NCBI GenBank assembly: GCA_009668945.1
Contig: SBEH01000009.1
Coordinates: 1 to 64,000 of the forward strand
Direction of reading: 5' to 3'
DNA from: Actinomycetota bacterium
GTDB taxonomy: Bacteria; Actinomycetota; Coriobacteriia; Anaerosomatales; Anaerosomataceae
DNA length: 64,000 nt
The position numbers and the translations under genes were made by a program. Position 1 is the stretch's first letter; the number at the start of each line of letters is the position of its first letter. This document shows positions 1 through 64,000 of the stretch, piece after piece. A model generated the notes under the pieces. The model did not search any database. It was not told where the DNA came from and saw nothing but the letters and a program-made list of their open reading frames with translations.

Positions 1-57
1 CATGCGCTAGGTTGAGACGAGGCCGCTCGTTCGCAGCTGAAGCACTGGACGTTAGAG
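1..57 (+). other. attC site, right part (upstream of cassette 1)
   Basis: The right arm GCAGCTGAAGCACTGGAC is followed by the box GTTAGAG at 51-57. The same arm occurs in attC1. The left arm lies outside the window. GTTAGAG is the exact reverse complement of the CTCTAAC box that closes cassette 1 at 413-419. Confidence 0.8.
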
Positions 58-80
58 CGAACTGCCGGAGTGTGTATCTA

Positions 81-404
81 GTGTCTCCCGATCACCATTG
101 CGTGTACGTAGTCGAACTGGACTCCTCTGTGCGTGAGGATCGCAGCTTCGCCAACGCGAACCCTGACTGCTCGCCCGATCTTCCGTGTCTTTACGTCGGC
201 CTCACGGGCCTCACGCCGGAGGAGCGCTTCGCCCGGCACAAAGCGGGAGTGCAGCACTCTCGCATCGTGAAACGCTTCGGACTGAGGTTGTTGCCACAGA
301 TGTACGAGCACCTGAACCCCATGCCCTATGACGCTGCCGCGCAGATGGAGGCAGAGCTTGCGGATGAGCTGCGAGCGGAAGGATACGGTGTTTGGCAACA
401 CTGA
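81..404 (+). CDS. GIY-YIG-like small protein (cassette 1)
   Basis: The only substantial ORF of cassette 1, about 107 residues. CVYVVELD is followed by LYVGLTGLTPEERFARHKAG, which resembles the GIY-YIG fold: a tyrosine pair, then YVG-T and a conserved arginine and histidine. A glutamate near the C-terminus (QMEAELADELR) may complete the site. GIY-YIG proteins cut or bind DNA, but the substrate here is unknown and the match is by eye. The frame is open back to position 12, but that part is attC sequence. I chose GTG at 81 because GGAG at 67-70 is well spaced; GTG at 72 is the alternative. The stop lies nine bases before attC1. Confidence 0.6.
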   Translation: MSPDHHCVYVVELDSSVREDRSFANANPDCSPDLPCLYVGLTGLTPEERFARHKAGVQHSRIVKRFGLRLLPQMYEHLNPMPYDAAAQMEAELADELRAEGYGVWQH

Positions 405-412
405 AGCGGTCG

Positions 413-499
413 CTCTAACAAGTGCTTCCAGCTGGCGCGCCAGGCGTTATCTTGGAATGCGAAAGCTTCGGCGCGCAGCTGAAGCACTGGACGTTCGAC
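413..499 (+). other. attC1
   Basis: An 87-base imperfect palindrome. The left box CTCTAAC is at 413-419 and the right box GTTCGAC at 493-499. The arms AGTGCTTCCAGCTGGCGCGCC and GGCGCGCAGCTGAAGCACT pair with one extra base on the left, the strand asymmetry usual for attC. It is closely related to attC5 and attC6. Confidence 0.9.
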
Positions 500-595
500 A
501 AGTGCGTCAGGACGCGTTCGCGTCAGGCGGGGGGGTGCACCCTTGGTCCGGCCCATCACGGCGTGGCCTCATCTGCTGTCTGCGCCGGTAATGCT

Positions 596-1648
596 ATGTC
601 GGTAGAGCACGTGTCACTTCGGTACTTCAGCGGTACAGGCAACACGTATCGGGTGGCCTGCTGGATTGCTGAGGCGGCGCGCTCCCGAGGCGTTGAGGTT
701 GACATGGCGTCGATCTCTGGCCGCGTCGGCGAACCGCGCACTCCGACTACCGCGTCCGATCGTCGCCTGCTCGGTGTTCTCACCCCGACTCACGGATTCA
801 CGGCGACTTGGGCTTCGATCGTCCACGCAGCGACCACCCCTGGGGTGCGTGGCGCCGAGGTCTTCACGGTGGCGACCCGCGCCGGTTGGTTCGTCGGGTC
901 GGCGCGTCTTCCCGGCCTGGAGGGTACCGCCGCGTGGCTTCTCGCCCTCGTCCTGGTCATGCGAGGCGGTCATCTGGTTGGTGTGAGAGCGATCGACATG
1001 CCCTCGAACTGGACGGCGCTGCATTGGGGCTTGAGCGCCTCGCACGTCGCCGAGATAGAGGAGGCTGCAGCAGTCAGGGCGAAAACCTTCGCGCAGAGCA
1101 TCCTTGAGGGTCGTCGACAACTGACCGGCGGGCTTTCGCTGACGGCTGGCCTCCTGCTCGCGCCGGTGTCGCTGCTGTACCTGGCGCTTGCGCGCCCTCT
1201 GCTCGGCAAGCTCTTCGTCGCAGACGAACGATGCACCTCCTGCGCCCTGTGCGCGAAGCACTGCCCCTTCGGCGCGGTGCACATGATCGGCGGGCCGCGC
1301 AAGAGACCGTACTGGACCAGCAGCTGCGAGAGCTGCATGCGCTGCATGAATGTCTGTCCGGAACGTGCGATCCAGGCGAACTGGCCGCTCGCGGCGGCGC
1401 AAACGTGGGTGATGCTGGCCATCTACGCGGCAGTAACCGGCGCGGAGAGTGCGACAGTCGAGTTGACGACCCAGGTTCTGGCCTTCATCGCCGCTTGTGT
1501 CGCCGTCCTTTGCATGACCGGCCCAGTCTACTGGGTCGCCTGGAGGCTGAGCCGCCTTGGCGCCGTCGCCTGGCTCCTCGGGCACATGACTCCGACGCGG
1601 TTGTTCAGGCGCTATCGTGAGCCGGAGACGAACCTGCGTGACATCTAG
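596..1648 (+). CDS. EFR1-type flavodoxin/ferredoxin fusion with membrane segments (cassette 2)
   Basis: A 350-residue predicted electron-transfer protein. The N-terminus has a flavodoxin-like FMN phosphate loop (FSGTGNTYRVACWI, about residues 9-22). Two 4Fe-4S motifs follow: CTSCALCAKHCP near residue 213 and CESCMRCMNVCP near 244. Hydrophobic stretches lie before the clusters and at the C-terminus, so it is probably membrane associated. This order matches EFR1-family ferrodoxins; the physiological partner is unknown. The frame stays open upstream into attC1, but ATG at 596 starts at the conserved domain. No strong ribosome binding site precedes it, so it may depend on cassette-array transcription. 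An anaerobic redox protein carried as a cassette is unusual. Confidence 0.82.
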   Translation: MSVEHVSLRYFSGTGNTYRVACWIAEAARSRGVEVDMASISGRVGEPRTPTTASDRRLLGVLTPTHGFTATWASIVHAATTPGVRGAEVFTVATRAGWFVGSARLPGLEGTAAWLLALVLVMRGGHLVGVRAIDMPSNWTALHWGLSASHVAEIEEAAAVRAKTFAQSILEGRRQLTGGLSLTAGLLLAPVSLLYLALARPLLGKLFVADERCTSCALCAKHCPFGAVHMIGGPRKRPYWTSSCESCMRCMNVCPERAIQANWPLAAAQTWVMLAIYAAVTGAESATVELTTQVLAFIAACVAVLCMTGPVYWVAWRLSRLGAVAWLLGHMTPTRLFRRYREPETNLRDI

Positions 1649-1664
1649 GAGGCGTGGGCGCATT

Positions 1665-1724
1665 GTCGAACAAGCAGTTCGAGCCGACTCGCTGCACTCG
1701 CGGCTCAACTGCCAAGCGTTAGGC
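1665..1724 (+). other. attC2
   Basis: A 60-base site with left box GTCGAAC (1665-1671) and right box GTTAGGC (1718-1724). The arms TTCGAGCCGACTCG and CGCGGCTCAA pair across a short loop. GTCGAAC is the exact reverse complement of the GTTCGAC that opens cassette 2. It is closely related to attC7. Confidence 0.88.
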
Positions 1725-1775
1725 GTACGGCAGCCGGGGGATTCTCACCGCGTTGGCGAACGCACCAGGTTGGAG

Positions 1776-2228
1776 GTGGGGGCAATTGCGGACAAGTCGA
1801 CAAGGCGGTCTGATGCGACCGCGAAGCCGGTTCTTCTTGCAGGCGGCAATCCTCAGATAGCGAAGGCCGACGGGGATGCTCCCGTGCAGGCCTACATCGC
1901 GGCCATGCCAGGCTGGAAGAGCGATGTAGGGCGCCGCCTCGACTCGATCATCGTGCAGACCCTCCCGGACGTGCGGAAGGCGGTGCGCTGGAACTCCCCC
2001 TTCTACGGCGCGGAGGGTAGAGGCTGGTTCCTCAACTACCACTGCTACACCAAGTACGTGAAGGTGGCCTTCTTCGACGGCGCGTCGCTGAATCCGCTAC
2101 CGCCGGGCGAGTCCAAAGACGAGAACGTCCGCTATCTGAACATCTTCGAAGACGGCAAGTTTGATGAGGCCCAGTTCGCTGATTGGGTCAAGCAAGCAAG
2201 CCAGTTGCCCGGATGGAACGGTTCGTAG
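1776..2228 (+). CDS. DUF1801 domain protein (cassette 3)
   Basis: About 150 residues of the DUF1801 family, small proteins of unclear role that are sometimes annotated as iron chaperone or YdhG-like. The core includes DAPVQAYIAAMPGW, then VRKAVRWNSPFYG and WFLNYHCYTKYVKVAFF, typical of the subgroup that begins with KPVLLAGGNPQIAK. The open frame reaches back to 1617 through attC2, so that part is not coding. GTG at 1776 or TTG at 1770 gives an N-terminus a few residues before the conserved start. A second, different DUF1801 gene lies outside the array at 12592. Confidence 0.8.
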   Translation: MGAIADKSTRRSDATAKPVLLAGGNPQIAKADGDAPVQAYIAAMPGWKSDVGRRLDSIIVQTLPDVRKAVRWNSPFYGAEGRGWFLNYHCYTKYVKVAFFDGASLNPLPPGESKDENVRYLNIFEDGKFDEAQFADWVKQASQLPGWNGS

Positions 2229-2261
2229 CGAGACACGGGGCCAGCGCTTCCGTTTGGCGAC

Positions 2262-2362
2262 GCCTAACAACGGCATCAACCCGAAGACCTCGGCAAGGAA
2301 GCTTGCGCTTCCTTCGAGGCTCTGCGAGCCTCGGTCTCGGGTTATGCCGAACAACGTTAGGC
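2262..2362 (+). other. attC3
   Basis: A 101-base site with boxes GCCTAAC (2262-2268) and GTTAGGC (2356-2362). The outer arms CAACCCGAAGACC and GGTCTCGGGTT pair, and an inner hairpin AAGGAAGC/GCTTCCTT sits at the tip. GCCTAAC exactly complements the box that opens cassette 3. Confidence 0.88.
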
Positions 2363-2393
2363 TGAGTCGTGATGGCGAGGGGGGACGGACAGC

Positions 2394-3023
2394 GTGTCGT
2401 CGGCACGCCCCGACATCGATGCGCGCAGCATCAAGACGGTGCTTCGCGTCGCCGAGCCCTCGTTCGACGACGGGATGGTCTACGCACGCTATCTTGACGA
2501 GCTATCCCCCGGCTTCCGCATGGCCCTGGGGAACGGGCGCCTCGAGGTCGTCGCCGCCGCGTTCACTCAGCCAGGCCACGACCTGTCATACGAGCACGTG
2601 GTCTTCGCCGTGCACCGCGGCGACATCATCGGCATGGTGTCCGGCTACACGTTCGACCAGCACCGCAGCTCATCGGGCGAGGTCCTCAAACTGGCAGCCG
2701 GCGATAGGATCCTCGGCAGGATGGGCGCTGCGGTGACGGCCGCCTTCCTGCGGCGCTTCGGCCCCGAGGCAGATGAGGAGTACTACGTATGGGCCCTCGC
2801 GGTCAGTCGGGAATCGCGAAGGCAGGGGATCGGCAACACCCTGATGGACTCCGCTGAGGACCGCGCGCGCGCGAACGGTTCATCGCTTCTGACCCTCGAT
2901 GTTGAAGCCAAGAACGAGGGCGCGATCCGCTTCTACGAGAATCGAGGGATGGCCGTTGTGTCGCAGTGGCCCAGGCTGCCACTGGTCCCAGCGGGCACAT
3001 TCCGAATGGCCAAGCCGATCTGA
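2394..3023 (+). CDS. GNAT family N-acetyltransferase (cassette 4)
   Basis: A 209-residue acetyltransferase of the GNAT superfamily, which transfers acetyl from acetyl-CoA to an amine. The acetyl-CoA binding motif A is LAVSRESRRQGIGNTLMD (R-R-Q-G-I-G loop), followed by the family C-terminal pattern VEAKNEGAIRFYENRGM. The substrate cannot be told from sequence. The start is GTG at 2394, behind a G-rich stretch near 2378. GNAT proteins are among the more common passengers of integron cassettes. Confidence 0.85.
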   Translation: MSSARPDIDARSIKTVLRVAEPSFDDGMVYARYLDELSPGFRMALGNGRLEVVAAAFTQPGHDLSYEHVVFAVHRGDIIGMVSGYTFDQHRSSSGEVLKLAAGDRILGRMGAAVTAAFLRRFGPEADEEYYVWALAVSRESRRQGIGNTLMDSAEDRARANGSSLLTLDVEAKNEGAIRFYENRGMAVVSQWPRLPLVPAGTFRMAKPI

Positions 3024-3041
3024 CGCGAATCGGGGTACCCA

Positions 3042-3141
3042 GCCTAGCAAGCGCTTCCAGCAGAAAGCGCCGCCCGGTGCGGTATTCTCGGGCTGCAATT
3101 GGCGTGGGGCGGCGCTTCTACTGAAGCGCAATACGCTAGGC
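3042..3141 (+). other. attC4
   Basis: A 100-base site with boxes GCCTAGC (3042-3048) and GCTAGGC (3135-3141), both with C/G in place of the usual T/A next to the crossover. The arms AAGCGCTTCCAGCAGAAGCGCC-like and GGCGGCGCTTCTACTGAAGCGC pair. The left box differs by one base from the complement of the box opening cassette 4. Confidence 0.82.
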
Positions 3142-3149
3142 GTATTCTG

Positions 3150-3174
3150 TTGGATCTCCCGCAGGTGCTATAAT
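3150..3174 (+). promoter_or_regulatory. Internal promoter of the toxin-antitoxin cassette
   Basis: A consensus -10 box TATAAT at 3169-3174 is preceded by TG one base upstream (TGCTATAAT), an extended -10 element. The -35 region is weak. It sits just after attC4 and 37 bases before the antitoxin start. Toxin-antitoxin cassettes commonly bring their own promoter. Confidence 0.65.
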
Positions 3175-3210
3175 CGGCACCAGAATAGCGATGCGGTTTG
3201 GAGGTCCATC

Positions 3211-3489
3211 ATGCGCGGTCCCGCGGTGAAGTTCTCAGAGGACGTCGTCCCGCTCGGGGATATGAAGATCAACCCCGGCAAGGTTGTGCGCCGTGTCGAC
3301 GAGACAGGTAGGCCCGTGCTGCTCACGAGCCACGGACGCGGTGTCGCTGTCGTACAGAGTCTCGATGAGTTCGAAGCTGCCCAGGAAGAACGGGACTTCA
3401 TGCGCGCGGTCGTCGCCGGCCTAGCGGACATCGATGCGGGCCGGGTCGTGCCGCTCGAAGAGGTCGTGCGCTCGCTCGGACTTGAATGA
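3211..3489 (+). CDS. Phd/YefM-type antitoxin (cassette 5)
   Basis: A 92-residue protein with the Phd/YefM pattern: MKINPGKVVRRVDETGRPVLLTSHGRGVAVVQSLDEF, where an N-terminal DNA-binding fold is followed by a toxin-binding tail. It should neutralise the toxin at 3486 and repress their shared promoter. GGAGGT at 3200-3205 is ideally placed for ATG 3211. Its stop overlaps the toxin start in an ATGA arrangement, so the two are translationally coupled with the antitoxin first, as is usual. Confidence 0.88.
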   Translation: MRGPAVKFSEDVVPLGDMKINPGKVVRRVDETGRPVLLTSHGRGVAVVQSLDEFEAAQEERDFMRAVVAGLADIDAGRVVPLEEVVRSLGLE

Positions 3490-3803
3490 TGGGTGCAAGA
3501 ACCCGTGTGGAGTTCGCGCAGTCCGCACACGACGATCTGCGCGATATGATGGCGTGGTATGCGTCGCAGGACGTCCCGGAGGTTGGCCGCCGTCTGGCGG
3601 CGGAGATCATCGACCGCGTTCGCCAGCTCGAGATGTTCCCTGATAGCGGCAAGGTTGTCCCTGAGTTCGACACCACATTGCTGCGCGAGTTGGAGCACCC
3701 GCCGTTTCGTATCGTCTACCGTCGTGACGAACTGTCCGTGACAATCGTCCGTGTTTGGCGCAGCGAGCGCCTGATGGATTCTGGGCTCGGCGGAAACGCC
3801 TAG
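3486..3803 (+). CDS. RelE/ParE-family toxin (cassette 5)
   Basis: A 105-residue toxin of the RelE/ParE superfamily. Visible features are FAQSAHDDLRDMMAWYASQ, the helix LAAEIIDRVRQLEMFPDSGK, ELEHPPFRIVYRR and a C-terminal VRVWRSER strand. ParE members poison gyrase and RelE members cut mRNA on the ribosome; the sequence does not settle which. The pair is a complete module and could stabilise the cassette array against loss. The stop codon lies inside the left box of attC5, so nothing separates gene and recombination site. Confidence 0.87.
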   Translation: MMGARTRVEFAQSAHDDLRDMMAWYASQDVPEVGRRLAAEIIDRVRQLEMFPDSGKVVPEFDTTLLRELEHPPFRIVYRRDELSVTIVRVWRSERLMDSGLGGNA

Positions 3804-3884
3804 CAAGTGCCTCCAGCTGGCGCGCCGGACGGTATCGTGTGATGCAGACGCTTCGGCGCGCAGCGCAAGCACTGGAAGTTGGAC
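3798..3884 (+). other. attC5
   Basis: An 87-base site with boxes GCCTAGC (3798-3804) and GTTGGAC (3878-3884). GCCTAGC exactly complements the GCTAGGC that opens cassette 5. Its centre is identical to that of attC6 over more than 45 bases. Confidence 0.9.
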
Positions 3885-3927
3885 CGGCGCAGGTGCGCGC
3901 GCACCGGTTCGAAGGACTGGGGGTCTC

Positions 3928-4341
3928 TTGAAGGCTGCGAGGTTGGTCGCGGGTCTGAGTCTCGTCACTGGGGCGGGAATCCTGCTCCAGTGGATCCTCG
4001 TGTGGACGGGCACGTTTCCTGTCGTCGAGAGCACCCCGGGCTTCCGGCACTACTTCTTGTCATTCGCCGTTGCAGATATGTGGCTCGTCATCTCGGCCTT
4101 CATGACCGCGTTTCTGGTGCGTCGGGGCGACCGGCGTGCGGTACTAGCGGCCGTGGCCCTCGGGTCCGCGATGCTGTTCTTTGGCTTGTATGCTCTGCTC
4201 TACGACCTCAATACCGGGCTGCTGTTCAAGACGTCCGCCGAAGAGTTGTTCGGCAAGGGCGTCACGCTCTACAACATCGCAGTCGGAGCGGTGCTGATGT
4301 GGCTCGGGTGGACGAGCGTCGCTCGTGCTGACGCGGCCTGA
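3928..4341 (+). CDS. Small four-helix membrane protein (cassette 6)
   Basis: A 137-residue protein of unknown function with about four transmembrane segments (VAGLSLVTGAGILLQWILVW; YFLSFAVADMWLVISAFMTAF; AVLAAVALGSAMLFFGLYAL; YNIAVGAVLMWLGW). The start is TTG at 3928 behind a G-rich stretch. The stop overlaps the left end of the IS30-type element. I do not recognise the family. Confidence 0.65.
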   Translation: MKAARLVAGLSLVTGAGILLQWILVWTGTFPVVESTPGFRHYFLSFAVADMWLVISAFMTAFLVRRGDRRAVLAAVALGSAMLFFGLYALLYDLNTGLLFKTSAEELFGKGVTLYNIAVGAVLMWLGWTSVARADAA

Positions 4342-4896
4342 GTTCAAGTTTGAATCGCAACACGTCGCCCGCTCCACCATCGTCACCACACTGTTCCTGC
4401 CGTGCTCGGTGCCCATCACCGTGTCGATCTCCCAGTGTCCGACCTCGGCGCGTTTGTCGGCCCACACGTGGAGGTAGACCGTCTCGTGGCTGATCGAGAG
4501 AATGCCTTCGGCCCCGAGGAAGCCTGCGACTTGCCAGGGAGACCAGTCCATGCGCAGGTAGCGGTCCACGACTTCCCAGGTCTCGCGGGTGATCCGGGCG
4601 TTTCTCCTCGATCTTCGGAGTCGCGCGGTGGCGTAGGAGTGCGCGATATCAGGCAGGTAGCGGCCGGAAGGCCGCAGGTTGCGCCTGAGCTCCCGCGAGA
4701 TGGTCGAGGGCGCGCGGTCCAGTTCTCGCGCGGATCGAGTAGCGGTGTTTGCGCATGACGTTTATGGCGTATCGTTCTTCCAGGGTGATCTGGGCGTGCG
4801 CCCGGTCCTCACTTCTTGGCGGTAGTAAGGAACCGATTGTGTCCCAGGTCGTCCCGCCCTCGAAGGGCGGGGGTGTTGCGTTTAGCATCTGAATTC
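4340..4896 (-). mobile_element. Internally deleted IS30-family element
   Basis: A 557-base element with imperfect 24-base terminal inverted repeats at 4340-4363 and 4873-4896. About 17 of 24 positions match, ending in the shared GCAACAC/GTGTTGC. It carries broken IS30-type transposase sequence on the minus strand. Full IS30-type elements are roughly twice this long, so the core has been lost. No clear target duplication is visible. It sits inside cassette 6 between the gene and attC6. Confidence 0.75.
4364..4860 (-). pseudogene. IS30-family transposase remnant
   Basis: Minus-strand fragments match an IS30 transposase in order. ITLEERYAI and RKHRYSIR (N-terminal helix-turn-helix) come first, then a frame change, then DRYLRMDWSPWQVAGFL, ISHETVYLHVWADKR, and directly GHWEIDTVMG and SVVTMVERAT from the DDE catalytic core. 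The stretch between WADKR and GHWEID is missing, and the C-terminal part with the last catalytic residue is gone. It cannot be active. Confidence 0.8.
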
Positions 4897-4901
4897 GCGC
4901 T

Positions 4902-4988
4902 CGCTAACAGGTGCTTCCAGCTGGCGCGCCGGACGGTATCGTGTGATGCAGACGCTTCGGCGCGCGGCCGAAGCACTGGACGTTAGCC
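4902..4988 (+). other. attC6
   Basis: An 87-base site with boxes CGCTAAC (4902-4908) and GTTAGCC (4982-4988). The arms GTGCTTCCAGCTGGCGCGCC and GGCGCGCGGCCGAAGCAC pair. The left box does not complement the GTTGGAC that opens cassette 6 (GTCCAAC was expected). The cassette's own site has therefore probably been replaced, with the IS30 remnant next to the break. Confidence 0.88.
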
Positions 4989-5044
4989 GCGGTCGTGACC
5001 AGCAACAGGCAGAGTACCGATAAGGTCAGTAGCAGAACGGCCGT

Positions 5045-7006
5045 ATGTCAGCCCCAGCATGGGCATCCCGCGGCCACCGAAGTGAGGTGGCTCTCGTGTT
5101 GCCCGTCGACGGTACAGTCGTCGCTCCGCCAGGGGTCCGTCCAGAGGCGTGGGTACACGCCCTCCCTCCCGAAACGCATCCTCTTGCGCTCGCGCCCGCC
5201 TCGGACCGCGGATGGTTCGGCGGACTCTCCGTCGTGGCATGGTCGCCATGCTCAATAGACTGCGAGCGACCGCTGTCGGAGGTGACCGAGGGACTCCTGG
5301 ATTGCTTCTCGACCACCACCCCCTGTCTCGGCGTCGCGCTTCTTCCGTATTGCGGACCGGCGTCGTGGGCGCTCTACACGGGCGGGCTATTGCGTACACG
5401 CGAAGGGTGGCGCACCTGGGGCTCGGTCGACGCGCTGGATGTACCGGCGCTCCATTCGGAGCCTGCGGCAGGGCTTCCCCGCGCCGCCGCTCTCGTCGAT
5501 TGTCCGCGTACCGACATGTCGAATCGTGAGTTCCGCAGCAAGGTTCAAGCGGTCATCGAGGCAATCCTCGCAGGCGACGTCTACGTCCTCAATCTCACGC
5601 GTCGCATCGTCGGTCGGCCCTCCGTATCGCCGCCTGTGGCGTTCGCCTCACTATCCACTCGATGTGGCGCTGACATGGGTGCGTTCTGGGCGACCCCCGA
5701 TCTGACGATCGCCTCGGCTTCGCCGGAGAGGTTCATGCGCATCACGGGTGACACGGTGCAGGTATGTCCGATCAAAGGGACGCGACCACGCGGACGAGGT
5801 GCCATGGACCGCGCGATGATCACTGACCTGCGCACGTCGGAGAAAGAGCGTGCAGAGCACGTCATGATCGTTGATCTGGTGCGCAACGACTTGGGTAGGG
5901 TCTGCCGACCTGGGTCTGTGGCAGTCGATCCACTGTTCGAGGTGGTGACGACCCCCTACTGTCACCAGATGGTATCGTCGGTGACCGGGAGTCTGAATCG
6001 GTCAGCTTCTTGGTTGGACGTCATCAAGTCCGCCTTCCCCTGCGGATCGGTCACTGGGGCACCGAAGATCGCGGCAATGCGGATCATCGGCCAGCTCGAG
6101 AGGTCATCCCGCGCCTCGTACACGGGGTCGCTTGTCGTTGCGATTCCGGGACAGTTGGATTCCTCGATACTCATTCGGACCGCAGAGTACTCAGCAGGCG
6201 AGGTAATGTGGGGGACGGGGGGCGGCATCACCGCGGACTCCGACGCGGCAGACGAGTGGCTCGAGACAGAGCTGAAGGCATCGCCGTTCTTGGGCGACCG
6301 TCTGCCCGATGTCGCGCTGCGGGAGACATGCCGAGTCGTCGACGGCCAGGTGCCGCTCCTGTCGCGGCACCTGGCGCGACTCTCGGCGGGCGGTTGCGGG
6401 CCGTCGCTGCTCGCATGTGTCCGTGAGCGCATCTCGAGTGTGATCGAATCCCGGCGCACATCGGCGGAGCGACTGTCCGTGACCGTCGATTCTACCGGGG
6501 ACGTGCGCGCGGAGTTGTCCGCCACCCCGTCCTCTCTTGACGTGCCCGGCGGTGTCATCATCGTTCCAGTCGCTTCTGAGATCCCATCCCTGCCAGCAGG
6601 TGCGGCGAAACCAATGCAACGTGCACTCTGGGACCGGGCACAAGAGGACGCTCGTCGGCTGGGCGCGGACCAGGCCCTGCTTGTCGACGGAGGCGGACAC
6701 ATCATAGACGGCGCGACCGCGAACCTGTGGATTCGCCGCGGCGCGAGGCTGCTCACTCCAGCCGCTCCACCGGCCGTCGACGGAATCGCTCGAGGCGTCG
6801 TCTTCGACTACGCGAGACGGTGCGGTTACGAGGCCGTTGAGTGCGTCCTGACCCTCGAGGATCTGAGTACAGCAGACGAGGTCTTCATGAGCAACGCTCT
6901 GGCGGGGGTCGTGCCGGTTCGAGGCCGATCGGGACGAGCCAGCAGCGTGCTCGGCGAAACGTTCCAAGCGCTGTTCGCCTCGCGCACGTCGGAGCCGATT
7001 GCGTGA
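5045..7006 (+). CDS. pabB: Bifunctional aminodeoxychorismate synthase component I / lyase (PabB-PabC fusion, cassette 7)
   Basis: A 653-residue fusion for p-aminobenzoate synthesis in the folate pathway. The first ~430 residues are a chorismate-binding domain with PIKGTRPRG near residue 242 (the lysine marks PabB rather than TrpE), EKERAEHVMIVDLVRNDLGR and FPCGSVTGAPK. The C-terminal part is a class IV PLP-dependent lyase with a candidate PLP lysine at 522 (AAKPMQRALWDRA), GADQALLVDGGGHI and SNALAGVVPV. It would make aminodeoxychorismate, using glutamine-derived ammonia from a PabA not seen here, and then release p-aminobenzoate. ATG at 5045 is the first good start after attC6. A biosynthetic gene this long is atypical for a cassette. 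Confidence 0.9.
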   Translation: MSAPAWASRGHRSEVALVLPVDGTVVAPPGVRPEAWVHALPPETHPLALAPASDRGWFGGLSVVAWSPCSIDCERPLSEVTEGLLDCFSTTTPCLGVALLPYCGPASWALYTGGLLRTREGWRTWGSVDALDVPALHSEPAAGLPRAAALVDCPRTDMSNREFRSKVQAVIEAILAGDVYVLNLTRRIVGRPSVSPPVAFASLSTRCGADMGAFWATPDLTIASASPERFMRITGDTVQVCPIKGTRPRGRGAMDRAMITDLRTSEKERAEHVMIVDLVRNDLGRVCRPGSVAVDPLFEVVTTPYCHQMVSSVTGSLNRSASWLDVIKSAFPCGSVTGAPKIAAMRIIGQLERSSRASYTGSLVVAIPGQLDSSILIRTAEYSAGEVMWGTGGGITADSDAADEWLETELKASPFLGDRLPDVALRETCRVVDGQVPLLSRHLARLSAGGCGPSLLACVRERISSVIESRRTSAERLSVTVDSTGDVRAELSATPSSLDVPGGVIIVPVASEIPSLPAGAAKPMQRALWDRAQEDARRLGADQALLVDGGGHIIDGATANLWIRRGARLLTPAAPPAVDGIARGVVFDYARRCGYEAVECVLTLEDLSTADEVFMSNALAGVVPVRGRSGRASSVLGETFQALFASRTSEPIA

Positions 7007-7017
7007 TTCGACGACGC

Positions 7018-7077
7018 GGCTAGCAGTGAGTTCGAGCCGACTCACTTCGTTCGCGGCTCAAACACTGGACGTTCGGC
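7018..7077 (+). other. attC7
   Basis: A 60-base site with boxes GGCTAGC (7018-7024) and GTTCGGC (7071-7077). The arms TTCGAGCCGACT and GCGGCTCAAA pair. The left box differs by one base from the complement of the box opening cassette 7. It resembles attC2. Confidence 0.87.
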
Positions 7078-7095
7078 AGAACCGGGGAGGAGAGG

Positions 7096-7578
7096 GTGGA
7101 CGTTTCCGACTCGGCCTGTGCCCCGCGCACTGAGTGGCGACCGAGTGCCACGAACCGCCGCGGCCTCAGCGCATTCGCGGTTCTAGTGACCGCCCTTCCG
7201 GTTCTCCCATTGAGCATGTGGCTGCTACTTCTGTCGCGGAACCCCGGCAGCCCGCCCTGGATCCTTCTGCTCTCGGCCCTGCTCTTCGGAGGTCCGGCCG
7301 CCGCCGCTGTCGCCCTCAGACTCATGTTGCGGTCTCGCGTACTGGCCTCTATGGACGGCGACTCGTTGGTGCTGTCGAGCCGGACGACTGAGGAGGTGAT
7401 TCCGTACGACAGGATCAGCTGGCTCGCCCGCTCGTGGGACAGTCGGCAGGTCGTGCTCTGGGAATCGGAGCGCAGGCGCGACTGGTGTGTCGACGTGGAT
7501 CGCGATGGCGTTCTGCTTGACGTGCTGCGTGCGCACGGAGTCCCCTGTAACGCGCACTGCGGCGGGTGGGGCATTTGA
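7096..7578 (+). CDS. Membrane protein with PH-like tail (cassette 8)
   Basis: A 160-residue protein with two transmembrane helices (AVLVTALPVLPLSMWLLLL and WILLLSALLFGGPAAAAVAL). A soluble tail follows, with GDSLVLSSRTTEEVIPYDRISWLARS, a pattern seen in small bacterial PH-like domains. Its function is unknown. GTG at 7096 is preceded by GGGGAGG at 7084-7090. It is the last ORF of the array. Confidence 0.68.
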   Translation: MDVSDSACAPRTEWRPSATNRRGLSAFAVLVTALPVLPLSMWLLLLSRNPGSPPWILLLSALLFGGPAAAAVALRLMLRSRVLASMDGDSLVLSSRTTEEVIPYDRISWLARSWDSRQVVLWESERRRDWCVDVDRDGVLLDVLRAHGVPCNAHCGGWGI

Positions 7579-7623
7579 CGCGTCTGCTGCCGGGTCGGCG
7601 ACGGTTCCAGGCGCGAGCTGTCC

Positions 7624-7680
7624 GCCGAACAAGCGCCTCAACCTGACTCGGCGCAAGGAGATGTAGACTCGGTAGGGAAG
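7624..7680 (+). other. Degenerate terminal attC (attC8)
   Basis: GCCGAAC at 7624-7630 exactly complements the GTTCGGC that opens cassette 8, and AAGCGCCTCAACC follows like a left arm. No convincing right arm or GTTRRRY box is found downstream, so the site appears truncated. This marks the right edge of the array. Confidence 0.6.
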
Positions 7681-7741
7681 TAGGGGACGCGCCTCGCACG
7701 TCAGGCGCACGGCGATCGGCGACGAATCGGAGGCATTGCGA

Positions 7742-8011
7742 GTGGCCAGTCAGGTCAACCGTCTTGCGGAGCAGTTGAAGCTGGCAGTTGAGGGCACGGC
7801 ATGGCACGGTCCGTCGGTGCTTGAGCTGCTCCAGCGGGTCTTGGCTCTGGAAGCGGCGAGTCACCCGATCGCCGGCGCTCACAGCATATGGGAACTCCTG
7901 TTGCACATCCGCAGCGACCACGATCTCTTCAGCGGCGTCGCGCAGCACGACCTATATCACGCTGGCCAGATTGCGCTGCTCAAGCAGGCTCTGGCAACAT
8001 CGGAAAGGTAG
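7742..8011 (+). pseudogene. DinB-family protein with internal deletion
   Basis: About 89 residues. The N-terminal half (LEAASHPIAGAHSIWELLLHI) and the C-terminal end (FSGVAQHDLYHAGQIALLKQAL) are typical of DinB/YfiT-like four-helix metalloproteins. They are joined directly, although roughly 60 residues usually lie between them. Only the C-terminal metal-ligand histidine segment (HDLYHAGQ) and one N-terminal histidine remain, so a working site is unlikely. GTG at 7742 has GGAGG at 7729-7733. It lies immediately beyond the integron edge, so the deletion may relate to rearrangement there. Confidence 0.65.
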
Positions 8012-8131
8012 ACGCGTTCTGCCTGCCAGGTTCATCCCGCGCAAGGCGCGAGGTGTAGGCTACGAAGACAAGCGCACGTCCTCCGCTGGTGCGCTGACAC
8101 GTTGGGTGCCGCAGATTCGAAAGGCCAACGA

Positions 8132-9091
8132 GTGAGCTCTCTTGGACGCAGACTGCTACCCGCCGTTGACGCGCTGATGGCCCCCGCCGTCTATCCAGCC
8201 GCTTGGATACTGAAGAACGTGCGCGCCCGGGGCGTGGAGCGGTTGCCGAGATGCCGCAGCGCTCTACTAAGGATCGGGGTCTTTCCGATTCGCGATCACT
8301 ACTACGAACCGCAATTCGACATGCGGTCGGCGCGACGGCCCTGGGCTCAAGCGAGGCCACTGCCTGGCATCGACTGGAACGTCGACGAACAGATCGGACT
8401 GCTGGAATCGATGTGCTTCGCTAGCGAACTCGCGGACACGCCGTTCGACAAGCCTGAGCATCTCGGCTTCTACCTCGACAACGGCTCGTTCGAGTCCGGT
8501 GATGCTGAGTACTGGTACCAGATGGTGCGGCTGAAGAAGCCCCGCCGCATCTTCGAGATAGGGAGCGGGAATTCGACTCTGGCAGCCATACAGGCGATTC
8601 GCGCCAACCAGGTCGAAGACCCAGAGTACACGTGCAAACACGTCTGTGTTGAACCCTACGAGATGCCGTGGCTCGAGGAGACCGCTGTTTCGGTTGTTCG
8701 CGGGAAGGTCGAAGACCTCGACGTTGCGTTCTTCTCGGAACTCCAGGAGAGCGACGTTCTCTTCATTGACTCGTCGCACATCATCAGACCCGACGGCGAT
8801 GTCTTGTTCGAGTACCTGGAGTTGCTGCCAACTCTCAACAAGGGCGTGATCGTCCACGTGCATGACATCTTCTCGCCCTGGAACTACCCGGAGGAATGGT
8901 TGGCCGAGAGAGTACTCTTCTGGAACGAGCAGTACCTGCTCGAGGCGCTTCTCTCGCACAACAGCAGCTGGGCGATTGTCGGGGCGCTCAACTACTTGCG
9001 ACACTATCACTACGAGAAGCTCAAGGCGGTGGCGCCCTTCCTGACACCGGAGCGCGAGCCGGGATCGTTCTACATCCAGAAGCGCACCTGA
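8132..9091 (+). CDS. Class I SAM-dependent methyltransferase-like protein
   Basis: A 319-residue protein with a Rossmann-type methyltransferase core. IFEIGSGNSTLAAIQAI is the SAM-binding motif I, VCVEPYEMPWL follows motif II, VLFIDSSHIIRPDGDVLFEYL contains the family aspartate-serine pair, and KGVIVHVHDIFSP resembles the Methyltransf_24 group. The N-terminal 100 residues have no obvious domain. Members of this group modify sugars or cell-surface compounds, but the substrate cannot be inferred. GTG at 8132 is preferred to the upstream TTG at 8102. Confidence 0.78.
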   Translation: MSSLGRRLLPAVDALMAPAVYPAAWILKNVRARGVERLPRCRSALLRIGVFPIRDHYYEPQFDMRSARRPWAQARPLPGIDWNVDEQIGLLESMCFASELADTPFDKPEHLGFYLDNGSFESGDAEYWYQMVRLKKPRRIFEIGSGNSTLAAIQAIRANQVEDPEYTCKHVCVEPYEMPWLEETAVSVVRGKVEDLDVAFFSELQESDVLFIDSSHIIRPDGDVLFEYLELLPTLNKGVIVHVHDIFSPWNYPEEWLAERVLFWNEQYLLEALLSHNSSWAIVGALNYLRHYHYEKLKAVAPFLTPEREPGSFYIQKRT

Positions 9092-9147
9092 CAACTGCGT
9101 CCACCCGGCGGCGGACGGAAGATCGACCGCAAGGTGAGGAGATTGGC

Positions 9148-9612
9148 GTGCAGGCCAGAATCACGTTCTTCATAGGAGTGGCTGTGGCTCTGCTCGGAGC
9201 CGTTCAGCTTGTCACCTCCTGGCAGCCCGTACGGCTTCTCACGATCGGCGTCGGAGTGTTCTTCATGCTGTTCGGGTGGAAGGTCGGCTGGACGCGCTAC
9301 CCGCGGGTATCCACCACGCTCGGGCATCTGGCGGTGGCCATCGGATGCCTCGTCACCGCATACGCCGCCTATCAGATTCCCTTCATCGACTCTCCGCCAG
9401 GCATCGTGGCAGTCCTCGACCTGCCCCTACTGTGGGGGCTGTTCATCATCCTCGGTGGTTACTGCATGATCACGCACGGCTACTGTGCGTGCTGCATTCG
9501 GCGCGCGGGAGGCGCAGGTCGCCCGTCGGCCTACGGGCCAGGGGTGTTTAAACGCGGAGGGCGCGGGACGGACACGACGGAATCCGCATCCGCGGCGATC
9601 TCAGGGGAGTGA
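9148..9612 (+). CDS. Small membrane protein
   Basis: A 154-residue protein with four hydrophobic segments (TFFIGVAVALLGAVQLVTSW; RLLTIGVGVFFMLFGWKVGW; LGHLAVAIGCLVTAYAAYQI; LPLLWGLFIILGGYCMITHG). A Cys-rich turn GYCACCIRR and a polar tail follow. No family is recognised. GTG at 9148 follows GGTGAGGA. It is probably co-transcribed with the next membrane protein seven bases downstream. Confidence 0.65.
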   Translation: MQARITFFIGVAVALLGAVQLVTSWQPVRLLTIGVGVFFMLFGWKVGWTRYPRVSTTLGHLAVAIGCLVTAYAAYQIPFIDSPPGIVAVLDLPLLWGLFIILGGYCMITHGYCACCIRRAGGAGRPSAYGPGVFKRGGRGTDTTESASAAISGE

Positions 9613-9618
9613 TGCACA

Positions 9619-9954
9619 TTGGGGACTCATGGATCGGCGCCGTTCGGCTACCACGCGTCGATTCTCGCAGGCCTGCTGGTGGCTGGCTGTATCGTCGGGG
9701 TCGTTGCGGGAGTCGATCCCACTGCGAGCGGTTCGACTGCGGCTCTCGTGATTCGGCTTGCCGCAGTGCTGGCGGTGGTCGTGTCGCTTCTGGCCCTCAT
9801 CGGTTCGGTCACAGCGCTGCTGCGCGGCAAGCCGTTGGCTTCAGCTGGTGCGATCGCGGTCAATGCTGTTGTCTTCGTCATCGCACTGGCGGTGGCCTTC
9901 AGCTTCCTAGCAGGCGGCTCGAGCCCGTATCGCCTGTTGAGCTTCCCGACATGA
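9619..9954 (+). CDS. Small membrane protein
   Basis: A 111-residue protein with three predicted transmembrane segments (ASILAGLLVAGCIVGVVAG; LAAVLAVVVSLLALIGSVTALL; GAIAVNAVVFVIALAVAFSFL). Its function is unknown. The start is TTG at 9619 with AGGGGAG ten bases upstream, close behind the preceding membrane-protein gene. Confidence 0.6.
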   Translation: MGTHGSAPFGYHASILAGLLVAGCIVGVVAGVDPTASGSTAALVIRLAAVLAVVVSLLALIGSVTALLRGKPLASAGAIAVNAVVFVIALAVAFSFLAGGSSPYRLLSFPT

Positions 9955-10140
9955 GTTGACAGCTGCGCTTGCCTGACTTCAAGTTCAAGTCCTAGCCCTT
10001 GCGATGCGAGTGCCTATGACAGTGCGTGGCTTTCCTCCGGGTCTTGAAGCACAATCGCTTCCTCGAGTCTGCTCTCGAAGACACCTACATCGCTTATCGG
10101 GCGCGAGTCCGAAGTTGCATCTGAGCATCGAGGGGGGCCG

Positions 10141-10671
10141 GTGAAGAACAACCGGTGGAGCATCGTGCAGCGCCGTGGCGGCAAGCTCGTCAGGTCCTTC
10201 GCGCCCTCGGAGCATGACACACCGCCGTGGCGCGCGGGGTCCGGTGACGCAGGCGCCACCGTCGCCAGGGTGCTATTCGTATGCGTCGAGAATTCCAACC
10301 GCAGCCAGATGGCGGAGGCCTTCGCGCGTGTGCGCGGAGCCGGAGTCCTCGATGCACAAAGCGCAGGCTCGAGTCCATCAGGAACGGTGAGTCCGCGCGC
10401 GATCGAGGCCATGGCCGAGCTCGGCTGCGATCTGTCGAGCCATACCTCGAAGGGCCTCTCCGAGGTCGGATCCGGGCCGTTCGACTACGTGATCACGATG
10501 GGCTGCGGCGATGCGTGCCCCTCCGTCAAGGCCGCTTGCCGCGAGGACTGGACGCTGCCCGATCCCCGGAGCATGTCGGACGAGGAGTTCAGGGCGGTGC
10601 GGGATGAGATCGCTCGCAGGGTCGACGAGCTGGTGGAGCGGGTACGTTCGTCCCGGTCGCAATCGTGCTGA
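10141..10671 (+). CDS. Arsenate reductase / low-molecular-weight phosphatase-like protein
   Basis: A 176-residue protein with the low-molecular-weight phosphatase fold. The phosphate-binding loop is CVENSNRS (C-x5-R-S), followed by QMAEAFAR. TMGCGDACP and WTLPDP follow, as in thioredoxin-coupled arsenate reductases (ArsC). It would reduce arsenate to arsenite. An N-terminal extension of about 40 residues is atypical; GTG at 10141 was chosen because GAGGGGGG precedes it, but a GTG near 10270 would give a standard-length protein. No other arsenic genes are nearby. Confidence 0.78.
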   Translation: MKNNRWSIVQRRGGKLVRSFAPSEHDTPPWRAGSGDAGATVARVLFVCVENSNRSQMAEAFARVRGAGVLDAQSAGSSPSGTVSPRAIEAMAELGCDLSSHTSKGLSEVGSGPFDYVITMGCGDACPSVKAACREDWTLPDPRSMSDEEFRAVRDEIARRVDELVERVRSSRSQSC

Positions 10672-10693
10672 GGGCGGGAATACGGAGGGGTAG

Positions 10694-11467
10694 ATGAAGC
10701 GTCCGCATCTCGTAGTTCACACCGTCGCCTCTGCCGACGGTCGCGTCTCGCTCGGCCCCGGCCGCACGGCGTTCGACGACGTCGGCGATCCGCGCTGGAG
10801 CGCCATCTGGGCCTCGGATGCCGACCTAGAACAGAGCAGGCGCGATCTTGTCGAGGAATACCGACCGGACGTGCTGCTCGAAGGCAGCGGGTCCTTCGCG
10901 CGAGAGGACTCGGCGCTTCGGCCGCTCCCGTCACCGGAATGCGACGTCTCCGAACTGACGCAAGACTACCTGCCCGAGAACGTAGTCCATCGGCCGGGAC
11001 ACATCGGATGGCTGGCCTGCGTGGATGGACGCGGTCGGGTCCGGGCGGGCATGAAGGAGTTCCCGGGGTGGGAAGGCTGGCACACGCTGCATCTCGTCGC
11101 CCGGACTACGCCTCCCGAGTACCTCGCGTTCCTCAGGCGTGAGGAGATTCCGTATCTGGTTGCCGGAGAGGGGCACGTCAACCTCGTCGAGGTCTTCCAG
11201 AAGCTCGCTTCGCTGCTGGCGGTACAGCGTGTGGTCAGCACCGCAGGCAGCAGGCTGAATGGCGCGCTCCTCCGTGCCGGGCTGGTCGATGAGTTCGACC
11301 TCGCAGTGCTGCCCGCGCTCATCGGCGGCTGCTCGACGCCAGTGCTGTTCGGTTGCAGCGATCTGGCGTCCAGCGAGCCGCCGACTCCACTCGAACTCCG
11401 CGAGGTGACGCGCGAGGCTTCAGGACGGGTCCGATTGCGCTACCGGGTGGACAACGCGCAGGCGTGA
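10694..11467 (+). CDS. RibD C-terminal domain (dihydrofolate reductase-like) protein
   Basis: A 257-residue NADPH-dependent reductase-like protein of the RibD C-terminal/DHFR superfamily. VVHTVASADGRVSLG opens the domain, DVLLEGSGSF and STAGSRLNGALLRAGLVDEFDLAVLPALIGG form the core, with the usual G-S-x-L-N turn, and ELREVTREASGRVRLRYRV closes it. It lacks the deaminase half of RibD, so its role could be in riboflavin synthesis or another reduction. ATG at 10694 follows GGAGGGG. The stop overlaps the next frame (GTGA). Confidence 0.78.
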   Translation: MKRPHLVVHTVASADGRVSLGPGRTAFDDVGDPRWSAIWASDADLEQSRRDLVEEYRPDVLLEGSGSFAREDSALRPLPSPECDVSELTQDYLPENVVHRPGHIGWLACVDGRGRVRAGMKEFPGWEGWHTLHLVARTTPPEYLAFLRREEIPYLVAGEGHVNLVEVFQKLASLLAVQRVVSTAGSRLNGALLRAGLVDEFDLAVLPALIGGCSTPVLFGCSDLASSEPPTPLELREVTREASGRVRLRYRVDNAQA

Positions 11468-11783
11468 CGGACCTGGCCGAGCCCTTCATGCATGGGGGGT
11501 TCGACGCGATCGCCGAACGCGCGCTGGCTGCAGACCTTCCCTGGGACATCGCCTTGCTGCTGGCGGGGGCGCGCTGCTTCTGACCGGCGTGCTCTTGGGC
11601 GTTTCGAACGCAGCGGTGTTCGGCTTCGTCCCGATGGTGCTCCTGCGCCGCTCGACCGTGGCGGCAGCTCCTGCGGTCGCGATCGCGCTTGCGTGCAGGT
11701 CCGGCGCGGCGGGTGAAGACGAGTGCGACGGGTACCCGCTCGTCTCGTATGCGGTGAGCAGGATCCTGCACGGAAGGCGCTAG
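11464..11783 (+). pseudogene. Possible frameshifted membrane-protein gene
   Basis: GTG at 11464 overlaps the previous stop and encodes 39 residues ending ...PWDIALLLAGARCF. A one-base shift at the run of five G at 11565-11569 continues the reading into ALLLTGVLLGVSNAAVFGFVP and on to a stop at 11783. The joined protein would be about 105 residues with one or two hydrophobic segments. Codon use looks coding in both parts, but no family is recognised. Confidence 0.35.
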
Positions 11784-11982
11784 CCGTTCCTGCGCGGCCG
11801 TTCCGCCGAGGCTGGTAGAATCGGCCGCAGGGCCACAGCCGCCGAGGAGTTCCGGCGATCCCTCGTGCGTGCGGAGGCCGCGCCCCGACCGTCGACGTTC
11901 GTGGAAGCGAGATCATCATGAAGGCGCTGCACGATGGCGGGCACGTCGGCCTCGCGTTCTACGTCACCGGCGCCGGGCTGTA
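11784..11982. other. Intergenic region with a short open fragment
   Basis: No convincing full gene. TAGAAT at 11816-11821 could be a -10 box, without a good -35. A short frame ending at 11983 encodes IIMKALHDGGHVGLAFYVTG, perhaps the tail of a lost gene. Confidence 0.3.
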
Positions 11983-12207
11983 GTGGCCGAATACACGAAG
12001 GACGAGGCGATCGCGTTCGTCGACGCCATGCGCCTGGCACTCGAGGGCAAGGTCGGCTTCAAGTGGATGACCGAGAAGCTCTCGACGCTCTCGGGCTACA
12101 TCAGGACCCTCGCCGAGGAGAACGAGTCGCTAGACGCGTACGTGGATTCGGCGGGGCTAAGGGATGGGTATGAGTCGTTTCGCAACTCTGACGATTCCGC
12201 CGAGTGA
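11983..12207 (+). CDS. Small hypothetical protein
   Basis: A 74-residue helical protein (YTKDEAIAFVDAMRLALEG, then MTEKLSTLSGYIRTLAEENESLDAYV) of unknown function. GTG at 11983 is the first start after the stop of the upstream fragment. The frame is open further upstream, but that sequence is arginine-rich and looks non-coding. Confidence 0.5.
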   Translation: MAEYTKDEAIAFVDAMRLALEGKVGFKWMTEKLSTLSGYIRTLAEENESLDAYVDSAGLRDGYESFRNSDDSAE

Positions 12208-12220
12208 AGGGACTGACGCG

Positions 12221-12592
12221 ATGATTCGGACCGGATCAGGAACGGGGCTGTCGGCGGTAGTGCGAGTATTCGCGACGTGCCTTGCACTCGCACTGGTGCT
12301 CGGAGCCAGCATCGCGTGCACGGCGAAGACCGAAGACACCACGAACGACGCCAACAGCTCGATAGGAGCGACAGGCGACACCGTCGAGCGCGAGACGTGC
12401 TTCGCGAACCAGCGCACGATCGACGGAGCGGCGGCCGCGTACGTGGCGGAGAAGGGGACCGCTCCCACCACGATGACCCAGCTGGTGCAAGGTGGTCAGC
12501 TGAAGGTCGCCCCGACGTGTCCCGCCACCGGGCAGGCCTACACACTCTCCGGCGGGGTGGTGGCTGCCTGCAGCGTGCACGGTCACTACTGA
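12221..12592 (+). CDS. Lipoprotein with pseudopilin-like C-terminal region
   Basis: A 123-residue protein. An N-terminal hydrophobic stretch ends in LGASIACTAK, a plausible lipobox with the cysteine near residue 28. The remainder, CFANQRTIDGAAAAYVAEKG, TMTQLVQGGQLKVAPTCPATGQAY and CSVHGHY, resembles the globular end of type II/IV pseudopilins (the N-R-T-I-x-x-A-x-x-x-Y turn and paired cysteines). The pilin-type processing helix is absent, so it is probably a secreted, lipid-anchored relative. ATG at 12221 follows GAAGGGA. Its stop overlaps the next start. Confidence 0.62.
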   Translation: MIRTGSGTGLSAVVRVFATCLALALVLGASIACTAKTEDTTNDANSSIGATGDTVERETCFANQRTIDGAAAAYVAEKGTAPTTMTQLVQGGQLKVAPTCPATGQAYTLSGGVVAACSVHGHY

Positions 12593-12966
12593 TGCCGAGC
12601 AGGTCGAGCGCCACCACGATCGACGAGTACATCGCCGAGTTCCCTCCGGGCGTGCAGGCAGTGCTCGAGGAGATGCGGTCGCTGATCCGCGAGGTCGCGC
12701 CGGACGCCACGGAGACGATCTCCTACGCCATCCCGACGTTCGATCTCGGCGGCAAGCATCTGGTGCACTTCGCAGGCTACGAGCGTCACGTGGGGCTCTA
12801 TCCCGCGCCGACCGGCATGGCGGCCTTCGCCGACGATTTCGCCCCGTACAAGACCGGCAAGGGCTCTGTCCAGTTCCCGCTAGGACAGCCCCTACCGATC
12901 GGCCTCATCCGCCGCGTCGTCGAGTTCCGCGCCGCCGAGATCGGCACGACGCGGAAGAAGCGGTGA
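12592..12966 (+). CDS. DUF1801 / YdhG-like protein
   Basis: A 124-residue DUF1801 protein. The pattern TIDEYIAEFPPGVQAVLEEMRSLI, ETISYAIPTFDLGGKHLVHFAGYERHVGLYP and FPLGQPLPIGLIRRVVEFR is classic. Some relatives are called iron chaperones (frataxin-like), but evidence for that role is limited. ATG at 12592 overlaps the upstream stop (TGATG), so the genes are coupled. Confidence 0.82.
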   Translation: MPSRSSATTIDEYIAEFPPGVQAVLEEMRSLIREVAPDATETISYAIPTFDLGGKHLVHFAGYERHVGLYPAPTGMAAFADDFAPYKTGKGSVQFPLGQPLPIGLIRRVVEFRAAEIGTTRKKR

Positions 12967-13064
12967 CTCCGGCGTCGGAGATCGAGGACCTGCAGGAACA
13001 CCTGTACCGCATCGAAGAGACTCTCGAACGCATCGAGCAGACGCTCACCAAGGGTAAACACTAG
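12963..13064 (+). CDS. Possible 33-residue coiled-coil protein
   Basis: GTG at 12963 overlaps the previous stop (GTGA) and opens a 33-residue frame: IEDLQEHLYRIEETLERIEQ is a clean heptad pattern. It may be a genuine micro-protein or a chance frame. Its position at the head of the molybdenum-storage operon is suggestive. Confidence 0.4.
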   Translation: MTPASEIEDLQEHLYRIEETLERIEQTLTKGKH

Positions 13065-13100
13065 GAGTCAGCACTCAGCTTGAGCGGTGAGGAGGACGGC

Positions 13101-13316
13101 ATGCCGGGCAAGTTGTTCTACCGGGAGCGCCGTGAGGTGGGCGAGGGCGACCAGGTGCCAAGGTTCAACCTCGTCGCCGTGGCGGACGTGAATCTGAAGA
13201 TCCATGTGACGCACATGCGCAAGTCCGAACTGGAGCAGATCGCCGAAGCGGTCGGAGCCGAGCTCGTCGAGCTCAAGGTGCCCGACCAGGGGCACAAGAT
13301 CCAGGTCGGCGACTGA
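13101..13316 (+). CDS. Small protein of the molybdenum-storage operon
   Basis: A 71-residue protein (GKLFYRERREVGEGDQVPRF, then VADVNLKIHVTHMRKSELEQ and a lysine/valine-rich end). I do not recognise a family. ATG at 13101 is preferred to TTG 13080 because GAGGAGG lies six bases upstream. Its stop overlaps the MosB-like start (TGATG), so it is very likely co-translated with it and may act with it. Confidence 0.62.
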   Translation: MPGKLFYRERREVGEGDQVPRFNLVAVADVNLKIHVTHMRKSELEQIAEAVGAELVELKVPDQGHKIQVGD

Positions 13317-14146
13317 TGGCGCTGATCCGCGAGCGGGACAGCCACCGCTTGCACATCAAGAGCATCCTGATGGGCGAGAGCCTGGTCAGCGAGAGGTTCC
13401 TCGACTCGCTCGAGGTCGCGCCGCAACGCCGCCTCTTCCCGGACGTGAGCGTCATCAAGATCGGGGGGCAGTCGATCTGCGACCGCGGCAAACAGGCGCT
13501 CCCTGGAGTGTGCGGGGAGATCGCCGAGAACAAGGACGCGCACAAGATGCTGATCATGACCGGCGGCGGCACGCGCAGCAGGCACATCTACGCGATCGGT
13601 CTCGAGCTCGGGATGCCCACCGGCATCATCGCCGCCTTCGGCAGCTCCGTCTCAAAGCAGAACGCGTTGCTCGTGGCCACGCTGCTCTCAGATCACGGGG
13701 GCATCGAGATCGATCAGGACGCGATCATGAAGTTGCCGAACTACTTCGCACAGGGCGGCATCCCGGTCACGCACGGCATGCCCCCGTACGACTTCTTCGC
13801 CATCCCTCCCGAGAAGGGCCGAATCCCGATACATCGTACCGACGTGGGCGCGCTGCTGATGGCCGATCTCATCGGGGCGAAGAGCTGCATCTTCGTAAAG
13901 GACGAGCGCGGCCTTTACGCTGACGACCCGAAGAAGGACCCTCAAGCGGCGTTCATCCCCAAAGCCACGGTCTCCGAGCTTGAGGCGATGGCGCTCGACG
14001 ACCTCATCATCGAGCGGCCGTGTCTGGACATCATCCGCCACAGCCAGGTCATTGACTCGGTGCAGATCGTGAACGGGCTCGAGCGTGGGAACATCACGCG
14101 CGCGCTTGCCGGCGAACCCGTCGGAACGATCATCACGAAGGACTGA
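13316..14146 (+). CDS. mosB: Molybdenum storage protein subunit (MosB-like), amino-acid kinase fold
   Basis: A 276-residue amino-acid-kinase-fold protein that closely follows the Azotobacter molybdenum storage protein beta subunit. Shared blocks are VIKIGGQSICDRG (residues 46-58), TGGGTRSRHIYAIGLELGMP, GSSVSKQNALL, GMPPYDFF, IPIHRTDVGALLMADLIGAK, IFVKDERGLYADDPK, VQIVNGLERGNITRALAGEP and VGTIIT. In Azotobacter, MosA and MosB form a hexamer that stores polyoxomolybdate or polyoxotungstate clusters using ATP. No MosA-like gene is seen here, so it may be homomeric or pair with the small upstream protein. The tungstate uptake cluster 5 kb downstream fits a metal-storage role. The original kinase activity is unlikely. 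Confidence 0.82.
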   Translation: MALIRERDSHRLHIKSILMGESLVSERFLDSLEVAPQRRLFPDVSVIKIGGQSICDRGKQALPGVCGEIAENKDAHKMLIMTGGGTRSRHIYAIGLELGMPTGIIAAFGSSVSKQNALLVATLLSDHGGIEIDQDAIMKLPNYFAQGGIPVTHGMPPYDFFAIPPEKGRIPIHRTDVGALLMADLIGAKSCIFVKDERGLYADDPKKDPQAAFIPKATVSELEAMALDDLIIERPCLDIIRHSQVIDSVQIVNGLERGNITRALAGEPVGTIITKD

Positions 14147-14156
14147 GTGCAAGGGG

Positions 14157-14639
14157 ATGGTGCGGGTGAGCGACGGCAAGATCATCGTCATGGAAGCCGA
14201 CATGTTCGGGGAGGTGGAGCTCCCCGAGGACGGCACGCTGCTCGTCGACGGCGGGACGCACGGTCGCGTCGGCCATTCGCTGTGGGTCACGACTGACGGC
14301 CGCGTGCGCTGGGAGCGCCGTCTCGACTCGCTGGGCGACCAGACGCAGTGCAAGGGCGAAGGCACGCGCATTCTGACCGAGGACGAGTTGGCCGAATTCG
14401 GTGCTCTTGCCGATCGCATCTGGGGCCTTGCGATCACCGAGCCGGAAGAGGAAGAGGACCCGTCGGTTCCACGGTACTGCTGGATGGTGGCCATGCGCAG
14501 GGGTGATGATGCGGGCATGCTGGAGGGGCCGCCCTTCGGTCATCCGTACCTGGCGCCACCCGCCGAGGTGGCGGCAGCACTCGACTGGATGTTCGAGAAG
14601 GTGCTCGCGTGGTGCAGCGAGGCGACGGGCAGGGAGTAA
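14157..14639 (+). CDS. Hypothetical protein
   Basis: A 160-residue acidic protein (IIVMEADMFGEVELPEDGTLLVDGG, HSLWVTTDGRVRWERRLD, a Glu-rich EPEEEEDPS segment and a C-terminal FEKVLAWCSEA). No family is recognised. It begins ten bases after the MosB-like gene and may belong to the same operon. ATG at 14157 or GTG at 14166 (AAGGGGA nine bases upstream) are equally plausible starts. Confidence 0.55.
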   Translation: MVRVSDGKIIVMEADMFGEVELPEDGTLLVDGGTHGRVGHSLWVTTDGRVRWERRLDSLGDQTQCKGEGTRILTEDELAEFGALADRIWGLAITEPEEEEDPSVPRYCWMVAMRRGDDAGMLEGPPFGHPYLAPPAEVAAALDWMFEKVLAWCSEATGRE

Positions 14640-14717
14640 CATCGAAGCGTCGCAGACTCATTGCGGGTATGGTGTACCTCAGGCGCACGTCAGGGGTGAG
14701 GACCAGGAGGCGGCACA

Positions 14718-14963
14718 ATGGTGATCACGAAGAGGGACACAGTGCGGGTCATGATAATCACCAAGGACCATCACATCGAGGGTGATATGCACATCCTCGA
14801 AGGCGCACGGCTGTCCGACTCGCTTAACAGCAAGACCAAGGACTTCTACGCGGTGACGAATGCGACCATCCACAGAGTCGAGGACGAAAGGCTCATCGCA
14901 GCGCCCTCGTTCATAGTGGTGGGCCGCGAGGCCATCTCGGCCATCTTCCCCGTCGAGGAGTAG
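14718..14963 (+). CDS. Small conserved-looking hypothetical protein
   Basis: An 81-residue beta-rich protein (VRVMIITKDHHIEGDMHILEG, FYAVTNATIHRV, APSFIVVGREAISAIFP). The pattern of a surface-exposed loop ending in a hydrophobic strand resembles small actinobacterial DUF proteins, but I cannot name the family. ATG at 14718 is preceded by AGGAGGC. Confidence 0.6.
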   Translation: MVITKRDTVRVMIITKDHHIEGDMHILEGARLSDSLNSKTKDFYAVTNATIHRVEDERLIAAPSFIVVGREAISAIFPVEE

Positions 14964-15003
14964 CGGGAGGAGGTCCGGAGAGCACCGCCGCCTGGCAAGC
15001 GGG

Positions 15004-15885
15004 CTACCGTGCGCAGGCCCTCCATTCGGCGAGCGCATCCGCGGCTTCTGCCACCGAGAGAGCGAGCGGGGGCGCCGTGGCGTCACGTTCGCGCAGCCGC
15101 GCGAAGAGCTCCGCGAGGATCGGCGGCTCGATGTTGCTGCTCGAAAGGGCGTCAGCAGAGCTGAAGAGCTCCTCCGGGGTGCCTGAGAGCGCGATCGTCC
15201 CACCCGGTGCGAGCACGTACGCGTAGTCGGCGAATTCGGGAACGCTGTCGATATCGTGGGTCGACATGATGACGGTCATCTCGCGGTCGCGAGCGAGCGC
15301 GCTCATGAGATCGAGCAGCGCCGTCCGCGAGGCGGGATCCAGCCCTTCGAACGGCTCGTCGAGCACGAGCAGTTCGGGGTCCATCACGAGCGCGCCGGCC
15401 AGGGCTACCTTGCGCTTCTCGCCGCCCGAGAGGTTGTGGGGCACGCGGTCGGCGAGGTGCGCGATGCCCAGCAGATCGAGCGCGGTCTTCGCGCGCTCGA
15501 TCGCTTCAGCCTCCGGCATGCCGTACTGACGCGGCGAGAACGCCACGTCGTCGAGGACGGTGGGTGCGAGGAGCTGCTCGTCAACGTTCTGCAGCACGAC
15601 GCCGATACGACGCCTGATGCTCGGCCACTCCTCGGCGGGCGAGGCTCCGAAGACTCGCACCTCGCCCTCCTGCGATCGCAGCAGGCCGAGGATGTGGAAG
15701 AGCATCGTGGTCTTGCCCGAGCCGTTAGGCCCCAAGACCGCCACCCGCTTCCCTTTGTTCGCAAGGAAGTCCAGGCCGCAGAGGTGGACGGTGGTGCCGT
15801 CCTCGTAGGTGTGGCGGACGCAACTGATGCGAACCACCTCATCCGGGCCGGCCGAGCGTGTGTGTTCGCGGGCACGGTCGTCCAT
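15004..15885 (-). CDS. ECF-type metal transporter ATP-binding protein (CbiO-like)
   Basis: A 293-residue ABC ATPase energising an energy-coupling-factor importer. The Walker A is GPNGSGKTT, the Q-loop VLQNVDEQ, the signature LSGGEKRKVALA, and the Walker B LLVLDEPFEGLDP with a following STHD switch. The tail (SVAEAADALAEW) is poorly conserved. It forms the last gene of a four-gene minus-strand operon after the Fur regulator, the CbiM-like and the CbiQ-like proteins. The start at 15885 overlaps the CbiQ stop (TGATG) and has GGAG six bases upstream. Confidence 0.87.
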   Translation of the reverse strand: MDDRAREHTRSAGPDEVVRISCVRHTYEDGTTVHLCGLDFLANKGKRVAVLGPNGSGKTTMLFHILGLLRSQEGEVRVFGASPAEEWPSIRRRIGVVLQNVDEQLLAPTVLDDVAFSPRQYGMPEAEAIERAKTALDLLGIAHLADRVPHNLSGGEKRKVALAGALVMDPELLVLDEPFEGLDPASRTALLDLMSALARDREMTVIMSTHDIDSVPEFADYAYVLAPGGTIALSGTPEELFSSADALSSSNIEPPILAELFARLRERDATAPPLALSVAEAADALAEWRACAR

Positions 15886-16682
15886 CAGCGTCTCCATCCA
15901 ACGAGCAGTCCGAAAGCCAGGTCGATCGCCCCGGCAGCGGCAACGAGCCATGAGTAGCCCTGCAGGTCCAGCGGGAAGCGTGCGAAGGCGAGGGCCACGG
16001 CGAGTATGAGTGCCGAGTACGCGATCGCGGCCGCGTCTGCAGTCCGGTCCGCGCTACGGCGCCTGCCCACCCGGAGTCGGCCTTGGTATCCGCGCAAGTA
16101 CAGGATGTCGTACTCGCGCTGCGCGAGGTCGAACGAGTAGAGCAGCAGCCCGCCGAGCGCACGCGTCGTGGCCTTGGCGGCACGCACGGGCTGCCGGGCG
16201 GAGACGCCTGAGCGCAGCCGCACGGCTCGAACCAGATCCGCGAGCTTCACGGCGAGGATGAACAGCGAGCGGTACGTCATGAGCAGCGCGTCGCCGACGA
16301 TCGCCGGGAGTATCCGTTGCAGCGGAGCGAAGACCTGCGGGTATGGCGTCGCGAACATGAGCGTCACGACCACCATCGCAGCGGCGACCGCCTTGAGCAC
16401 GATGAGTGCGCCGGTGACCGGCCCGGGTGCTGCGGCGAACGCGAAGACCAGAGCGAACAGCGCCGGGTACAGCGCGAGCGGGAGCATCTGGCGTAGCGGC
16501 AGCCGGAGCGCCGCGCCGGCGCCCGCCAGCGAGAGCGCGACGCCCGCAGTCACGAGCGGGTCGTGAGTGCTCACCACGGCAGCGAGCAACAGCCCGGCTG
16601 CGAGGAGCTTGCTCCCCGGTGCCGCCCGATGCAGCAGTGAGTCGCCGAGCACCGCTGAGCGGTCGACTGCAGTGACGTCCAC
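15885..16682 (-). CDS. ECF transporter T component (CbiQ-like)
   Basis: A 265-residue membrane protein that couples the ATPase to the substrate-binding subunit. It starts with TAVDRSAVLGDSLLHRAAPG, which matches the CbiQ family opening, has about five transmembrane segments, and contains the two coupling regions that include LMTYRSLFILAVKLADLVRA. GTG at 16682 overlaps the stop of the upstream gene. The frame appears open for 587 codons through the neighbouring genes, but codon use and the overlap structure show that the upstream part is a shadow. Confidence 0.83.
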   Translation of the reverse strand: MDVTAVDRSAVLGDSLLHRAAPGSKLLAAGLLLAAVVSTHDPLVTAGVALSLAGAGAALRLPLRQMLPLALYPALFALVFAFAAAPGPVTGALIVLKAVAAAMVVVTLMFATPYPQVFAPLQRILPAIVGDALLMTYRSLFILAVKLADLVRAVRLRSGVSARQPVRAAKATTRALGGLLLYSFDLAQREYDILYLRGYQGRLRVGRRRSADRTADAAAIAYSALILAVALAFARFPLDLQGYSWLVAAAGAIDLAFGLLVGWRR

Positions 16683-17503
16683 TAGCGTCTCCCGTGTTCG
16701 TCGCCGTAGCGAGCGTGGTGGTCTTCCGGATGAGCCTCGCCGAATACCAGCGATGGGCGTACTCGAGCCACGTAGCCGAGGATTGCGGCAGTGACCAGCG
16801 CCTCCAGCACCCACCCGATCGGCCCGAGCGTGTACACGACCGCCGCGAAGCGTGAGACTGTGAGCCCGGGTGCAGCCGGGTGCCCCGCCCGCTCGGCTCC
16901 GGTTTCGCCGCCTGACTCGCCGAGCAGGCCCACCGAAAACACGCCATCGGAGAACGGGTCGCGGAACTCGAGGGTCCGGGCGTCGAGCGCCCCGGTTTCG
17001 CGCCCGGTAGCAGGCGAGCCGGCTATGGCCACGATGCCGACGAGCATCGTGGTCGTGATGGCAAGCGTCACGACGGTCGCCACGGCAGCCGTCGGGCGTA
17101 TCCGCTGGACGCCGAGGATCCGCACGCCGGCACGCACGACTGCCCATCCGATGGCCATCTCGGAGGCGATGACGAGCGTGTTGAGTCCCGCAACGGTGAT
17201 GCCTCCGTGGCCAAGGAGCGCGAGTACGAGCACGACGATGAACGCGGCGATGGCGCCGAGCCAGGGGCCGAGAAGAACGCCGGCGATGACGGTCAGGTTG
17301 ATGTGGTAGGCGATAGGGACGATCTCGCTCCCCATCGAGACAAGTACCAGCGCGGAGACGGCGCCGATGAGCGGGACCGCCCGTCGGTACTCGCGGCCTC
17401 TCGCGAAACGCGAGGCGAGCGCGAGGAGCGCGAGTGTCAGCAGCCACCCGGCGGTCCACAGCCACCAGGGAAGCACGCCGTCGGGAATGTGGATGTGAGA
17501 CAC
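16682..17503 (-). CDS. CbiM-family metal ECF transporter substrate-binding membrane protein
   Basis: A 273-residue S component of a metal importer. The N-terminus MSHIHIPDGVLP is a variant of the MHIPDG sequence whose first residues bind Ni or Co in CbiM/NikM; here two histidines are placed differently. About seven transmembrane segments follow. A periplasmic insert around residues 165-205 (GLLGESGGETG) is low in similarity to the family. The operon begins with a Fur-family regulator, so the metal could be zinc, iron, nickel or cobalt; the sequence does not decide. Confidence 0.8.
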   Translation of the reverse strand: MSHIHIPDGVLPWWLWTAGWLLTLALLALASRFARGREYRRAVPLIGAVSALVLVSMGSEIVPIAYHINLTVIAGVLLGPWLGAIAAFIVVLVLALLGHGGITVAGLNTLVIASEMAIGWAVVRAGVRILGVQRIRPTAAVATVVTLAITTTMLVGIVAIAGSPATGRETGALDARTLEFRDPFSDGVFSVGLLGESGGETGAERAGHPAAPGLTVSRFAAVVYTLGPIGWVLEALVTAAILGYVARVRPSLVFGEAHPEDHHARYGDEHGRR

Positions 17504-17947
17504 CTACCGGCCCGCCCTCGCGCGGCATGCGGCGCAAAGACCGTAGAGCGTGATCTCGTGGCGCGTCACGAGGTGTCCGCCGCCGGCGGCGACCGCCCGG
17601 TCGCCGAGCGGGCATTCCACACCGACCACGCTCGCACATGACGTGCACACGAGGTGGTGGTGGTGGTCGCTGCGGTCACAGGCTGCGAGCAGCGCCGAGT
17701 TTTCGCGGTGACCCACGACTGTGAGCGTGCCCGCATCCTGCATCACGGCGATCGCTCGGTACACGGTGGCGAGGCCGATGCCGGGAGCGCGAGATGCGAC
17801 CTCGCGGTGCAGATCCTCGGCCGTGAACGCCCCCGGAAGCGCGAGCACCGACTCCGCGATCATGGCTCGCTGAGCGCTCAGGCGAGCGCCGCCGAACATC
17901 CGGCGACAGGATGCGGGGTTCTTCTGGGAAGTGTCGTCCTCGTGCAT
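17504..17947 (-). CDS. Fur-family metal-dependent repressor
   Basis: A 147-residue Fur-superfamily regulator. A winged helix (FTAEDLHREVASRAPGIGLATVYRAIAVMQ) precedes the metal-binding part SDHHHHLVCTSCASVVGVECP and a second CxxC pair (LCAAC) for structural zinc. It should repress the downstream importer when metal is plentiful. ATG at 17947 (MHEDDTSQ) is chosen; the frame extends to 18010, but that would cover the operator. It is the first gene of the four-gene operon. Confidence 0.85.
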   Translation of the reverse strand: MHEDDTSQKNPASCRRMFGGARLSAQRAMIAESVLALPGAFTAEDLHREVASRAPGIGLATVYRAIAVMQDAGTLTVVGHRENSALLAACDRSDHHHHLVCTSCASVVGVECPLGDRAVAAGGGHLVTRHEITLYGLCAACRARAGR

Positions 17948-17960
17948 GCGGCCCCGAATC

Positions 17961-17975
17961 TGAGAGCGATTCTCA
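17961..17975. promoter_or_regulatory. Candidate Fur-type operator
   Basis: TGAGAGCGATTCTCA is a 15-base dyad with perfect five-base arms (TGAGA/TCTCA), 14 bases upstream of the Fur-family start. The form resembles Fur/Zur boxes of Gram-positive bacteria. It would give autoregulation and control of the importer. Confidence 0.6.
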
Positions 17976-18080
17976 CTTAGGACACTCTCCCACATCGTCG
18001 TACGCGGCAAACATCACCGGCTGCGCTAGGATAGGTATCAGGCAAGCTTATGGCGCTAGACAGAGGAGCGGGAGGCGAGC

Positions 18081-18968
18081 GTGAACGTCACACAACTTCG
18101 CACGTTCATCGCGGTTGTGGATCACGGATCATTCTCCGAGGCAGCGCGGGTACTGGGCATCTCGCAGCCGGCCGTCACCATGCAGATCCAGGCACTCGAG
18201 GCCGACATCGGCGCGATGCTGCTTGACCGCGGCTACCGCAAGGTCGCGCTCACCGAGGCAGGACAAAGGCTGCTGCCTCACGCCCGCAGAGTGCTCGCTG
18301 AGATCGACGACGCGCGTTTTTCCATCGACGCGCTCTCGGACGTCATCTCGGGCCGTCTCACCGTTGCCGCCAGCACGACGCCCGGGCAGTACCTGCTACC
18401 CAGGCTTCTCGGCGGATTCCTCAAAGAGAACCCCGAAGTCGGCGTCACACTGCGTGTCTACGACAGCGCGGACGTGGTTGCGCACGTGGAGGCAGGGGAA
18501 GCCGACCTCGGCATGACCGGAGCCGAAGTGCGCGGTGCGCGCGTGCTCTACGAGAGGCTCGGCACCGATGATCTCGCACTCATCTGCCCGCCCAGCCACA
18601 GGCTGGCGGCTGTCGACGGAGTGACGTTCTCCGATATCGCGGACGAGCCGTTCATCGTCCGCGAATCCGGCTCTGGTACGCGCATGGCCGCCGAGGAAGT
18701 CATCCGCCGGAGCGGGGTCGAACCGGCAGACCTGCCCGTGGTGATGGAGCTCGGCACCAACGAGGCGATCGTGAGCGCGGTAGAAGGCGGGATGGGGCTC
18801 GGTATCGTGAGCTCGCAGGTCGCGAGCAAGGCGCTCGACCTCGGTACCGTCGCACAGGTGGCCGGTGCCGGGTTCCCGGTGGCGCGGCCGCTATTCCTCG
18901 TGCTCCCGAGGCGTACGCTCACCCGGGCGGGACTGGCGCTCGCCGACTATCTGCGCGCCAGGATCTAG
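18081..18968 (+). CDS. LysR-family transcriptional regulator
   Basis: A 295-residue LysR protein. The N-terminal helix-turn-helix is LRTFIAVVDHGSFSEAARVLGISQPAVTMQIQALE. The effector-binding domain has SGRLTVAASTTPGQYLLP and the C-terminal GTNEAIVSAVEGGMGLGIVS, as in the CysL/CysB-like branch. Its location between a metal importer and the tungstate/molybdenum operon suggests control of that operon, but the effector is unknown. GTG at 18081 follows GGAGCGGGAGG. Confidence 0.85.
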   Translation: MNVTQLRTFIAVVDHGSFSEAARVLGISQPAVTMQIQALEADIGAMLLDRGYRKVALTEAGQRLLPHARRVLAEIDDARFSIDALSDVISGRLTVAASTTPGQYLLPRLLGGFLKENPEVGVTLRVYDSADVVAHVEAGEADLGMTGAEVRGARVLYERLGTDDLALICPPSHRLAAVDGVTFSDIADEPFIVRESGSGTRMAAEEVIRRSGVEPADLPVVMELGTNEAIVSAVEGGMGLGIVSSQVASKALDLGTVAQVAGAGFPVARPLFLVLPRRTLTRAGLALADYLRARI

Positions 18969-19059
18969 CGGCTCCTTCTCGCACCCGAGAGTCCAAGCTT
19001 CCTCAGGCTTGCACCTGCCGCACGCGCTTGCGGTACACTCGCCTCTAGCAACCCGCGAT

Positions 19060-19172
19060 AAGATGCGCGGGCCAAGGCCTCCGAGCCCTGTGCGCCTACC
19101 GCGGAAGAGCGGCCGCCACGGACGCAGGGCCGATAGGGTGGGGACCGGAAACCTCCCCGCCTCCCGCACTCG
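19060..19172 (+). promoter_or_regulatory. Candidate Moco/Tuco riboswitch upstream of tupA
   Basis: The leader contains AAGGCCTCCGAGCC (19074-19087), GATAGGGTGGGGACCGGAAA (19132-19151) and ACCTCCCCGCCTCCC (19151-19165), blocks I recognise from the Moco RNA family. A closing helix GCGGG (19067-19071) with CCCGC (19163-19167) and an arm GCCCTG (19085-19090) with CAGGGC (19125-19130) can form. It ends a few bases before the ribosome binding site of tupA. Tuco variants are known upstream of tungstate transporters. Confidence 0.68.
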
Positions 19173-19185
19173 GAAAGGAGCACAC

Positions 19186-20064
19186 ATGATCGACCGCTTG
19201 AGGGAGTCTGCTGCCTGGCGGCTCATCGCACTAACCCTCGTCTTCGTGCTGGCCTTCACGCTTGTAGGCTGCAAGAAGGCGGAGGAGCCGGAGGAGCCGG
19301 CGGTAGAAGAGGAAGTGGTTGAGCCCACCGCGCTCATCCTCGCTTCCACCACCTCCACCCAGGACTCAGGGCTCTTCGACGTGCTGATCCCGGCATTCGA
19401 AGAGGCCTACCCGGAGTACAAGGTCGAGGTCATCGCAGTGGGAACCGGCGAAGCTCTGAAGCTGGGCGAGAACAAGGATGCCGACGTGCTGCTCGTGCAC
19501 GCGAAGGCCAAAGAAGAGACCTTCGTCGCTGCCGGCTTCGGCACCGAGCGTCGCGATGTCATGTACAACGACTTCGTCATCGTGGGCCCCGCCGCCGACC
19601 CTGCCGGCATCAAGGGCATGACGGTTGCCGCGGACGCGTTCATGAAGATCAAGACGTCGGGCGCGCTCTTCGTATCTCGCGGTGACGACTCGGGCACGTA
19701 CACCAAGGAGATCTCGATCTGGAAGGCGTCAGGCGAGACCACTCCCACCGCAACGCCCACCTACCAACTTGCTGGCAAGGGCATGGGCGACGTGCTCAAG
19801 ATGGCCTCCGAGCAGGCCGCATACACGCTCTCTGATCGCGCCACCTTCCTGAAGCTCGAGGGTACGTTGCAGCTCGAGGTGCTGGTCGAGGGCGACAAGG
19901 CGCTGTTCAACCAGTACGGCGTGATCCCGGTGACCGACGCGACGAATGCCGAGGGCGCTCAGGCGTTCATGGACTGGATCCTGTCGGATGAGGGCCAGAG
20001 CATCATCAACGAGTATGGCGTGGAAGAGTTCGGTCAGCCGCTGTTCATCGGCAACCCGTCCTAG
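19186..20064 (+). CDS. tupA: Tungstate ABC transporter, substrate-binding lipoprotein
   Basis: A 292-residue lipoprotein that captures tungstate outside the cell. The N-terminal signal ends in FTLVGC, a lipobox. The anion-binding motif ASTTSTQDSGLFD (near residue 52) is the TTTS-type signature of TupA proteins, and SRGDDSGTYTKE supplies further oxyanion ligands. TupA has high selectivity for tungstate over molybdate. ATG at 19186 is preceded by GGAAAGGAG. It is the first gene of a long operon that makes and installs the pterin cofactor, which supports a tungsten enzyme such as formate dehydrogenase or an aldehyde oxidoreductase. Confidence 0.92.
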   Translation: MIDRLRESAAWRLIALTLVFVLAFTLVGCKKAEEPEEPAVEEEVVEPTALILASTTSTQDSGLFDVLIPAFEEAYPEYKVEVIAVGTGEALKLGENKDADVLLVHAKAKEETFVAAGFGTERRDVMYNDFVIVGPAADPAGIKGMTVAADAFMKIKTSGALFVSRGDDSGTYTKEISIWKASGETTPTATPTYQLAGKGMGDVLKMASEQAAYTLSDRATFLKLEGTLQLEVLVEGDKALFNQYGVIPVTDATNAEGAQAFMDWILSDEGQSIINEYGVEEFGQPLFIGNPS

Positions 20065-20086
20065 CACGAACGCTACCGCTCAACGC

Positions 20087-20116
20087 GGGGCGTCGTCGCC
20101 GCAGCGGCGACGCCCC
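20087..20116 (+). terminator. Stem-loop between tupA and tupB
   Basis: GGGGCGTCG (20087-20095) pairs with CGACGCCCC (20108-20116). There is no T-run after it. It probably attenuates readthrough or protects the tupA message, giving more binding protein than permease. Confidence 0.55.
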
Positions 20117-20137
20117 GACGTGTTCTGAGGCGATGCA

Positions 20138-20872
20138 GTGGAAGTCTTCTGGAAGGCCATAGCTGAAGGCACTCGGCTGCTCGCCCATGGCGATCCGTAC
20201 ACCTACGGGATCATCGCCCTATCGCTTCGTGTCTCGGGCATCTCGCTACTCATCGCTTCGGCAATCGGCATTCCTGCCGGCTATCTCATCGGCTCGAGGC
20301 GGTTTCGCGGGCGAAGCCTGGTCACCGCGGTCGTGAACACCGGCATGGGACTCCCCCCGGTCGTCGTCGGGCTCGTCGTCTACATGCTCGTCTCAAGGAG
20401 CGGACCGCTATCGCAAGCCTGGACGAGCTGGCTCGGCGGCATCATGCCGAGAATCCTCTACACGGTCCCGGCGATGATCCTTGCCCAGGTCATCATCTCG
20501 CTGCCCCTCGTTGTGGGCGTCACGCTCGCCGCTGTCGGCTCGGTACCGATGGACCTTCGGTTGCAGGCCCGTTCGCTAGGTGCGTCGGGTTGGCACGAGG
20601 CGGCGCTCACGATCAAGGAGGCGCGGAGGGGCGTCATGGCCGCCGTGGCAGCCGGCTTCGGCGGAATCATCTCCGAGGTCGGCGCCGTGAGCATGGTGGG
20701 CGGCAACATCGAGGGCAGCACACGCGTGATGACCACGGCAATCGTTCTCGAAACGAACAAGGGCAACTTCGGGAAAGCCCTCGCGCTCGGGTTTATCCTC
20801 ATCGGCATCGCGTTCCTGATCATGAACGGGATGACCTGGCTGCAACAGTCAGGAGGCCGCTATGAGCGATAG
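20138..20872 (+). CDS. tupB: Tungstate ABC transporter permease
   Basis: A 244-residue inner-membrane permease with about five transmembrane helices and the EAA coupling loop (ASGWHEAALTIKEARRGVMAAVAAGFGGIISEVGA). GTG at 20138 was chosen at the first residue of the family start (EVFWKAIAEGTRLL). It overlaps tupC by 11 bases. Confidence 0.9.
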   Translation: MEVFWKAIAEGTRLLAHGDPYTYGIIALSLRVSGISLLIASAIGIPAGYLIGSRRFRGRSLVTAVVNTGMGLPPVVVGLVVYMLVSRSGPLSQAWTSWLGGIMPRILYTVPAMILAQVIISLPLVVGVTLAAVGSVPMDLRLQARSLGASGWHEAALTIKEARRGVMAAVAAGFGGIISEVGAVSMVGGNIEGSTRVMTTAIVLETNKGNFGKALALGFILIGIAFLIMNGMTWLQQSGGRYER

Positions 20873-21992
20873 CCCTCCGCGTCCCTCCGGAATGCCTGTG
20901 ATCAGCGCCAAAGGAATCATCGTGCGCTATCACCGTCGCACCGTTCTGGACGTCCCGGATTTCGATCTTCGTGACGGCGAGACACACGCCGTTCTCGGAC
21001 CGTCGGGGTCGGGGAAGTCGACGCTCATGCGGGTGGTCGGGCTGCTCGAGCGTCCCACGGAGGGCAGCGTATCACTGGACGGCGTCGCTGTGGACGTGGG
21101 CGACCGGCGTGCGCGCCTGAGCATGGCTGCGGTGTTTCAGAACCCGTACCTGTTCAAAGGTACGGTCGAGCAGAACGTAGCCTACGGCCTCGCGCTTCGG
21201 CGAGTGCCGGCAGACGAGCGCGACGATTGCGTGGCGCGCGCCTTGGACCGCGTTGGGCTGGCGGGAACCCAGAGAGAATCCGCTCTGCGCCTGTCGGGTG
21301 GCGAAGCGCAGCGGGTAGCGCTGGCGCGCGCGCTCGTGCTCGAGCCACGGATCTTGCTGCTGGACGAGCCGCTCTCGTACCTGGACCCGCTCATCAAGCG
21401 CCGCCTGGTCGGCGACTTCTCCGAGATACTTGCCGCCGAGGGTGTGACCGCCCTGTACGTGACCCACGATCAAGACGAGGCCATGGTCGTGGCGGATCGC
21501 GTGAGCATCATGCGCGAGGGCCGCATCGTGCGCAGCGGCGACGTGGACGAGGTCATGGGAGTTCCTACCTCCGAATGGGTTGCCGACTTCATCGGGATGG
21601 ACGGCTCTCTCTGCGGGCGCATAACCACTGCCAAGGAGGGCATCGCCGAGATCGCGATCGAAGGCTTGCTGGTCTACGCGTGCACGGACCTGCAGCCCGG
21701 CGCTGACGTGTTGGTCGGCATCAGACCGGAAGACGTGACGCTGTTCCGGACCGCCGACGGGATACCCGCATCGTCGGCGCGCAACCAGCTTCACATGCGG
21801 GTGGACACGATCGAGCATATGGGTAGCACCGAGCGCGTGAGTCTCGTCACGAACGGCCTGAGGCTTGCTGCATCCGTATCGCGGGCATCAGCGCGTGAGC
21901 TCGGACTTGAGCGCGGGGTCGAAGTCATCGCGCTCTTCAAGGCTACCGCCGTGCGCGTCGCCCCTGCCCACGGCGTACCCGCAGGGGTATGA
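20862..21992 (+). CDS. tupC: Tungstate ABC transporter ATP-binding protein
   Basis: A 376-residue ABC ATPase with Walker A GPSGSGKST, Q-loop VFQNPYLF, signature LSGGEAQRVALARAL and Walker B ILLLDEPLSYLDP. A C-terminal TOBE-like domain (RPEDVTLF, residues about 290-370) may sense the oxyanion. It powers the TupAB permease. ATG at 20862 lies inside tupB, and the gene ends with ATGA overlapping the following gene. Confidence 0.9.
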   Translation: MSDSPPRPSGMPVISAKGIIVRYHRRTVLDVPDFDLRDGETHAVLGPSGSGKSTLMRVVGLLERPTEGSVSLDGVAVDVGDRRARLSMAAVFQNPYLFKGTVEQNVAYGLALRRVPADERDDCVARALDRVGLAGTQRESALRLSGGEAQRVALARALVLEPRILLLDEPLSYLDPLIKRRLVGDFSEILAAEGVTALYVTHDQDEAMVVADRVSIMREGRIVRSGDVDEVMGVPTSEWVADFIGMDGSLCGRITTAKEGIAEIAIEGLLVYACTDLQPGADVLVGIRPEDVTLFRTADGIPASSARNQLHMRVDTIEHMGSTERVSLVTNGLRLAASVSRASARELGLERGVEVIALFKATAVRVAPAHGVPAGV

Positions 21993-23455
21993 TACGAGGG
22001 CTGTCGGAACCCGGTTCCGGCTCGCGGACCGGCAACCGCGACGGAGGACGAGTGCAGGACACCACACGCATACCGGTCACCGCCGCCGTGCTGGCGGGCG
22101 GGCGCTCCCGGCGGATGGGCGTCGACAAGACGCTTCTGCCGTTCGACGGCGAGCCGCTCGTGGCGCGCGTCTCCGACATCGCGGCGCAGGTCTGCGCCAA
22201 CGTCATGGTCGTCACGAACCGTCCCGAAGCCCTGGTCGACGCGGGTCTGCCGGACGCCGTGCGCGTGCTCGCTGATGAGGTCGCGTACCAGGGGCCGCTC
22301 GGCGGTCTGGTGACCGCTCTGGGAGCCGCAACCGACGAGTGGGTCCTCGCCCTCGCTGCGGACATGCCGTGGCTCGAACCGTCGGTCGTCCGCGCACTCT
22401 GGGATGCGCGCGACGGCGCGCAGGTCGTGCTGCCCACGTCGGAGAAGGGGCCGGAGCCGCTGCTCGCGCTGTACCACAGGAGCTGCCTGTCCGAAGCGAG
22501 CCGGGTGCTCGAGTCGGGACGGCGCAGACTCGTCGCGATGTTGCCGCGTGTGAAGGTCGTTGAGGTCTCGCTCGACACGCTCCGGCGCGTCGACCCGGAG
22601 CTTCGCAGCTTCGTGAACGTGAACACGCCGGAGGAGCTGGCGGACGTCCGGGATGAGGCCGTCGGAGCCGAATCGTCACAGACGCCCCGTGTGTCCGTGA
22701 TCGAGGTCGGCACCAGGTGTTCGCGCGGCATGCCCGCCGAGCGTCCGATCACCGTCTTCCTGAATGACGAGGAGATCGCGACTACTCAAGGGACGCCCGA
22801 GGACCTCGCCGACCTGGGCATCGGCTTCCTGGTCGCCGAAGGGTTCCTAGCCGACCGTGACGCGCTGCAGTCTGTGGACGTGGACCAGAAGCGCGGGCTC
22901 GTGTACGTGCGCAGCTCGGAGCAGGCACCCGCTGACGTGGCCGAGCGCAAGCGGTACGTCACCTCGGGTTGCGGGAAGGGCATCACCTTCGCCTCCATCG
23001 GCCATGCTCGGGGTATCGAACCCGTGGTCTCGGATGCCTCCTTCACGTGCGACGCGGTTTACGACCTGATGGGCCAGCTCGCGCGCAACGCCGCTGCGTA
23101 CCGCGACACCGGCGGCATGCACTCATGCGGCCTGGGCGTGGGAGGCGAGCTGGTGCTGTGGCGTGAGGACGTGGGCCGGCACAACGCGCTCGACAAGCTG
23201 TTCGGCCGGGCGTGGCTGGACCGGATCCCCACCCGCGACGCCCTGCTGCTGACAACTGGCCGGATCAGCTACGAGATGGCAGTGAAGGCCGCCAAGGCCC
23301 AGGTTCCGGTGGTGGCGTCGCGTACCGCGGTCACGGACCTTGCGGCTGAGATCGCCGAACGTGCTGCGATCACACTCGTCGGCTACGCCAGAGGCGGCAA
23401 GCTCGTGGTGTATACCAACCCGCATCGTATCGAGCAGAACGAGGAAGGAGTCTAG
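21989..23455 (+). CDS. MobA-FdhD fusion (Moco guanylyltransferase + formate dehydrogenase sulfurtransferase)
   Basis: A 488-residue fusion of two activities. Residues about 28-230 are MobA: LAGGRSRRMGVDKTLLPFDG binds GTP and AADMPWLEP is a family motif; it attaches GMP to the pterin cofactor. Residues about 245-488 are FdhD: TVFLNDEEIATTQGTPEDLADL, VTSGCGKG (one catalytic-type cysteine) and GGMHSCGLG, followed by WREDVGRHNALDKLFG and LLTTGRISYEMAVKAA. FdhD passes sulfur from a cysteine desulfurase to the cofactor of formate dehydrogenase. ATG at 21989 overlaps the tupC stop; GTG at 22052 has a better ribosome binding site and may be the true start. Confidence 0.9.
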   Translation: MIRGLSEPGSGSRTGNRDGGRVQDTTRIPVTAAVLAGGRSRRMGVDKTLLPFDGEPLVARVSDIAAQVCANVMVVTNRPEALVDAGLPDAVRVLADEVAYQGPLGGLVTALGAATDEWVLALAADMPWLEPSVVRALWDARDGAQVVLPTSEKGPEPLLALYHRSCLSEASRVLESGRRRLVAMLPRVKVVEVSLDTLRRVDPELRSFVNVNTPEELADVRDEAVGAESSQTPRVSVIEVGTRCSRGMPAERPITVFLNDEEIATTQGTPEDLADLGIGFLVAEGFLADRDALQSVDVDQKRGLVYVRSSEQAPADVAERKRYVTSGCGKGITFASIGHARGIEPVVSDASFTCDAVYDLMGQLARNAAAYRDTGGMHSCGLGVGGELVLWREDVGRHNALDKLFGRAWLDRIPTRDALLLTTGRISYEMAVKAAKAQVPVVASRTAVTDLAAEIAERAAITLVGYARGGKLVVYTNPHRIEQNEEGV

Positions 23456-24697
23456 GTGATCACGGTTGAGGACGCGACCGCGCAGGTGCTGTCGCGCATC
23501 TCGGTGCTGAAGCCGGAGCGCGTACCGTTGCTCGCCGCTCTCGGCAGGGTTCTCGCCGAGGACGTCATCTCGGACATCGATGTAGCGCCGTTCGACAACT
23601 CCGCTATGGACGGCTATGCGCTGCGCCACGCCGATGTCGAAGGGGCGACAGAGCAGGCGGCGGTCAGGCTGGCCGTGATCGAGCACATTCCCGCAGGAGT
23701 CCAACCGCAGAAGATGGTCGGTGCCGGTCAGGCGTCGCGCATCATGACTGGGGCACCGGTGCCAGTGGGAGCAGACGCCGTTGTTCGGGTCGAGCGAACC
23801 CGGCCGTGTGAAGGTCAAGGCGGTCCAGGAGGATCCGTTCAGATCCTTACCTCGGCGAAGCTCGGCGAGAACATACGCGGGCGGGGTGAGGAGGTCAAAG
23901 CCGGTGACGCCGTTCTGCTGATCGGGGAGGTAGTGGGCCCTGCGGCGGTCGGCCTCGCCGCCTCGGTGGGTCACGCCGATCTGGCCGTGCACCGTCGTCC
24001 TCGTGTGGCGATCGTTTCCACGGGCGACGAGCTCGTGGACGTGCGGCAGAAGCCGGGCCCCGGGCAGATCCGCAACTCGAACTCGTATTCGCTTGCGGCC
24101 CAGGTGGTCGATGCCGGCGGCGAGCCTCACGTGCTCGGTGTAGCGCGAGACACCGAGGAAAGCACGCGGGCGCTTCTCGGGCGGGCAGGCGAATTCGATC
24201 TCATGGTGACCACGGGTGGAGTCTCGGTGGGGGACTTCGACGTGGTCAAGAAGGTACTCGAGGAGATCGGCGAACTCGACTTCTGGCGTGTGGCGATGCG
24301 CCCCGGGGCGCCCCAGGCCTTCGGCACAATCGGGGGCACGCCGTTCTTCGGGCTCCCGGGCAACCCCACGTCGACCATGGTGGGCTTCGAGCTGTTCGTC
24401 CGCCCCGCGATGCTGAAGATGGCCGGCTTCACCTCGCTCTTCAGGCCGCGCGTGAATGCGACGCTCACCCATGACGTGAGCAAGAAGGTCGACCGCCGCT
24501 ACTTCCTGCGCGCACGGCTCGTCCCCAGCGGCGACGGCACCTACTCGGTAGCCGCGGCCGACAACCAGTCGTCAGCGCTATTGACCGCGATGCATCGCGG
24601 TAACTGCCTGCTGTCGCTGCCGGAGGGTGAGTCCTTCATCCCCGCTGGCTCGACAGTGATGTGCATCCGACTCGACATGGGAGAAGGGACGGCATGA
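23456..24697 (+). CDS. moeA: Molybdopterin molybdotransferase (MoeA)
   Basis: A 413-residue enzyme that inserts molybdate or tungstate into adenylylated molybdopterin. [16 protein letters not shown] and [18 protein letters not shown] are the classic N-terminal motifs, VSTGDELV and [14 protein letters not shown] form the central active site, and FGLPGNPTS is the MPT-binding turn. The usual lysine after PG in the PGKP motif is replaced by alanine ([10 protein letters not shown]), a change at a residue considered active-site in E. coli MoeA. GTG at 23456 follows AGGAAGGAG. The stop overlaps the next gene (ATGA). Confidence 0.9.
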
Positions 24698-24912
24698 GCA
24701 GCGGGAACCAGAAGTTCGCCGATCCGCGTTGGGCGGGCCAGGTGACTGACGAGATGATGGAGGCCATCAGGGCCAAGGCCGACAACGGCAAGATCACCTG
24801 TCCGGTGCTTCGCAAGTTCGCCGAAGACTCGGGCGTGCCGTACAAGGTCGCAGGTGCGGCCGCGGACGCTGCGGGCGTGCGCGTGCACAACTGCGACCTC
24901 GGGTGCTTCTAG
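24694..24912 (+). CDS. Small protein embedded in the Moco operon
   Basis: A 72-residue protein of unknown function. ATG at 24694 overlaps the moeA stop and the gene ends two bases before mobB, so it is tightly coupled to both. Features: a basic-aromatic start (QKFADPRWAGQV), a KITCPVLRKFAEDSGVPYKV helix-turn-helix-like segment, and a C-terminal cysteine pair (HNCDLGCF). A DNA-binding or metal-trafficking role is possible; no family name is offered. Confidence 0.68.
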   Translation: MSSGNQKFADPRWAGQVTDEMMEAIRAKADNGKITCPVLRKFAEDSGVPYKVAGAAADAAGVRVHNCDLGCF

Positions 24913-24913
24913 C

Positions 24914-25438
24914 GTGTCAGACTCGACCGTCATACCGGTCGTATCCATCGTCGGCAAGAGCGACTCTGGCAAGACGACCTGCATGGAGCGCCTGATCCGG
25001 GCGCTCGCCGATCGAGGTTACCGCGTGGGCAGCGTGAAGCACCATGTGCACGATTTCGACATCGACGTGCCGGGGAAGGACTCCTGGCGCCACGCGAAGG
25101 CGGGGGCCGCTGTCACACTGGTGAGCTCGCCGTCCAAGCTCGGCATGGTGCGGTGCATGGACCACGAGGCGTCGCTCGGGGAGCTGCTCGAACTAGCCGG
25201 GGACGTAGACGTGCTGCTCACCGAGGGGTACCGGCGGGCCGGTGAGGTGCGCATCGAGGTGTCGCGCCGCGCACGCTCGACGGAGCTCGTGTGCAGTCCC
25301 TCGGAGCTGTTCGCAATCGTGACCGACAACACCGAGATCGACACCGGGGATGTGCCCGTATTCGACCTCGACGACGTCGAGGGTCTGGCGGCACTCGTCG
25401 AATCGGCATTCCTTGATAGCAGACGCGATGGCGACTGA
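24914..25438 (+). CDS. mobB: Molybdopterin-guanine dinucleotide biosynthesis protein B
   Basis: A 174-residue P-loop GTPase-like protein (IVGKSDSGKTTCMERLI) that assists MobA in nucleotide attachment. VGSVKHHVHDFDIDVPGKDSW is a hallmark of MobB, and VLLTEGYRRAG carries the Walker B region. GTG at 24914 follows the small protein by one base. The 3' end overlaps moaA by 11 bases. Confidence 0.9.
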   Translation: MSDSTVIPVVSIVGKSDSGKTTCMERLIRALADRGYRVGSVKHHVHDFDIDVPGKDSWRHAKAGAAVTLVSSPSKLGMVRCMDHEASLGELLELAGDVDVLLTEGYRRAGEVRIEVSRRARSTELVCSPSELFAIVTDNTEIDTGDVPVFDLDDVEGLAALVESAFLDSRRDGD

Positions 25439-26450
25439 CGCTTTCGGCAGGCGCATCGACTACCTGCGCATCAGCGTCACCGACCGGTGCAATCTGCGCT
25501 GCGTCTACTGCATGCCGCCGGACGGCGTGCCGTGGAAGACGCACGAGAACATGCTGTCCTTCGAGGAGATCGAGCGGTTCGCGGCGATCGCCGCCGGAGA
25601 GGGCATCAGCAAGATCCGCCTGACCGGGGGCGAGCCGCTCGTGCGCCTTGGCGTCGTGGATCACGTGCGCCGGCTCCGCGAGACCACCAGCATCGAGGCG
25701 ATCGCGCTCACGACCAACGCTACGCTTCTGCCGAAATACGCCGCCGAACTTGCCGACGCCGGACTCAGGCGGATCAACATCTCGCTCGATACGCTCGACC
25801 CGGAGGTGTACGCGCGCGTAACGCGTGGTGGGAAGCTCGCCGACGTCCTGGCAGGAATCGATGTTGCGTTCGAGGCGGGCATGCATCCCGTGAAGCTCAA
25901 CGTGGTCGTCGTGCGCTCGCTCGCGCAGGACCTGATCGGGTTCGCGGGGATGACCTTCGACCGGCCCCTGCACGTACGGTTCATCGAGTACATGCCTGTG
26001 GGCGAAGTGGGGGAGCACAGCTGCACCGGCGCCGAGGCGGACGGATGGACTATCGAGGACCACGTGCCGAGTGATGAGATCCTCACGCGCCTGGCCGCCG
26101 AAGGCGCCGCCGCGGGTCTCGGGGAGCTTGCGCCGGTGCCTCGCGATGACGCTCCCGGCGGCTGGGGGCCGGCGCGCTACTACCGCTTCCCGGGAGCTCA
26201 GGGAACGTTGGGTGTCATCTCGCCCCTCTCGCACCACTTCTGTGGGGAGTGCAACCGTTTGCGCCTGACAGCCGACGGCAAGCTGCGCACGTGTCTGTTC
26301 TCGGATGAGGAGATCGATGTGCTCGACGTCCTTCGTGGAGGTTCGGACGAGGATGTCCGCGCGGTCATCATCGGCGCACTCGCGGCCAAGCCCGAGAGCC
26401 ACAACCAGCGCCTGGGAACGCTTCGGCGGATGTCCCAGATCGGAGGGTGA
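25428..26450 (+). CDS. moaA: GTP 3',8-cyclase (MoaA)
   Basis: A 340-residue radical SAM enzyme catalysing the first step of pterin cofactor synthesis, GTP to 3',8-cyclo-GTP. The radical SAM cluster motif is CNLRCVYC, and a C-terminal 4Fe-4S cluster is built from [18 protein letters not shown]. The protein ends in Gly-Gly (SQIGG), which is needed for activity. It works with MoaC, encoded next. ATG at 25428 lies within the end of mobB. Confidence 0.93.
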
Positions 26451-26451
26451 C

Positions 26452-26928
26452 ATGAAGGACGGCAAGGACCTCACGCACCTGGACGCATCGGGAGCGGCCC
26501 GGATGGTCGACGTGGCCGACAAGCCCGTGACGCGGCGGCGCGCCGTCGCAGAAGCGGTGGTGCGCATGAAGCCGGAAACGCTCGCGATGATCGTGGAAGC
26601 GCGAGCCCCCAAGGGCGACGTGTTCGCCGTGGCGCGCATCGCGGGCATTCAGGCCGCCAAGCGCACGAGCGACCTCATCCCGCTGTGCCACCCGTTGCCG
26701 ATCACGAGCGTCACGGTGGATCTGCAGGCCGCCGACTCGGCCGTGCTGATCACGGCGGCGGTCGAGACCGACGGTAGGACAGGGATCGAGATGGAAGCGC
26801 TCACCGCCGCCTCGGTCGCGGCGCTGGCACTCTACGACATGTGCAAGGCCGTCGACCGCGGCATGGAGATCGGCACGGTGCGGCTGCTGGAGAAGTCCGG
26901 CGGCGCTTCGGGTACGTGGACACGATAG
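26452..26928 (+). CDS. moaC: Cyclic pyranopterin monophosphate synthase (MoaC)
   Basis: A 158-residue enzyme that completes the conversion begun by Moa[16 protein letters not shown] and [20 protein letters not shown] contain the active-site residues, and YDMCKAVDR closes the domain. ATG at 26452 follows GGAGGGT, one base after the moaA stop. Confidence 0.93.
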
Positions 26929-26942
26929 AAGGAGCGACGCCG

Positions 26943-27386
26943 ATGGCCGCAACGGTCACGTCAGTGAACCTTTCTGCCAAGAAGACCGTGCGCAAGACGC
27001 CCGGTACGTACGGGACGCTCGTCGTCAGCCGCGGCTTCGAGGGCGATGCACATGCTGGCGACTGGCACCGTCAGGTGAGTCTGCTCGCCGAGGAGTCGAT
27101 CGCGAAGATGCAGGCGAAGGGGCTCGACGTCGACGCAGGGGACTTCGCCGAGAACATCACGACCCGCGGGATCGACCTGGTCACCCTTCCCGTCGGAACG
27201 CGGCTTCGCATTGGCGATACTCTCCTCGAGGTGAGTCAGATCGGCAAGGAGTGCCACACGAAGTGCGCGATCTACTACCAGGCAGGTGACTGCGTCATGC
27301 CGAAGGAAGGCATATTCGCTACCGTTGTCGAAGGTGGGCCTGTCAACGTCGGCGATGAGATCGCCGTTGTGGAGGAGAGCGCATAG
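26943..27386 (+). CDS. MOSC domain protein
   Basis: A 147-residue MOSC protein, a cysteine-bearing fold in cofactor sulfurases and related enzymes. GTLVVSRGFEGDAHAGDWHRQVSLL and DFAENITTRGIDLVTLPVGTRLRIG are typical; the likely sulfur-carrying cysteines are in GKECHTKCAIYYQAGDC. In this operon it may hold or hand over sulfur or metal to the pterin cofactor. ATG at 26943 follows AGAAGGAG. Confidence 0.87.
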   Translation: MAATVTSVNLSAKKTVRKTPGTYGTLVVSRGFEGDAHAGDWHRQVSLLAEESIAKMQAKGLDVDAGDFAENITTRGIDLVTLPVGTRLRIGDTLLEVSQIGKECHTKCAIYYQAGDCVMPKEGIFATVVEGGPVNVGDEIAVVEESA

Positions 27387-27387
27387 C

Positions 27388-27867
27388 ATGACGCGGCTTC
27401 GTATCGGCGTCCTCACATGCTCGGACTCGCGTACCGAGGCCGACGACACGGCCGGAGCGGCGCTCCGGGAGCTCACGGTTGCGCGCGGATGGGAGCCCGC
27501 CGCATACGCCATCGTGTCCGATGATGCCGACGCGATCGCTGCCGCGCTCGTGTCGATGGCCGACTCCGCGGGCTGCGATGTCATCCTGACCGCGGGCGGA
27601 ACGGGACTCTCTCTGCGAGACCATTGCCCCGAGGCCACCCTGTCGGTGGCCGACCGGCCCGTGCCGGGAATCGCCGAAGCGATCCGCGCCGAGAGCCTTG
27701 CGATCACCAAGCGCGCGATGCTCTCTCGCGGCGTGGCCGCTCAGCGCGAGAGAACTCTCATCATCAACCTTCCGGGCAGCGAGAAGGCGGCGCGCGAGGG
27801 GTTCGCGATCGTAGCCGATCAACTCGAGCATGCCGTGGAGATGATCGCCGGCGGAGGGCACGCCTGA
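27388..27867 (+). CDS. Molybdopterin adenylyltransferase family protein (MogA/MoaB)
   Basis: A 159-residue MogA/MoaB-type protein that adenylylates molybdopterin before MoeA inserts the metal. ILTAGGTGLSLRDHCPEAT contains the conserved TGGTG loop and the R-D-x-T-P-E-A variant, and INLPGSEKAAREGF is the nucleotide-binding turn. It starts one base after the MOSC gene stop. Whether to call it MogA or MoaB cannot be settled by eye. Confidence 0.87.
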   Translation: MTRLRIGVLTCSDSRTEADDTAGAALRELTVARGWEPAAYAIVSDDADAIAAALVSMADSAGCDVILTAGGTGLSLRDHCPEATLSVADRPVPGIAEAIRAESLAITKRAMLSRGVAAQRERTLIINLPGSEKAAREGFAIVADQLEHAVEMIAGGGHA

Positions 27868-27869
27868 GC

Positions 27870-29024
27870 ATGGCCGACACCCGAGCCATACGTTACTTCG
27901 ATCATGCTGCGACCTCCTGGCCGAAGCCACCGGTGGTGGCGGAGTCGATGATCCGGGCGATGGAAGATGCCGGTGGCAACCCCGGGCGCAGCGCGCACGA
28001 GCTCGGCCTGGCGGCCGCGCGCACGGTCGAGCGCGCGCGAAGCGCTGTCGCCTCGCTCCTGGGAGCCACCGACCCCCGAGATATCGCATTCGTGCCGGGC
28101 TGCACCGAGGCGCTGAACCTCGTTCTCAAGGGCGGGCTGAAGCCAGGCGACCGGGTGATCGTCTCGTCTGTGGAGCATAACGCCGTTGTGCGCCCCTTGG
28201 CGGCGCTTGCAGAGGCCGGCATCGAGGTCATTCGCGTCGCTTCCGATGAGGAGGGGCTGATCGATCCGGACGCCGTCGAACTCGTCTTGCGCGAGCAGCC
28301 GGCGCGGATGGTGGTCTGCCAGCACGCGTCCAACGTGACGGGAGCCATCCAGCCGGTCGGAGACATCGCCGATATCGCGCACGAGCACGGGGCGGTGTTC
28401 GTTGTCGACGGCGCGCAGTCGGCCGGGCACCTGCGAATCGACCTCACGGATCTAGGCGCCGATGCGTACGCGGCACCGGGACACAAGGGCCTGCTCGGCC
28501 CGCAAGGGGTGGGCGTGCTGTACCTCGCGCGGGGATTCGAGCCCCAGGAGCTGGTGCAAGGCGGCAGTGGCGGGCGATCGGAGGACTCACGACAGCCGAG
28601 GACGCGTCCCGAGCGCTACGAGGCGGGTACGCCGAACACCTTCGGGATCGCCGGGCTCGGTGCTGCTGCCGAGTACCTTCGCGCGCATGGTGACGAGATA
28701 CGCGCCCGCGAGCGGACGCTGATCCGCCGCCTGGTCGATGGGCTCTCGGACATCGCCGGCATCCGTGTGCTGGGTCCGCGCGCGGGTTCCGAACGCGTGC
28801 CGGTAGCGAGCGTCGTGCACTCGACCCGGGAGCCCGACGAGATCGCCTTCGCTCTCGACCGGCGATACGGGATCGCGGTTCGAGCGGGTGTCCACTGCAG
28901 CCCCTGGACCCACGAAGCCATTGGGACGGCGGAGACCGGAGCCGTGCGGTTCAGCGTCGGATGGAGCACCACCGACGACGACATCGAGGTCGCGCTTCAG
29001 GCGATGGCGGAGGCGTGCGCGTGA
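27870..29024 (+). CDS. Cysteine desulfurase family protein
   Basis: A 384-residue class V aminotransferase-fold enzyme that strips sulfur (or selenium) from cysteine. YFDHAATSWPKPP opens the protein, FVVDGAQSAGH carries the cofactor aspartate and serine, APGHKGLLGPQGVG contains the PLP lysine, and VRAGVHCSPWTHEAIGT the catalytic cysteine. The likely job is to supply sulfur to FdhD and the pterin cofactor; a selenium role is also possible given the DUF3343 partner. The stop overlaps the next start (GTGA). Confidence 0.88.
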   Translation: MADTRAIRYFDHAATSWPKPPVVAESMIRAMEDAGGNPGRSAHELGLAAARTVERARSAVASLLGATDPRDIAFVPGCTEALNLVLKGGLKPGDRVIVSSVEHNAVVRPLAALAEAGIEVIRVASDEEGLIDPDAVELVLREQPARMVVCQHASNVTGAIQPVGDIADIAHEHGAVFVVDGAQSAGHLRIDLTDLGADAYAAPGHKGLLGPQGVGVLYLARGFEPQELVQGGSGGRSEDSRQPRTRPERYEAGTPNTFGIAGLGAAAEYLRAHGDEIRARERTLIRRLVDGLSDIAGIRVLGPRAGSERVPVASVVHSTREPDEIAFALDRRYGIAVRAGVHCSPWTHEAIGTAETGAVRFSVGWSTTDDDIEVALQAMAEACA

Positions 29025-29266
29025 AGTCCGAGAAGGCGGAGTTCACCGTGTTCGGCTTCGCGGGCACGCACGATGCACTCAGGGCAGAGGACGTGCTGCT
29101 CGAAGCTGCGGTCGATGTCGTTCTGATTCCTACGCCGCGCGCCCTGGGTTCGCTGTGCGGGTTCGCGGTCCGAGTCCCCTCTCCGGAGAGGATCGCCGCG
29201 ATTGAAGCTCTGCACGCGGCGATGCTGTCTCCGGACGGTGAGATCAAGGTTATGGACCGGATCTAG
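29021..29266 (+). CDS. DUF3343 domain protein
   Basis: An 81-residue small protein: FTVFGFAGTHDALRAEDVLLEA, then VVLIPTPRALGSLCGFAVRVP with the single conserved cysteine. DUF3343 proteins are often found beside cysteine desulfurases or selenium-metabolism genes, and may accept the released persulfide. GTG at 29021 overlaps the desulfurase stop. It is the last gene of the tungsten/molybdenum operon. Confidence 0.8.
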   Translation: MKSEKAEFTVFGFAGTHDALRAEDVLLEAAVDVVLIPTPRALGSLCGFAVRVPSPERIAAIEALHAAMLSPDGEIKVMDRI

Positions 29267-29278
29267 CGCCGACGGGCG

Positions 29279-30316
29279 CTATTTCACGATGAACACTGGA
29301 GTACCGACCTGCACGCGGTCGTAGAGGTCCTCGATGTCCCAGCGGTGCATCCTCATGCAGCCGTGCGAGGCAGCCGTGCCGATCGAGCTGTCCTTGCTCG
29401 TACCGTGGATCCTGATGCCCGGTGCATCCAGGTTCAGTGCCCGGGTGCCCAGCGGGTTGTTCGGACCCGGCGGGATCGACCGCGGCATTCCTGCGGCCCA
29501 TGCCGACCCCGGGTTCGACCACGTTGGCATGTAGCGTTTCTCCACTATCCGGAAGTTGCCGCGGGGAGTTGGGAACCCCGGAGCTCCAACTGCCACGCCG
29601 TAGTCCTTCACAAGCGCGCCATCGTCCCAGAGGTATAAGCGCCTCTCGGAGATGTCGACCAGGATGGCCGGGCCGAGGTCGTCTTCAGTGACTTCGGGCT
29701 CCGTGTAGAGAACGGCGAGCTCCACCGTCTTGTCTCCGGCGGTGAGCGCCTCCTCGAGCAGTGCGGTGGTCTCCTCGCGATCGACGGTCTCGCCCGTCCG
29801 GGACGGTACGGCGACCATGACTTCGGCTTCCACCGTCATCGTCGCGTCCGAGGGCGTCGTGTCCACTGACTCGGCCACTTCGTCCAGCCACGCCGCGATC
29901 TCCGTCCGATCCAGTGTGAGTGAGACCGGCACGTCCTCGCCGCTCGGTCGGACGAGCACGCGGTCGGCGATCCGGTACGGAAGCAGCGCGTCACCGCGGG
30001 GCGCGAAGGCCGTCTCCACCATGCCTGCGACATCGACGGATATCATCGAACCCGCGTTCAAGGTGAAGGACCGGTCTCCGTGGACCACGGTCACCGGTTC
30101 GGCGAGCGGTTCCGCCACATCCGCAGTCACTCGCTCGCGGGCTTGTTCACGCGTGAGTCCGGAAACGTCGACTCCCGCCACTGAAGCACCCTCGGGCAGG
30201 ATCTCGCGCGTCAGGTAGTCGTCTGCGATTGCGAACGCGCCGCCTCCTGCAATCAGGAACAACGCAATCGCGCCAATCAATGCGATGATACGAACCAAGA
30301 GCGACGCGCGACGCAT
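29279..30316 (-). CDS. L,D-transpeptidase with N-terminal PG-binding (VanW-type) domain
   Basis: A 345-residue cell-wall cross-linking enzyme. One N-terminal transmembrane segment (IIALIGAIALFLIAGGGAFA) is followed by a putative peptidoglycan-binding domain (GVDVSGLTREQARERV onward). A C-terminal YkuD domain with IHGTSKDSSIGTAASHGCMR carries the catalytic H-x(~16)-SHGC-R motif. It makes 3-3 peptide cross-links or anchors proteins. It converges on the Moco operon with a 12-base gap. ATG at 30316 has GGGAG upstream. Confidence 0.87.
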   Translation of the reverse strand: MRRASLLVRIIALIGAIALFLIAGGGAFAIADDYLTREILPEGASVAGVDVSGLTREQARERVTADVAEPLAEPVTVVHGDRSFTLNAGSMISVDVAGMVETAFAPRGDALLPYRIADRVLVRPSGEDVPVSLTLDRTEIAAWLDEVAESVDTTPSDATMTVEAEVMVAVPSRTGETVDREETTALLEEALTAGDKTVELAVLYTEPEVTEDDLGPAILVDISERRLYLWDDGALVKDYGVAVGAPGFPTPRGNFRIVEKRYMPTWSNPGSAWAAGMPRSIPPGPNNPLGTRALNLDAPGIRIHGTSKDSSIGTAASHGCMRMHRWDIEDLYDRVQVGTPVFIVK

Positions 30317-30354
30317 GGAGGACTCCCGAGTGCGGGTGCCGGACGGTTCCGCAT

Positions 30355-30383
30355 ATTCTACTTGCGTGGGGGACTTCCGTGAA
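30355..30383 (-). promoter_or_regulatory. Promoter of the L,D-transpeptidase gene
   Basis: On the minus strand TTCACG (30383-30378) and TAGAAT (30360-30355) are separated by 17 bases, 39 bases before the start codon. Confidence 0.6.
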
Positions 30384-30433
30384 GTCCGACGCGGACCGGT
30401 CGGCCGTACGTGGCGGTAGCACAGTGAGGTGAC

Positions 30434-31282
30434 ATGCCCGAGGAGCCTATCGACAACGTGTACCGCGGCAACCTCGCCCGGCTGCTGGAGAAGGTGCGCG
30501 ACGAGCGCGGGCTCGACCTGAAGCAGTACCGAACGAGGTACGTGGAGCGGCGCGTGGCTGTCCGCTTGAGTGCCGTCGGTGTGCGCACTTACCAGCAGTA
30601 TGCGGCGTATCTGGACAAGCACCCCGGGGAGTATGCGAAGCTGCTCGACGCTCTCACGATCAACGTCACCCAGTTCTTCCGCGATCCCACCGTGTACGAG
30701 GTGTTCCGCAGGGACGTCATCCCCGCGTTGCTCGAGACGAAGCGCGCGCGCCACCAGCGGATAGTGCGGCTGTGGTCCGCGGGCTGTGCGACCGGCGAGG
30801 AACCGTACTCGTTGGCGATGTCGATGCTGGATGGCATTGCCCGCACGAGATCAGACGCCTCACTGCTGACGGTGATCGGCACGGATATCGACACCACGGC
30901 GCTCGCTGTCGCGAAGCGCGGCGAGTATCCTGTCCGCGAACTCCAGCACATACCGTCTTTCGATCAGCGGAGGTACGTAGACACCGCCGGTGAGGTCTTC
31001 CGGCTCAAGCCGGAAGTCATGCGGGTTTGTCGGTTCCGGTACTTGAATCTGTTCGAGTCCCCGCCGATACACGGTATCGATATCGTGTTCTGCAGGAACG
31101 TGTTCATCTACTTCAACCGAGAGGATCAAGAGCGCATGGTAGGGGCGTTCTGGGAGGCGCTGACCAGGGGCGGCTACCTGGTGCTCGGCAGATCCGAGCG
31201 ACTGGCTCCCGCGATCGCCAGGCGCTTCGAGATCGTGAGCAGCCGTGAGCGCATCTTTCGAAAGCCGCCGAAGCTGCTTTGA
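30434..31282 (+). CDS. cheR: Chemotaxis protein methyltransferase
   Basis: A 282-residue SAM-dependent enzyme that methylates glutamates on chemoreceptors. It has the N-terminal all-helical part (KVRDERGLDLKQYRTRYVERR), VTQFFRDPTVYEVF, the SAM site LWSAGCATGEEPYSLAM, the acidic TDIDTTALAVAKRGEY and FCRNVFIYFNREDQERM. It leads the che operon. ATG at 30434. Confidence 0.92.
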   Translation: MPEEPIDNVYRGNLARLLEKVRDERGLDLKQYRTRYVERRVAVRLSAVGVRTYQQYAAYLDKHPGEYAKLLDALTINVTQFFRDPTVYEVFRRDVIPALLETKRARHQRIVRLWSAGCATGEEPYSLAMSMLDGIARTRSDASLLTVIGTDIDTTALAVAKRGEYPVRELQHIPSFDQRRYVDTAGEVFRLKPEVMRVCRFRYLNLFESPPIHGIDIVFCRNVFIYFNREDQERMVGAFWEALTRGGYLVLGRSERLAPAIARRFEIVSSRERIFRKPPKLL

Positions 31283-31355
31283 GCGGCGGTGTTTTGCTAT
31301 CTTAGAGCGTTAGGATGTGGACCAGAGTGGTGCGTGACACTGAGGAGGTATCCGG

Positions 31356-32696
31356 ATGCCGCAAGCCTACCGGTCGAGCCAGATAAAGCACGGACTATCG
31401 TTCACGTTCACGCTGTTCACCTGGGCCACCATCGGCCCGGCGGTCACTTTCGGCCTCACGGTCACGGGCCTGTTTGCGCTGTTCGTGCTCAAGATCGACT
31501 CGGCGAAATTGTTCGCCGTCGCGGTGTTCGGTGGACTCGCGATGGCCTTGTGTGCAATACCGGGTCAGCTGATGTGGCGGACCGCGTTCAAGCGGCGGGT
31601 CCTCGAGCCACTTCGCGACCTCGGCGCCGTGATGCTTGAAGCGGGCAAGGGCGATCTGACCGTGCAGGCGACCGCGCCCAACGAGGATGAGATCGGCTTG
31701 CTCGTCAACGAGTGCAACGGGCTCATCACGTCCCTGGCCGAGATTGCGGGTCAGGTCCGCCGGTCGTCTGAGGCGGTGACCAACTCCGCCACGCAGCTGT
31801 CGGCCTCCTCGGAGGAGATCAACGCGTCCTCGATGGAGATCTCGTCCTCCGTGCAGCAGATCGCGCATGGCGCCGAACTGCAGTCGCGCAAGGTCGAGGA
31901 GACCTCCGCCGCCATGCAGAACATCTCGTCAAGCATCGATGACGTGGCCAAGCGAGCGGTAGAGGCGAGCGGCACGAGTGACGAAGCCGCACAGGCCGCC
32001 GTCAAGGGCATGCAGGCGACGCAAGAGGCCATCACGAAGATCGTCGAGATCAGCGCTGCGATCACCCAGCTGGCGGAGTCCGTCGAGAGCCTCGGACGCC
32101 GTTCCGCCGAGATCGGCGGCATCGTCGACGTGATCACTACCATCGCCGACCAGACGAACCTGCTCTCGCTCAATGCGGCGATCGAGGCCGCCCGCGCCGG
32201 AGAATCGGGGCGCGGCTTCTCGGTCGTGGCCGAGGAGGTCAGGAAGCTGGCCGAGGGCTCCGGGAAGGCGGCCGAGCAGATCGGCGAGCTGATCAAGGAC
32301 GTGCAGTCCGAGACGGCCAAGGCTCTCAAGTACATGGAACTCGGCACGAGTGAGGTTCATCAGGGTGCCGAGGTCGTCGAGCGAAGCGGCGATGCTCTGC
32401 GTCAGATCACCGACGCTGTCACTCGCACCGCGGCCCTCGCGCAGGAGATAGCGGCAGCCACCGCTGAGCAGGCGCGCCGTACCTCCGAGGTCGATCGTGC
32501 TATGCACGACATTGCGGCCGTAGTGGAGCAGAACGCCGCAAGCGCCCAGGAGACCGCAGCTGCGGCCCAGCAGCAGACCGCGTGCATGGAGGAGATCTCC
32601 TCCTCGGCGCAAGATCTTGCCGATATGGCGCGCCGCCTGGAGGAGTCCGCGCTTCAGTTCCACCTCGACAAGGAGTCCGCGTGGACGGGGGCGTAG
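31356..32696 (+). CDS. Methyl-accepting chemotaxis protein (no sensor domain)
   Basis: A 446-residue receptor. Two transmembrane helices near residues 20-45 and 55-75 are joined by a very short loop, so there is no extracellular sensor domain. A HAMP region and the long cytoplasmic coiled coil follow; the hairpin tip is [20 protein letters not shown] with [10 protein letters not shown]. It may sense membrane or cytoplasmic state, or be driven by an external partner. It overlaps cheW at its 3' end. Confidence 0.9.
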
Positions 32697-33172
32697 GGGG
32701 CGCTCAAACGCAGTACGTGCTGTTCGGGCTGTGCGATGAGGAGTACGGCCTTCCGATCGCGCGCGTCCAGAGCATCATCCGCTATGAGCAGCCGACGCCG
32801 GTCCCGCACGCGCCGCAGGGCATCGAGGGAGTGTTCAACCTCCGTGGCCAGGTTCTGCCGCTGATTGATCTCGGCTGGCGGCTCCGGGGGGAGCCGATAA
32901 CGCCGACAGCCGCATCGCGGATCATCGTCGCCGAGAGTGCTGCGGGCTCCATCGGGCTCGCCGTCGACCTGGTGCACGAGGTAGCGAACCTGGACTCCGA
33001 CGAGATCCGCCCCGCCCCGGAGGCGGCAGTGGCGAGCGATATGGCCGAGGCGTTCGTCGGCGTGGTCAACTATGAAGACCGGCTCATCATCCTGCTAGAT
33101 CCGGACAAGGCGCTGCCCAAGCCGGTCATCGGAGTCGGTGGAGCCCCCCAGGAGGCTGATTCGGATGTCTAG
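32681..33172 (+). CDS. cheW: Chemotaxis coupling protein
   Basis: A 163-residue CheW that bridges receptor and Che[45 protein letters not shown] and LAVDLVHEV are typical. GTG at 32681 lies within the end of the MCP gene and is preceded by AAGGAG. Confidence 0.9.
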
Positions 33173-33539
33173 GTCCGTGCTGGTCGTCGATGACGCCGCC
33201 TTCATGCGGATGATGATCCGAGACATTCTGACCAGGGAAGGCTACGTCATCCACGAGGCCGTCAACGGGCGCGATGCGATCGAGAAGTATGCCGAGGTAC
33301 GTCCCGATCTTGTGACGATGGACATCACCATGCCCGAGATGAGCGGTCTCGAGGCCCTGCGCGCCATCCGTGAGGCGGATCCGGCGGCGAGGGTGCTCAT
33401 GGTCAGTGCGATGGGTCAGCAGAAGATGATCGTGGAGGCGCTCGAGTACGGCGCGATGGACTTCCTCGTGAAGCCGTTCCAGCCCACGAAAGTCCTCGAG
33501 ACGGTGAAGAAGTGTCTGCAGTCCACGGCACGCGCCTGA
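33165..33539 (+). CDS. cheY: Response regulator CheY
   Basis: A 124-residue single-domain receiver. The acidic pair is VVDD at residues 7-10, the phosphoacceptor is Asp53 (VTMDITMPEMSG), and Ser81 and Lys103 (FLVKPF) complete the site. Phospho-CheY would set the motor or pilus output. ATG at 33165 overlaps the cheW stop by eight bases. Confidence 0.92.
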   Translation: MSRSVLVVDDAAFMRMMIRDILTREGYVIHEAVNGRDAIEKYAEVRPDLVTMDITMPEMSGLEALRAIREADPAARVLMVSAMGQQKMIVEALEYGAMDFLVKPFQPTKVLETVKKCLQSTARA

Positions 33540-33549
33540 TTGGGGGGCC

Positions 33550-34602
33550 ATGCGGTCCACGATCAAGGTCCTGGTCGTAGATGATTCTGCGCTCATCCGG
33601 CAGATGCTCACTCGCGCCCTCGCCCTGGATCCGGCCGTTGAGATCGTAGGGACGGCGAAGACCGGTCTCGAGGCGATTGAGAAGGCCCATCAGCTTCAGC
33701 CCGCAGTGATCACTCTCGACATCGAGATGCCCGAGCTCTCGGGTCTGGAAGCCTTGCCGCACATCATCAAGTCCACACCGGCGCGAGTGGTCATGCTCTC
33801 ATCTCTGAGTGACGCTGAGACTACCTACCAGGCGCTGGACCAGGGTGCGGTCGATTTCATGGTGAAGCCTGCGAGCGGGTTCGCCACGTCGCTCGCGGCA
33901 TTGACGGACGAACTGCTCAAGAAGATCAAGATCGCTTACCGCGTCTCGCCGGATCTGCGTCTGGTGAGCCGACGCGAGCGGTCGGGGAGCGGTGCGAGTC
34001 CGAAGCCACCTGTCGCAGGCAAAGGCGTCGCCGCCGTGCGGGTAGTGGCTATCGCGGCATCAACGGGAGGCCCTCCTGCGCTTGAGACGGTCTTCTCCGG
34101 GTTGAGTCGGGATCTCGAAGCTGCGTACCTGATCGTGCAGCATCTCCCGGTGGGGTTCACGGAGTCGCTCGCGAGGCGTCTCCAGCGCGTGACGGACATC
34201 ACGGTCACTGAGGCGGACTCCGGGATGTCGGTGGACGAGGGTGTCGCCTATCTCGCCCCCCACGGCGTGCATATGTCGCTTGAAGGGCGCGCCTTGAAGC
34301 GGATAGCGCTTGAGGACACTCCCTCGATGCACGGAGTGAAGCCCGCCGCCGATCCGACGTTGGAAAGTGCGGCGTCCCATTTCGCGGAACGCTCGGTCGG
34401 AGTCGTCCTGACCGGGATGGGATCCGACGGCGCGCGAGGGCTTCAGACGATACGTGAGGCCGGAGGCGAGACGATTGCGCAAGACGAAGCGACGAGCGTC
34501 GTGTGGGGCATGCCTGGTGCGGCTGCGCGCTCGGGCGCCGCGGCGCGCGTCGTGCCACTGGGAGGCGTGGCGGCCGAGATCCGACGCGCGGTGAGGGGGT
34601 GA
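33550..34602 (+). CDS. cheB: Chemotaxis-specific methylesterase/deamidase
   Basis: A 350-residue protein with an N-terminal receiver domain (VLVVDDSALIRQML, TLDIEMPELSGLEAL, DFMVKPAS) and a C-terminal methylesterase. The catalytic triad lies in AIAASTGGPPALE (Ser), VQHLPVGFTESLARRL (His) and VVLTGMGSDGARGL (Asp). It reverses CheR methylation to reset receptors. ATG at 33550. Confidence 0.93.
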   Translation: MRSTIKVLVVDDSALIRQMLTRALALDPAVEIVGTAKTGLEAIEKAHQLQPAVITLDIEMPELSGLEALPHIIKSTPARVVMLSSLSDAETTYQALDQGAVDFMVKPASGFATSLAALTDELLKKIKIAYRVSPDLRLVSRRERSGSGASPKPPVAGKGVAAVRVVAIAASTGGPPALETVFSGLSRDLEAAYLIVQHLPVGFTESLARRLQRVTDITVTEADSGMSVDEGVAYLAPHGVHMSLEGRALKRIALEDTPSMHGVKPAADPTLESAASHFAERSVGVVLTGMGSDGARGLQTIREAGGETIAQDEATSVVWGMPGAAARSGAAARVVPLGGVAAEIRRAVRG

Positions 34603-34608
34603 GCGTCG

Positions 34609-36555
34609 TTGGGCGATGACATGTCCGCATACAAGGACGTGTTCTTGAGCGAGAGCGCTGAGTACATCCAATCGATCACCGACGGTCTGCTCGCCCTGGA
34701 GTCGAACCCGAACGATCTTGAGCCGGTGGAGACGGTCTTCAGAGGCGCACATTCGCTCAAGGGCATGGCAGCGGCGATGGGCTATACCCGCACCCAGGAG
34801 CTCACGCACAAGATGGAGACCTTGATGGAGACCGTCCGCTCGCGCGTCCAGGTGGCGGACCATGCCCTGATCGATCTCATGCTGCGAGCTACTGACGTCG
34901 TGCGCGACGTGATCGCCGATGAGTCATCGGGCGGGGATACGGTAGAGATCGACACGACGGTGGCGGCGCTGGTTGCGAGGTCGGAGCTGCGTGTGGCCGG
35001 GGGATCGTCCGAGGAGTCGCCCTCGTCCGAGGTACCCGCGGCGGACGCGGCCGAGGGATCGCTGTACCGGGCGAAGGTCACCCTCGAGGAGGGATGCGTC
35101 CTCAAGGGCGTCCGAGCGTACATGGCGATAAAGCGGCTTGCGCACATGGGGGCCGTCGTCGAGACGATTCCCAGTGCCCGTGAGATTGAGGACGAGCAGT
35201 TCGATCGGTCGTTCGAGGTGCTGCTCCGTACAAAGACCGCCCCGGGAGCAGTGCGCGATGCCGCGATGGGAGTCACGGAGGTAGAGGATGTCATCGTCGA
35301 GACGGTCGAGGCATCGGCCGTTGCATCCGCCGTCGAGGGGCCGCTCCGAGGGCCCGCGGCCCGGAAGTCGCGCTCGATGCCGAAGATTGCAGAGACGCAG
35401 ACCGTACGCATCTCGATCGGGCATCTGGACGCGATCGTCAACCTTGTCGGCGAGCTGGTCATCGTGCGGTCCAGGTTGGACAGGGTTGCCGAGGAGTGCC
35501 GCAGGGCGGATCTGAACGATGCGCTCGACGTGCTCGAGCGGATCAGCGTAGACCTCCAGCAGGAGGTCATGCAGACGCGCATGGTTCCTGTCGGCAATAT
35601 CTTCAACCGGTTTCCCCGGATGGTGCGGGACCTGGCGAGGGACCTCGGCAAGGACATCCAGCTGGACATGGGCGGTCTCGATATCGAACTCGACCGCACC
35701 GTTCTCGATGAGATCGGCGACCCGATAGTCCATCTGCTCCGCAACAGCATCGATCACGGCATCGAGATTCCGGAGGAGCGGCGGCGTGCCGGCAAGCCGG
35801 AGCGCGGTACGATCAGCCTCCACGCGGAGCGGGAGCGGGAGCAGATCAAGATCACCGTGTCTGACGACGGCAGAGGGCTGGACACCGAGAAGATATGGGA
35901 CAAGGCTGCCGAGCGAGGACTGGTGGACCGTCATTCCCGGGACTCCTACAGCGACCAGGACGTCCTGATGCTGGTTTGCATGCCCGGCTTCAGCACGGCC
36001 GAGAAGGCCACGCGCATCTCCGGCCGGGGCGTCGGGATGGACGTGGTCAAGGGTAAGATCGAGTATCTCGGCGGAACCATCACCGTGAACTCCGTGCCGG
36101 GGCAGGGCATGTCGGTGTCCCTGTTCCTGCCGCTCACGCTGGCGATCATCCAGTCGCTTCTGGTTGCCAACGGCAAGCGTGTCTACGCGCTTCCACTCGG
36201 CATCGTCGAGGAAGTGCTATCTCCCGATGAAGTGCGTCTGGCGACCGTCGACTCGAGGCCTGTGGTCGTGCTCAGGGAGGGCACTGCCGTATCGCTTCAC
36301 CGGTTGGACGTGCTCTGCGGCACCGCTACGGGTGACGCGCCCGGTCCGGACCATCACCACATGGTGCTCATGCGCAGCGGCGACGAGTTGCGGGCGCTCG
36401 CTGTCGAGCACCTGATCGGCCGCCGCGAGATCGTCATCAAGCCCCTATCGCCGCTCTTTCGTGGTCTGCTCGGATTCAGCGGCGCTACCGTGCTTGGCGA
36501 TGGCGGGGTAGCCCTCATCCTCGATCCTCGCACGCTGTTCCAGTTGGAGGCCTGA
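34609..36555 (+). CDS. cheA: Chemotaxis histidine kinase
   Basis: A 648-residue histidine kinase. P1 carries the phosphoryl histidine His48 in AHSLKGMAAAMG; a P2-like segment (residues about 145-225) binds CheY; the P3 dimer helix ends near RMVPVGNIFNRFPRM. P4 contains the N-box LLRNSIDHGIE, DDGRGLD and RISGRGVGMDVVKG; P5 is the CheW-like coupling domain. TTG at 34609 has GAGGGGG nine bases upstream; ATG at 34621 is poorer. Confidence 0.92.
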   Translation: MGDDMSAYKDVFLSESAEYIQSITDGLLALESNPNDLEPVETVFRGAHSLKGMAAAMGYTRTQELTHKMETLMETVRSRVQVADHALIDLMLRATDVVRDVIADESSGGDTVEIDTTVAALVARSELRVAGGSSEESPSSEVPAADAAEGSLYRAKVTLEEGCVLKGVRAYMAIKRLAHMGAVVETIPSAREIEDEQFDRSFEVLLRTKTAPGAVRDAAMGVTEVEDVIVETVEASAVASAVEGPLRGPAARKSRSMPKIAETQTVRISIGHLDAIVNLVGELVIVRSRLDRVAEECRRADLNDALDVLERISVDLQQEVMQTRMVPVGNIFNRFPRMVRDLARDLGKDIQLDMGGLDIELDRTVLDEIGDPIVHLLRNSIDHGIEIPEERRRAGKPERGTISLHAEREREQIKITVSDDGRGLDTEKIWDKAAERGLVDRHSRDSYSDQDVLMLVCMPGFSTAEKATRISGRGVGMDVVKGKIEYLGGTITVNSVPGQGMSVSLFLPLTLAIIQSLLVANGKRVYALPLGIVEEVLSPDEVRLATVDSRPVVVLREGTAVSLHRLDVLCGTATGDAPGPDHHHMVLMRSGDELRALAVEHLIGRREIVIKPLSPLFRGLLGFSGATVLGDGGVALILDPRTLFQLEA

Positions 36556-36556
36556 T

Positions 36557-37168
36557 ATGGACCCGCGCAACCTCTCGGCGTTCCAGATCGATGTCCTGGG
36601 CGAGGTGGGCAGTATTGGCGCGGGGCATGCGGCTACCGCTCTGTCGCAGCTGCTCGGCGCGGAGGTCAACATCGACGTCCCGGACACCCGACTACTGCCC
36701 GTGAGCGAAGTCCCCATGGTGTTCGGCGGTGCCGAGAACCTGGTCGGAGCGGTCTACACTCGGCTGTTGGGCGACCTTGCGGGCGCGCTCCTTTTCATCC
36801 TTCCGCGCGATCAGCTCCTCGCGTTGGCCGATCTGCTGCGTTCGCGCGAACCCGGTACGGCGAAGTCGCTGGGAACCGCTGAAGAGGGACTGGTCGTGCA
36901 TGCCTCGGCTGTCCTCCAGGCGGCGTATCTCTCGGCGATCGCACGCCTTACCGAGCTATCGGTCCTACCCGGTCCGTCCCAGTTCGCCTTCGACATGATG
37001 GGCGGGATCCTGGACTTCGTGACAGCCGAGATCGGGATGAAGGTCGAATCGGCGCTGCTGATCGTCACGCGCTTCGTGTCGTCGGAGACGATCGTGGATG
37101 GCGCTCTGTTCTTCCTTCCCGACCCCGATAGTCTTGACGTCCTCTTGGGCAGGCTGGGCGCGGTCTAA
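36557..37168 (+). CDS. cheC: CheC-type chemotaxis protein (active-site residues altered)
   Basis: A 203-residue CheC-family protein, normally a CheY-P phosphatase. The first active-site motif, usually EIGNIGAGN, reads EVGSIGAGH here (Glu16, Ser19), so the catalytic asparagine is missing. The second, usually E-x-x-N, is replaced by HASA before VLQAAYLSAIARL. Phosphatase activity is therefore doubtful. It may still bind CheY or CheD. One base separates it from cheA and three from cheD. Confidence 0.85.
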   Translation: MDPRNLSAFQIDVLGEVGSIGAGHAATALSQLLGAEVNIDVPDTRLLPVSEVPMVFGGAENLVGAVYTRLLGDLAGALLFILPRDQLLALADLLRSREPGTAKSLGTAEEGLVVHASAVLQAAYLSAIARLTELSVLPGPSQFAFDMMGGILDFVTAEIGMKVESALLIVTRFVSSETIVDGALFFLPDPDSLDVLLGRLGAV

Positions 37169-37171
37169 GGC

Positions 37172-37690
37172 ATGCGAGGCGCATCCGATATAGGCGGCCA
37201 CTGGGCCAATCCGAACCAGAACACGGTCCTCGTTTCGACCGGTGAACTCGCGGTCGCCGAGCACCCCAGGGTCCTCGTGACCCCGGCGCTAGGCTCGTGC
37301 GTAGGTGTCACGCTCTGGGACGCCTTCGGTCGACGTGGCGGCATGGCACATGTCATGCTTCCTTCCCCGGCTGATACCCGTATCGAGGGACTGGCGAGCC
37401 GCTTCGCCTCGGTGGCGATACCGGCGCTTGCCGACGAGATCACTCAAGGATCGAACCTCAGACGGCTGGTCGCCAAGATTGCCGGCGGGTCTATCATGTT
37501 CGGCACAGAGAACGGCGCGCCGAGCATCGGGAGCCGAAACGTGATAGAGGTCAAACGTCAGCTCGCCCTGTTGGGAATCCCTCTAGTTGCCGAAGATACG
37601 GGCGGGGCGTACGCCCGGACGATGGAGCTGCATCTCGATACCGGGCTGGTTGTCGTGCGAAGCTATCGCTACGGAATCAAGGATCTGTGA
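37172..37690 (+). CDS. cheD: Chemoreceptor glutamine deamidase
   Basis: A 172-residue deamidase that converts receptor glutamines to glutamate. LGSCVGVTLWD contains the catalytic cysteine, GGMAHVMLP the histidine, and FGTENGAPSIGSRNV the following motif. CheD activity is typically tuned by CheC, encoded just upstream. Confidence 0.9.
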   Translation: MRGASDIGGHWANPNQNTVLVSTGELAVAEHPRVLVTPALGSCVGVTLWDAFGRRGGMAHVMLPSPADTRIEGLASRFASVAIPALADEITQGSNLRRLVAKIAGGSIMFGTENGAPSIGSRNVIEVKRQLALLGIPLVAEDTGGAYARTMELHLDTGLVVVRSYRYGIKDL

Positions 37691-37727
37691 CCAAGGTTCG
37701 TCGAAGACCGCCCGCGAGAGGGTGTTG

Positions 37728-39218
37728 ATGGAGGAACGCACAGGTGCGGCCGTTGCGGGGTTGGACCGCGGCGGACACATAGGGATCGCGATCGCGGGTG
37801 GCGGACTTCGGGCCACGTCGGTCCTGCGTCTGCTCAACGATGTCGAGAATCTCGCAGTCGTGGCGGTATACGATGTGGCCCGGTCCGCCCCGGCCATCCG
37901 CCTCGCCGACGACCTCGGTATCTTCACTACGACCGAGTTGTCGGAGTTGTACCAGATCGCGGGACTCGATCTCGTGCTCGATCTCTCGGAAGAGGCGGCC
38001 ATCCACGAAGCTTTGAGCGCGGAGCGTCTGAGCAGCGTGGAAGTCGTCTCAGGTCCCGGCGCCGAGCTCGTCTGGGACCTGCTGATCGCAAAGAAGCGCA
38101 GTGAGGAGCAGGAGAAGATCTTCGTCGAGCTGCAGGTAGCGTACGACAAGATCCGCAGCCACGAACGGCGACTCCAGTCGAGCAAGGAGGCGCTCGAGAG
38201 GGCCAACGAAGAGCTCGAGGGCCGGCTCGCGGAGATCTTCTTCACGCACGAGTTCTTCAAGGCACTCACCACGTTCAGCTCGATCGGTGACGTCACGAGC
38301 CTGATCGTCGACGGGGCGAACGGCATCCTCGGCGCCGAGATCTCCGCGGTCTACCTCTTCAACCATGACGACTGGACCCTGCGCCTGTGTGCGAGCCAGG
38401 GCCGCCCGGAGGACTCGTTCCACCCGACGCTGCACGTTTCCGAGACGATCGTGGGCGCGGCCTTCCGCGATGGCTTCGTCCAGCAAAGCGATGTCAGCCC
38501 CGGTTCGGAGCTTGCGAACTGGTACGAGCGTCCGGAGGAGATCCGGTCGCAGGCTGCGACGCCGCTTCGTTCGGGCGATTCGGTGGTGGGGGTCCTTCTT
38601 GTCGCGTCGGCCACATTCCGTGACTTGTCACACGCCGAGCGGGACCGTCTGCAGGGCATCGCCAACCAGTCGTCTCTCGCGCTTCAGAACGCGCTGCTGC
38701 ACGAGGAGCTTGAGCGGCTCTCAGTCACGGACAGACTGACGGATCTGTACAATCACGGCTATCTGCACCAGCGCCTCGACGAAGAGATGGAGCGCTGCCA
38801 ACGTTTCGAGCACGAGATGTCGCTCATCATGCTCGACATCGACGACTTCAAGAAGTTCAACGACAGATACGGTCACCCGAAGGGCGACACGGTGCTCAAG
38901 GCAGTCAGCATCATCATCAAGCAGAACCTTCGCGAGATCGACGTCGCGGCTCGATACGGCGGCGAGGAGTTCGTGATCATGCTTCCCGAGACGGACGTCG
39001 CCGGGGCTGCGGCAGTGGCGGAGCGGATCCGCTCCAGCATGGCCCAGTATCCGCACGTTGTGGGCGACAACGTCGAGAAGGTCGTCCAGACCGTTTCACT
39101 GGGTGTCGCGAACTACCCCGGCAACGCGAACACGGCGGCCGCGCTCGTAGAAGCCGCGGACCAGGCGATGTACAGGGCGAAACGCGCGGGCAAGAATCAG
39201 GTCGTTGTTGCGTCGTAA
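37728..39218 (+). CDS. Rossmann-fold/GAF/GGDEF diguanylate cyclase
   Basis: A 496-residue protein with an unusual domain order. Residues about 15-125 look like an NAD-binding Rossmann domain (HIGIAIAGGGLRATSVLRLL, VVAVYDVARSAPAIRLADDLG, LDLVLDLSEE). A coiled coil (about 130-165), a GAF domain (about 175-325) and a GGDEF domain follow. GGEEF at 411-415 is intact, and RxxD (REID, 402-405) five residues before it is the inhibitory c-di-GMP site. It should make c-di-GMP in response to two signals, one possibly NAD(P)-linked. Its location after the che operon suggests a motility/adhesion output. ATG at 37728. Confidence 0.85.
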   Translation: MEERTGAAVAGLDRGGHIGIAIAGGGLRATSVLRLLNDVENLAVVAVYDVARSAPAIRLADDLGIFTTTELSELYQIAGLDLVLDLSEEAAIHEALSAERLSSVEVVSGPGAELVWDLLIAKKRSEEQEKIFVELQVAYDKIRSHERRLQSSKEALERANEELEGRLAEIFFTHEFFKALTTFSSIGDVTSLIVDGANGILGAEISAVYLFNHDDWTLRLCASQGRPEDSFHPTLHVSETIVGAAFRDGFVQQSDVSPGSELANWYERPEEIRSQAATPLRSGDSVVGVLLVASATFRDLSHAERDRLQGIANQSSLALQNALLHEELERLSVTDRLTDLYNHGYLHQRLDEEMERCQRFEHEMSLIMLDIDDFKKFNDRYGHPKGDTVLKAVSIIIKQNLREIDVAARYGGEEFVIMLPETDVAGAAAVAERIRSSMAQYPHVVGDNVEKVVQTVSLGVANYPGNANTAAALVEAADQAMYRAKRAGKNQVVVAS

Positions 39219-39234
39219 GCCCTGCGGGTAGAAT
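39205..39234 (+). promoter_or_regulatory. Promoter inside the end of the cyclase gene
   Basis: TTGTTG (39205-39210) and TAGAAT (39229-39234) are separated by 18 bases, 42 bases before the GTG of the next gene. Confidence 0.55.
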
Positions 39235-39276
39235 CAGCATGACGGACCGCGACCGCCACGCTAAGGGGCGCCAGAC

Positions 39277-39615
39277 GTGAGTTTGAGCCGGGCGCTTTCG
39301 ATCCTCCCCGATGATGAGCATACGGAGCGTGTGCTGCGGGATGTGCTCGTTCTCTTCGGGCATCACCAGAAGGAGTGGATGAGCGAAGGCGAGGTCCAGG
39401 CTCGCACGGGGCGGACCCGGGTAGACATCCATGCCGTTCTCCCGGTCCTCTCGACTTGCTACGTGCTCGACTTCGACAGCGACAAGCAGTCGTACCGATA
39501 CAGCGGCGACGTCGTCCTCGGGTTCGAGATAGACACCTTCATGCGTCGGGCCGAGCACCACCAGAACCACATGCGCGCGAACCTCGCGCGATTCAGAGAA
39601 CGGCAGAACTACTAG
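39277..39615 (+). CDS. Hypothetical protein, possible winged helix
   Basis: A 112-residue protein. MSEGEVQARTGRTRVDIHAVLPVLSTCYVLDFDS has the spacing of a winged helix-turn-helix with a following wing, and the C-terminus is a basic helix (HHQNHMRANLARFRERQ). No family is recognised. GTG at 39277. Confidence 0.6.
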   Translation: MSLSRALSILPDDEHTERVLRDVLVLFGHHQKEWMSEGEVQARTGRTRVDIHAVLPVLSTCYVLDFDSDKQSYRYSGDVVLGFEIDTFMRRAEHHQNHMRANLARFRERQNY

Positions 39616-39648
39616 GCCCGCATTCCGAGGGTCTGGATCGGAGCGGAT

Positions 39649-40560
39649 GTGGTCCAACCTATCACCCAGGGCGATCGCGGCCCGGCGGTCGAGGACGTTC
39701 AGAAGCGCCTGCTCTCGCTGGGCTTCGACTTGGGGCCGACCGGCATCGACGGGGTCTTCCTCGGGGCTACGCTCACCGCTGTTCGCAGCTTCCAGCGCGA
39801 TAGGGATCTCGCCGAAGATGGCGTTGTTGGAGACGAGACGTGGTCGGCGCTGGTGGACGCTACGTTCAGACTCGGCGATCGGCTGCTGTATCTCAAGCAT
39901 CCCTATCTTCATGGCGCGGATGTGCACCGGCTTCAGGGCGCACTTAACGTTCTCGGGTTCGCGTGCGGCGAGCCGGATGGGATATTCGGGGCATTCACCG
40001 AGCGGGCGGTGGGGGAGTTCCAGGCCAACGTCGGTCTGCCGGCTGACGGGATAGCCGGGCCGGATACCGTGGGTGCGATCGAACGCCTGCGGCACGTCTG
40101 GGACGGCAAGGACCCTGCGGCACCGGCTGCCCTCACGATCGCTCCGGCCCGTGCGGCCGAGGTCTTGCGGCGTTCGGCCGTGACCCTCGTCTGCGGAGAC
40201 CGATGTGCGCGGGCCGTTGCAGAGCGAGTCGCCAACCTCGCTCGCGCCGCCGAGCCCGAAGCCAGCATCGATGTGTCCGACCGTATGCCGGGGGCCCCCG
40301 CATACGGACTTGTCCTCCACCTGTCGTGCGGGGTGCCCCGGACACACGGTCGGGTCCCCGTCATCGCCGTGTCGCCCGAGGCGAGCGCGGAGGGGCGGTT
40401 CATCGCAGCGTTCCGGGGAGCGGATCCCGAGGCGATCGCCATCGTTCTGATACCCGAGGACTCGTGCGAGCGCGAGCACGAGGCGCAGGGCCTGGCCGTC
40501 CGCATACTCGATGGGGTATGCGCTGTCCTGTCGGCGGGACCTGCTCCCGTGGTACCATAG
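39649..40560 (+). CDS. Double peptidoglycan-binding-domain protein
   Basis: A 303-residue protein with two tandem PG_binding_1 domains: GDRGPAVEDVQKRLLSLGF...DGVFLGATLTAVRSFQ and HGADVHRLQGALNVLGF...DGIFGAFTERAVGEFQ. A C-terminal region (about 165-300) may be a degenerate amidase-like fold. It has no visible signal peptide. A role in cell-wall metabolism, in the manner of CwlM-like proteins, is plausible. GTG at 39649. Confidence 0.75.
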   Translation: MVQPITQGDRGPAVEDVQKRLLSLGFDLGPTGIDGVFLGATLTAVRSFQRDRDLAEDGVVGDETWSALVDATFRLGDRLLYLKHPYLHGADVHRLQGALNVLGFACGEPDGIFGAFTERAVGEFQANVGLPADGIAGPDTVGAIERLRHVWDGKDPAAPAALTIAPARAAEVLRRSAVTLVCGDRCARAVAERVANLARAAEPEASIDVSDRMPGAPAYGLVLHLSCGVPRTHGRVPVIAVSPEASAEGRFIAAFRGADPEAIAIVLIPEDSCEREHEAQGLAVRILDGVCAVLSAGPAPVVP

Positions 40561-40602
40561 CCCGGCTGCTCGGCCGCCGGAAAGCGTCAGGAGGCGAGAA
40601 GC

Positions 40603-41646
40603 CTGAACCGGATCGTCCTGCGGGCTGCGGGCCCGCTTCTCATCATCGTCCTCGCCGTAGGCAACGCTGTCCCCGCTCTAGGCGCGCCCATCGACGCGAA
40701 GCGGGCACAGGCCGCGCAGATCAAGGTCCAGGTGGACGAGCTGGACGTCCGGCTCGAGATCGCGGCAGAGGACTACAACGAGGCGAAGTCGGCCTACGAC
40801 GCTGTCTCGGGCCAGATTCACGACAGCGAGACAGAAGCGGCCGAGCTTGCCGTCCGGCAGGACGAACTCGAAGCCAACCTGAGCACGCGTGTGGTCGGGA
40901 TGTACCGCCAGGGGCCGCTCGGCGCACTCGAAGTGCTACTCGGGTCCGCCTCGTTCGAGGAGTTCGCAGCCACCTGGGACCTGCTGCAGGAGATGAACCT
41001 GAACGACGCGGCGCGGGTAGCCGAACTCAAGCAGACCCGCTCGGACCTGCTGCTCGTGCAGCAGCAGCTCGCGGCGCAGCAAGCGGACGCCAAGCTGCAG
41101 TACGACACGATGGAGGCGAACAAGCAGGCCATCGAGGCCCAGCTTGTAGAGCGCCAGAACCTGTTGTCCGGCATCGAGGCCGAGATCGCCCAGCTGCAGC
41201 GGGCGCAGGAAGAGGCGGCGCGCCGAAGGGCCGCAGCCGCAGCGGCGGCGAGGGTGAAGACCGCGCCGATCACCGACTACGGCGACCCTTCGGGCGCGCC
41301 GCACACGGCTGTCGTGGCGATCGCGCTCTCGAAGCTGGGGGCGCCCTATCGTTGGGCTGCTGCCGGTCCGGACGCCTTCGACTGCAGCGGGTTCACGATG
41401 TGGTGCTATGCGCAGATCGGCATCAGTCTGCCGCACAGCTCGCGAGCGCAGATCGGGGCGGGCGAACGGGTGTCCCGCGCCAATCTCCAGCCGGGCGACC
41501 TGGTCTTCTTCGGCAGGTCCGGGATCCATCACGTAGGCATGTACATCGGCGGAGGGGACTTCGTTCACTCGCCGAACACCGGCGACGTGGTGAAGGTGTC
41601 CAGTCTGGACGCGCGGAGTGACTACGTAGGAGCGTGCAGGCCGTAG
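40603..41646 (+). CDS. NlpC/P60 (C40) peptidoglycan endopeptidase, apparent CTG start
   Basis: A 347-residue secreted hydrolase. After a signal peptide (GPLLIIVLAVGNAVPALG) come about 190 residues of coiled coil with repeated Glu/Gln heptads, and a C-terminal NlpC/P60 domain. The catalytic cysteine is in FDCSGFTMW and the histidine in SGIHHVGMYIGGG. It would cleave D-Glu-DAP bonds. There is no ATG, GTG or TTG between the upstream in-frame stop and 40732, where the signal peptide would be lost. CTG at 40603 has AGGAGG eight bases upstream and restores the signal, so it is the likely start. Confidence 0.83.
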   Translation: MNRIVLRAAGPLLIIVLAVGNAVPALGAPIDAKRAQAAQIKVQVDELDVRLEIAAEDYNEAKSAYDAVSGQIHDSETEAAELAVRQDELEANLSTRVVGMYRQGPLGALEVLLGSASFEEFAATWDLLQEMNLNDAARVAELKQTRSDLLLVQQQLAAQQADAKLQYDTMEANKQAIEAQLVERQNLLSGIEAEIAQLQRAQEEAARRRAAAAAAARVKTAPITDYGDPSGAPHTAVVAIALSKLGAPYRWAAAGPDAFDCSGFTMWCYAQIGISLPHSSRAQIGAGERVSRANLQPGDLVFFGRSGIHHVGMYIGGGDFVHSPNTGDVVKVSSLDARSDYVGACRP

Positions 41647-41670
41647 GCTCTGCGCCACGGGCGGATTCAT

Positions 41671-41698
41671 TTGAGCGTCAGGGTGAGTGGAGTAGACT
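41671..41698 (+). promoter_or_regulatory. Promoter of pilT
   Basis: TTGAGC (41671-41676) and TAGACT (41693-41698) with a 16-base spacer, 76 bases before the pilT start. Confidence 0.5.
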
Positions 41699-41774
41699 AA
41701 GTAGATGCGGGCTAAAGCTGCGCGGCCCGCGCGTCGAAGAACCCTCTATGGATTCGCGGTGAAGGCAGGCGGGC

Positions 41775-42878
41775 ATGGCCGAAATCGACGGACTGCTGAA
41801 GATGATGGCCGATCAGGGGAGCTCTGACCTGCATCTCAAGGTCGGGAGCCCACCTGCCATACGCCTCAACGGCAAGCTCATCGTGCTGAAGGAACTCCCG
41901 GTCCTCTCTGCTGACGCGACGAGCGCGCTGGCGTTGTCGATGATGGACGAGCGCCAGCAGGCCTCCTTCGACAACCATCGCGAGATCGACTTCGCGTACT
42001 CACTGGGCCGCGTCGGGCGCTTCCGCGTGAACGTCTTCCACCAGCGTGGCAGCGTCGGGCTGACGCTCAGGCGCGTGACGACCGAGCGTTCCGGCATCGA
42101 GCAACTCGGTCTGCCAACGGTGGTGCGCCGGCTGGCCGAGGAGCCGCGGGGGCTCGTGCTGGTCACCGGCACCGCCGGCTCCGGCAAGACGACCACGCTC
42201 GCGTCCATGATCGACCACATCAACCACACTCGCGAAGGTCACATCATAACGATCGAGGACCCTATCGAGGTCCTTCACCAGGACGTGAAGTGCATCGTGA
42301 ACCAGCGCGAGATCGGAATCGACACCGAGACCTATGCCGATGCGCTTCGGCACGTGGTACGGCAAGACCCCGATGTCGTGCTCATCGGTGAGATGCGCGA
42401 CCACGAGACGGTCTCCGCTGCCCTCACGGCCGCGGAGATCGGCAACCTCGTCCTCTCGACGCTACACACGATCGATGCGACGGAGACCATCAACCGGATC
42501 ATCGACTTCTTCCCGCCCTATCAGCAGAAGCAGACGCGCCTGATGCTTGCGTCCACGCTCAAGGGCATCATCTCCATGCGCCTGATCCCGTCGATCAACG
42601 GCGGACTGGTCCCGGCGGTCGAAGTGATGGTCATGACCGGCACGATCCGCGAGTACGTCATGGATCCCGAGAAGACCTACATGATTCGCGACGCCATGGA
42701 AGAGGGCGAGTACTACGGCATGCAGACCTTCGACCAGAGTCTGCTCCGGCTGTACTCGGAAGGCCGCATCACTCTGGACGACGCCACGGCCATGGCCGCG
42801 AACGCTCATGACTTCAAGATCAAGGTGCGCCACCTGGGCGTCACCTCCGAGCAGGCGGCTCAGAGCGGCATCTACTAG
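41775..42878 (+). CDS. pilT: Type IV pilus retraction ATPase (PilT)
   Basis: A 367-residue hexameric ATPase that retracts type IV pili for twitching or DNA uptake. Walker A is GTAGSGKTT (the usual PilT has TGPTGSGKST), the Asp box is ITIEDPIEVLH, Walker B is VVLIGEMRDHETV, and AAEIGNLVLSTLHT matches the retraction-specific AIRNLIRE-like region only partly. No other pil genes are nearby. It follows the chemotaxis region, which may act on pili. ATG at 41775. Confidence 0.88.
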   Translation: MAEIDGLLKMMADQGSSDLHLKVGSPPAIRLNGKLIVLKELPVLSADATSALALSMMDERQQASFDNHREIDFAYSLGRVGRFRVNVFHQRGSVGLTLRRVTTERSGIEQLGLPTVVRRLAEEPRGLVLVTGTAGSGKTTTLASMIDHINHTREGHIITIEDPIEVLHQDVKCIVNQREIGIDTETYADALRHVVRQDPDVVLIGEMRDHETVSAALTAAEIGNLVLSTLHTIDATETINRIIDFFPPYQQKQTRLMLASTLKGIISMRLIPSINGGLVPAVEVMVMTGTIREYVMDPEKTYMIRDAMEEGEYYGMQTFDQSLLRLYSEGRITLDDATAMAANAHDFKIKVRHLGVTSEQAAQSGIY

Positions 42879-42931
42879 ATTGCGTCGGCGCTGCTGAGAA
42901 CCTGCTCTGACGGTGTCCGCCCGACAGGCGG

Positions 42932-44389
42932 CTACAGCCACTTCCTGAGCAGCTCGTTGACCTCCGCGGGCATCGATCCGAGTCCGCCGGCGAATTTCGT
43001 GAGGTACGAGTTCTCCATCAGGAGCTTCATCGTGATCATGAAGTAGTCGCGCTTCTCTTTCGTCATGGTGCCGATCTGCTTCAGCTTGCCCATGTAGAAG
43101 CGCCGGTAGCAGTTGATCACGGTCGTCTGGAGTTCGTCGCGGGTCATCGCGATCGGCTTCACCACGGGCGCGACGAGGTTGTAGTCCTCGTAGTCGAAAG
43201 TCTCGATGTACGGCTCGAGTTCCGGGTAGATGTCCGAGTACGGCCAAGGTGCGATCGTAAGGAAGAACGCGAGGTCCGGGTCGTAGTGCTGCGCCAACCG
43301 GAATGTCGCTTCGATCGACTCGGGTGTGTCCGTGGGTAGGCCTAGCACCATACTCGTTTCCGAGATCATGCCGTTGGCATTGATGAGTTCGATTGCGCGT
43401 CTGCCCTGCTCGACGGTGGCGTTCTTCTTGAACGCGTCGAGCGAGGCCTGGTCCGTCCGCTCCACGCCGACGTAGATGTGGCGGACCCCGGCCTGACGGT
43501 ACAGCGGCATGATGGCCTCGTCGCGCAGGATGTCATCGACGCGCGTCTCCATGAGGATGTGGAGTCCGAGATCGCGCTCGACGAGCAGATCGAGGATCCT
43601 CTTCCAGCGCACGCCGTCGAGAGTCGGTGTCTCGTCCGAGAACATGATCACGCCGACCCCGAACCGTTCCTTGAGCATCTGCATCTCGTCTACAAGGTCC
43701 TCAGGAGAGCGCGCTCGCCACGTGCGGCACCAGAAGGCCTGCTGGCTGCAGAACGTGCATGTCTGGTCGCAACCGCGTGAGGTGGACATGATGGTCAGAT
43801 TGGTGTCGGGCAGCGGATAGAACGTGTACAGCCCCCAGTCGATCAGGTCCCATGCGGCGGGCAGCCCGTCGAGATCTGCGAGAAACGGGCGGGTGGGCGT
43901 GAGATGCACGCCGCCGTCGCGCATGAATGCCAGGCCCGCAACGCTGCCCGGATCACCTTCCGCGTTGAGGCACGCGAAGAACTCGGGGAGTGTCGCCTCT
44001 CCCTCGCCTCGAAAGACGTAGTCGACTGCGTCCCCGTCCTTCGTCAGTACTTCCTCGTACATGAAGTGGGCGTGTACGCCGCCGATGCCCGTGATGACGC
44101 CAGGCAGACTGCTCTTCACCATGCGCAGCATCTCTATCGCCTTCGGGTACGAAGGCGTGTACGCGGTCGTGAGCACCGCGTCAGGGGAGATGCGCCGTAG
44201 CTCGGCCTCGATCTGTGCCAGATCGTGGTTCATGGTCATCGCGTCGTAGATGACCGGCTCGTAGCCGGCCTGGCGCAGCACGCCGGCGAAGTAGACGAAT
44301 GCCACATTCGGCCACGTTCCGGCCGTCTCCACGACGCCGGAGTGGTAGGGCGGCGTCACGAGGGCTATGCGATGAACGGTCAAAGCCAA
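42932..44389 (-). CDS. B12-binding-domain radical SAM protein
   Basis: A 485-residue enzyme with an N-terminal cobalamin-binding-like domain (LVTPPYHSGVVETAGTWPN, IGGVHAHFMYEEVL) and a radical SAM core (STSRGCDQTCTFCSQQ, cluster motif CxxxCxxC). The family includes BchE, HpnJ and many tailoring enzymes; the reaction here cannot be told. LIMETRVDDIL-type strands follow. It is the second gene of a minus-strand pair with VanZ. Confidence 0.82.
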   Translation of the reverse strand: MALTVHRIALVTPPYHSGVVETAGTWPNVAFVYFAGVLRQAGYEPVIYDAMTMNHDLAQIEAELRRISPDAVLTTAYTPSYPKAIEMLRMVKSSLPGVITGIGGVHAHFMYEEVLTKDGDAVDYVFRGEGEATLPEFFACLNAEGDPGSVAGLAFMRDGGVHLTPTRPFLADLDGLPAAWDLIDWGLYTFYPLPDTNLTIMSTSRGCDQTCTFCSQQAFWCRTWRARSPEDLVDEMQMLKERFGVGVIMFSDETPTLDGVRWKRILDLLVERDLGLHILMETRVDDILRDEAIMPLYRQAGVRHIYVGVERTDQASLDAFKKNATVEQGRRAIELINANGMISETSMVLGLPTDTPESIEATFRLAQHYDPDLAFFLTIAPWPYSDIYPELEPYIETFDYEDYNLVAPVVKPIAMTRDELQTTVINCYRRFYMGKLKQIGTMTKEKRDYFMITMKLLMENSYLTKFAGGLGSMPAEVNELLRKWL

Positions 44390-44461
44390 CCTCCGGCAGA
44401 GGTGTATCCCTCATCTGTACGAAGGGCGGGCACCACCACAGTCTAGCACGCGCCTTGGAGG

Positions 44462-44833
44462 CTAGACCGTTCGGCCAGCCCTGGACCGCCATGCGTGCAG
44501 TGCGATCGCGGCTGTCGTCGCGCCAGCAGTATCGACGAGCCAATCGACCACGTCCGGTGTTCTGCCGGGCACGAAGGACTGATGGAATTCGTCGGTGACC
44601 CCGTACAGCGACGCGAGCGCGACCGCGACGATGACGGCCCGCCAGCGCTGTCTCGGAGTCGGCAGGGCGATGAGGTACAGGGCTCCGAGCACCGCGTACA
44701 TCACGAAGTGGGCAAGCGTGCCGAACCGACCAGGGACGGCGGATCCGGGCAGCGACGAGAGGCCGAATATCGCGCCCATCCACGCCAGGGCGCCCGATGC
44801 GGCAAGGATGGCCTTCTTCGGGCTGGTGTTCAA
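44462..44833 (-). CDS. VanZ family protein
   Basis: A 123-residue membrane protein with four segments and the VanZ hallmark VTDEFHQSFVPGRTPDVVDWLVDTAG. VanZ relatives affect glycopeptide sensitivity or are simply membrane proteins of unknown role. The start is uncertain: TTG at 44833 gives a normal length, while the frame extends to 44917 where it would overlap the divergent gene. Confidence 0.75.
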   Translation of the reverse strand: MNTSPKKAILAASGALAWMGAIFGLSSLPGSAVPGRFGTLAHFVMYAVLGALYLIALPTPRQRWRAVIVAVALASLYGVTDEFHQSFVPGRTPDVVDWLVDTAGATTAAIALHAWRSRAGRTV

Positions 44834-44915
44834 CGCGGATCTCGTCCCGTCGGTTGACCGGTTTCTCCCGCTCTGCCAGCGTGATTCTACCGTTACGCGG
44901 ATCTCGAGGACACGC

Positions 44916-45818
44916 ATGCGCAGACGCTCGGCCATCCTCACGATCGTCGCGTCCTCGGCCTGCTTCGCCACGCTCGCGGTGCTAGCGCGCGTAGCGTACG
45001 CTGAGGGCGGTCGGCCGTTGCCGCTGCTCGCATGGCGGTTTGCCATCGCAGCGGCGCTGATGGCGGGCTTCCTGCGCTTGCGCCAGCCGGGCGCCCTGTG
45101 GGCCGGTCTTCGGGACGCGCCACGGTATGCGGCGCTGTCCCTCACGGGCTACGGAGCGGCCTCGATCTGCTTCTTCTTCTCACTGCGGCACATCACCGCC
45201 TCGGTGGCCACAGTCCTCCTGTACGCGTATCCGGCAATCGTCGCTGCAGCGGAAGCCGTCCTGGCCCGCCGGCGCATACCGCCGGTTCGCTCGGCTGCGA
45301 TCGCACTCACGTTCAGCGGGTGTGCGCTGGCTGCCGGACTGGCGGACTCGGCTTCGAAAGTGAACGTCCCCGGAGTGCTGCTCGCCCTGGGCGCCGCGTG
45401 CGGGTATGCGCTCTTCACGGTCCTCTCGGGCAGGCTAGTGGGCACGCGCCCGCGGCTCGTGCTCATGGCCTACACCTTCGGGATCTCCGCCGTCGGGGTG
45501 AGTGCGGTCGCGTTGCTTGCGGGAGAGTCGCTACTGCCGACCGCTTGGGGCGGCGGTCTGTGGCTCGCGCTCGGTCTGATAGTGCTCGTCCCGACCTTCG
45601 CCGCGGTGGTCTTGTTCCTGAGCGGTGTCCGGGAGCTCGGCGCATCGCAGGCGGCACTCGTGTCCAGTCTCGAGCCGGTGTTCACGGTCCTTCTGGCCGC
45701 TGCGGTGCTTGGGGAGCGGATGAGCGTTGCGCAGTACCTCGGGGCGGCCATGGTCGTGGGGGGAATCGCGCTGTCCGAGATGCCCGCGAAGCGGGCACAG
45801 GGACCGGCTGTCGTCTAG
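44916..45818 (+). CDS. EamA/DMT-family transporter
   Basis: A 300-residue membrane protein with ten predicted helices in two EamA repeats (residues about 5-140 and 150-290). The second repeat ends LEPVFTVLLAAAVLGERMS, a family signature. It is probably a metabolite exporter; the substrate is unknown. ATG at 44916. It converges with the Yip1-like gene, overlapping by four bases. Confidence 0.85.
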   Translation: MRRRSAILTIVASSACFATLAVLARVAYAEGGRPLPLLAWRFAIAAALMAGFLRLRQPGALWAGLRDAPRYAALSLTGYGAASICFFFSLRHITASVATVLLYAYPAIVAAAEAVLARRRIPPVRSAAIALTFSGCALAAGLADSASKVNVPGVLLALGAACGYALFTVLSGRLVGTRPRLVLMAYTFGISAVGVSAVALLAGESLLPTAWGGGLWLALGLIVLVPTFAAVVLFLSGVRELGASQAALVSSLEPVFTVLLAAAVLGERMSVAQYLGAAMVVGGIALSEMPAKRAQGPAVV

Positions 45819-46480
45819 CCTGCTGCGACCAGTGCCATCACGACCCGCACCAGTATTCCTGCGACCATGATCCCGGCTTGCCCCCCAAAGGACCAGCCGA
45901 TCATCAACCGGGCATCCGGCTTCTGCACGCCTGCGCCGACCAGGCCCCGATACGTAGCGACCGCCGACAGCAGCAGAGCCGCGATCCTGAGCGGCCCCGT
46001 GAGGGCAAGGGTGTAGGGGAGAAGCCCTGCCAGATATGCCGTGGAGAGTCGCGGTCTGTCGATCGTCCCCCGTCGCGCGAGCAGGGCGATGATGATGAAG
46101 CGGGCGCCCGCCCACAAGACCTCGCTGATCACGGTCACGCCACCCGGGAGCCAGGTATTCCGCGATGTGTCGGAGATGATCCAGGCGATCACCAGCCCGA
46201 ACACGAATCCGCGCAGTCCGATTGCGGCCGCCCTCCGACGCGAGGCGAGATCGGCCGGCGTCCAGGCGGCGGCTCCACGCGCGTGGTAGTCGCGGACCTG
46301 TGGCCACTGCGATGCCCAGGCTGACGTCGCCCGGCGCACCCACACACCAGCTCGCGCCGCAGCCGCGAGCACGGCCGTGACCGCACGCTGCCAGACAGTG
46401 AAGAGCCGCGACGGCGCAAGCACCGGTGGGGTGCGGTCAGACGGCCGATCGGGCGGAGCGGCGGCGTTGCGGGGCGACAT
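45815..46480 (-). CDS. Yip1-like membrane protein
   Basis: A 221-residue protein with a basic proline-rich N-terminus and five hydrophobic segments (GLRGFVFGLVIAWIIS, EVLWAGARFIIIALLA, STAYLAGLLPYTLALTGPLR, AALLLSAVATYRGLVGAG, GIMVAGILVRVVMALVAAG). The second half has the Yip1-domain look. Function unknown. ATG at 46480 is preferred over TTG at 46510. Confidence 0.65.
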   Translation of the reverse strand: MSPRNAAAPPDRPSDRTPPVLAPSRLFTVWQRAVTAVLAAAARAGVWVRRATSAWASQWPQVRDYHARGAAAWTPADLASRRRAAAIGLRGFVFGLVIAWIISDTSRNTWLPGGVTVISEVLWAGARFIIIALLARRGTIDRPRLSTAYLAGLLPYTLALTGPLRIAALLLSAVATYRGLVGAGVQKPDARLMIGWSFGGQAGIMVAGILVRVVMALVAAG

Positions 46481-46568
46481 GGTCCGGTAGAACCTTCGTT
46501 CGGTCGGCAATGCTCGCCCTCAGTCTACCCGACGCGACGCGGGGTGCTTCTCGTTCTGGGCTCCGGTA

Positions 46569-46901
46569 TCAGGCGGCGCCGAGGCGAGCTTGAACCGCTC
46601 GCAGGATGGCCGGGTAGGAGACCGAGCCGTCGCAGACCGGCACACCGTCCACGACGGTCACCGGATAGGCCAGTCCGTCGGCCTGGATCCTCGTGACCAT
46701 CTCGCCGTGGGCTGCCAGGACTTCCGGGCGGCTGGTGTCGTGGTAGACGATGCTGGCACGGTCACCGTACCGATACTCCACCTCGGCGCGGATGATGGCG
46801 GTGATCTCCTCCGGAGACCAGGAGGGCCCTCAGCCGCCACTCCAGCAGGCCGTTTCGGCAGGGAAGTCGAAGACCTCCACACTGACTTCCGGTTCGGGCA
46901 T
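46569..46901 (-). CDS. Candidate selenoprotein, thioredoxin-like, with in-frame UGA (Sec24)
   Basis: Reading through one in-frame TGA (46832-46830) gives a continuous 110-residue thioredoxin-like protein. The N-terminal part MPEPEVSVEVFDFPAETACWSGG precedes the stop, and GPSWSPEEITAIIRAEVEY, IVYHDTSRPEVLAAH and AYPVTVVDGVPVCDG follow in the same frame. The UGA falls at a redox position (C19-x4-U24-GPS), where Cys homologs read CC-x3-CGP. A hairpin next to the UGA resembles a bacterial SECIS. The pattern resembles SaoT-type thioredoxin-like (seleno)proteins from memory. It could instead be a pseudogene or sequencing error. A ferredoxin gene sits eight bases upstream. Confidence 0.68.
46802..46832 (-). 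promoter_or_regulatory. SECIS-like hairpin following the in-frame UGA
   Basis: After the UGA (46832-46830) and a nine-base spacer, UGGUCUC (46820-46814) pairs with GAGAUCA (46808-46802) around the loop CGGAG. The loop begins 16 bases from the UGA and has G in its first two positions, which fits the bacterial SECIS pattern as I recall it. Confidence 0.6.
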
Positions 46902-46909
46902 CTTCGCTC

Positions 46910-47113
46910 CTATCCGACTCGTACCGCGCCGCCAGGACAGTGCAGCATGCAGACCGCGCAGCCCGTGCACCGTTGACGGTCGATCTCGTAACCCTTCGCC
47001 CCCGAACGCGTACCCCCGCCTATCGGCACGATCGCCCCACGAGGACAGACTCTCCGTGCGGGGCAGCGAGGAGAGCGGTCGCAGACAGATTCGTCGATCG
47101 TGGCGGTTCGCAC
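46910..47113 (-). CDS. Small ferredoxin-like 4Fe-4S protein
   Basis: A 67-residue protein with one canonical 4Fe-4S motif ([12 protein letters not shown]) and a second unusual group [15 protein letters not shown]-x5-C-x5-CP, that may bind a non-standard cluster or a metal. It precedes the candidate selenoprotein in a two-gene unit and could give or take its electrons. GTG at 47113 has AAGGA eight bases upstream; ATG at 47149 is possible. Confidence 0.78.
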
Positions 47114-47273
47114 AGAGTTGTTCCTTAGCGGGTCGGGGTGCAGGTGCATGATATACCCCAGAGGGTATGGCGGGCAAGTAGCCGCGAGATTGCGTGCCCC
47201 CGCGCACGCGACGCTCACTGCTGGTAGGATTATCGGGGACACTCACCGAACGACTCCGCGAGGGTGGATGCAC

Positions 47274-48431
47274 ATGTCTGAAACACGTGCACGGGAAGGC
47301 GGTATGCGGGCCCAGACGCTCGCCATCGTCTCCGGCGCAGCGGTAGGAGCGGCATTCCCGGCCGTGGCCACGCTGCTTGTCGAACCCAGGAGTACCCTGG
47401 CTCTTGTGGTCTTCTGGCTACTCTCGATCGTGGCCGGGATCAGTCTCGGGGCTCTCTGCGTAGGGCTGTTGAGGCGCACCGCGCAGGATAACCTGGTGGC
47501 GGTACTCAGGCAGGCCACGACTACCCTCGGCTACTCGCAGTCTGCAGCGCAGAGCGAGAAGGAGGTCAAGGCCGAGCTCGAGCACGTGTTCACGTCGGCT
47601 GCGAACCTGCTGGGTCAGATCCGGGCGGCTGCAGAGAACATCCGGGCGGTCAGCGCAGAGGTACTGGCGGCGACCGAGCAGCAGGCGAGCGGTGCTGCCC
47701 AGCAAGCCGCTGCGGTGACCGAGACGTCCGCGACCGTCGAGGAACTAGCGCAGACGTCCAGCCAGATCGCCGACAACTCGGAATCCGTCGTGAAGATCGC
47801 GGAGAAGACCCTCGCGAGTGCCGAGGACGGCATGACCGCGGTGGTAGCGACCGCTGCGGGTATCCAGGAGATCCGCGAGACGACCATGCAGTCGTCCGAT
47901 CGGATTCTGGCGCTAGGCGAACGCAGTCAGGAGATCGGGCGAGTACTCTCGATCATCGACGAGATCGCCGAGCAGACGAAGATCCTCGCGCTCAACGCCG
48001 CCATCGAGGCGGCGCGGGCGGGCGAGGCCGGGAAGGGTTTCTCGGTCGTAGCGGAGGAGATCCGCAAGCTGGCCGATTCGGTCACGGAGTCGACCAACGA
48101 GATCGGCCGTGTCGTTCGGGAGATCCAGGCGTCGGCTTCGGCGCTCATCATGCAGACGGAGAAGGCGGCAGCGAGAGTCGCCGAAGGAGAGGCGCTGGCG
48201 CAGAACACAGCGGCGTCTCTCGAGCGAATCGTCAACCAGGTCGAGCAGACAACTGACGCTGCCAAGCAGATCTCCATCGCCACACAGCAGCAGCGCACCG
48301 CATCGGACCAGGTCGTGCTCTCGATGCGCGAGGTGGCACAGGTCTCCCAGCAGGCGGCCGAAGCTTCCCGCAAGATCACGGCCGCGATCACCGAGCTGTC
48401 CAGACTGGCCGACTCGCTCGTCTCGCACTGA
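47274..48431 (+). CDS. Methyl-accepting chemotaxis-type protein, membrane-anchored
   Basis: A 385-residue receptor with two N-terminal helices ([42 protein letters not shown]) and no sensor domain. The cytoplasmic signalling part has the tip [21 protein letters not shown] and [10 protein letters not shown]. It resembles the MCP of the che operon and may use the same CheA. ATG at 47274 has GAGGG nine bases upstream. It overlaps RidA by one base (TGATG). Confidence 0.88.
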
Positions 48432-48892
48432 TGACCAGCTCGGTCCGGTCGCGGCTGGCCGAAGCGGATTTGGGATTGAGCGACCCGCCGGCGGCAGTCG
48501 GTGCATACGTGCCGGCCGTGCGCGCGGGCGATCTCGTTTTCACCTCGGGGCAACTGCCGTTGCGCGAGGGTCGGCTCCTGGCGACCGGAACGGTCGGTCG
48601 TGATGTCGACGTGGACGTCGCCGCGCGCTGCGCGGAACAGTGTGCGCTGAACGCGCTGGCAGCTGCCTCGTCGGTGTGCGATCTCGAGTCTGTCGTTCGA
48701 GTGGTCAAGCTCGTGGGCTACGTTGCGTCAACTGCCGGATTCACCGCACAGCCCTCGGTGGTGGACGGCGCCAGCCGGGTCGTGCGGATCGCCTTCGGCG
48801 ATGCGGGGCCTCACGCTCGCGAGGCGCTCGGAGTGGTGTCGCTGCCGTTGGGGGCCCCCGTCGAGGTGTCGGTGATACTCCAGGTGGAATGA
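48431..48892 (+). CDS. RidA family protein
   Basis: A 153-residue RidA/YjgF protein: VPAVRAGDLVFTSGQLPLREG, then GDAGPHAREALGVVSLPLGAPVEVSVIL with the arginine that binds the substrate carboxylate in active members. RidA removes reactive enamine intermediates. ATG at 48431 overlaps the MCP stop. Confidence 0.87.
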   Translation: MTSSVRSRLAEADLGLSDPPAAVGAYVPAVRAGDLVFTSGQLPLREGRLLATGTVGRDVDVDVAARCAEQCALNALAAASSVCDLESVVRVVKLVGYVASTAGFTAQPSVVDGASRVVRIAFGDAGPHAREALGVVSLPLGAPVEVSVILQVE

Positions 48893-48976
48893 GCCGGCGA
48901 TAGGCGTGGGCAGGAGAACGACCGGCACCACCGAATAACTGTGCTGGATGAGTATCGTTCAGGTCACTCGGACTGT

Positions 48977-49005
48977 ATTGTCCCTTCACAAGGCTTCGGC
49001 TATCG
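48977..49005 (+). promoter_or_regulatory. Promoter of the multiheme cytochrome gene
   Basis: TTGTCC (48977-48982) and TATCGT (49000-49005) separated by 17 bases, 76 bases before the start codon. Confidence 0.5.
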
Positions 49006-49081
49006 TGTGCAGAAGGGCGGCCAGGGGGGTTGTCTTTCTGCGGTCGCCACGGGCCTTGGGACGCGAGCGAGGAGAATGCGC

Positions 49082-51223
49082 ATGGCGAAGAACGGGAAAC
49101 GTGGGCTGATCGGCGGGTTCAAGGATCCGGTTTCGCGCCCGCGGTTCATCATCTGGGCGGGAGTGGTGGTGCTCTCACTGCTCGCGTTCCTCATCGTTGC
49201 ATTCGGCGCGTCTTCCACGTACTGGTTCTGCAGTACGCTGTGCCACTCGGTACAGGGAGATGCGATCGCCGCGTACAACCAGGGGTCGCACAGCACGGTG
49301 AACTGCCTGTCGTGTCACGAGCCGGTCAATGGCGGACCGATCATCTTCACGTACAGGAAGGCCGAGGCGGGTGTTCTGGGTGCATATCAGCTGGCGACCA
49401 AGACCTATGCCTCGCCGCTGAATCCGATCAGCCACCTCGCTCTCAATCGCAGCGAGATGGACTTCTCCGACGACCACTGCACGCAGTGCCATAACCTGAA
49501 GAACCGTGTAGTGACGCCGAGCGAGGGCATCATCATCAACCACGATGCTCACACGGAGAAGGAGATCAACTGCACCGCGTGCCACAACCGTGTGGCACAC
49601 CCCGAGGACGGACTCGAGACCATCGCGAAGAATCCGGAGACGGGCGAGCCAGCTGCCAAGCATGCCGACTTCATGACGATGACGGCCTGCTTCCGTTGTC
49701 ACACGCTGACGAGCGAGTCGCCCTCGGGCGCCGAGTTCAAGGCTCCCGGCGCTTGTGCGACGTGCCACCCGGCGGACTTCGATCTGAAGCCGCCGAATCA
49801 CGACGCCGCCGACTTCTATCCCAAGGGCCATGCGCATCTCGCGATGATGGAAGTCGACCACGTGACCGGCCGCCCGGCGGAGAACATCATCCGTCCGGTC
49901 GAGCACGGCAAGTCCGAGGAGGGCGAGGAGTCCGCGGGCGAAGCAGAAGCCGAGGGTGAAGCCGAAGCAGAAGCAGAAGCCGAGGGTGAGGCCGAGGGCG
50001 CGGAGGAGGAGCACGATCCAGAGGTACTCCCGGTCGTTGCGGTGCAGGAAGTCGACTATTGCACCACCTGCCACGTGGAGAATGCCTTCTGCCTCGGGTG
50101 TCACGGCATGGAGATGCCGCACTCCGAGGAGTTCGAGACCAAGACGCATCCCGAGGCTGTCGCCACTCAGCTCGACAAGTGCGAGTTCTGCCACCAGCAG
50201 TCGGCAACGTTCTTCTGCGACAACTGTCACCATGGCAGCAAGGTCGGCTGGACGTACGATCCGGCAACTCCGTGGCAGAACCAGCACGCGAAGACCGTGG
50301 TCGAGAAGGGTGTTGCCGGTTGCCTCGGCGCATGCCACGAGCAGCAGTTCTGCGTGGACTGCCACACGGCGCTGAAGCCACTGCCGACCTCCCATAAGGC
50401 CGGTGACTGGCTGCACGCCGGACTCACTGTGACGTCCTATCCGGACGGGCACGCGGCACCAACGGCCGTGCATGCCCTGTCGGCTCAGAAGTCGATCGAT
50501 TCCTGCGATGTCTGTCACGGTCCTGGTGGTGTCAGTGCAGCGTTCTGCGCGAGCTGTCACGGCATCGAGATGCCGCACCCGGACACGTTCAAGACGAATC
50601 ACGTGTCAGGCCGGAACACCCCGCAGGTCTGCGCGAACTGCCACAAGGCCGCCGAGCTCTGCTCGGACTGCCACCACAAGGGAGCTGTGAACGGCGTGCC
50701 CTGGCAGAACCAGCATCCTGTGGCGGTTGCCGCCGAGGGTGCGGACCCGTGCTTCGAGAAGTGCCACCAGGACAAGACGTTCTGCGTGAACTGCCACACC
50801 ACGCTCAAGGCCATCCCGGCGTCGCACAAGGTCGGCGATTGGACCCGCCGAGCCACAGATGCCGGTGCGGCGCACCAGCTGGCTTACAAGGCCAGCCCGA
50901 CAGCGTGCGACTACTGCCACGGTGACGGCGGCGTGAATGCGGCGTTCTGTCAGAGCTGCCATCAGCTGCCCATGCCGCATGCCGAGAAGTACGCGGACGA
51001 GGGTCACCAGAAGGACCTACAGGCTGGCGTGACGAAGCCCGTCTGCCTGAACTGTCACGCGCAGATCTTCTGCGACAGCTGCCACCACGAGGGTGCGGTC
51101 GCCGATCAGCCGTGGCGCACGTACCATCCGGCGATCGTGAAGGACAAGGGCGCTCAGCCCTGCTTCGAGTGCCACGAACCGACCGTCTGCTCGCACTGCC
51201 ACGTGGGTCTGTCCAAGCAGTAG
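49082..51223 (+). CDS. Membrane-anchored multiheme c-type cytochrome (21 CxxCH + 3 CxxxCH)
   Basis: A 713-residue electron-transfer protein with an N-terminal anchor helix (IIWAGVVVLSLLAFLIVAFG). I count 21 CxxCH haem motifs and three CxxxCH motifs (CSTLCH, CLGACH, CFEKCH). The first six form a NapC/NirT-like module, then an acidic Glu/Ala linker (residues about 278-313) leads to three tandem modules of six. Each of these has the order CxxCH, FCxxCH-GxxMPH, CxxCH, CxxCHH, Cx(2-3)CH, CxxCH. It likely takes electrons from menaquinol to a partner or acceptor outside. ATG at 49082 has GGAG upstream. No biogenesis genes are near. Confidence 0.93.
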   Translation: MAKNGKRGLIGGFKDPVSRPRFIIWAGVVVLSLLAFLIVAFGASSTYWFCSTLCHSVQGDAIAAYNQGSHSTVNCLSCHEPVNGGPIIFTYRKAEAGVLGAYQLATKTYASPLNPISHLALNRSEMDFSDDHCTQCHNLKNRVVTPSEGIIINHDAHTEKEINCTACHNRVAHPEDGLETIAKNPETGEPAAKHADFMTMTACFRCHTLTSESPSGAEFKAPGACATCHPADFDLKPPNHDAADFYPKGHAHLAMMEVDHVTGRPAENIIRPVEHGKSEEGEESAGEAEAEGEAEAEAEAEGEAEGAEEEHDPEVLPVVAVQEVDYCTTCHVENAFCLGCHGMEMPHSEEFETKTHPEAVATQLDKCEFCHQQSATFFCDNCHHGSKVGWTYDPATPWQNQHAKTVVEKGVAGCLGACHEQQFCVDCHTALKPLPTSHKAGDWLHAGLTVTSYPDGHAAPTAVHALSAQKSIDSCDVCHGPGGVSAAFCASCHGIEMPHPDTFKTNHVSGRNTPQVCANCHKAAELCSDCHHKGAVNGVPWQNQHPVAVAAEGADPCFEKCHQDKTFCVNCHTTLKAIPASHKVGDWTRRATDAGAAHQLAYKASPTACDYCHGDGGVNAAFCQSCHQLPMPHAEKYADEGHQKDLQAGVTKPVCLNCHAQIFCDSCHHEGAVADQPWRTYHPAIVKDKGAQPCFECHEPTVCSHCHVGLSKQ

Positions 51224-51248
51224 GCGCGAGAGCGCGGTACGCATGAGC

Positions 51249-51278
51249 GGGGCCCGGCCGGTTCACCGGCCGGGCCCC
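51249..51278 (+). terminator. Strong hairpin after the cytochrome gene
   Basis: GGGGCCCGGCCGG pairs perfectly with CCGGCCGGGCCCC around TTCA, 26 bases after the stop, in a 13-base GC stem. The T-run is weak. Confidence 0.8.
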
Positions 51279-51323
51279 TCGTATTGCAGGTGCATGCCGC
51301 AAGGGGATGGTGGCGGCGGCACT

Positions 51324-51352
51324 TTGCCCTCGCAGGAATGTCCATGTATCAT
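51324..51352 (+). promoter_or_regulatory. Promoter of tRNA-Pro
   Basis: TTGCCC (51324-51329) and TATCAT (51347-51352) with a 17-base spacer, ending ten bases before the tRNA. Confidence 0.6.
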
Positions 51353-51361
51353 AGCGCCTCA

Positions 51362-51438
51362 CGGGATGTGGCTCAGCTTGGTAGAGCGCTGCGTTCGGGA
51401 CGCAGAGGTCGTGGGTTCGAATCCCGCCATCCCGACCA
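51362..51438 (+). tRNA. tRNA-Pro(CGG)
   Basis: A 77-base cloverleaf. The acceptor CGGGATG pairs with CATCCCG, the anticodon stem CTGCG/CGCAG encloses the loop TTCGGGA (anticodon CGG, proline codon CCG), the T-loop is GGTTCGAATCC, and CCA is encoded at the 3' end. Confidence 0.96.
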
Positions 51439-51450
51439 TTCTTGAGACCT

Positions 51451-51478
51451 CTGACGGGCCGGGTGACCGGCCCGTCAG
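51451..51478 (+). terminator. Hairpin after tRNA-Pro
   Basis: CTGACGGGCCGG pairs with CCGGCCCGTCAG around GTGA. It lies 12 bases after the tRNA and just before the DUF2085 gene. Confidence 0.7.
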
Positions 51479-51496
51479 CGTATCCGGGAGTGTGTG

Positions 51497-52174
51497 ATGC
51501 TGGAGTCTCTGTTCAAGGCGATCGGCTACGGTCTGTGTCATCAGCTGCCGGAGCGCTCCCTGTTCGGAGGAGGCTACCAGCTGCCGGTGTGTGCCCGCGA
51601 TACCGGAATCTACTTCGGATTCACGCTGGGTCTGATCGTGTTGGCCGTGCTGGCGCGCAAGTCACGTCCCTCGGAGCTGCCGCGGTGGCCCGTGCTCGTG
51701 CTCGTGGGGCTCTTCATCGCAGCGATGGGCTTCGACGGAACAACGTCGTATGCCGGATTGCGGTCCACAACGAACGACATCAGACTTGCGACCGGTCTCG
51801 CGACGGGATGGGGCCTGTCTGCGCTCACGTGGCCGATGGTCAATGCGCAGGTCTGGCGGGCGCCAGGTGACGGCCGAGTGCCGGACGGCGCACGGCAAGT
51901 GATGCTCTGGCTGGGCGGCGTCGCCGCTGCCTTCCCTCTAGTGCGCTGGGCGATGCCGGTCCTCGGCGCGGGCTTCCCGGTTGCGCTCGTCATTGCGATC
52001 CTGGCGACCTTTGCCACCATCAACATGGTCTTCATCGGCCTGATTCCGCGCTTCGAGCGCCGTGCCGCATCTCTGCGCGACCTCTGGCTACCACTCCTTC
52101 TCGCCAACGGGCTGACCGTTCTGGAACTCGCGGGAGCTGCGTGGCTGCGGTCCCTCGCGGAGAGTCTGCTATAG
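51497..52174 (+). CDS. DUF2085 membrane protein
   Basis: A 225-residue membrane protein with about six helices. GYGLCHQLPERSLFGGGYQLP and CARDTGIYFGF are the DUF2085 signature (Cys-His then Cys-Arg-Asp-T-Gly). The family function is unknown. ATG at 51497 follows GGGAG. Confidence 0.85.
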   Translation: MLESLFKAIGYGLCHQLPERSLFGGGYQLPVCARDTGIYFGFTLGLIVLAVLARKSRPSELPRWPVLVLVGLFIAAMGFDGTTSYAGLRSTTNDIRLATGLATGWGLSALTWPMVNAQVWRAPGDGRVPDGARQVMLWLGGVAAAFPLVRWAMPVLGAGFPVALVIAILATFATINMVFIGLIPRFERRAASLRDLWLPLLLANGLTVLELAGAAWLRSLAESLL

Positions 52175-52203
52175 CTCTCGCGCTCGGTGTCAGAGGAGCC
52201 CTC

Positions 52204-52209
52204 TACAAT
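52204..52209 (+). promoter_or_regulatory. -10 box upstream of the SOS-box gene
   Basis: TACAAT immediately precedes the dyad at 52212; no strong -35 is seen. Confidence 0.4.
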
Positions 52210-52211
52210 GT

Positions 52212-52231
52212 CTACGAACAGACGTTCGTAG
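52212..52231. promoter_or_regulatory. Perfect SOS-box (LexA) type palindrome
   Basis: CTACGAAC and GTTCGTAG are exact eight-base inverted repeats around AGAC. CGAAC-N4-GTTCG matches the LexA box known from Gram-positive bacteria. It covers the start of transcription and the edge of the ribosome binding site of the gene at 52244. Confidence 0.75.
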
Positions 52232-52243
52232 GAGGCGATTGCC

Positions 52244-52624
52244 ATGCATCAACTAGCGATTCTGACTGCTGCAGACGAGGGCCTTGCGAGGCGGATCGAT
52301 GCCGTGCGCGGCGAATGGGCGCATGCTCTGGGAGACAGCGATCATCTCGCTGCAGCCGCGCTTGTCACCGCAGAGCGCTTCGCGGACTGGGGCACCCGCG
52401 CCCTCGACCACAGAGAGACGGCGCGGGTGACCGCGTACTTCGGCGCGGTGGCCCGGAGGCGAATCTCCCGCGGACGGGACTGCGCCGCATCCGCAGCCAG
52501 GCGCCGTCTCGCGGCGGCTTCGATCGAGGCCGATCTGGTGAGTGCGGGCTGGACCGCGGCCCGGGCAGTCGCGGAAGCCCGGCGCGTGACCGGTCTTGAG
52601 TGCGGGCTGGGCGGAGCCGCCTAG
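52244..52624 (+). CDS. Hypothetical protein, probably SOS-regulated
   Basis: A 126-residue alanine- and arginine-rich helical protein (AILTAADEGLARRIDAVRGEWAHAL; RRRISRGRDCAASAARRRLAAA). I recognise no family. The perfect LexA-type palindrome 12 bases upstream, overlapping the transcription start, is the main clue: it may act in DNA damage. AGGAGG at 52230-52235 gives ATG at 52244. Confidence 0.65.
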   Translation: MHQLAILTAADEGLARRIDAVRGEWAHALGDSDHLAAAALVTAERFADWGTRALDHRETARVTAYFGAVARRRISRGRDCAASAARRRLAAASIEADLVSAGWTAARAVAEARRVTGLECGLGGAA

Positions 52625-53064
52625 GGCGCTGAGTGCGCCGCAAGCACCGTGCGGTCGTCGTACGAGAAAACCCAAATGCGCTTGCTGCTCAACTCGCCGC
52701 CGGCTTCGCCGTACGCTTCGTATACGATCCACGCGGGCTGGCCCTCGAACGTGCCCAACTCCACTGCGAAGGGCAACGAGATGTCGTCCGTCGGGAAGTC
52801 CGAAGTCAGGGTGTCTGCCAGTGCCGACGCGTCCTCGCCGTGACCCCTCAGGTCCGCGAGCGCTTCCTGGCGCACTTCCGGAGCCTCTTCGCCCATCACC
52901 CTTGACGCCGCGCCGGGCCTCGCGTCGAGCAGCGCCTGAGGGAGATCGCCGACCGTGTAGTCACCCCCTTCGGGTATATAGGTCACACGCGAGGGTGACG
53001 CGCATGCTGTGAGCGCGGTGAGCAAGATGACCGACAGTGCCAGCGTTAGGCGATGGCCGCGCAT
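52621..53064 (-). CDS. Secreted lipoprotein, unknown function
   Basis: A 147-residue protein with a signal peptide ending in LLTALTACASPS, a lipobox. The mature part is acidic with no recognised domain (DYTVGDLPQALLDARPG, ELGTFEGQPAWIVYEAYGE, WVFSYDDRTVLAAHS). It converges on the SOS-box gene, overlapping by four bases. Confidence 0.7.
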   Translation of the reverse strand: MRGHRLTLALSVILLTALTACASPSRVTYIPEGGDYTVGDLPQALLDARPGAASRVMGEEAPEVRQEALADLRGHGEDASALADTLTSDFPTDDISLPFAVELGTFEGQPAWIVYEAYGEAGGELSSKRIWVFSYDDRTVLAAHSAP

Positions 53065-53139
53065 GTGGGTGTCCTCCGAACGTCGCCATTCACGACAATA
53101 CTAACCGATGAGGCACGGATCATCCGCCGAAGGGTCCCG

Positions 53140-53946
53140 ATGCATTCGATCATCTGCTTCACGTCCGATTTCGGGACATCCGATACCTGGGTCGGCGTGT
53201 GCCATGCGGTCATCTATCGGGCCTGCCCGCAGGTTCGCGTCGTGGACCTCGCGCACGACATCCCGCCGTACGACATCCGGAAGGCCGCGGCCGTCGCGGC
53301 ATCCGGTGTCTGGCAGCTGCCGGAGGCTCTCCACCTGGTTGTGGTCGACCCGGGGGTCGGCGGGAATCGCAGGAACCTCGTTCTCGTCACCGGCGAGGGA
53401 AGCATCCTGGTCGGACCTGACAACGGAGTCCTGATTCCAGCGACGTGGCGAAGCGGCGGTGTTGACCGCGCGTACTCGATAGAGAGCTCGCATCTGGACT
53501 TCAACGCGCCCCTTGCTACCTTCCACGCCCGGGATGTGCTGGCGCCTGCCGCCGCGCTGCTCGCCTGCGGAATCGATGTCGCTGCATTCGGAGAGGCGAT
53601 CGACGTCGGCAGTCTGGTGCCGCCTCCGTTCGAACTCGGACATGCCGAGGGGGACGTGACTGTGGCTGAGGTGATCGATCTCGACCGGTTTGGATCGATA
53701 CGCATAGCCGTCGCCGAATCCGATGTCGTCGAGAGAGGTCTGGACAAGGGCAAGGTCGAGGTAGTCCTCGGTCATGCGCGTGTCGAGGTGCCGTTCGGCG
53801 GCACTTTCTCTGACGTTGCCGAGGGCGACCCCGTCGCCCTGATCGACTCCTCCGGGTGGCTCACGATCGCCATCAGGATGGGCAGCGCTGCCGAGCGCTA
53901 TGGCGTCGAACCCGGAATCGTGGCCCGCGTCCGCTCCCTGGCCTAG
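53140..53946 (+). CDS. SAM hydroxide adenosyltransferase / hydrolase (DUF62 family)
   Basis: A 268-residue protein of the fluorinase/chlorinase superfamily; the common bacterial members split SAM into adenosine and methionine with water. FTSDFGTSDTWVG, VVDLAHDIPPYDI, LVVVDPGVGG, VGPDNGVLIP and FHARDVLAPAAA are all present. ATG at 53140. MTAP, which handles a related nucleoside, lies about 1.1 kb downstream. Confidence 0.87.
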   Translation: MHSIICFTSDFGTSDTWVGVCHAVIYRACPQVRVVDLAHDIPPYDIRKAAAVAASGVWQLPEALHLVVVDPGVGGNRRNLVLVTGEGSILVGPDNGVLIPATWRSGGVDRAYSIESSHLDFNAPLATFHARDVLAPAAALLACGIDVAAFGEAIDVGSLVPPPFELGHAEGDVTVAEVIDLDRFGSIRIAVAESDVVERGLDKGKVEVVLGHARVEVPFGGTFSDVAEGDPVALIDSSGWLTIAIRMGSAAERYGVEPGIVARVRSLA

Positions 53947-53989
53947 CGGCGGCGTTCATGTCAGAGCGCCCGGCTAGTCTGTCGCCATC

Positions 53990-55018
53990 ATGGCAGAATC
54001 ATCGGAGGTGCGGGTCATGGTGCGGCAGTACGTGGCGGATCTGTGTGCGGGCGACCGCGTAGATTCGGTGTTCGCCTTGGCGGCGAAGGAGATGCGTGAG
54101 GCCCGGACCGGCGAGCCGTACCTGGTTCTCGAGCTGGCGGATCGCACCGGACGGATCGGCGGAATCATGTTCCGACCCGGACCCGAAGCTGCCTCCGTCC
54201 CGTCCGGCACTGTTGTCCGAGTGCGCGGGTCGGTCACAAGTTACCGCGGCGTCCTTCGCATCAGTGCCCAGTCCGTGAGGGTCGTGCGTCGGTACGCGCT
54301 CGCAGAACTCGTCCCTGCAGGAACTCGCGATGAGGCGGAGCTTGTAGCCGAGCTTCGCGCGCTTGCGGCCTGCGTCGTCGATTCTGCGTTGTCGGCGGTG
54401 GTGCGCGGTGTGTTCGGCGACAGAGCGTTCTTCAAGCGGTTCAGGGAATGTCCGGCCTCGCGCGAATACCACCACGCCTACCTCGGAGGTCTGCTCGAGC
54501 ATACGGTCGGAGTCGCCACGCTCTGCAGAGCGATGTGCGACCTGTACCCTCATGCTGATGCGGATCTCCTGATCGCCGCCGCACTGCTGCACGACATCGG
54601 GAAGGTGGACGAACTCCGCTACTCTCCGGGTATCGAGTACACGGACGAGGGGCGCATGCTCGGGCATGTGGTCCTGGGGGAACGCCGCGTCTACGCGGCT
54701 GTCGAGTCACTGGAGGGTGTGGTACCTCGAGACGTCGCCACGAGGTTGGCTCACGTCCTCATCGCTCACCATGGTGAGCTTGAGTGGGGCTCGCCGAAGC
54801 GACCGTGCACGCTGGAGGCCTTGATGCTCCACCATGCGGACAACGTTGACGCCAAGACCGCCGGATTCATCGCAGCGGCCGCCTCCGCGGGACGCGTCGA
54901 CGAGCCGTGGACGGACGCCGGGAACCTATTCCGGCGACCCTTGTGGGCCCCTCGCGCCGTCGAGGACGACAGGCCCGCGGCGCCGGTTGACGAAGGGCAG
55001 TACGCTCTCACGGCATAG
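53990..55018 (+). CDS. 3'-5' exoribonuclease YhaM-like (OB-fold + HD)
   Basis: A 342-residue protein. An N-terminal OB-fold nucleic-acid-binding domain (LVLELADRTGRIGGIMFRPG) is followed by an HD domain. The metal-binding motif is in EYHHAYLGGLLEHT and AALLHDIGKVDEL, with IAHHGELEWGSP for the second metal. YhaM trims RNA from the 3' end in Gram-positive bacteria. ATG at 53990. Confidence 0.86.
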   Translation: MAESSEVRVMVRQYVADLCAGDRVDSVFALAAKEMREARTGEPYLVLELADRTGRIGGIMFRPGPEAASVPSGTVVRVRGSVTSYRGVLRISAQSVRVVRRYALAELVPAGTRDEAELVAELRALAACVVDSALSAVVRGVFGDRAFFKRFRECPASREYHHAYLGGLLEHTVGVATLCRAMCDLYPHADADLLIAAALLHDIGKVDELRYSPGIEYTDEGRMLGHVVLGERRVYAAVESLEGVVPRDVATRLAHVLIAHHGELEWGSPKRPCTLEALMLHHADNVDAKTAGFIAAAASAGRVDEPWTDAGNLFRRPLWAPRAVEDDRPAAPVDEGQYALTA

Positions 55019-55096
55019 AGTGGCTGCTGCTTGGGCTACAATCTTCCGGTGGCGCGCGGCCATGAGTCTCAACGACACCGGAGCGAGGAGCGATCG

Positions 55097-55894
55097 ATGG
55101 CGAGTCCCAATGCGGAGATCGGGGTCTTTGGCGGAACCGGGTTCCATTCCCTCCTGGACAATCCGGTTGAGGTGAAGGTCCAGACACCCTACGGCGAACC
55201 CTCCGACACGCTGACGGTGGGCGAAATCGCGGGCCGCAGTGTCGCATTCCTGCCACGCCACGGCTCGAAGCACACACTACCCCCGCACATGATCAACTAC
55301 CGGGCGAACATCTGGGCAATGAAGGATCTGGGTGTCACGAGGATCATCGGGCCGAACGCGTGCGGGTCGCTGCAGGCGCACGTCAAGGCCGGGGACTTCG
55401 TCATCTGCGACCAGTTCGTCGACCGCACCTGGGGACGCAAGGACACGTACTACGACGGTCCGCGGACGACGCACGTCTCCTCGGCGGATCCCTACTGTCC
55501 GACGATGCGGGCTGTGGCGGTCGAGAAGGCGAGCGGCCTGGGCCTCAAGGTTCACGAGCGGGGCACGGTGGTGGTCATCCAGGGCCCGCGGTTCTCGACA
55601 CGGTCCGAGTCGAGGTGGTTCGCGACGCAGGGGTGGGAGGTCATCAACATGACACAGTACCCCGAGTGCTACCTCGCGCGGGAACTCGAAATGTGCTACT
55701 GCAACATCTCGATCATCACCGACCACGATGCCGGGGTCGAAGGTGTGGAGGAGCCGGTCTCCAACGACGAGGTCGTGCGGGTGTTCGCCGCGAGCAACCA
55801 GAAGCTGAAAGACCTTCTCTACGCGATGATCCCGGCTTTGCCCCAGGAGCGTCCGTGCGCGTGTGCCTCCGCTCTGGAGGGCGCTTCGTTCTAG
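55097..55894 (+). CDS. mtnP: S-methyl-5'-thioadenosine phosphorylase
   Basis: A 265-residue purine phosphorylase that recycles methylthioadenosine from polyamine synthesis. GVFGGTGFHSLLDN, PRHGSKHTLPPHMINYRANIWAM and VIQGPRFSTRSES are MTAP signatures, and NMTQYPECYLARELEMCY carries the active-site methionine and tyrosine. The C-terminal PCACASALEG is slightly longer than usual. ATG at 55097 with GAGGAG upstream. Confidence 0.9.
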   Translation: MASPNAEIGVFGGTGFHSLLDNPVEVKVQTPYGEPSDTLTVGEIAGRSVAFLPRHGSKHTLPPHMINYRANIWAMKDLGVTRIIGPNACGSLQAHVKAGDFVICDQFVDRTWGRKDTYYDGPRTTHVSSADPYCPTMRAVAVEKASGLGLKVHERGTVVVIQGPRFSTRSESRWFATQGWEVINMTQYPECYLARELEMCYCNISIITDHDAGVEGVEEPVSNDEVVRVFAASNQKLKDLLYAMIPALPQERPCACASALEGASF

Positions 55895-55922
55895 AGTCCG
55901 CGCTCCCAGGTCTTGTGCCACT

Positions 55923-55941
55923 TTGTAACTGCGCGTTACCA
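55923..55941. promoter_or_regulatory. Candidate Rex operator
   Basis: TTGTAAC (55923-55929) and GTTACCA (55935-55941) form a near-perfect dyad around TGCGC, 30 bases before the rex start. It resembles the Rex box TTGTGAA-N-TTCACAA, with the AAC/GTT core seen in actinobacteria. Confidence 0.55.
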
Positions 55942-55971
55942 TGTCCCAAGCACGACGAGAGCGAAGGGGCC

Positions 55972-56631
55972 ATGGTGACCGCTACGCGCGATGAGGCTCG
56001 CATTCCCGAAGGCGTGATAGAACGCCTGCCGGCATACCTCAACGTCCTCATCCAGCTCAAGGGAGATGAGGTCCACACCGTGTCTTCCGCGCGACTTGGA
56101 GAACTGACGTCGGTGAATCCTGCCCAGATACGTCGTGACTTGACGCACTTCGGGTCGTTCGGCAAGCGGGGCGTTGGGTACGACATCGACCTGCTCGTCG
56201 AACGGATCCAGCATATCCTCGGTTCGGACCACGTGCACAAGCTCGCGCTGGTCGGCGCAGGGAATCTCGGATCCGCCATCGCGGGGTACAACGGCCTGAA
56301 GCAGCACCGGTTCGTGGTCGCTGCCATATTCGACAGCGACCGGCGCAAGGTCGGCAAGCGCATCGGCGATACAGTGGTGCAGCCGGCTGACGATCTGGCG
56401 CAGACAGTGAAGCATCTCGGCATCCGCATCGGCGTCGTTGCCGTACCGCCGGACGCTGCCCAGCAGGTGACTGACGCGCTCTCGAGTGCGGGGGTCAAGG
56501 TGATACTGAACTACACGCCCGTTATCGTCCGGGTCCCGGCTGGCGTGACACTACACAACACCGATCCCGTGCAGGAGCTGCTGCACACGCTCTACTACCT
56601 GTCGCGTCGCGAGGAGTCGGGGAAGGCCTAG
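55972..56631 (+). CDS. rex: Redox-sensing transcriptional repressor Rex
   Basis: A 219-residue repressor that senses the NADH/NAD ratio. The N-terminal winged helix (RLPAYLNVLIQLKGDEVHTVSSARLGELTSVNPAQIRRDLTHFG) binds DNA, and VGAGNLGSAIAGY is the NAD-binding Rossmann motif. The C-terminus ends NTDPVQELLHTLYYL. It should control fermentation and respiratory genes and probably itself. ATG at 55972 follows GAAGGGG. Confidence 0.92.
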   Translation: MVTATRDEARIPEGVIERLPAYLNVLIQLKGDEVHTVSSARLGELTSVNPAQIRRDLTHFGSFGKRGVGYDIDLLVERIQHILGSDHVHKLALVGAGNLGSAIAGYNGLKQHRFVVAAIFDSDRRKVGKRIGDTVVQPADDLAQTVKHLGIRIGVVAVPPDAAQQVTDALSSAGVKVILNYTPVIVRVPAGVTLHNTDPVQELLHTLYYLSRREESGKA

Positions 56632-56758
56632 AGGCGGACTCGACTGCGGCCGACGGCTCGTGGCGCGTAGCGCAGATCGGGCCGGAGGTGGTAAGCTGGC
56701 GTTCGTTCACGCGGGCACGACAGCCGGTGGTGTCGGCCCTGAGTATCGAGGAGGGCGT

Positions 56759-56974
56759 ATGGCTGCGTTCCTGTTGCCTGGCGGCTGGGAGATTTGGGCC
56801 ATCCTTGCGGTCGTTCTTCTGCTCTTCGGCCCCACTCAGCTGCCGAAGCTCGCGAAGATGTTCGGCAAGTCGGCCAAGGCGCTTAAGGACGGCATGGATG
56901 CCGGCATGAAGGAGGACGAAGAGGCTCCGGCGCCGCAGAAGGCCGCCAAGACCGAGGATGATGCCGAGGAGTGA
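56759..56974 (+). CDS. tatA: Twin-arginine translocase TatA/TatE family subunit
   Basis: A 71-residue protein: short N-terminal helix (WEIWAILAVVLLLFG), the FGPTQLPKLAKMFGKSAKAL hinge and amphipathic helix, and an acidic tail. It would form the Tat pore that exports folded redox proteins. No tatC in the window. ATG at 56759 follows GAGGAGGG. Confidence 0.87.
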   Translation: MAAFLLPGGWEIWAILAVVLLLFGPTQLPKLAKMFGKSAKALKDGMDAGMKEDEEAPAPQKAAKTEDDAEE

Positions 56975-56998
56975 CATCCCCGGCCAAGCGAGAACACG

Positions 56999-57022
56999 AA
57001 GGGCGCCTGTGCAGGCGCCCTT
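56999..57022 (+). terminator. Terminator after tatA
   Basis: AAGGGCGCCTG pairs exactly with CAGGCGCCCTT around two bases, 24 bases after the tatA stop. Confidence 0.8.
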
Positions 57023-57036
57023 CCGCATCTTCCGGC

Positions 57037-57065
57037 TTGTGTCCCCCAAGAGGCGCCGCTATACT
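57037..57065 (+). promoter_or_regulatory. Promoter of greA
   Basis: TTGTGT (57037-57042) and TATACT (57060-57065) with a 17-base spacer, 78 bases before the greA start. Confidence 0.7.
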
Positions 57066-57143
57066 CTCGTGAGCCGTGACACGGGCGGCAGTGCGGGGAT
57101 CTTGCGCACGGCCCCCCCGATGACCGAACTACAGGAGCTGCAC

Positions 57144-57617
57144 ATGCAGAAAGAGATCGCGCTCACAGCCGAGGGCCAGGCCCGCCTAGAGGAGGAACTC
57201 CTCCACCTCGAGACGGTGCGGCGGCGCGAGGTTGGCGAGCGGATCCGCGAGGCCAAGGAATTCGGCGACATCTCCGAGAACTCCGAGTACGACGACGCCA
57301 AGAACGAGCAGGCTTGGGTCGAGAGCCGGATCGCCGAGATCAGCCAGATCCTGTCCAACGCCACGATAATCGAGTCTCCCAAGAGCCACGCCCGGGTCAC
57401 GTTGGGCTCGCGCGTTCATCTGAAGGACCTGGCCGCCGACGAGGTGTGCACTTACCAGCTCGTGGGTTCGGCCGAAGCCGACCCGCTCCACAACCGTATC
57501 TCCAACGAGTCTCCTGTGGGCCAGGCCGTCATCGGCGCCCGCAAGGGCGACACGGTCCGCGTCACAACCCCGCGCGGCTCGGTCATCGAGTACGAGGTTG
57601 TATCCATCACCAAGTAG
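57144..57617 (+). CDS. greA: Transcription elongation factor GreA
   Basis: A 157-residue factor that rescues backtracked RNA polymerase by stimulating transcript cleavage. The coiled coil carries the acidic tip GDISENSEYDDAKNEQ; GSRVHLKDL and SPVGQAVIGARKGDTV belong to the C-terminal domain. ATG at 57144 has AGGAG six bases upstream and gives the usual family length; an upstream ATG at 57120 lacks a ribosome binding site. LysS begins ten bases downstream. Confidence 0.92.
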   Translation: MQKEIALTAEGQARLEEELLHLETVRRREVGERIREAKEFGDISENSEYDDAKNEQAWVESRIAEISQILSNATIIESPKSHARVTLGSRVHLKDLAADEVCTYQLVGSAEADPLHNRISNESPVGQAVIGARKGDTVRVTTPRGSVIEYEVVSITK

Positions 57618-57626
57618 CGGGGGATC

Positions 57627-59126
57627 ATGTCGGACGAACCGCGCACAGACCCAACGCAGGGCGACGATGCCGCAGGTGTTCGTCTGACAAAGGTGGCGCG
57701 GCTGCGCTCGCAGGGTGTAGAGCCCTACCGGGACTCCTTCTCACGCACGTGCAGCATCTCCGAGGTAGCCGCCGAGCATGCCACGCTTGAGGCTGGTGTC
57801 GAGACGGACTTCACCGCGTCGGTCGCCGGTCGCGTCATCGCCAAGCGAGACCAGGGCAAGGCGCTGTTCCTCGTCATACGTGACGGCTCAGGTGACTTGC
57901 AGCTCTTCTGCCGTCCGAACGTCCTCGGTGACGAGGAGTTCGCCTTCGCAGCCGATCTCGATGCGGGCGACTGGGTGGGCGCCTCGGGTACCGTCATGCG
58001 GACCCGCCGCGGCGAGCTCTCGATCTCGCCTTCCGAGCTGGTACTGCTATCCAAGTCGCTGCGGCCGCTTCCCGAGAAGTACCACGGGCTCGCCGATACC
58101 GAGACGCGCTACCGCCAGCGCTACGTCGACCTCATCGCCAACCCTGAGGTGCGCGCCGTCTTCGAGACGCGCTTCAAGGTCATGTCGGCGATCAGGCGGT
58201 TCATGGAGGGGCGTGGCTTCGTCGAGGTCGAGACTCCGATGCTGCAGCCGATTCCCGGCGGCGCAGTAGCGAGACCGTTCGTCACGCATCACAACGCGCT
58301 CGATATCGATCTTTACCTCCGGATCGCGCCCGAGCTTTATCTCAAGCGGCTGCTGGTGGGCGGGTTCGAGCGCGTGTACGAGCTCAACCGCTCGTTCCGC
58401 AATGAAGGGATGTCCCCACGGCACAATCCCGAGTTCACGATGCTTGAGGCGTATCAGGCGTTCGGGAACATGGAGACGATGCGGGAGCTCACCGAGTCGC
58501 TGATCACGTTCGTCGCCGAGGAGGTGCTCGGCACACTCGAGGTCGGGTATCAGGGCACCGCGATCTCGCTTGCCTCTCCGTGGCGTCAGGCCTCGATGGC
58601 GGAGCTCGTGAGTGACGCGGCCGGGCGCGAGCTTTCAGTGCACACACCCCTCGCCGATCTTCGCGCGGAGTGCGAGCGGCACGGCGTGACCACGGATGCG
58701 TCATGGGGACCGGGCAAGCTGATGAACGAGCTGTTCGAGAAGCTCGTCGAGCACACTCTGGCCTCTCCGACGTTCGTGATGCTCTACCCGGCCGAGACAT
58801 CGCCCCTCGCCCGACGCAACGACTCCGATCCGGAGCTGACCGACCGCTTCGAGCTCATCATCACGGGCCGTGAATTCGCCAACGCGTTCTCGGAACTCAT
58901 CGACCCGGCCGACCAGCGCGCGCGCTTTGAGGCGCAGGCCATGGCCAAGGACGCCGGGGACGCCGAAGCGATGTGGGTCGACGAGGACTACCTTCGCGCT
59001 CAGGAGTACGGGATGCCACCCGCCGGCGGGCTTGGGATCGGCATCGACCGTCTCGTGATGCTGCTCACCGACAGCGCCTCGATTCGTGATGTGCTGCTAT
59101 TTCCGCATATGCGACCGGAGGCGTGA
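57627..59126 (+). CDS. lysS: Lysyl-tRNA synthetase (class II)
   Basis: A 499-residue class II synthetase. An N-terminal OB-fold anticodon-binding domain (AGRVIAKRDQGKALFLVIRDGSG) precedes the catalytic core with motif 1 (FVEVETPMLQPIPGGAVARPF), motif 2 (FRNEGMSPRHNPEFTMLEAY) and motif 3 (GLGIGIDRLVMLLT). ATG at 57627. Confidence 0.94.
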   Translation: MSDEPRTDPTQGDDAAGVRLTKVARLRSQGVEPYRDSFSRTCSISEVAAEHATLEAGVETDFTASVAGRVIAKRDQGKALFLVIRDGSGDLQLFCRPNVLGDEEFAFAADLDAGDWVGASGTVMRTRRGELSISPSELVLLSKSLRPLPEKYHGLADTETRYRQRYVDLIANPEVRAVFETRFKVMSAIRRFMEGRGFVEVETPMLQPIPGGAVARPFVTHHNALDIDLYLRIAPELYLKRLLVGGFERVYELNRSFRNEGMSPRHNPEFTMLEAYQAFGNMETMRELTESLITFVAEEVLGTLEVGYQGTAISLASPWRQASMAELVSDAAGRELSVHTPLADLRAECERHGVTTDASWGPGKLMNELFEKLVEHTLASPTFVMLYPAETSPLARRNDSDPELTDRFELIITGREFANAFSELIDPADQRARFEAQAMAKDAGDAEAMWVDEDYLRAQEYGMPPAGGLGIGIDRLVMLLTDSASIRDVLLFPHMRPEA

Positions 59127-59209
59127 CCTGATCCGCGCTGGTTCGGGCGGAATCTAAGCGCCTCGCGCTCACATTCGGTGGCATTCTGCTTGCTTCGTGG
59201 CCTACCGCC

Positions 59210-59239
59210 TTCGACCCGCGTCAGTGGGCGGGGTAGAAT
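59210..59239 (+). promoter_or_regulatory. Promoter of clpC
   Basis: TTCGAC (59210-59215) and TAGAAT (59234-59239) with an 18-base spacer, 57 bases before the start codon. No CtsR-type direct repeat was noticed. Confidence 0.5.
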
Positions 59240-59295
59240 AGTGGCCCGAAGCCGATGTGCCCGTGCCGGGCGCTGCAGATAGGGGTGACCGCGCG

Positions 59296-61854
<2,559 letters not shown>

Positions 61855-61857
61855 CCG

Positions 61858-63204
61858 GTGGCACGCTCGCGAAGCACCTGGCGCTGCCAGCAGTGCGGCC
61901 ATTCGGCCGCGCGCTGGCTCGGGCGCTGTCCCGAGTGTGGCGAGTACGGCACGTTCGTCGAAGAGGTGCTGGCTGCCCAGCCGACTGCGGGTTCGACTGC
62001 CGTCGGGTCGCCGCGTGCGGTGATGCCGCTTGCCGAGGTGAGTGTCTCGCCGGAGATGCGCTTCCCTTCGGGCATCGGCGAGCTGGACGGCGTTCTCGGC
62101 GGCGGATTCGTGCGCGGTTCGGTCGTGCTCATCGGCGGCGAGCCGGGTATCGGGAAGTCGACGCTGCTGCTCCAGGCGGCTGGCGCTCTAGGCGCGCGGG
62201 GCGTGCCGGTGATGTACGTCTGCGGCGAGGAGTCCGTGCAGCAGGTGCGTTCTCGCGCGGACCGCATCGGCGCTTCGGCGGGCATCTGCCTTCTGCCCGA
62301 GGTCGACGCAGCGGTCATCGAGGCCACGGTCTTGGCCGAACGGCCGCAGGTCGTCGTGGTGGATTCGGTGCAGACGCTGTTCGACCCGGGGCTGGACGGC
62401 GTTCCGGGCAGCGTGGGACAGGTGCGCGCGACGACGGCCCGGCTCGTTCGCATGGCCAAGACGCACGACATCACCTTGCTCGTGGTAGGACATGTCACGA
62501 AAGACGGCACGATCGCGGGGCCGCGCGTGCTCGAACACGTGGTAGACACCGTGCTCTACTTCGAGGGTGACGCCGACCACGCCTTCCGGATCGTGCGTGC
62601 CGCGAAGAACCGGTTCGGCTCGGTCTCCGACATCGGGATCTTCGAGATGACGGAGAGCGGTCTCGCCGAGGTGGGTCAGCCCTCGAACGCCCTGCTCGCG
62701 GAGCGCGAAGGAGGAGTGGCCGGTTCGGCGGTGTTCGCGACTATGGAGGGCAGCCGCCCGTTGCTTGTCGAGGTGCAGGCGCTCGTGACGCCAACGTATC
62801 TCCAGGTGCCCCGGCGCCTCTCCGTCGGCATCGAGAACGCGCGCATGCTGCAGGTCCTCGCGATTCTCGAACGCAGAGCCGGAGTGGCGCTCGGCGCATG
62901 CGACGTGTATGTCTCAGTGGCAGGCGGCGTGAGAGTGTCCGAGCCCGCGGTGGATCTGCCGTTGGCCTTGGCGCTCGCCTCGGCGCGCAAGGACGTTCCG
63001 CTTCCGTCCGACGCGGTCGCGTTCGGCGAGCTCGGGCTCACCGGCGACGTGCGTTCGGTTCCGCACGCGGCGGCGCGGCTCCGCGAGGCCGCGCGGATGG
63101 GTTTCGGGCGGGCCCTCGGCCCGCGCATGAAGGAGCCCGACGGCCCGAAGGAGTACGTTGTCGCCCGGACGATCGCGGAGGCGCTCGGTGCCGCGATCGG
63201 CTAG
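61858..63204 (+). CDS. radA: DNA repair protein RadA
   Basis: A 448-residue repair ATPase. A zinc finger (CQQCGHSAARWLGRCPECGEYGTF), Walker A GEPGIGKST, the KNRFG motif (RAAKNRFGSVSDIG) and a C-terminal Lon-like domain are all visible. It helps process recombination intermediates. GTG at 61858, three bases after the clpC stop, implies an operon with clpC and disA. Confidence 0.92.
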   Translation: MARSRSTWRCQQCGHSAARWLGRCPECGEYGTFVEEVLAAQPTAGSTAVGSPRAVMPLAEVSVSPEMRFPSGIGELDGVLGGGFVRGSVVLIGGEPGIGKSTLLLQAAGALGARGVPVMYVCGEESVQQVRSRADRIGASAGICLLPEVDAAVIEATVLAERPQVVVVDSVQTLFDPGLDGVPGSVGQVRATTARLVRMAKTHDITLLVVGHVTKDGTIAGPRVLEHVVDTVLYFEGDADHAFRIVRAAKNRFGSVSDIGIFEMTESGLAEVGQPSNALLAEREGGVAGSAVFATMEGSRPLLVEVQALVTPTYLQVPRRLSVGIENARMLQVLAILERRAGVALGACDVYVSVAGGVRVSEPAVDLPLALALASARKDVPLPSDAVAFGELGLTGDVRSVPHAAARLREAARMGFGRALGPRMKEPDGPKEYVVARTIAEALGAAIG

Positions 63205-63277
63205 CGCTGCTGGTGGCACCGCGCGGGTCGTGGCAGAATCCTCGTAGTGACGGTTCGGGCGGAAGGAGGCGGGCGCG

Positions 63278-64000
63278 ATGCGTGATGACGTGATGCTCGC
63301 GGCCCTGCAGACAGTCGCCCCCGGAACGCCGCTGCGTGATGCGCTAGACAACGTGATCGCCGGGCGCACCGGTGCGCTCATCGTGATCGGAGACCAGAAG
63401 GGCGTGGATGCACTCGCCTACGGCGGGTTCGAGATCGACGCGCCGTTCACTCCGCAGCGGCTCTTCGAGCTGGCCAAGATGGACGGCGCCATACTGCTGG
63501 ATGCACAGTCCACGGTCATCCGGCGAGCCAACGTTCACCTGATGCCGAATCCCGAATTGCCTACCTCCGAGACCGGTATGCGGCACCGCACCGCCGAGCG
63601 GGTCAGCCGACAGACGAATGCGATAGTCATTTCAGTCTCGCAGCGGCGGGAGGTCGTGAGCCTCTACATCAAGGGCGAGCGACGCTCGCTCGAGGACATC
63701 GAAGTCGTACTCTCCAAGGCGAGCCAGGCGTTGCAGACACTCGAGCGGTATCGTACCCGCCTCACCGAGGTGTCATCGCGGCTGACCGCGCTCGAGCTCG
63801 ACGATCTCGTGACGTTCGGCGATGTCGCAGTCGTGATTCAGCGTCTCGAGATGCTTCGCCGGGTCGGGCGGGAGCTCAGTCGCTACGTGGTCGAGCTCGG
63901 CACCGAGGGCCGCCTTGTGCGGATGCAGGCCGACGAGCTTTCAGCGGGCATCGAGGAAGAGTACCTCATGCTGGTCCGTGACTACATGCCTGACGCTGGG
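63278..64000 (+). CDS. disA: DNA integrity scanning diadenylate cyclase (partial)
   Basis: The first 241 codons of DisA, truncated at the window edge. It makes c-di-AMP while scanning DNA. MDGAILLDAQSTVIRRANVHL, GMRHRTAERVSRQT (the RHR motif of the cyclase) and the start of the linker helices are visible. GGAAGGAGG precedes ATG at 63278. Confidence 0.92.
   Translation, partial: MRDDVMLAALQTVAPGTPLRDALDNVIAGRTGALIVIGDQKGVDALAYGGFEIDAPFTPQRLFELAKMDGAILLDAQSTVIRRANVHLMPNPELPTSETGMRHRTAERVSRQTNAIVISVSQRREVVSLYIKGERRSLEDIEVVLSKASQALQTLERYRTRLTEVSSRLTALELDDLVTFGDVAVVIQRLEMLRRVGRELSRYVVELGTEGRLVRMQADELSAGIEEEYLMLVRDYMPDAG

Follow-up and report, generated by a model that had tools for sequence, protein, structure and literature searches.

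In this study, we analysed a 64,000-nucleotide stretch of Actinomycetota DNA, hereafter the window, and found that a seemingly broken small gene almost certainly encodes a selenocysteine (Sec) protein of a real and widely conserved family, as judged from comparison of its sequence with those of relatives. The original prediction of a new C-x4-U selenoprotein was borne out: Sec machinery in the genome, a conserved SECIS hairpin, Sec or Cys in the homologues and linkage to a ferredoxin gene all hold. The family spans an order and several other Actinomycetota lineages, with Sec in every close member. It is new to the catalogues, being missing both from the 2026 catalogue of 119 families, which lists no DUF1462, ArsD or C-x4-U selenoprotein family (PMC13188914), and from NCBIfam 20, where the window protein had no match up to E=1 and distant members had none of note. 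Because each copy appears as short fragments under the standard code, annotation easily misses the gene. Taken as a whole, the locus is likely best explained as a UGA-decoded ferredoxin-selenoprotein operon with a thiol or persulfide reductase role and CsoR/CstR control.

The features of the locus are collected in Table 1. As had been proposed, a lone TGA occupies the redox position of a thioredoxin-like gene. The gene lies on the minus strand and ends with a second TGA at 46569-46571 (minus strand). Only 8 nt separate the stop codon of the upstream ferredoxin gene from the selenoprotein ATG, and a GGAG ribosome-binding site is found there. The two genes very probably form a functional operon in which ferredoxin and selenoprotein work as a unit.

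Table 1. Features of the selenoprotein locus (window coordinates).
Feature	Position	Strand	Basis
Selenoprotein gene, ATG start, 110 aa, thioredoxin-fold product	46569..46901	-	Read-through translation; 27-row family alignment
In-frame UGA, read as Sec24 in Cys19-x4-Sec24 (CWSGG-U-GPS)	46830..46832	-	Read-through translation; conservation in relatives
SECIS hairpin UGGUCUC-CGGAG-GAGAUCA	46802..46820	-	Codon fixation; pairing across subfamilies; fit to bacterial model
Partner ferredoxin gene, GTG start, C-x5-C-x5-CP and CxxCxxCxxxCP	46910..47113	-	Motifs read in translation
Operator-like palindrome ATACCCCAGAGGGTAT, CsoR/CstR type	47153..47168	.	Exact copy before the gene in 29/29 loci
Sigma-70-like promoter TTGCCC-18-TATCAT enclosing the operator	47148..47177	-	Similar pattern in relatives

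Scanning of a species-genome collection with the read-through protein yielded 29 related loci, all labelled as Actinomycetota and the majority as Coriobacteriia, Anaerosomatales or unplaced Actinobacteria. TGA stood at the same codon in every one of them, and the expected continuation of the coding and family pattern across it was evident, both flanking halves of the protein being conserved in every locus. A profile search within the class recovered the gene in 63 of 398 genomes (61 of them from the same taxonomic order), with exactly one TGA in each of the 63. Such constancy in both sets indicates that the TGA locus is more than chance. Across the phylum, the distant subfamilies f46, f48, f98 and f54 also have TGA (SCGFG-U-GS, DSCSGG-U-GPS, VCSGGG-U-G and ACRGGG-U-A). 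The homologue comparison suggested with the prediction thus gave TGA in all close relatives, together with a distant homologue (L197) with Cys in precisely the place of Sec (CEPAD-C-GP, E 7.5e-15); another sequence, L202, reads CSCGG-C-G.

The predicted seven-pair hairpin was likewise present. Downstream of the UGA, GGGCCCTCC is followed by a 7-bp stem (UGGUCUC/GAGAUCA) closing the loop CGGAG; the stem begins ten bases past the UGA, the loop lies 16 nt past it, and the whole hairpin spans 10-28 nt downstream. Published bacterial SECIS rules describe a loop of 3-9 nt with G in the first two loop positions, a distance of 16-37 nt from the UGA and a stem of 4-16 bp (PMC13188914), and the hairpin (7 bp, CGGAG, 16 nt) falls within all of them. 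Conservation extended to synonymous sites. Among 39 unique sequences, codons +4 to +9 counted from the UGA (TGG TCT CCG GAG GAG ATC) were fixed, the exceptions being one CCT and one amino-acid change; the hairpin Ser codon was TCT in all 39, and adjoining Gly, Pro, Ser and Thr positions used four or five codons each. A few further family members read GPSWT in this region. Across subfamilies, stem pairing was retained in 97.6% of cells, compared with 25-54% in slid controls, and one stem pair changed from G-C to U-A in a compensatory manner in distant subfamilies, whose loops, with that of the window, were CGGAG, UGGAA, GGGCU and AGGCN.

The genome of the window encodes the Sec machinery that the original prediction had proposed to look for: selD, selA, selB and tRNA-Sec (selC; anticodon TCA) lie in one 5-kb cluster. 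The selD gene (L039, G000:C21:242395-243312) carries a single interrupting TGA of its own (SKAG-U-AAKWG), a condition resembling the Sec-containing SelD known elsewhere. In the class, selA was matched in 52 of 63 gene-positive genomes and in 134 of the other 335, a count that ignores kinship. The 11 gene-positive genomes in which selA was not found are mostly fragmented drafts. One of the genomes with the TGA gene in which selA was not found (G045) is 98% complete in 10 contigs, and it counts against the Sec reading.

The small ferredoxin anticipated upstream, with its nonstandard motif, proved to be a near-constant companion. The pattern CDRSPxCPARRxCPxGAI...CxxCxxCxxxC precedes the selenoprotein in 28 of the 29 related loci; in the remaining one (L033), operator and selenoprotein are present and no ferredoxin was found at the locus. 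Ligation of the clusters in 2[4Fe-4S] ferredoxins involves two CxxCxxCxxxCP motifs. Here, the second motif is complete and the first has Cys spacings of 5 and 5, and this odd C-x5-C-x5-CP arrangement is the norm throughout the ferredoxin family; by analogy, the first cluster may be without one Cys ligand. Linkage with ferredoxin is maintained in distant lineages despite rearranged gene order, which is operator, ferredoxin, small coiled-coil-like protein and selenoprotein in f46, and coiled-coil, selenoprotein and ferredoxin in f98. The small coiled-coil-like protein of these distant operons (L092:1148-1465, L094:1009-1467 and L082:478-765) is conserved (ILGQTGVHINA), and no family match was found for it.

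The operon also shares a control site with its relatives. The palindrome ATACCC-N4-GGGTAT was exact in all 29 related loci, mostly about 345 nt upstream of the UGA, and was retained at -142 in the locus without ferredoxin; in relatives it occupies the whole spacer of a TTGC-N18-TATAAT-like promoter. Exact copies numbered 1-9 in 30 of 31 genomes, and the reversed control gave 0. The copy at the locus is the only exact one in the genome of the window, where one-mismatch operators had no clear target gene apart from a site at window 21975-21990, just before a MobA-like gene (21989-23455, plus strand); one relative genome (L146) has an exact operator before MobA. In ten relatives, other copies precede thioredoxin genes, which are divergent from a gene for a CbiX/ferrochelatase-like protein, or stand before genes for SBF transporters, CcdA, rhodanese lipoproteins and an FAD/4Fe-4S oxidase.

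From this operator and its regulon we infer CsoR/CstR-type repression. Known CsoR/CstR operons share with the locus a TAC...GTA palindrome, G/C tracts and overlap with the promoter (PMC3902906), and repressors of the CstR type respond to reactive sulfur species and regulate related genes along with rhodaneses (PMC10318464, PMC5480029), which the rhodanese-type regulon members here resemble (PMC10318464). Two differences from those operons count against such control: the repressor gene is unlinked, and TAC and GTA are 8 bases apart rather than 9, the CsoR sites of Streptomyces (ATATACCCCTNAGGGGTATAT) being one base longer (PMC3902906). The genome of the window has a single DUF156 (PF02583) repressor gene, whose own promoter carries ATACCCCCGAGGGGTAT. 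On inspection, its product keeps two cysteines and is without the CsoR His, as in CstR. No selenoprotein-ferredoxin target was found in the CsoR/CstR literature examined. These features suggest that a repressor of this type is predicted to bind and probably controls the operon.

As to protein family, the selenoprotein is related to both DUF1462/YuzD and ArsD, its nearest families by sequence and fold comparison. Pfam DUF1462/YuzD (PF07315) scored 29.7 bits against a gathering score of 25; the f46 subfamily stayed under this cut-off with 19.4 bits, and ArsD (PF06953) reached 16.7 bits against a gathering score of 27. Since a single-sequence phmmer search against the PDB gave no useful match, a family profile was needed, and its best match was S. 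aureus YuzD (1xg8). The AF2 model (pLDDT 85.8, low at the active loop) places the Cys19-x4-Sec24 pair on a loop before helix 1, and it matched 1xg8 best, followed by ArsD (3ktb, 3kgk) and thioredoxins. Unlike the selenoprotein, YuzD carries a C-x2-C motif, and neither Sec nor a ferredoxin partner has been described for it. The original prediction had also raised a relation to SaoT (NF040730), another small thioredoxin-like (seleno)protein. We rejected this link at the sequence level, because the SaoT motif is UxxC rather than C-x4-U and NF040730 was unmatched. Our literature search found no work joining selenoproteins with DUF1462, and its sole match for selenoproteins with ArsD deals with an inhibitor of thioredoxin reductase in cancer cells.

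In the mechanism that we propose, SelB and tRNA-Sec would decode the UGA as selenocysteine under guidance of the downstream hairpin. Sec24 would then attack a disulfide, a persulfide (S-S or S-Sn bond) or a similar electrophile, Cys19 would resolve the selenenylsulfide, and the partner ferredoxin would give electrons that re-reduce the Cys19-Sec24 pair. The operon would stay silent as long as a CsoR/CstR-family repressor occupied the region between -35 and -10, and thiol, sulfane-sulfur or metal stress would lift this repression. Ferredoxin-linked thiol or persulfide reduction is the most likely of the functions considered, although as an assignment it is tentative and slightly doubtful. Rather doubtful, in turn, is the broader notion of a new class of ferredoxin-driven selenoenzyme in anaerobic Actinomycetota, in which a Sec-containing ArsD/YuzD-fold reductase would be induced by sulfane-sulfur or metal stress, work on a ferredoxin whose first cluster has an open site, and reduce persulfides, disulfides or metalloid adducts. 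With its near-invariant ferredoxin partner and shared control site, the family offers a directly testable link between selenium use, ferredoxin and sulfur or metal stress.

It is fairly unlikely that the protein is instead a selenol redox enzyme of some other kind, such as one that reduces peroxide, quinone or selenite, with thioredoxin in place of the ferredoxin as its donor. The thioredoxin fold and the C/U pair would suit such an enzyme, as would the thioredoxin gene that bears the same operator in relatives; however, the conserved operon partner is a ferredoxin, and peroxidase families were unmatched in our family searches.

We regard as quite unlikely a selenium version of ArsD acting as a chaperone for metals or metalloids. 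In such a role, Cys19 and Sec24 would bind As(III), Hg, Cu or another soft ion of this sort, which the protein would then deliver to a carrier or transporter, with no redox cycle involved. This reading was retained because of the likeness to ArsD: besides the structural matches noted above, the family profile also picks up ArsD in L097, aligning C-STGV-C-GPS with C-WSGG-U-GPS, and this alignment puts Sec at the ArsD position that we take to be Cys18. CsoR-type operators, moreover, usually serve metal control (PMC3902906), and SBF-family transporters of relatives carry the same operator. Yet of the ArsD triad Cys12-Cys13-Cys18, Cys12 is absent from the selenoprotein family, and the locus has neither an ArsA partner nor an ars operon. 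A search of the genome of the window for ArsA returned short P-loop fragments and no full-length protein, so an ArsD-ArsA pair was ruled out. The ferredoxin partner and the co-regulation with thioredoxin, rhodanese and CcdA genes also suggest redox chemistry, as in the ferredoxin-linked reductase preferred here.

Finally, that the UGA is a true stop (a pseudogene, a sequencing error or two short genes) is extremely improbable and was rejected, for although nothing but short frames results under the standard code, the same TGA recurs in over 60 genomes from many genera with protein conserved on both sides and synonymous hairpin codons fixed, Sec machinery is in the genome and a Cys homologue is known.

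Several further observations were made. A large multihaem c-type cytochrome with many CxxCH motifs is encoded near the locus (window 48941-51223), and a molybdenum/tungsten (Moco) riboswitch lies at window 19079-19180 (49.5 bits). In addition, f46 genomes have a second YuzD-like gene. The f46 matches free of an internal stop (L098 and L205) have a stop codon immediately outside the match, which in L098 is TGA. The second gene has an in-frame TGA at SG-U-RSC (UxxC) in L098 (minus strand), and L205 (minus strand) has a stop at the corresponding place. This second gene possibly represents another, separate selenoprotein family.
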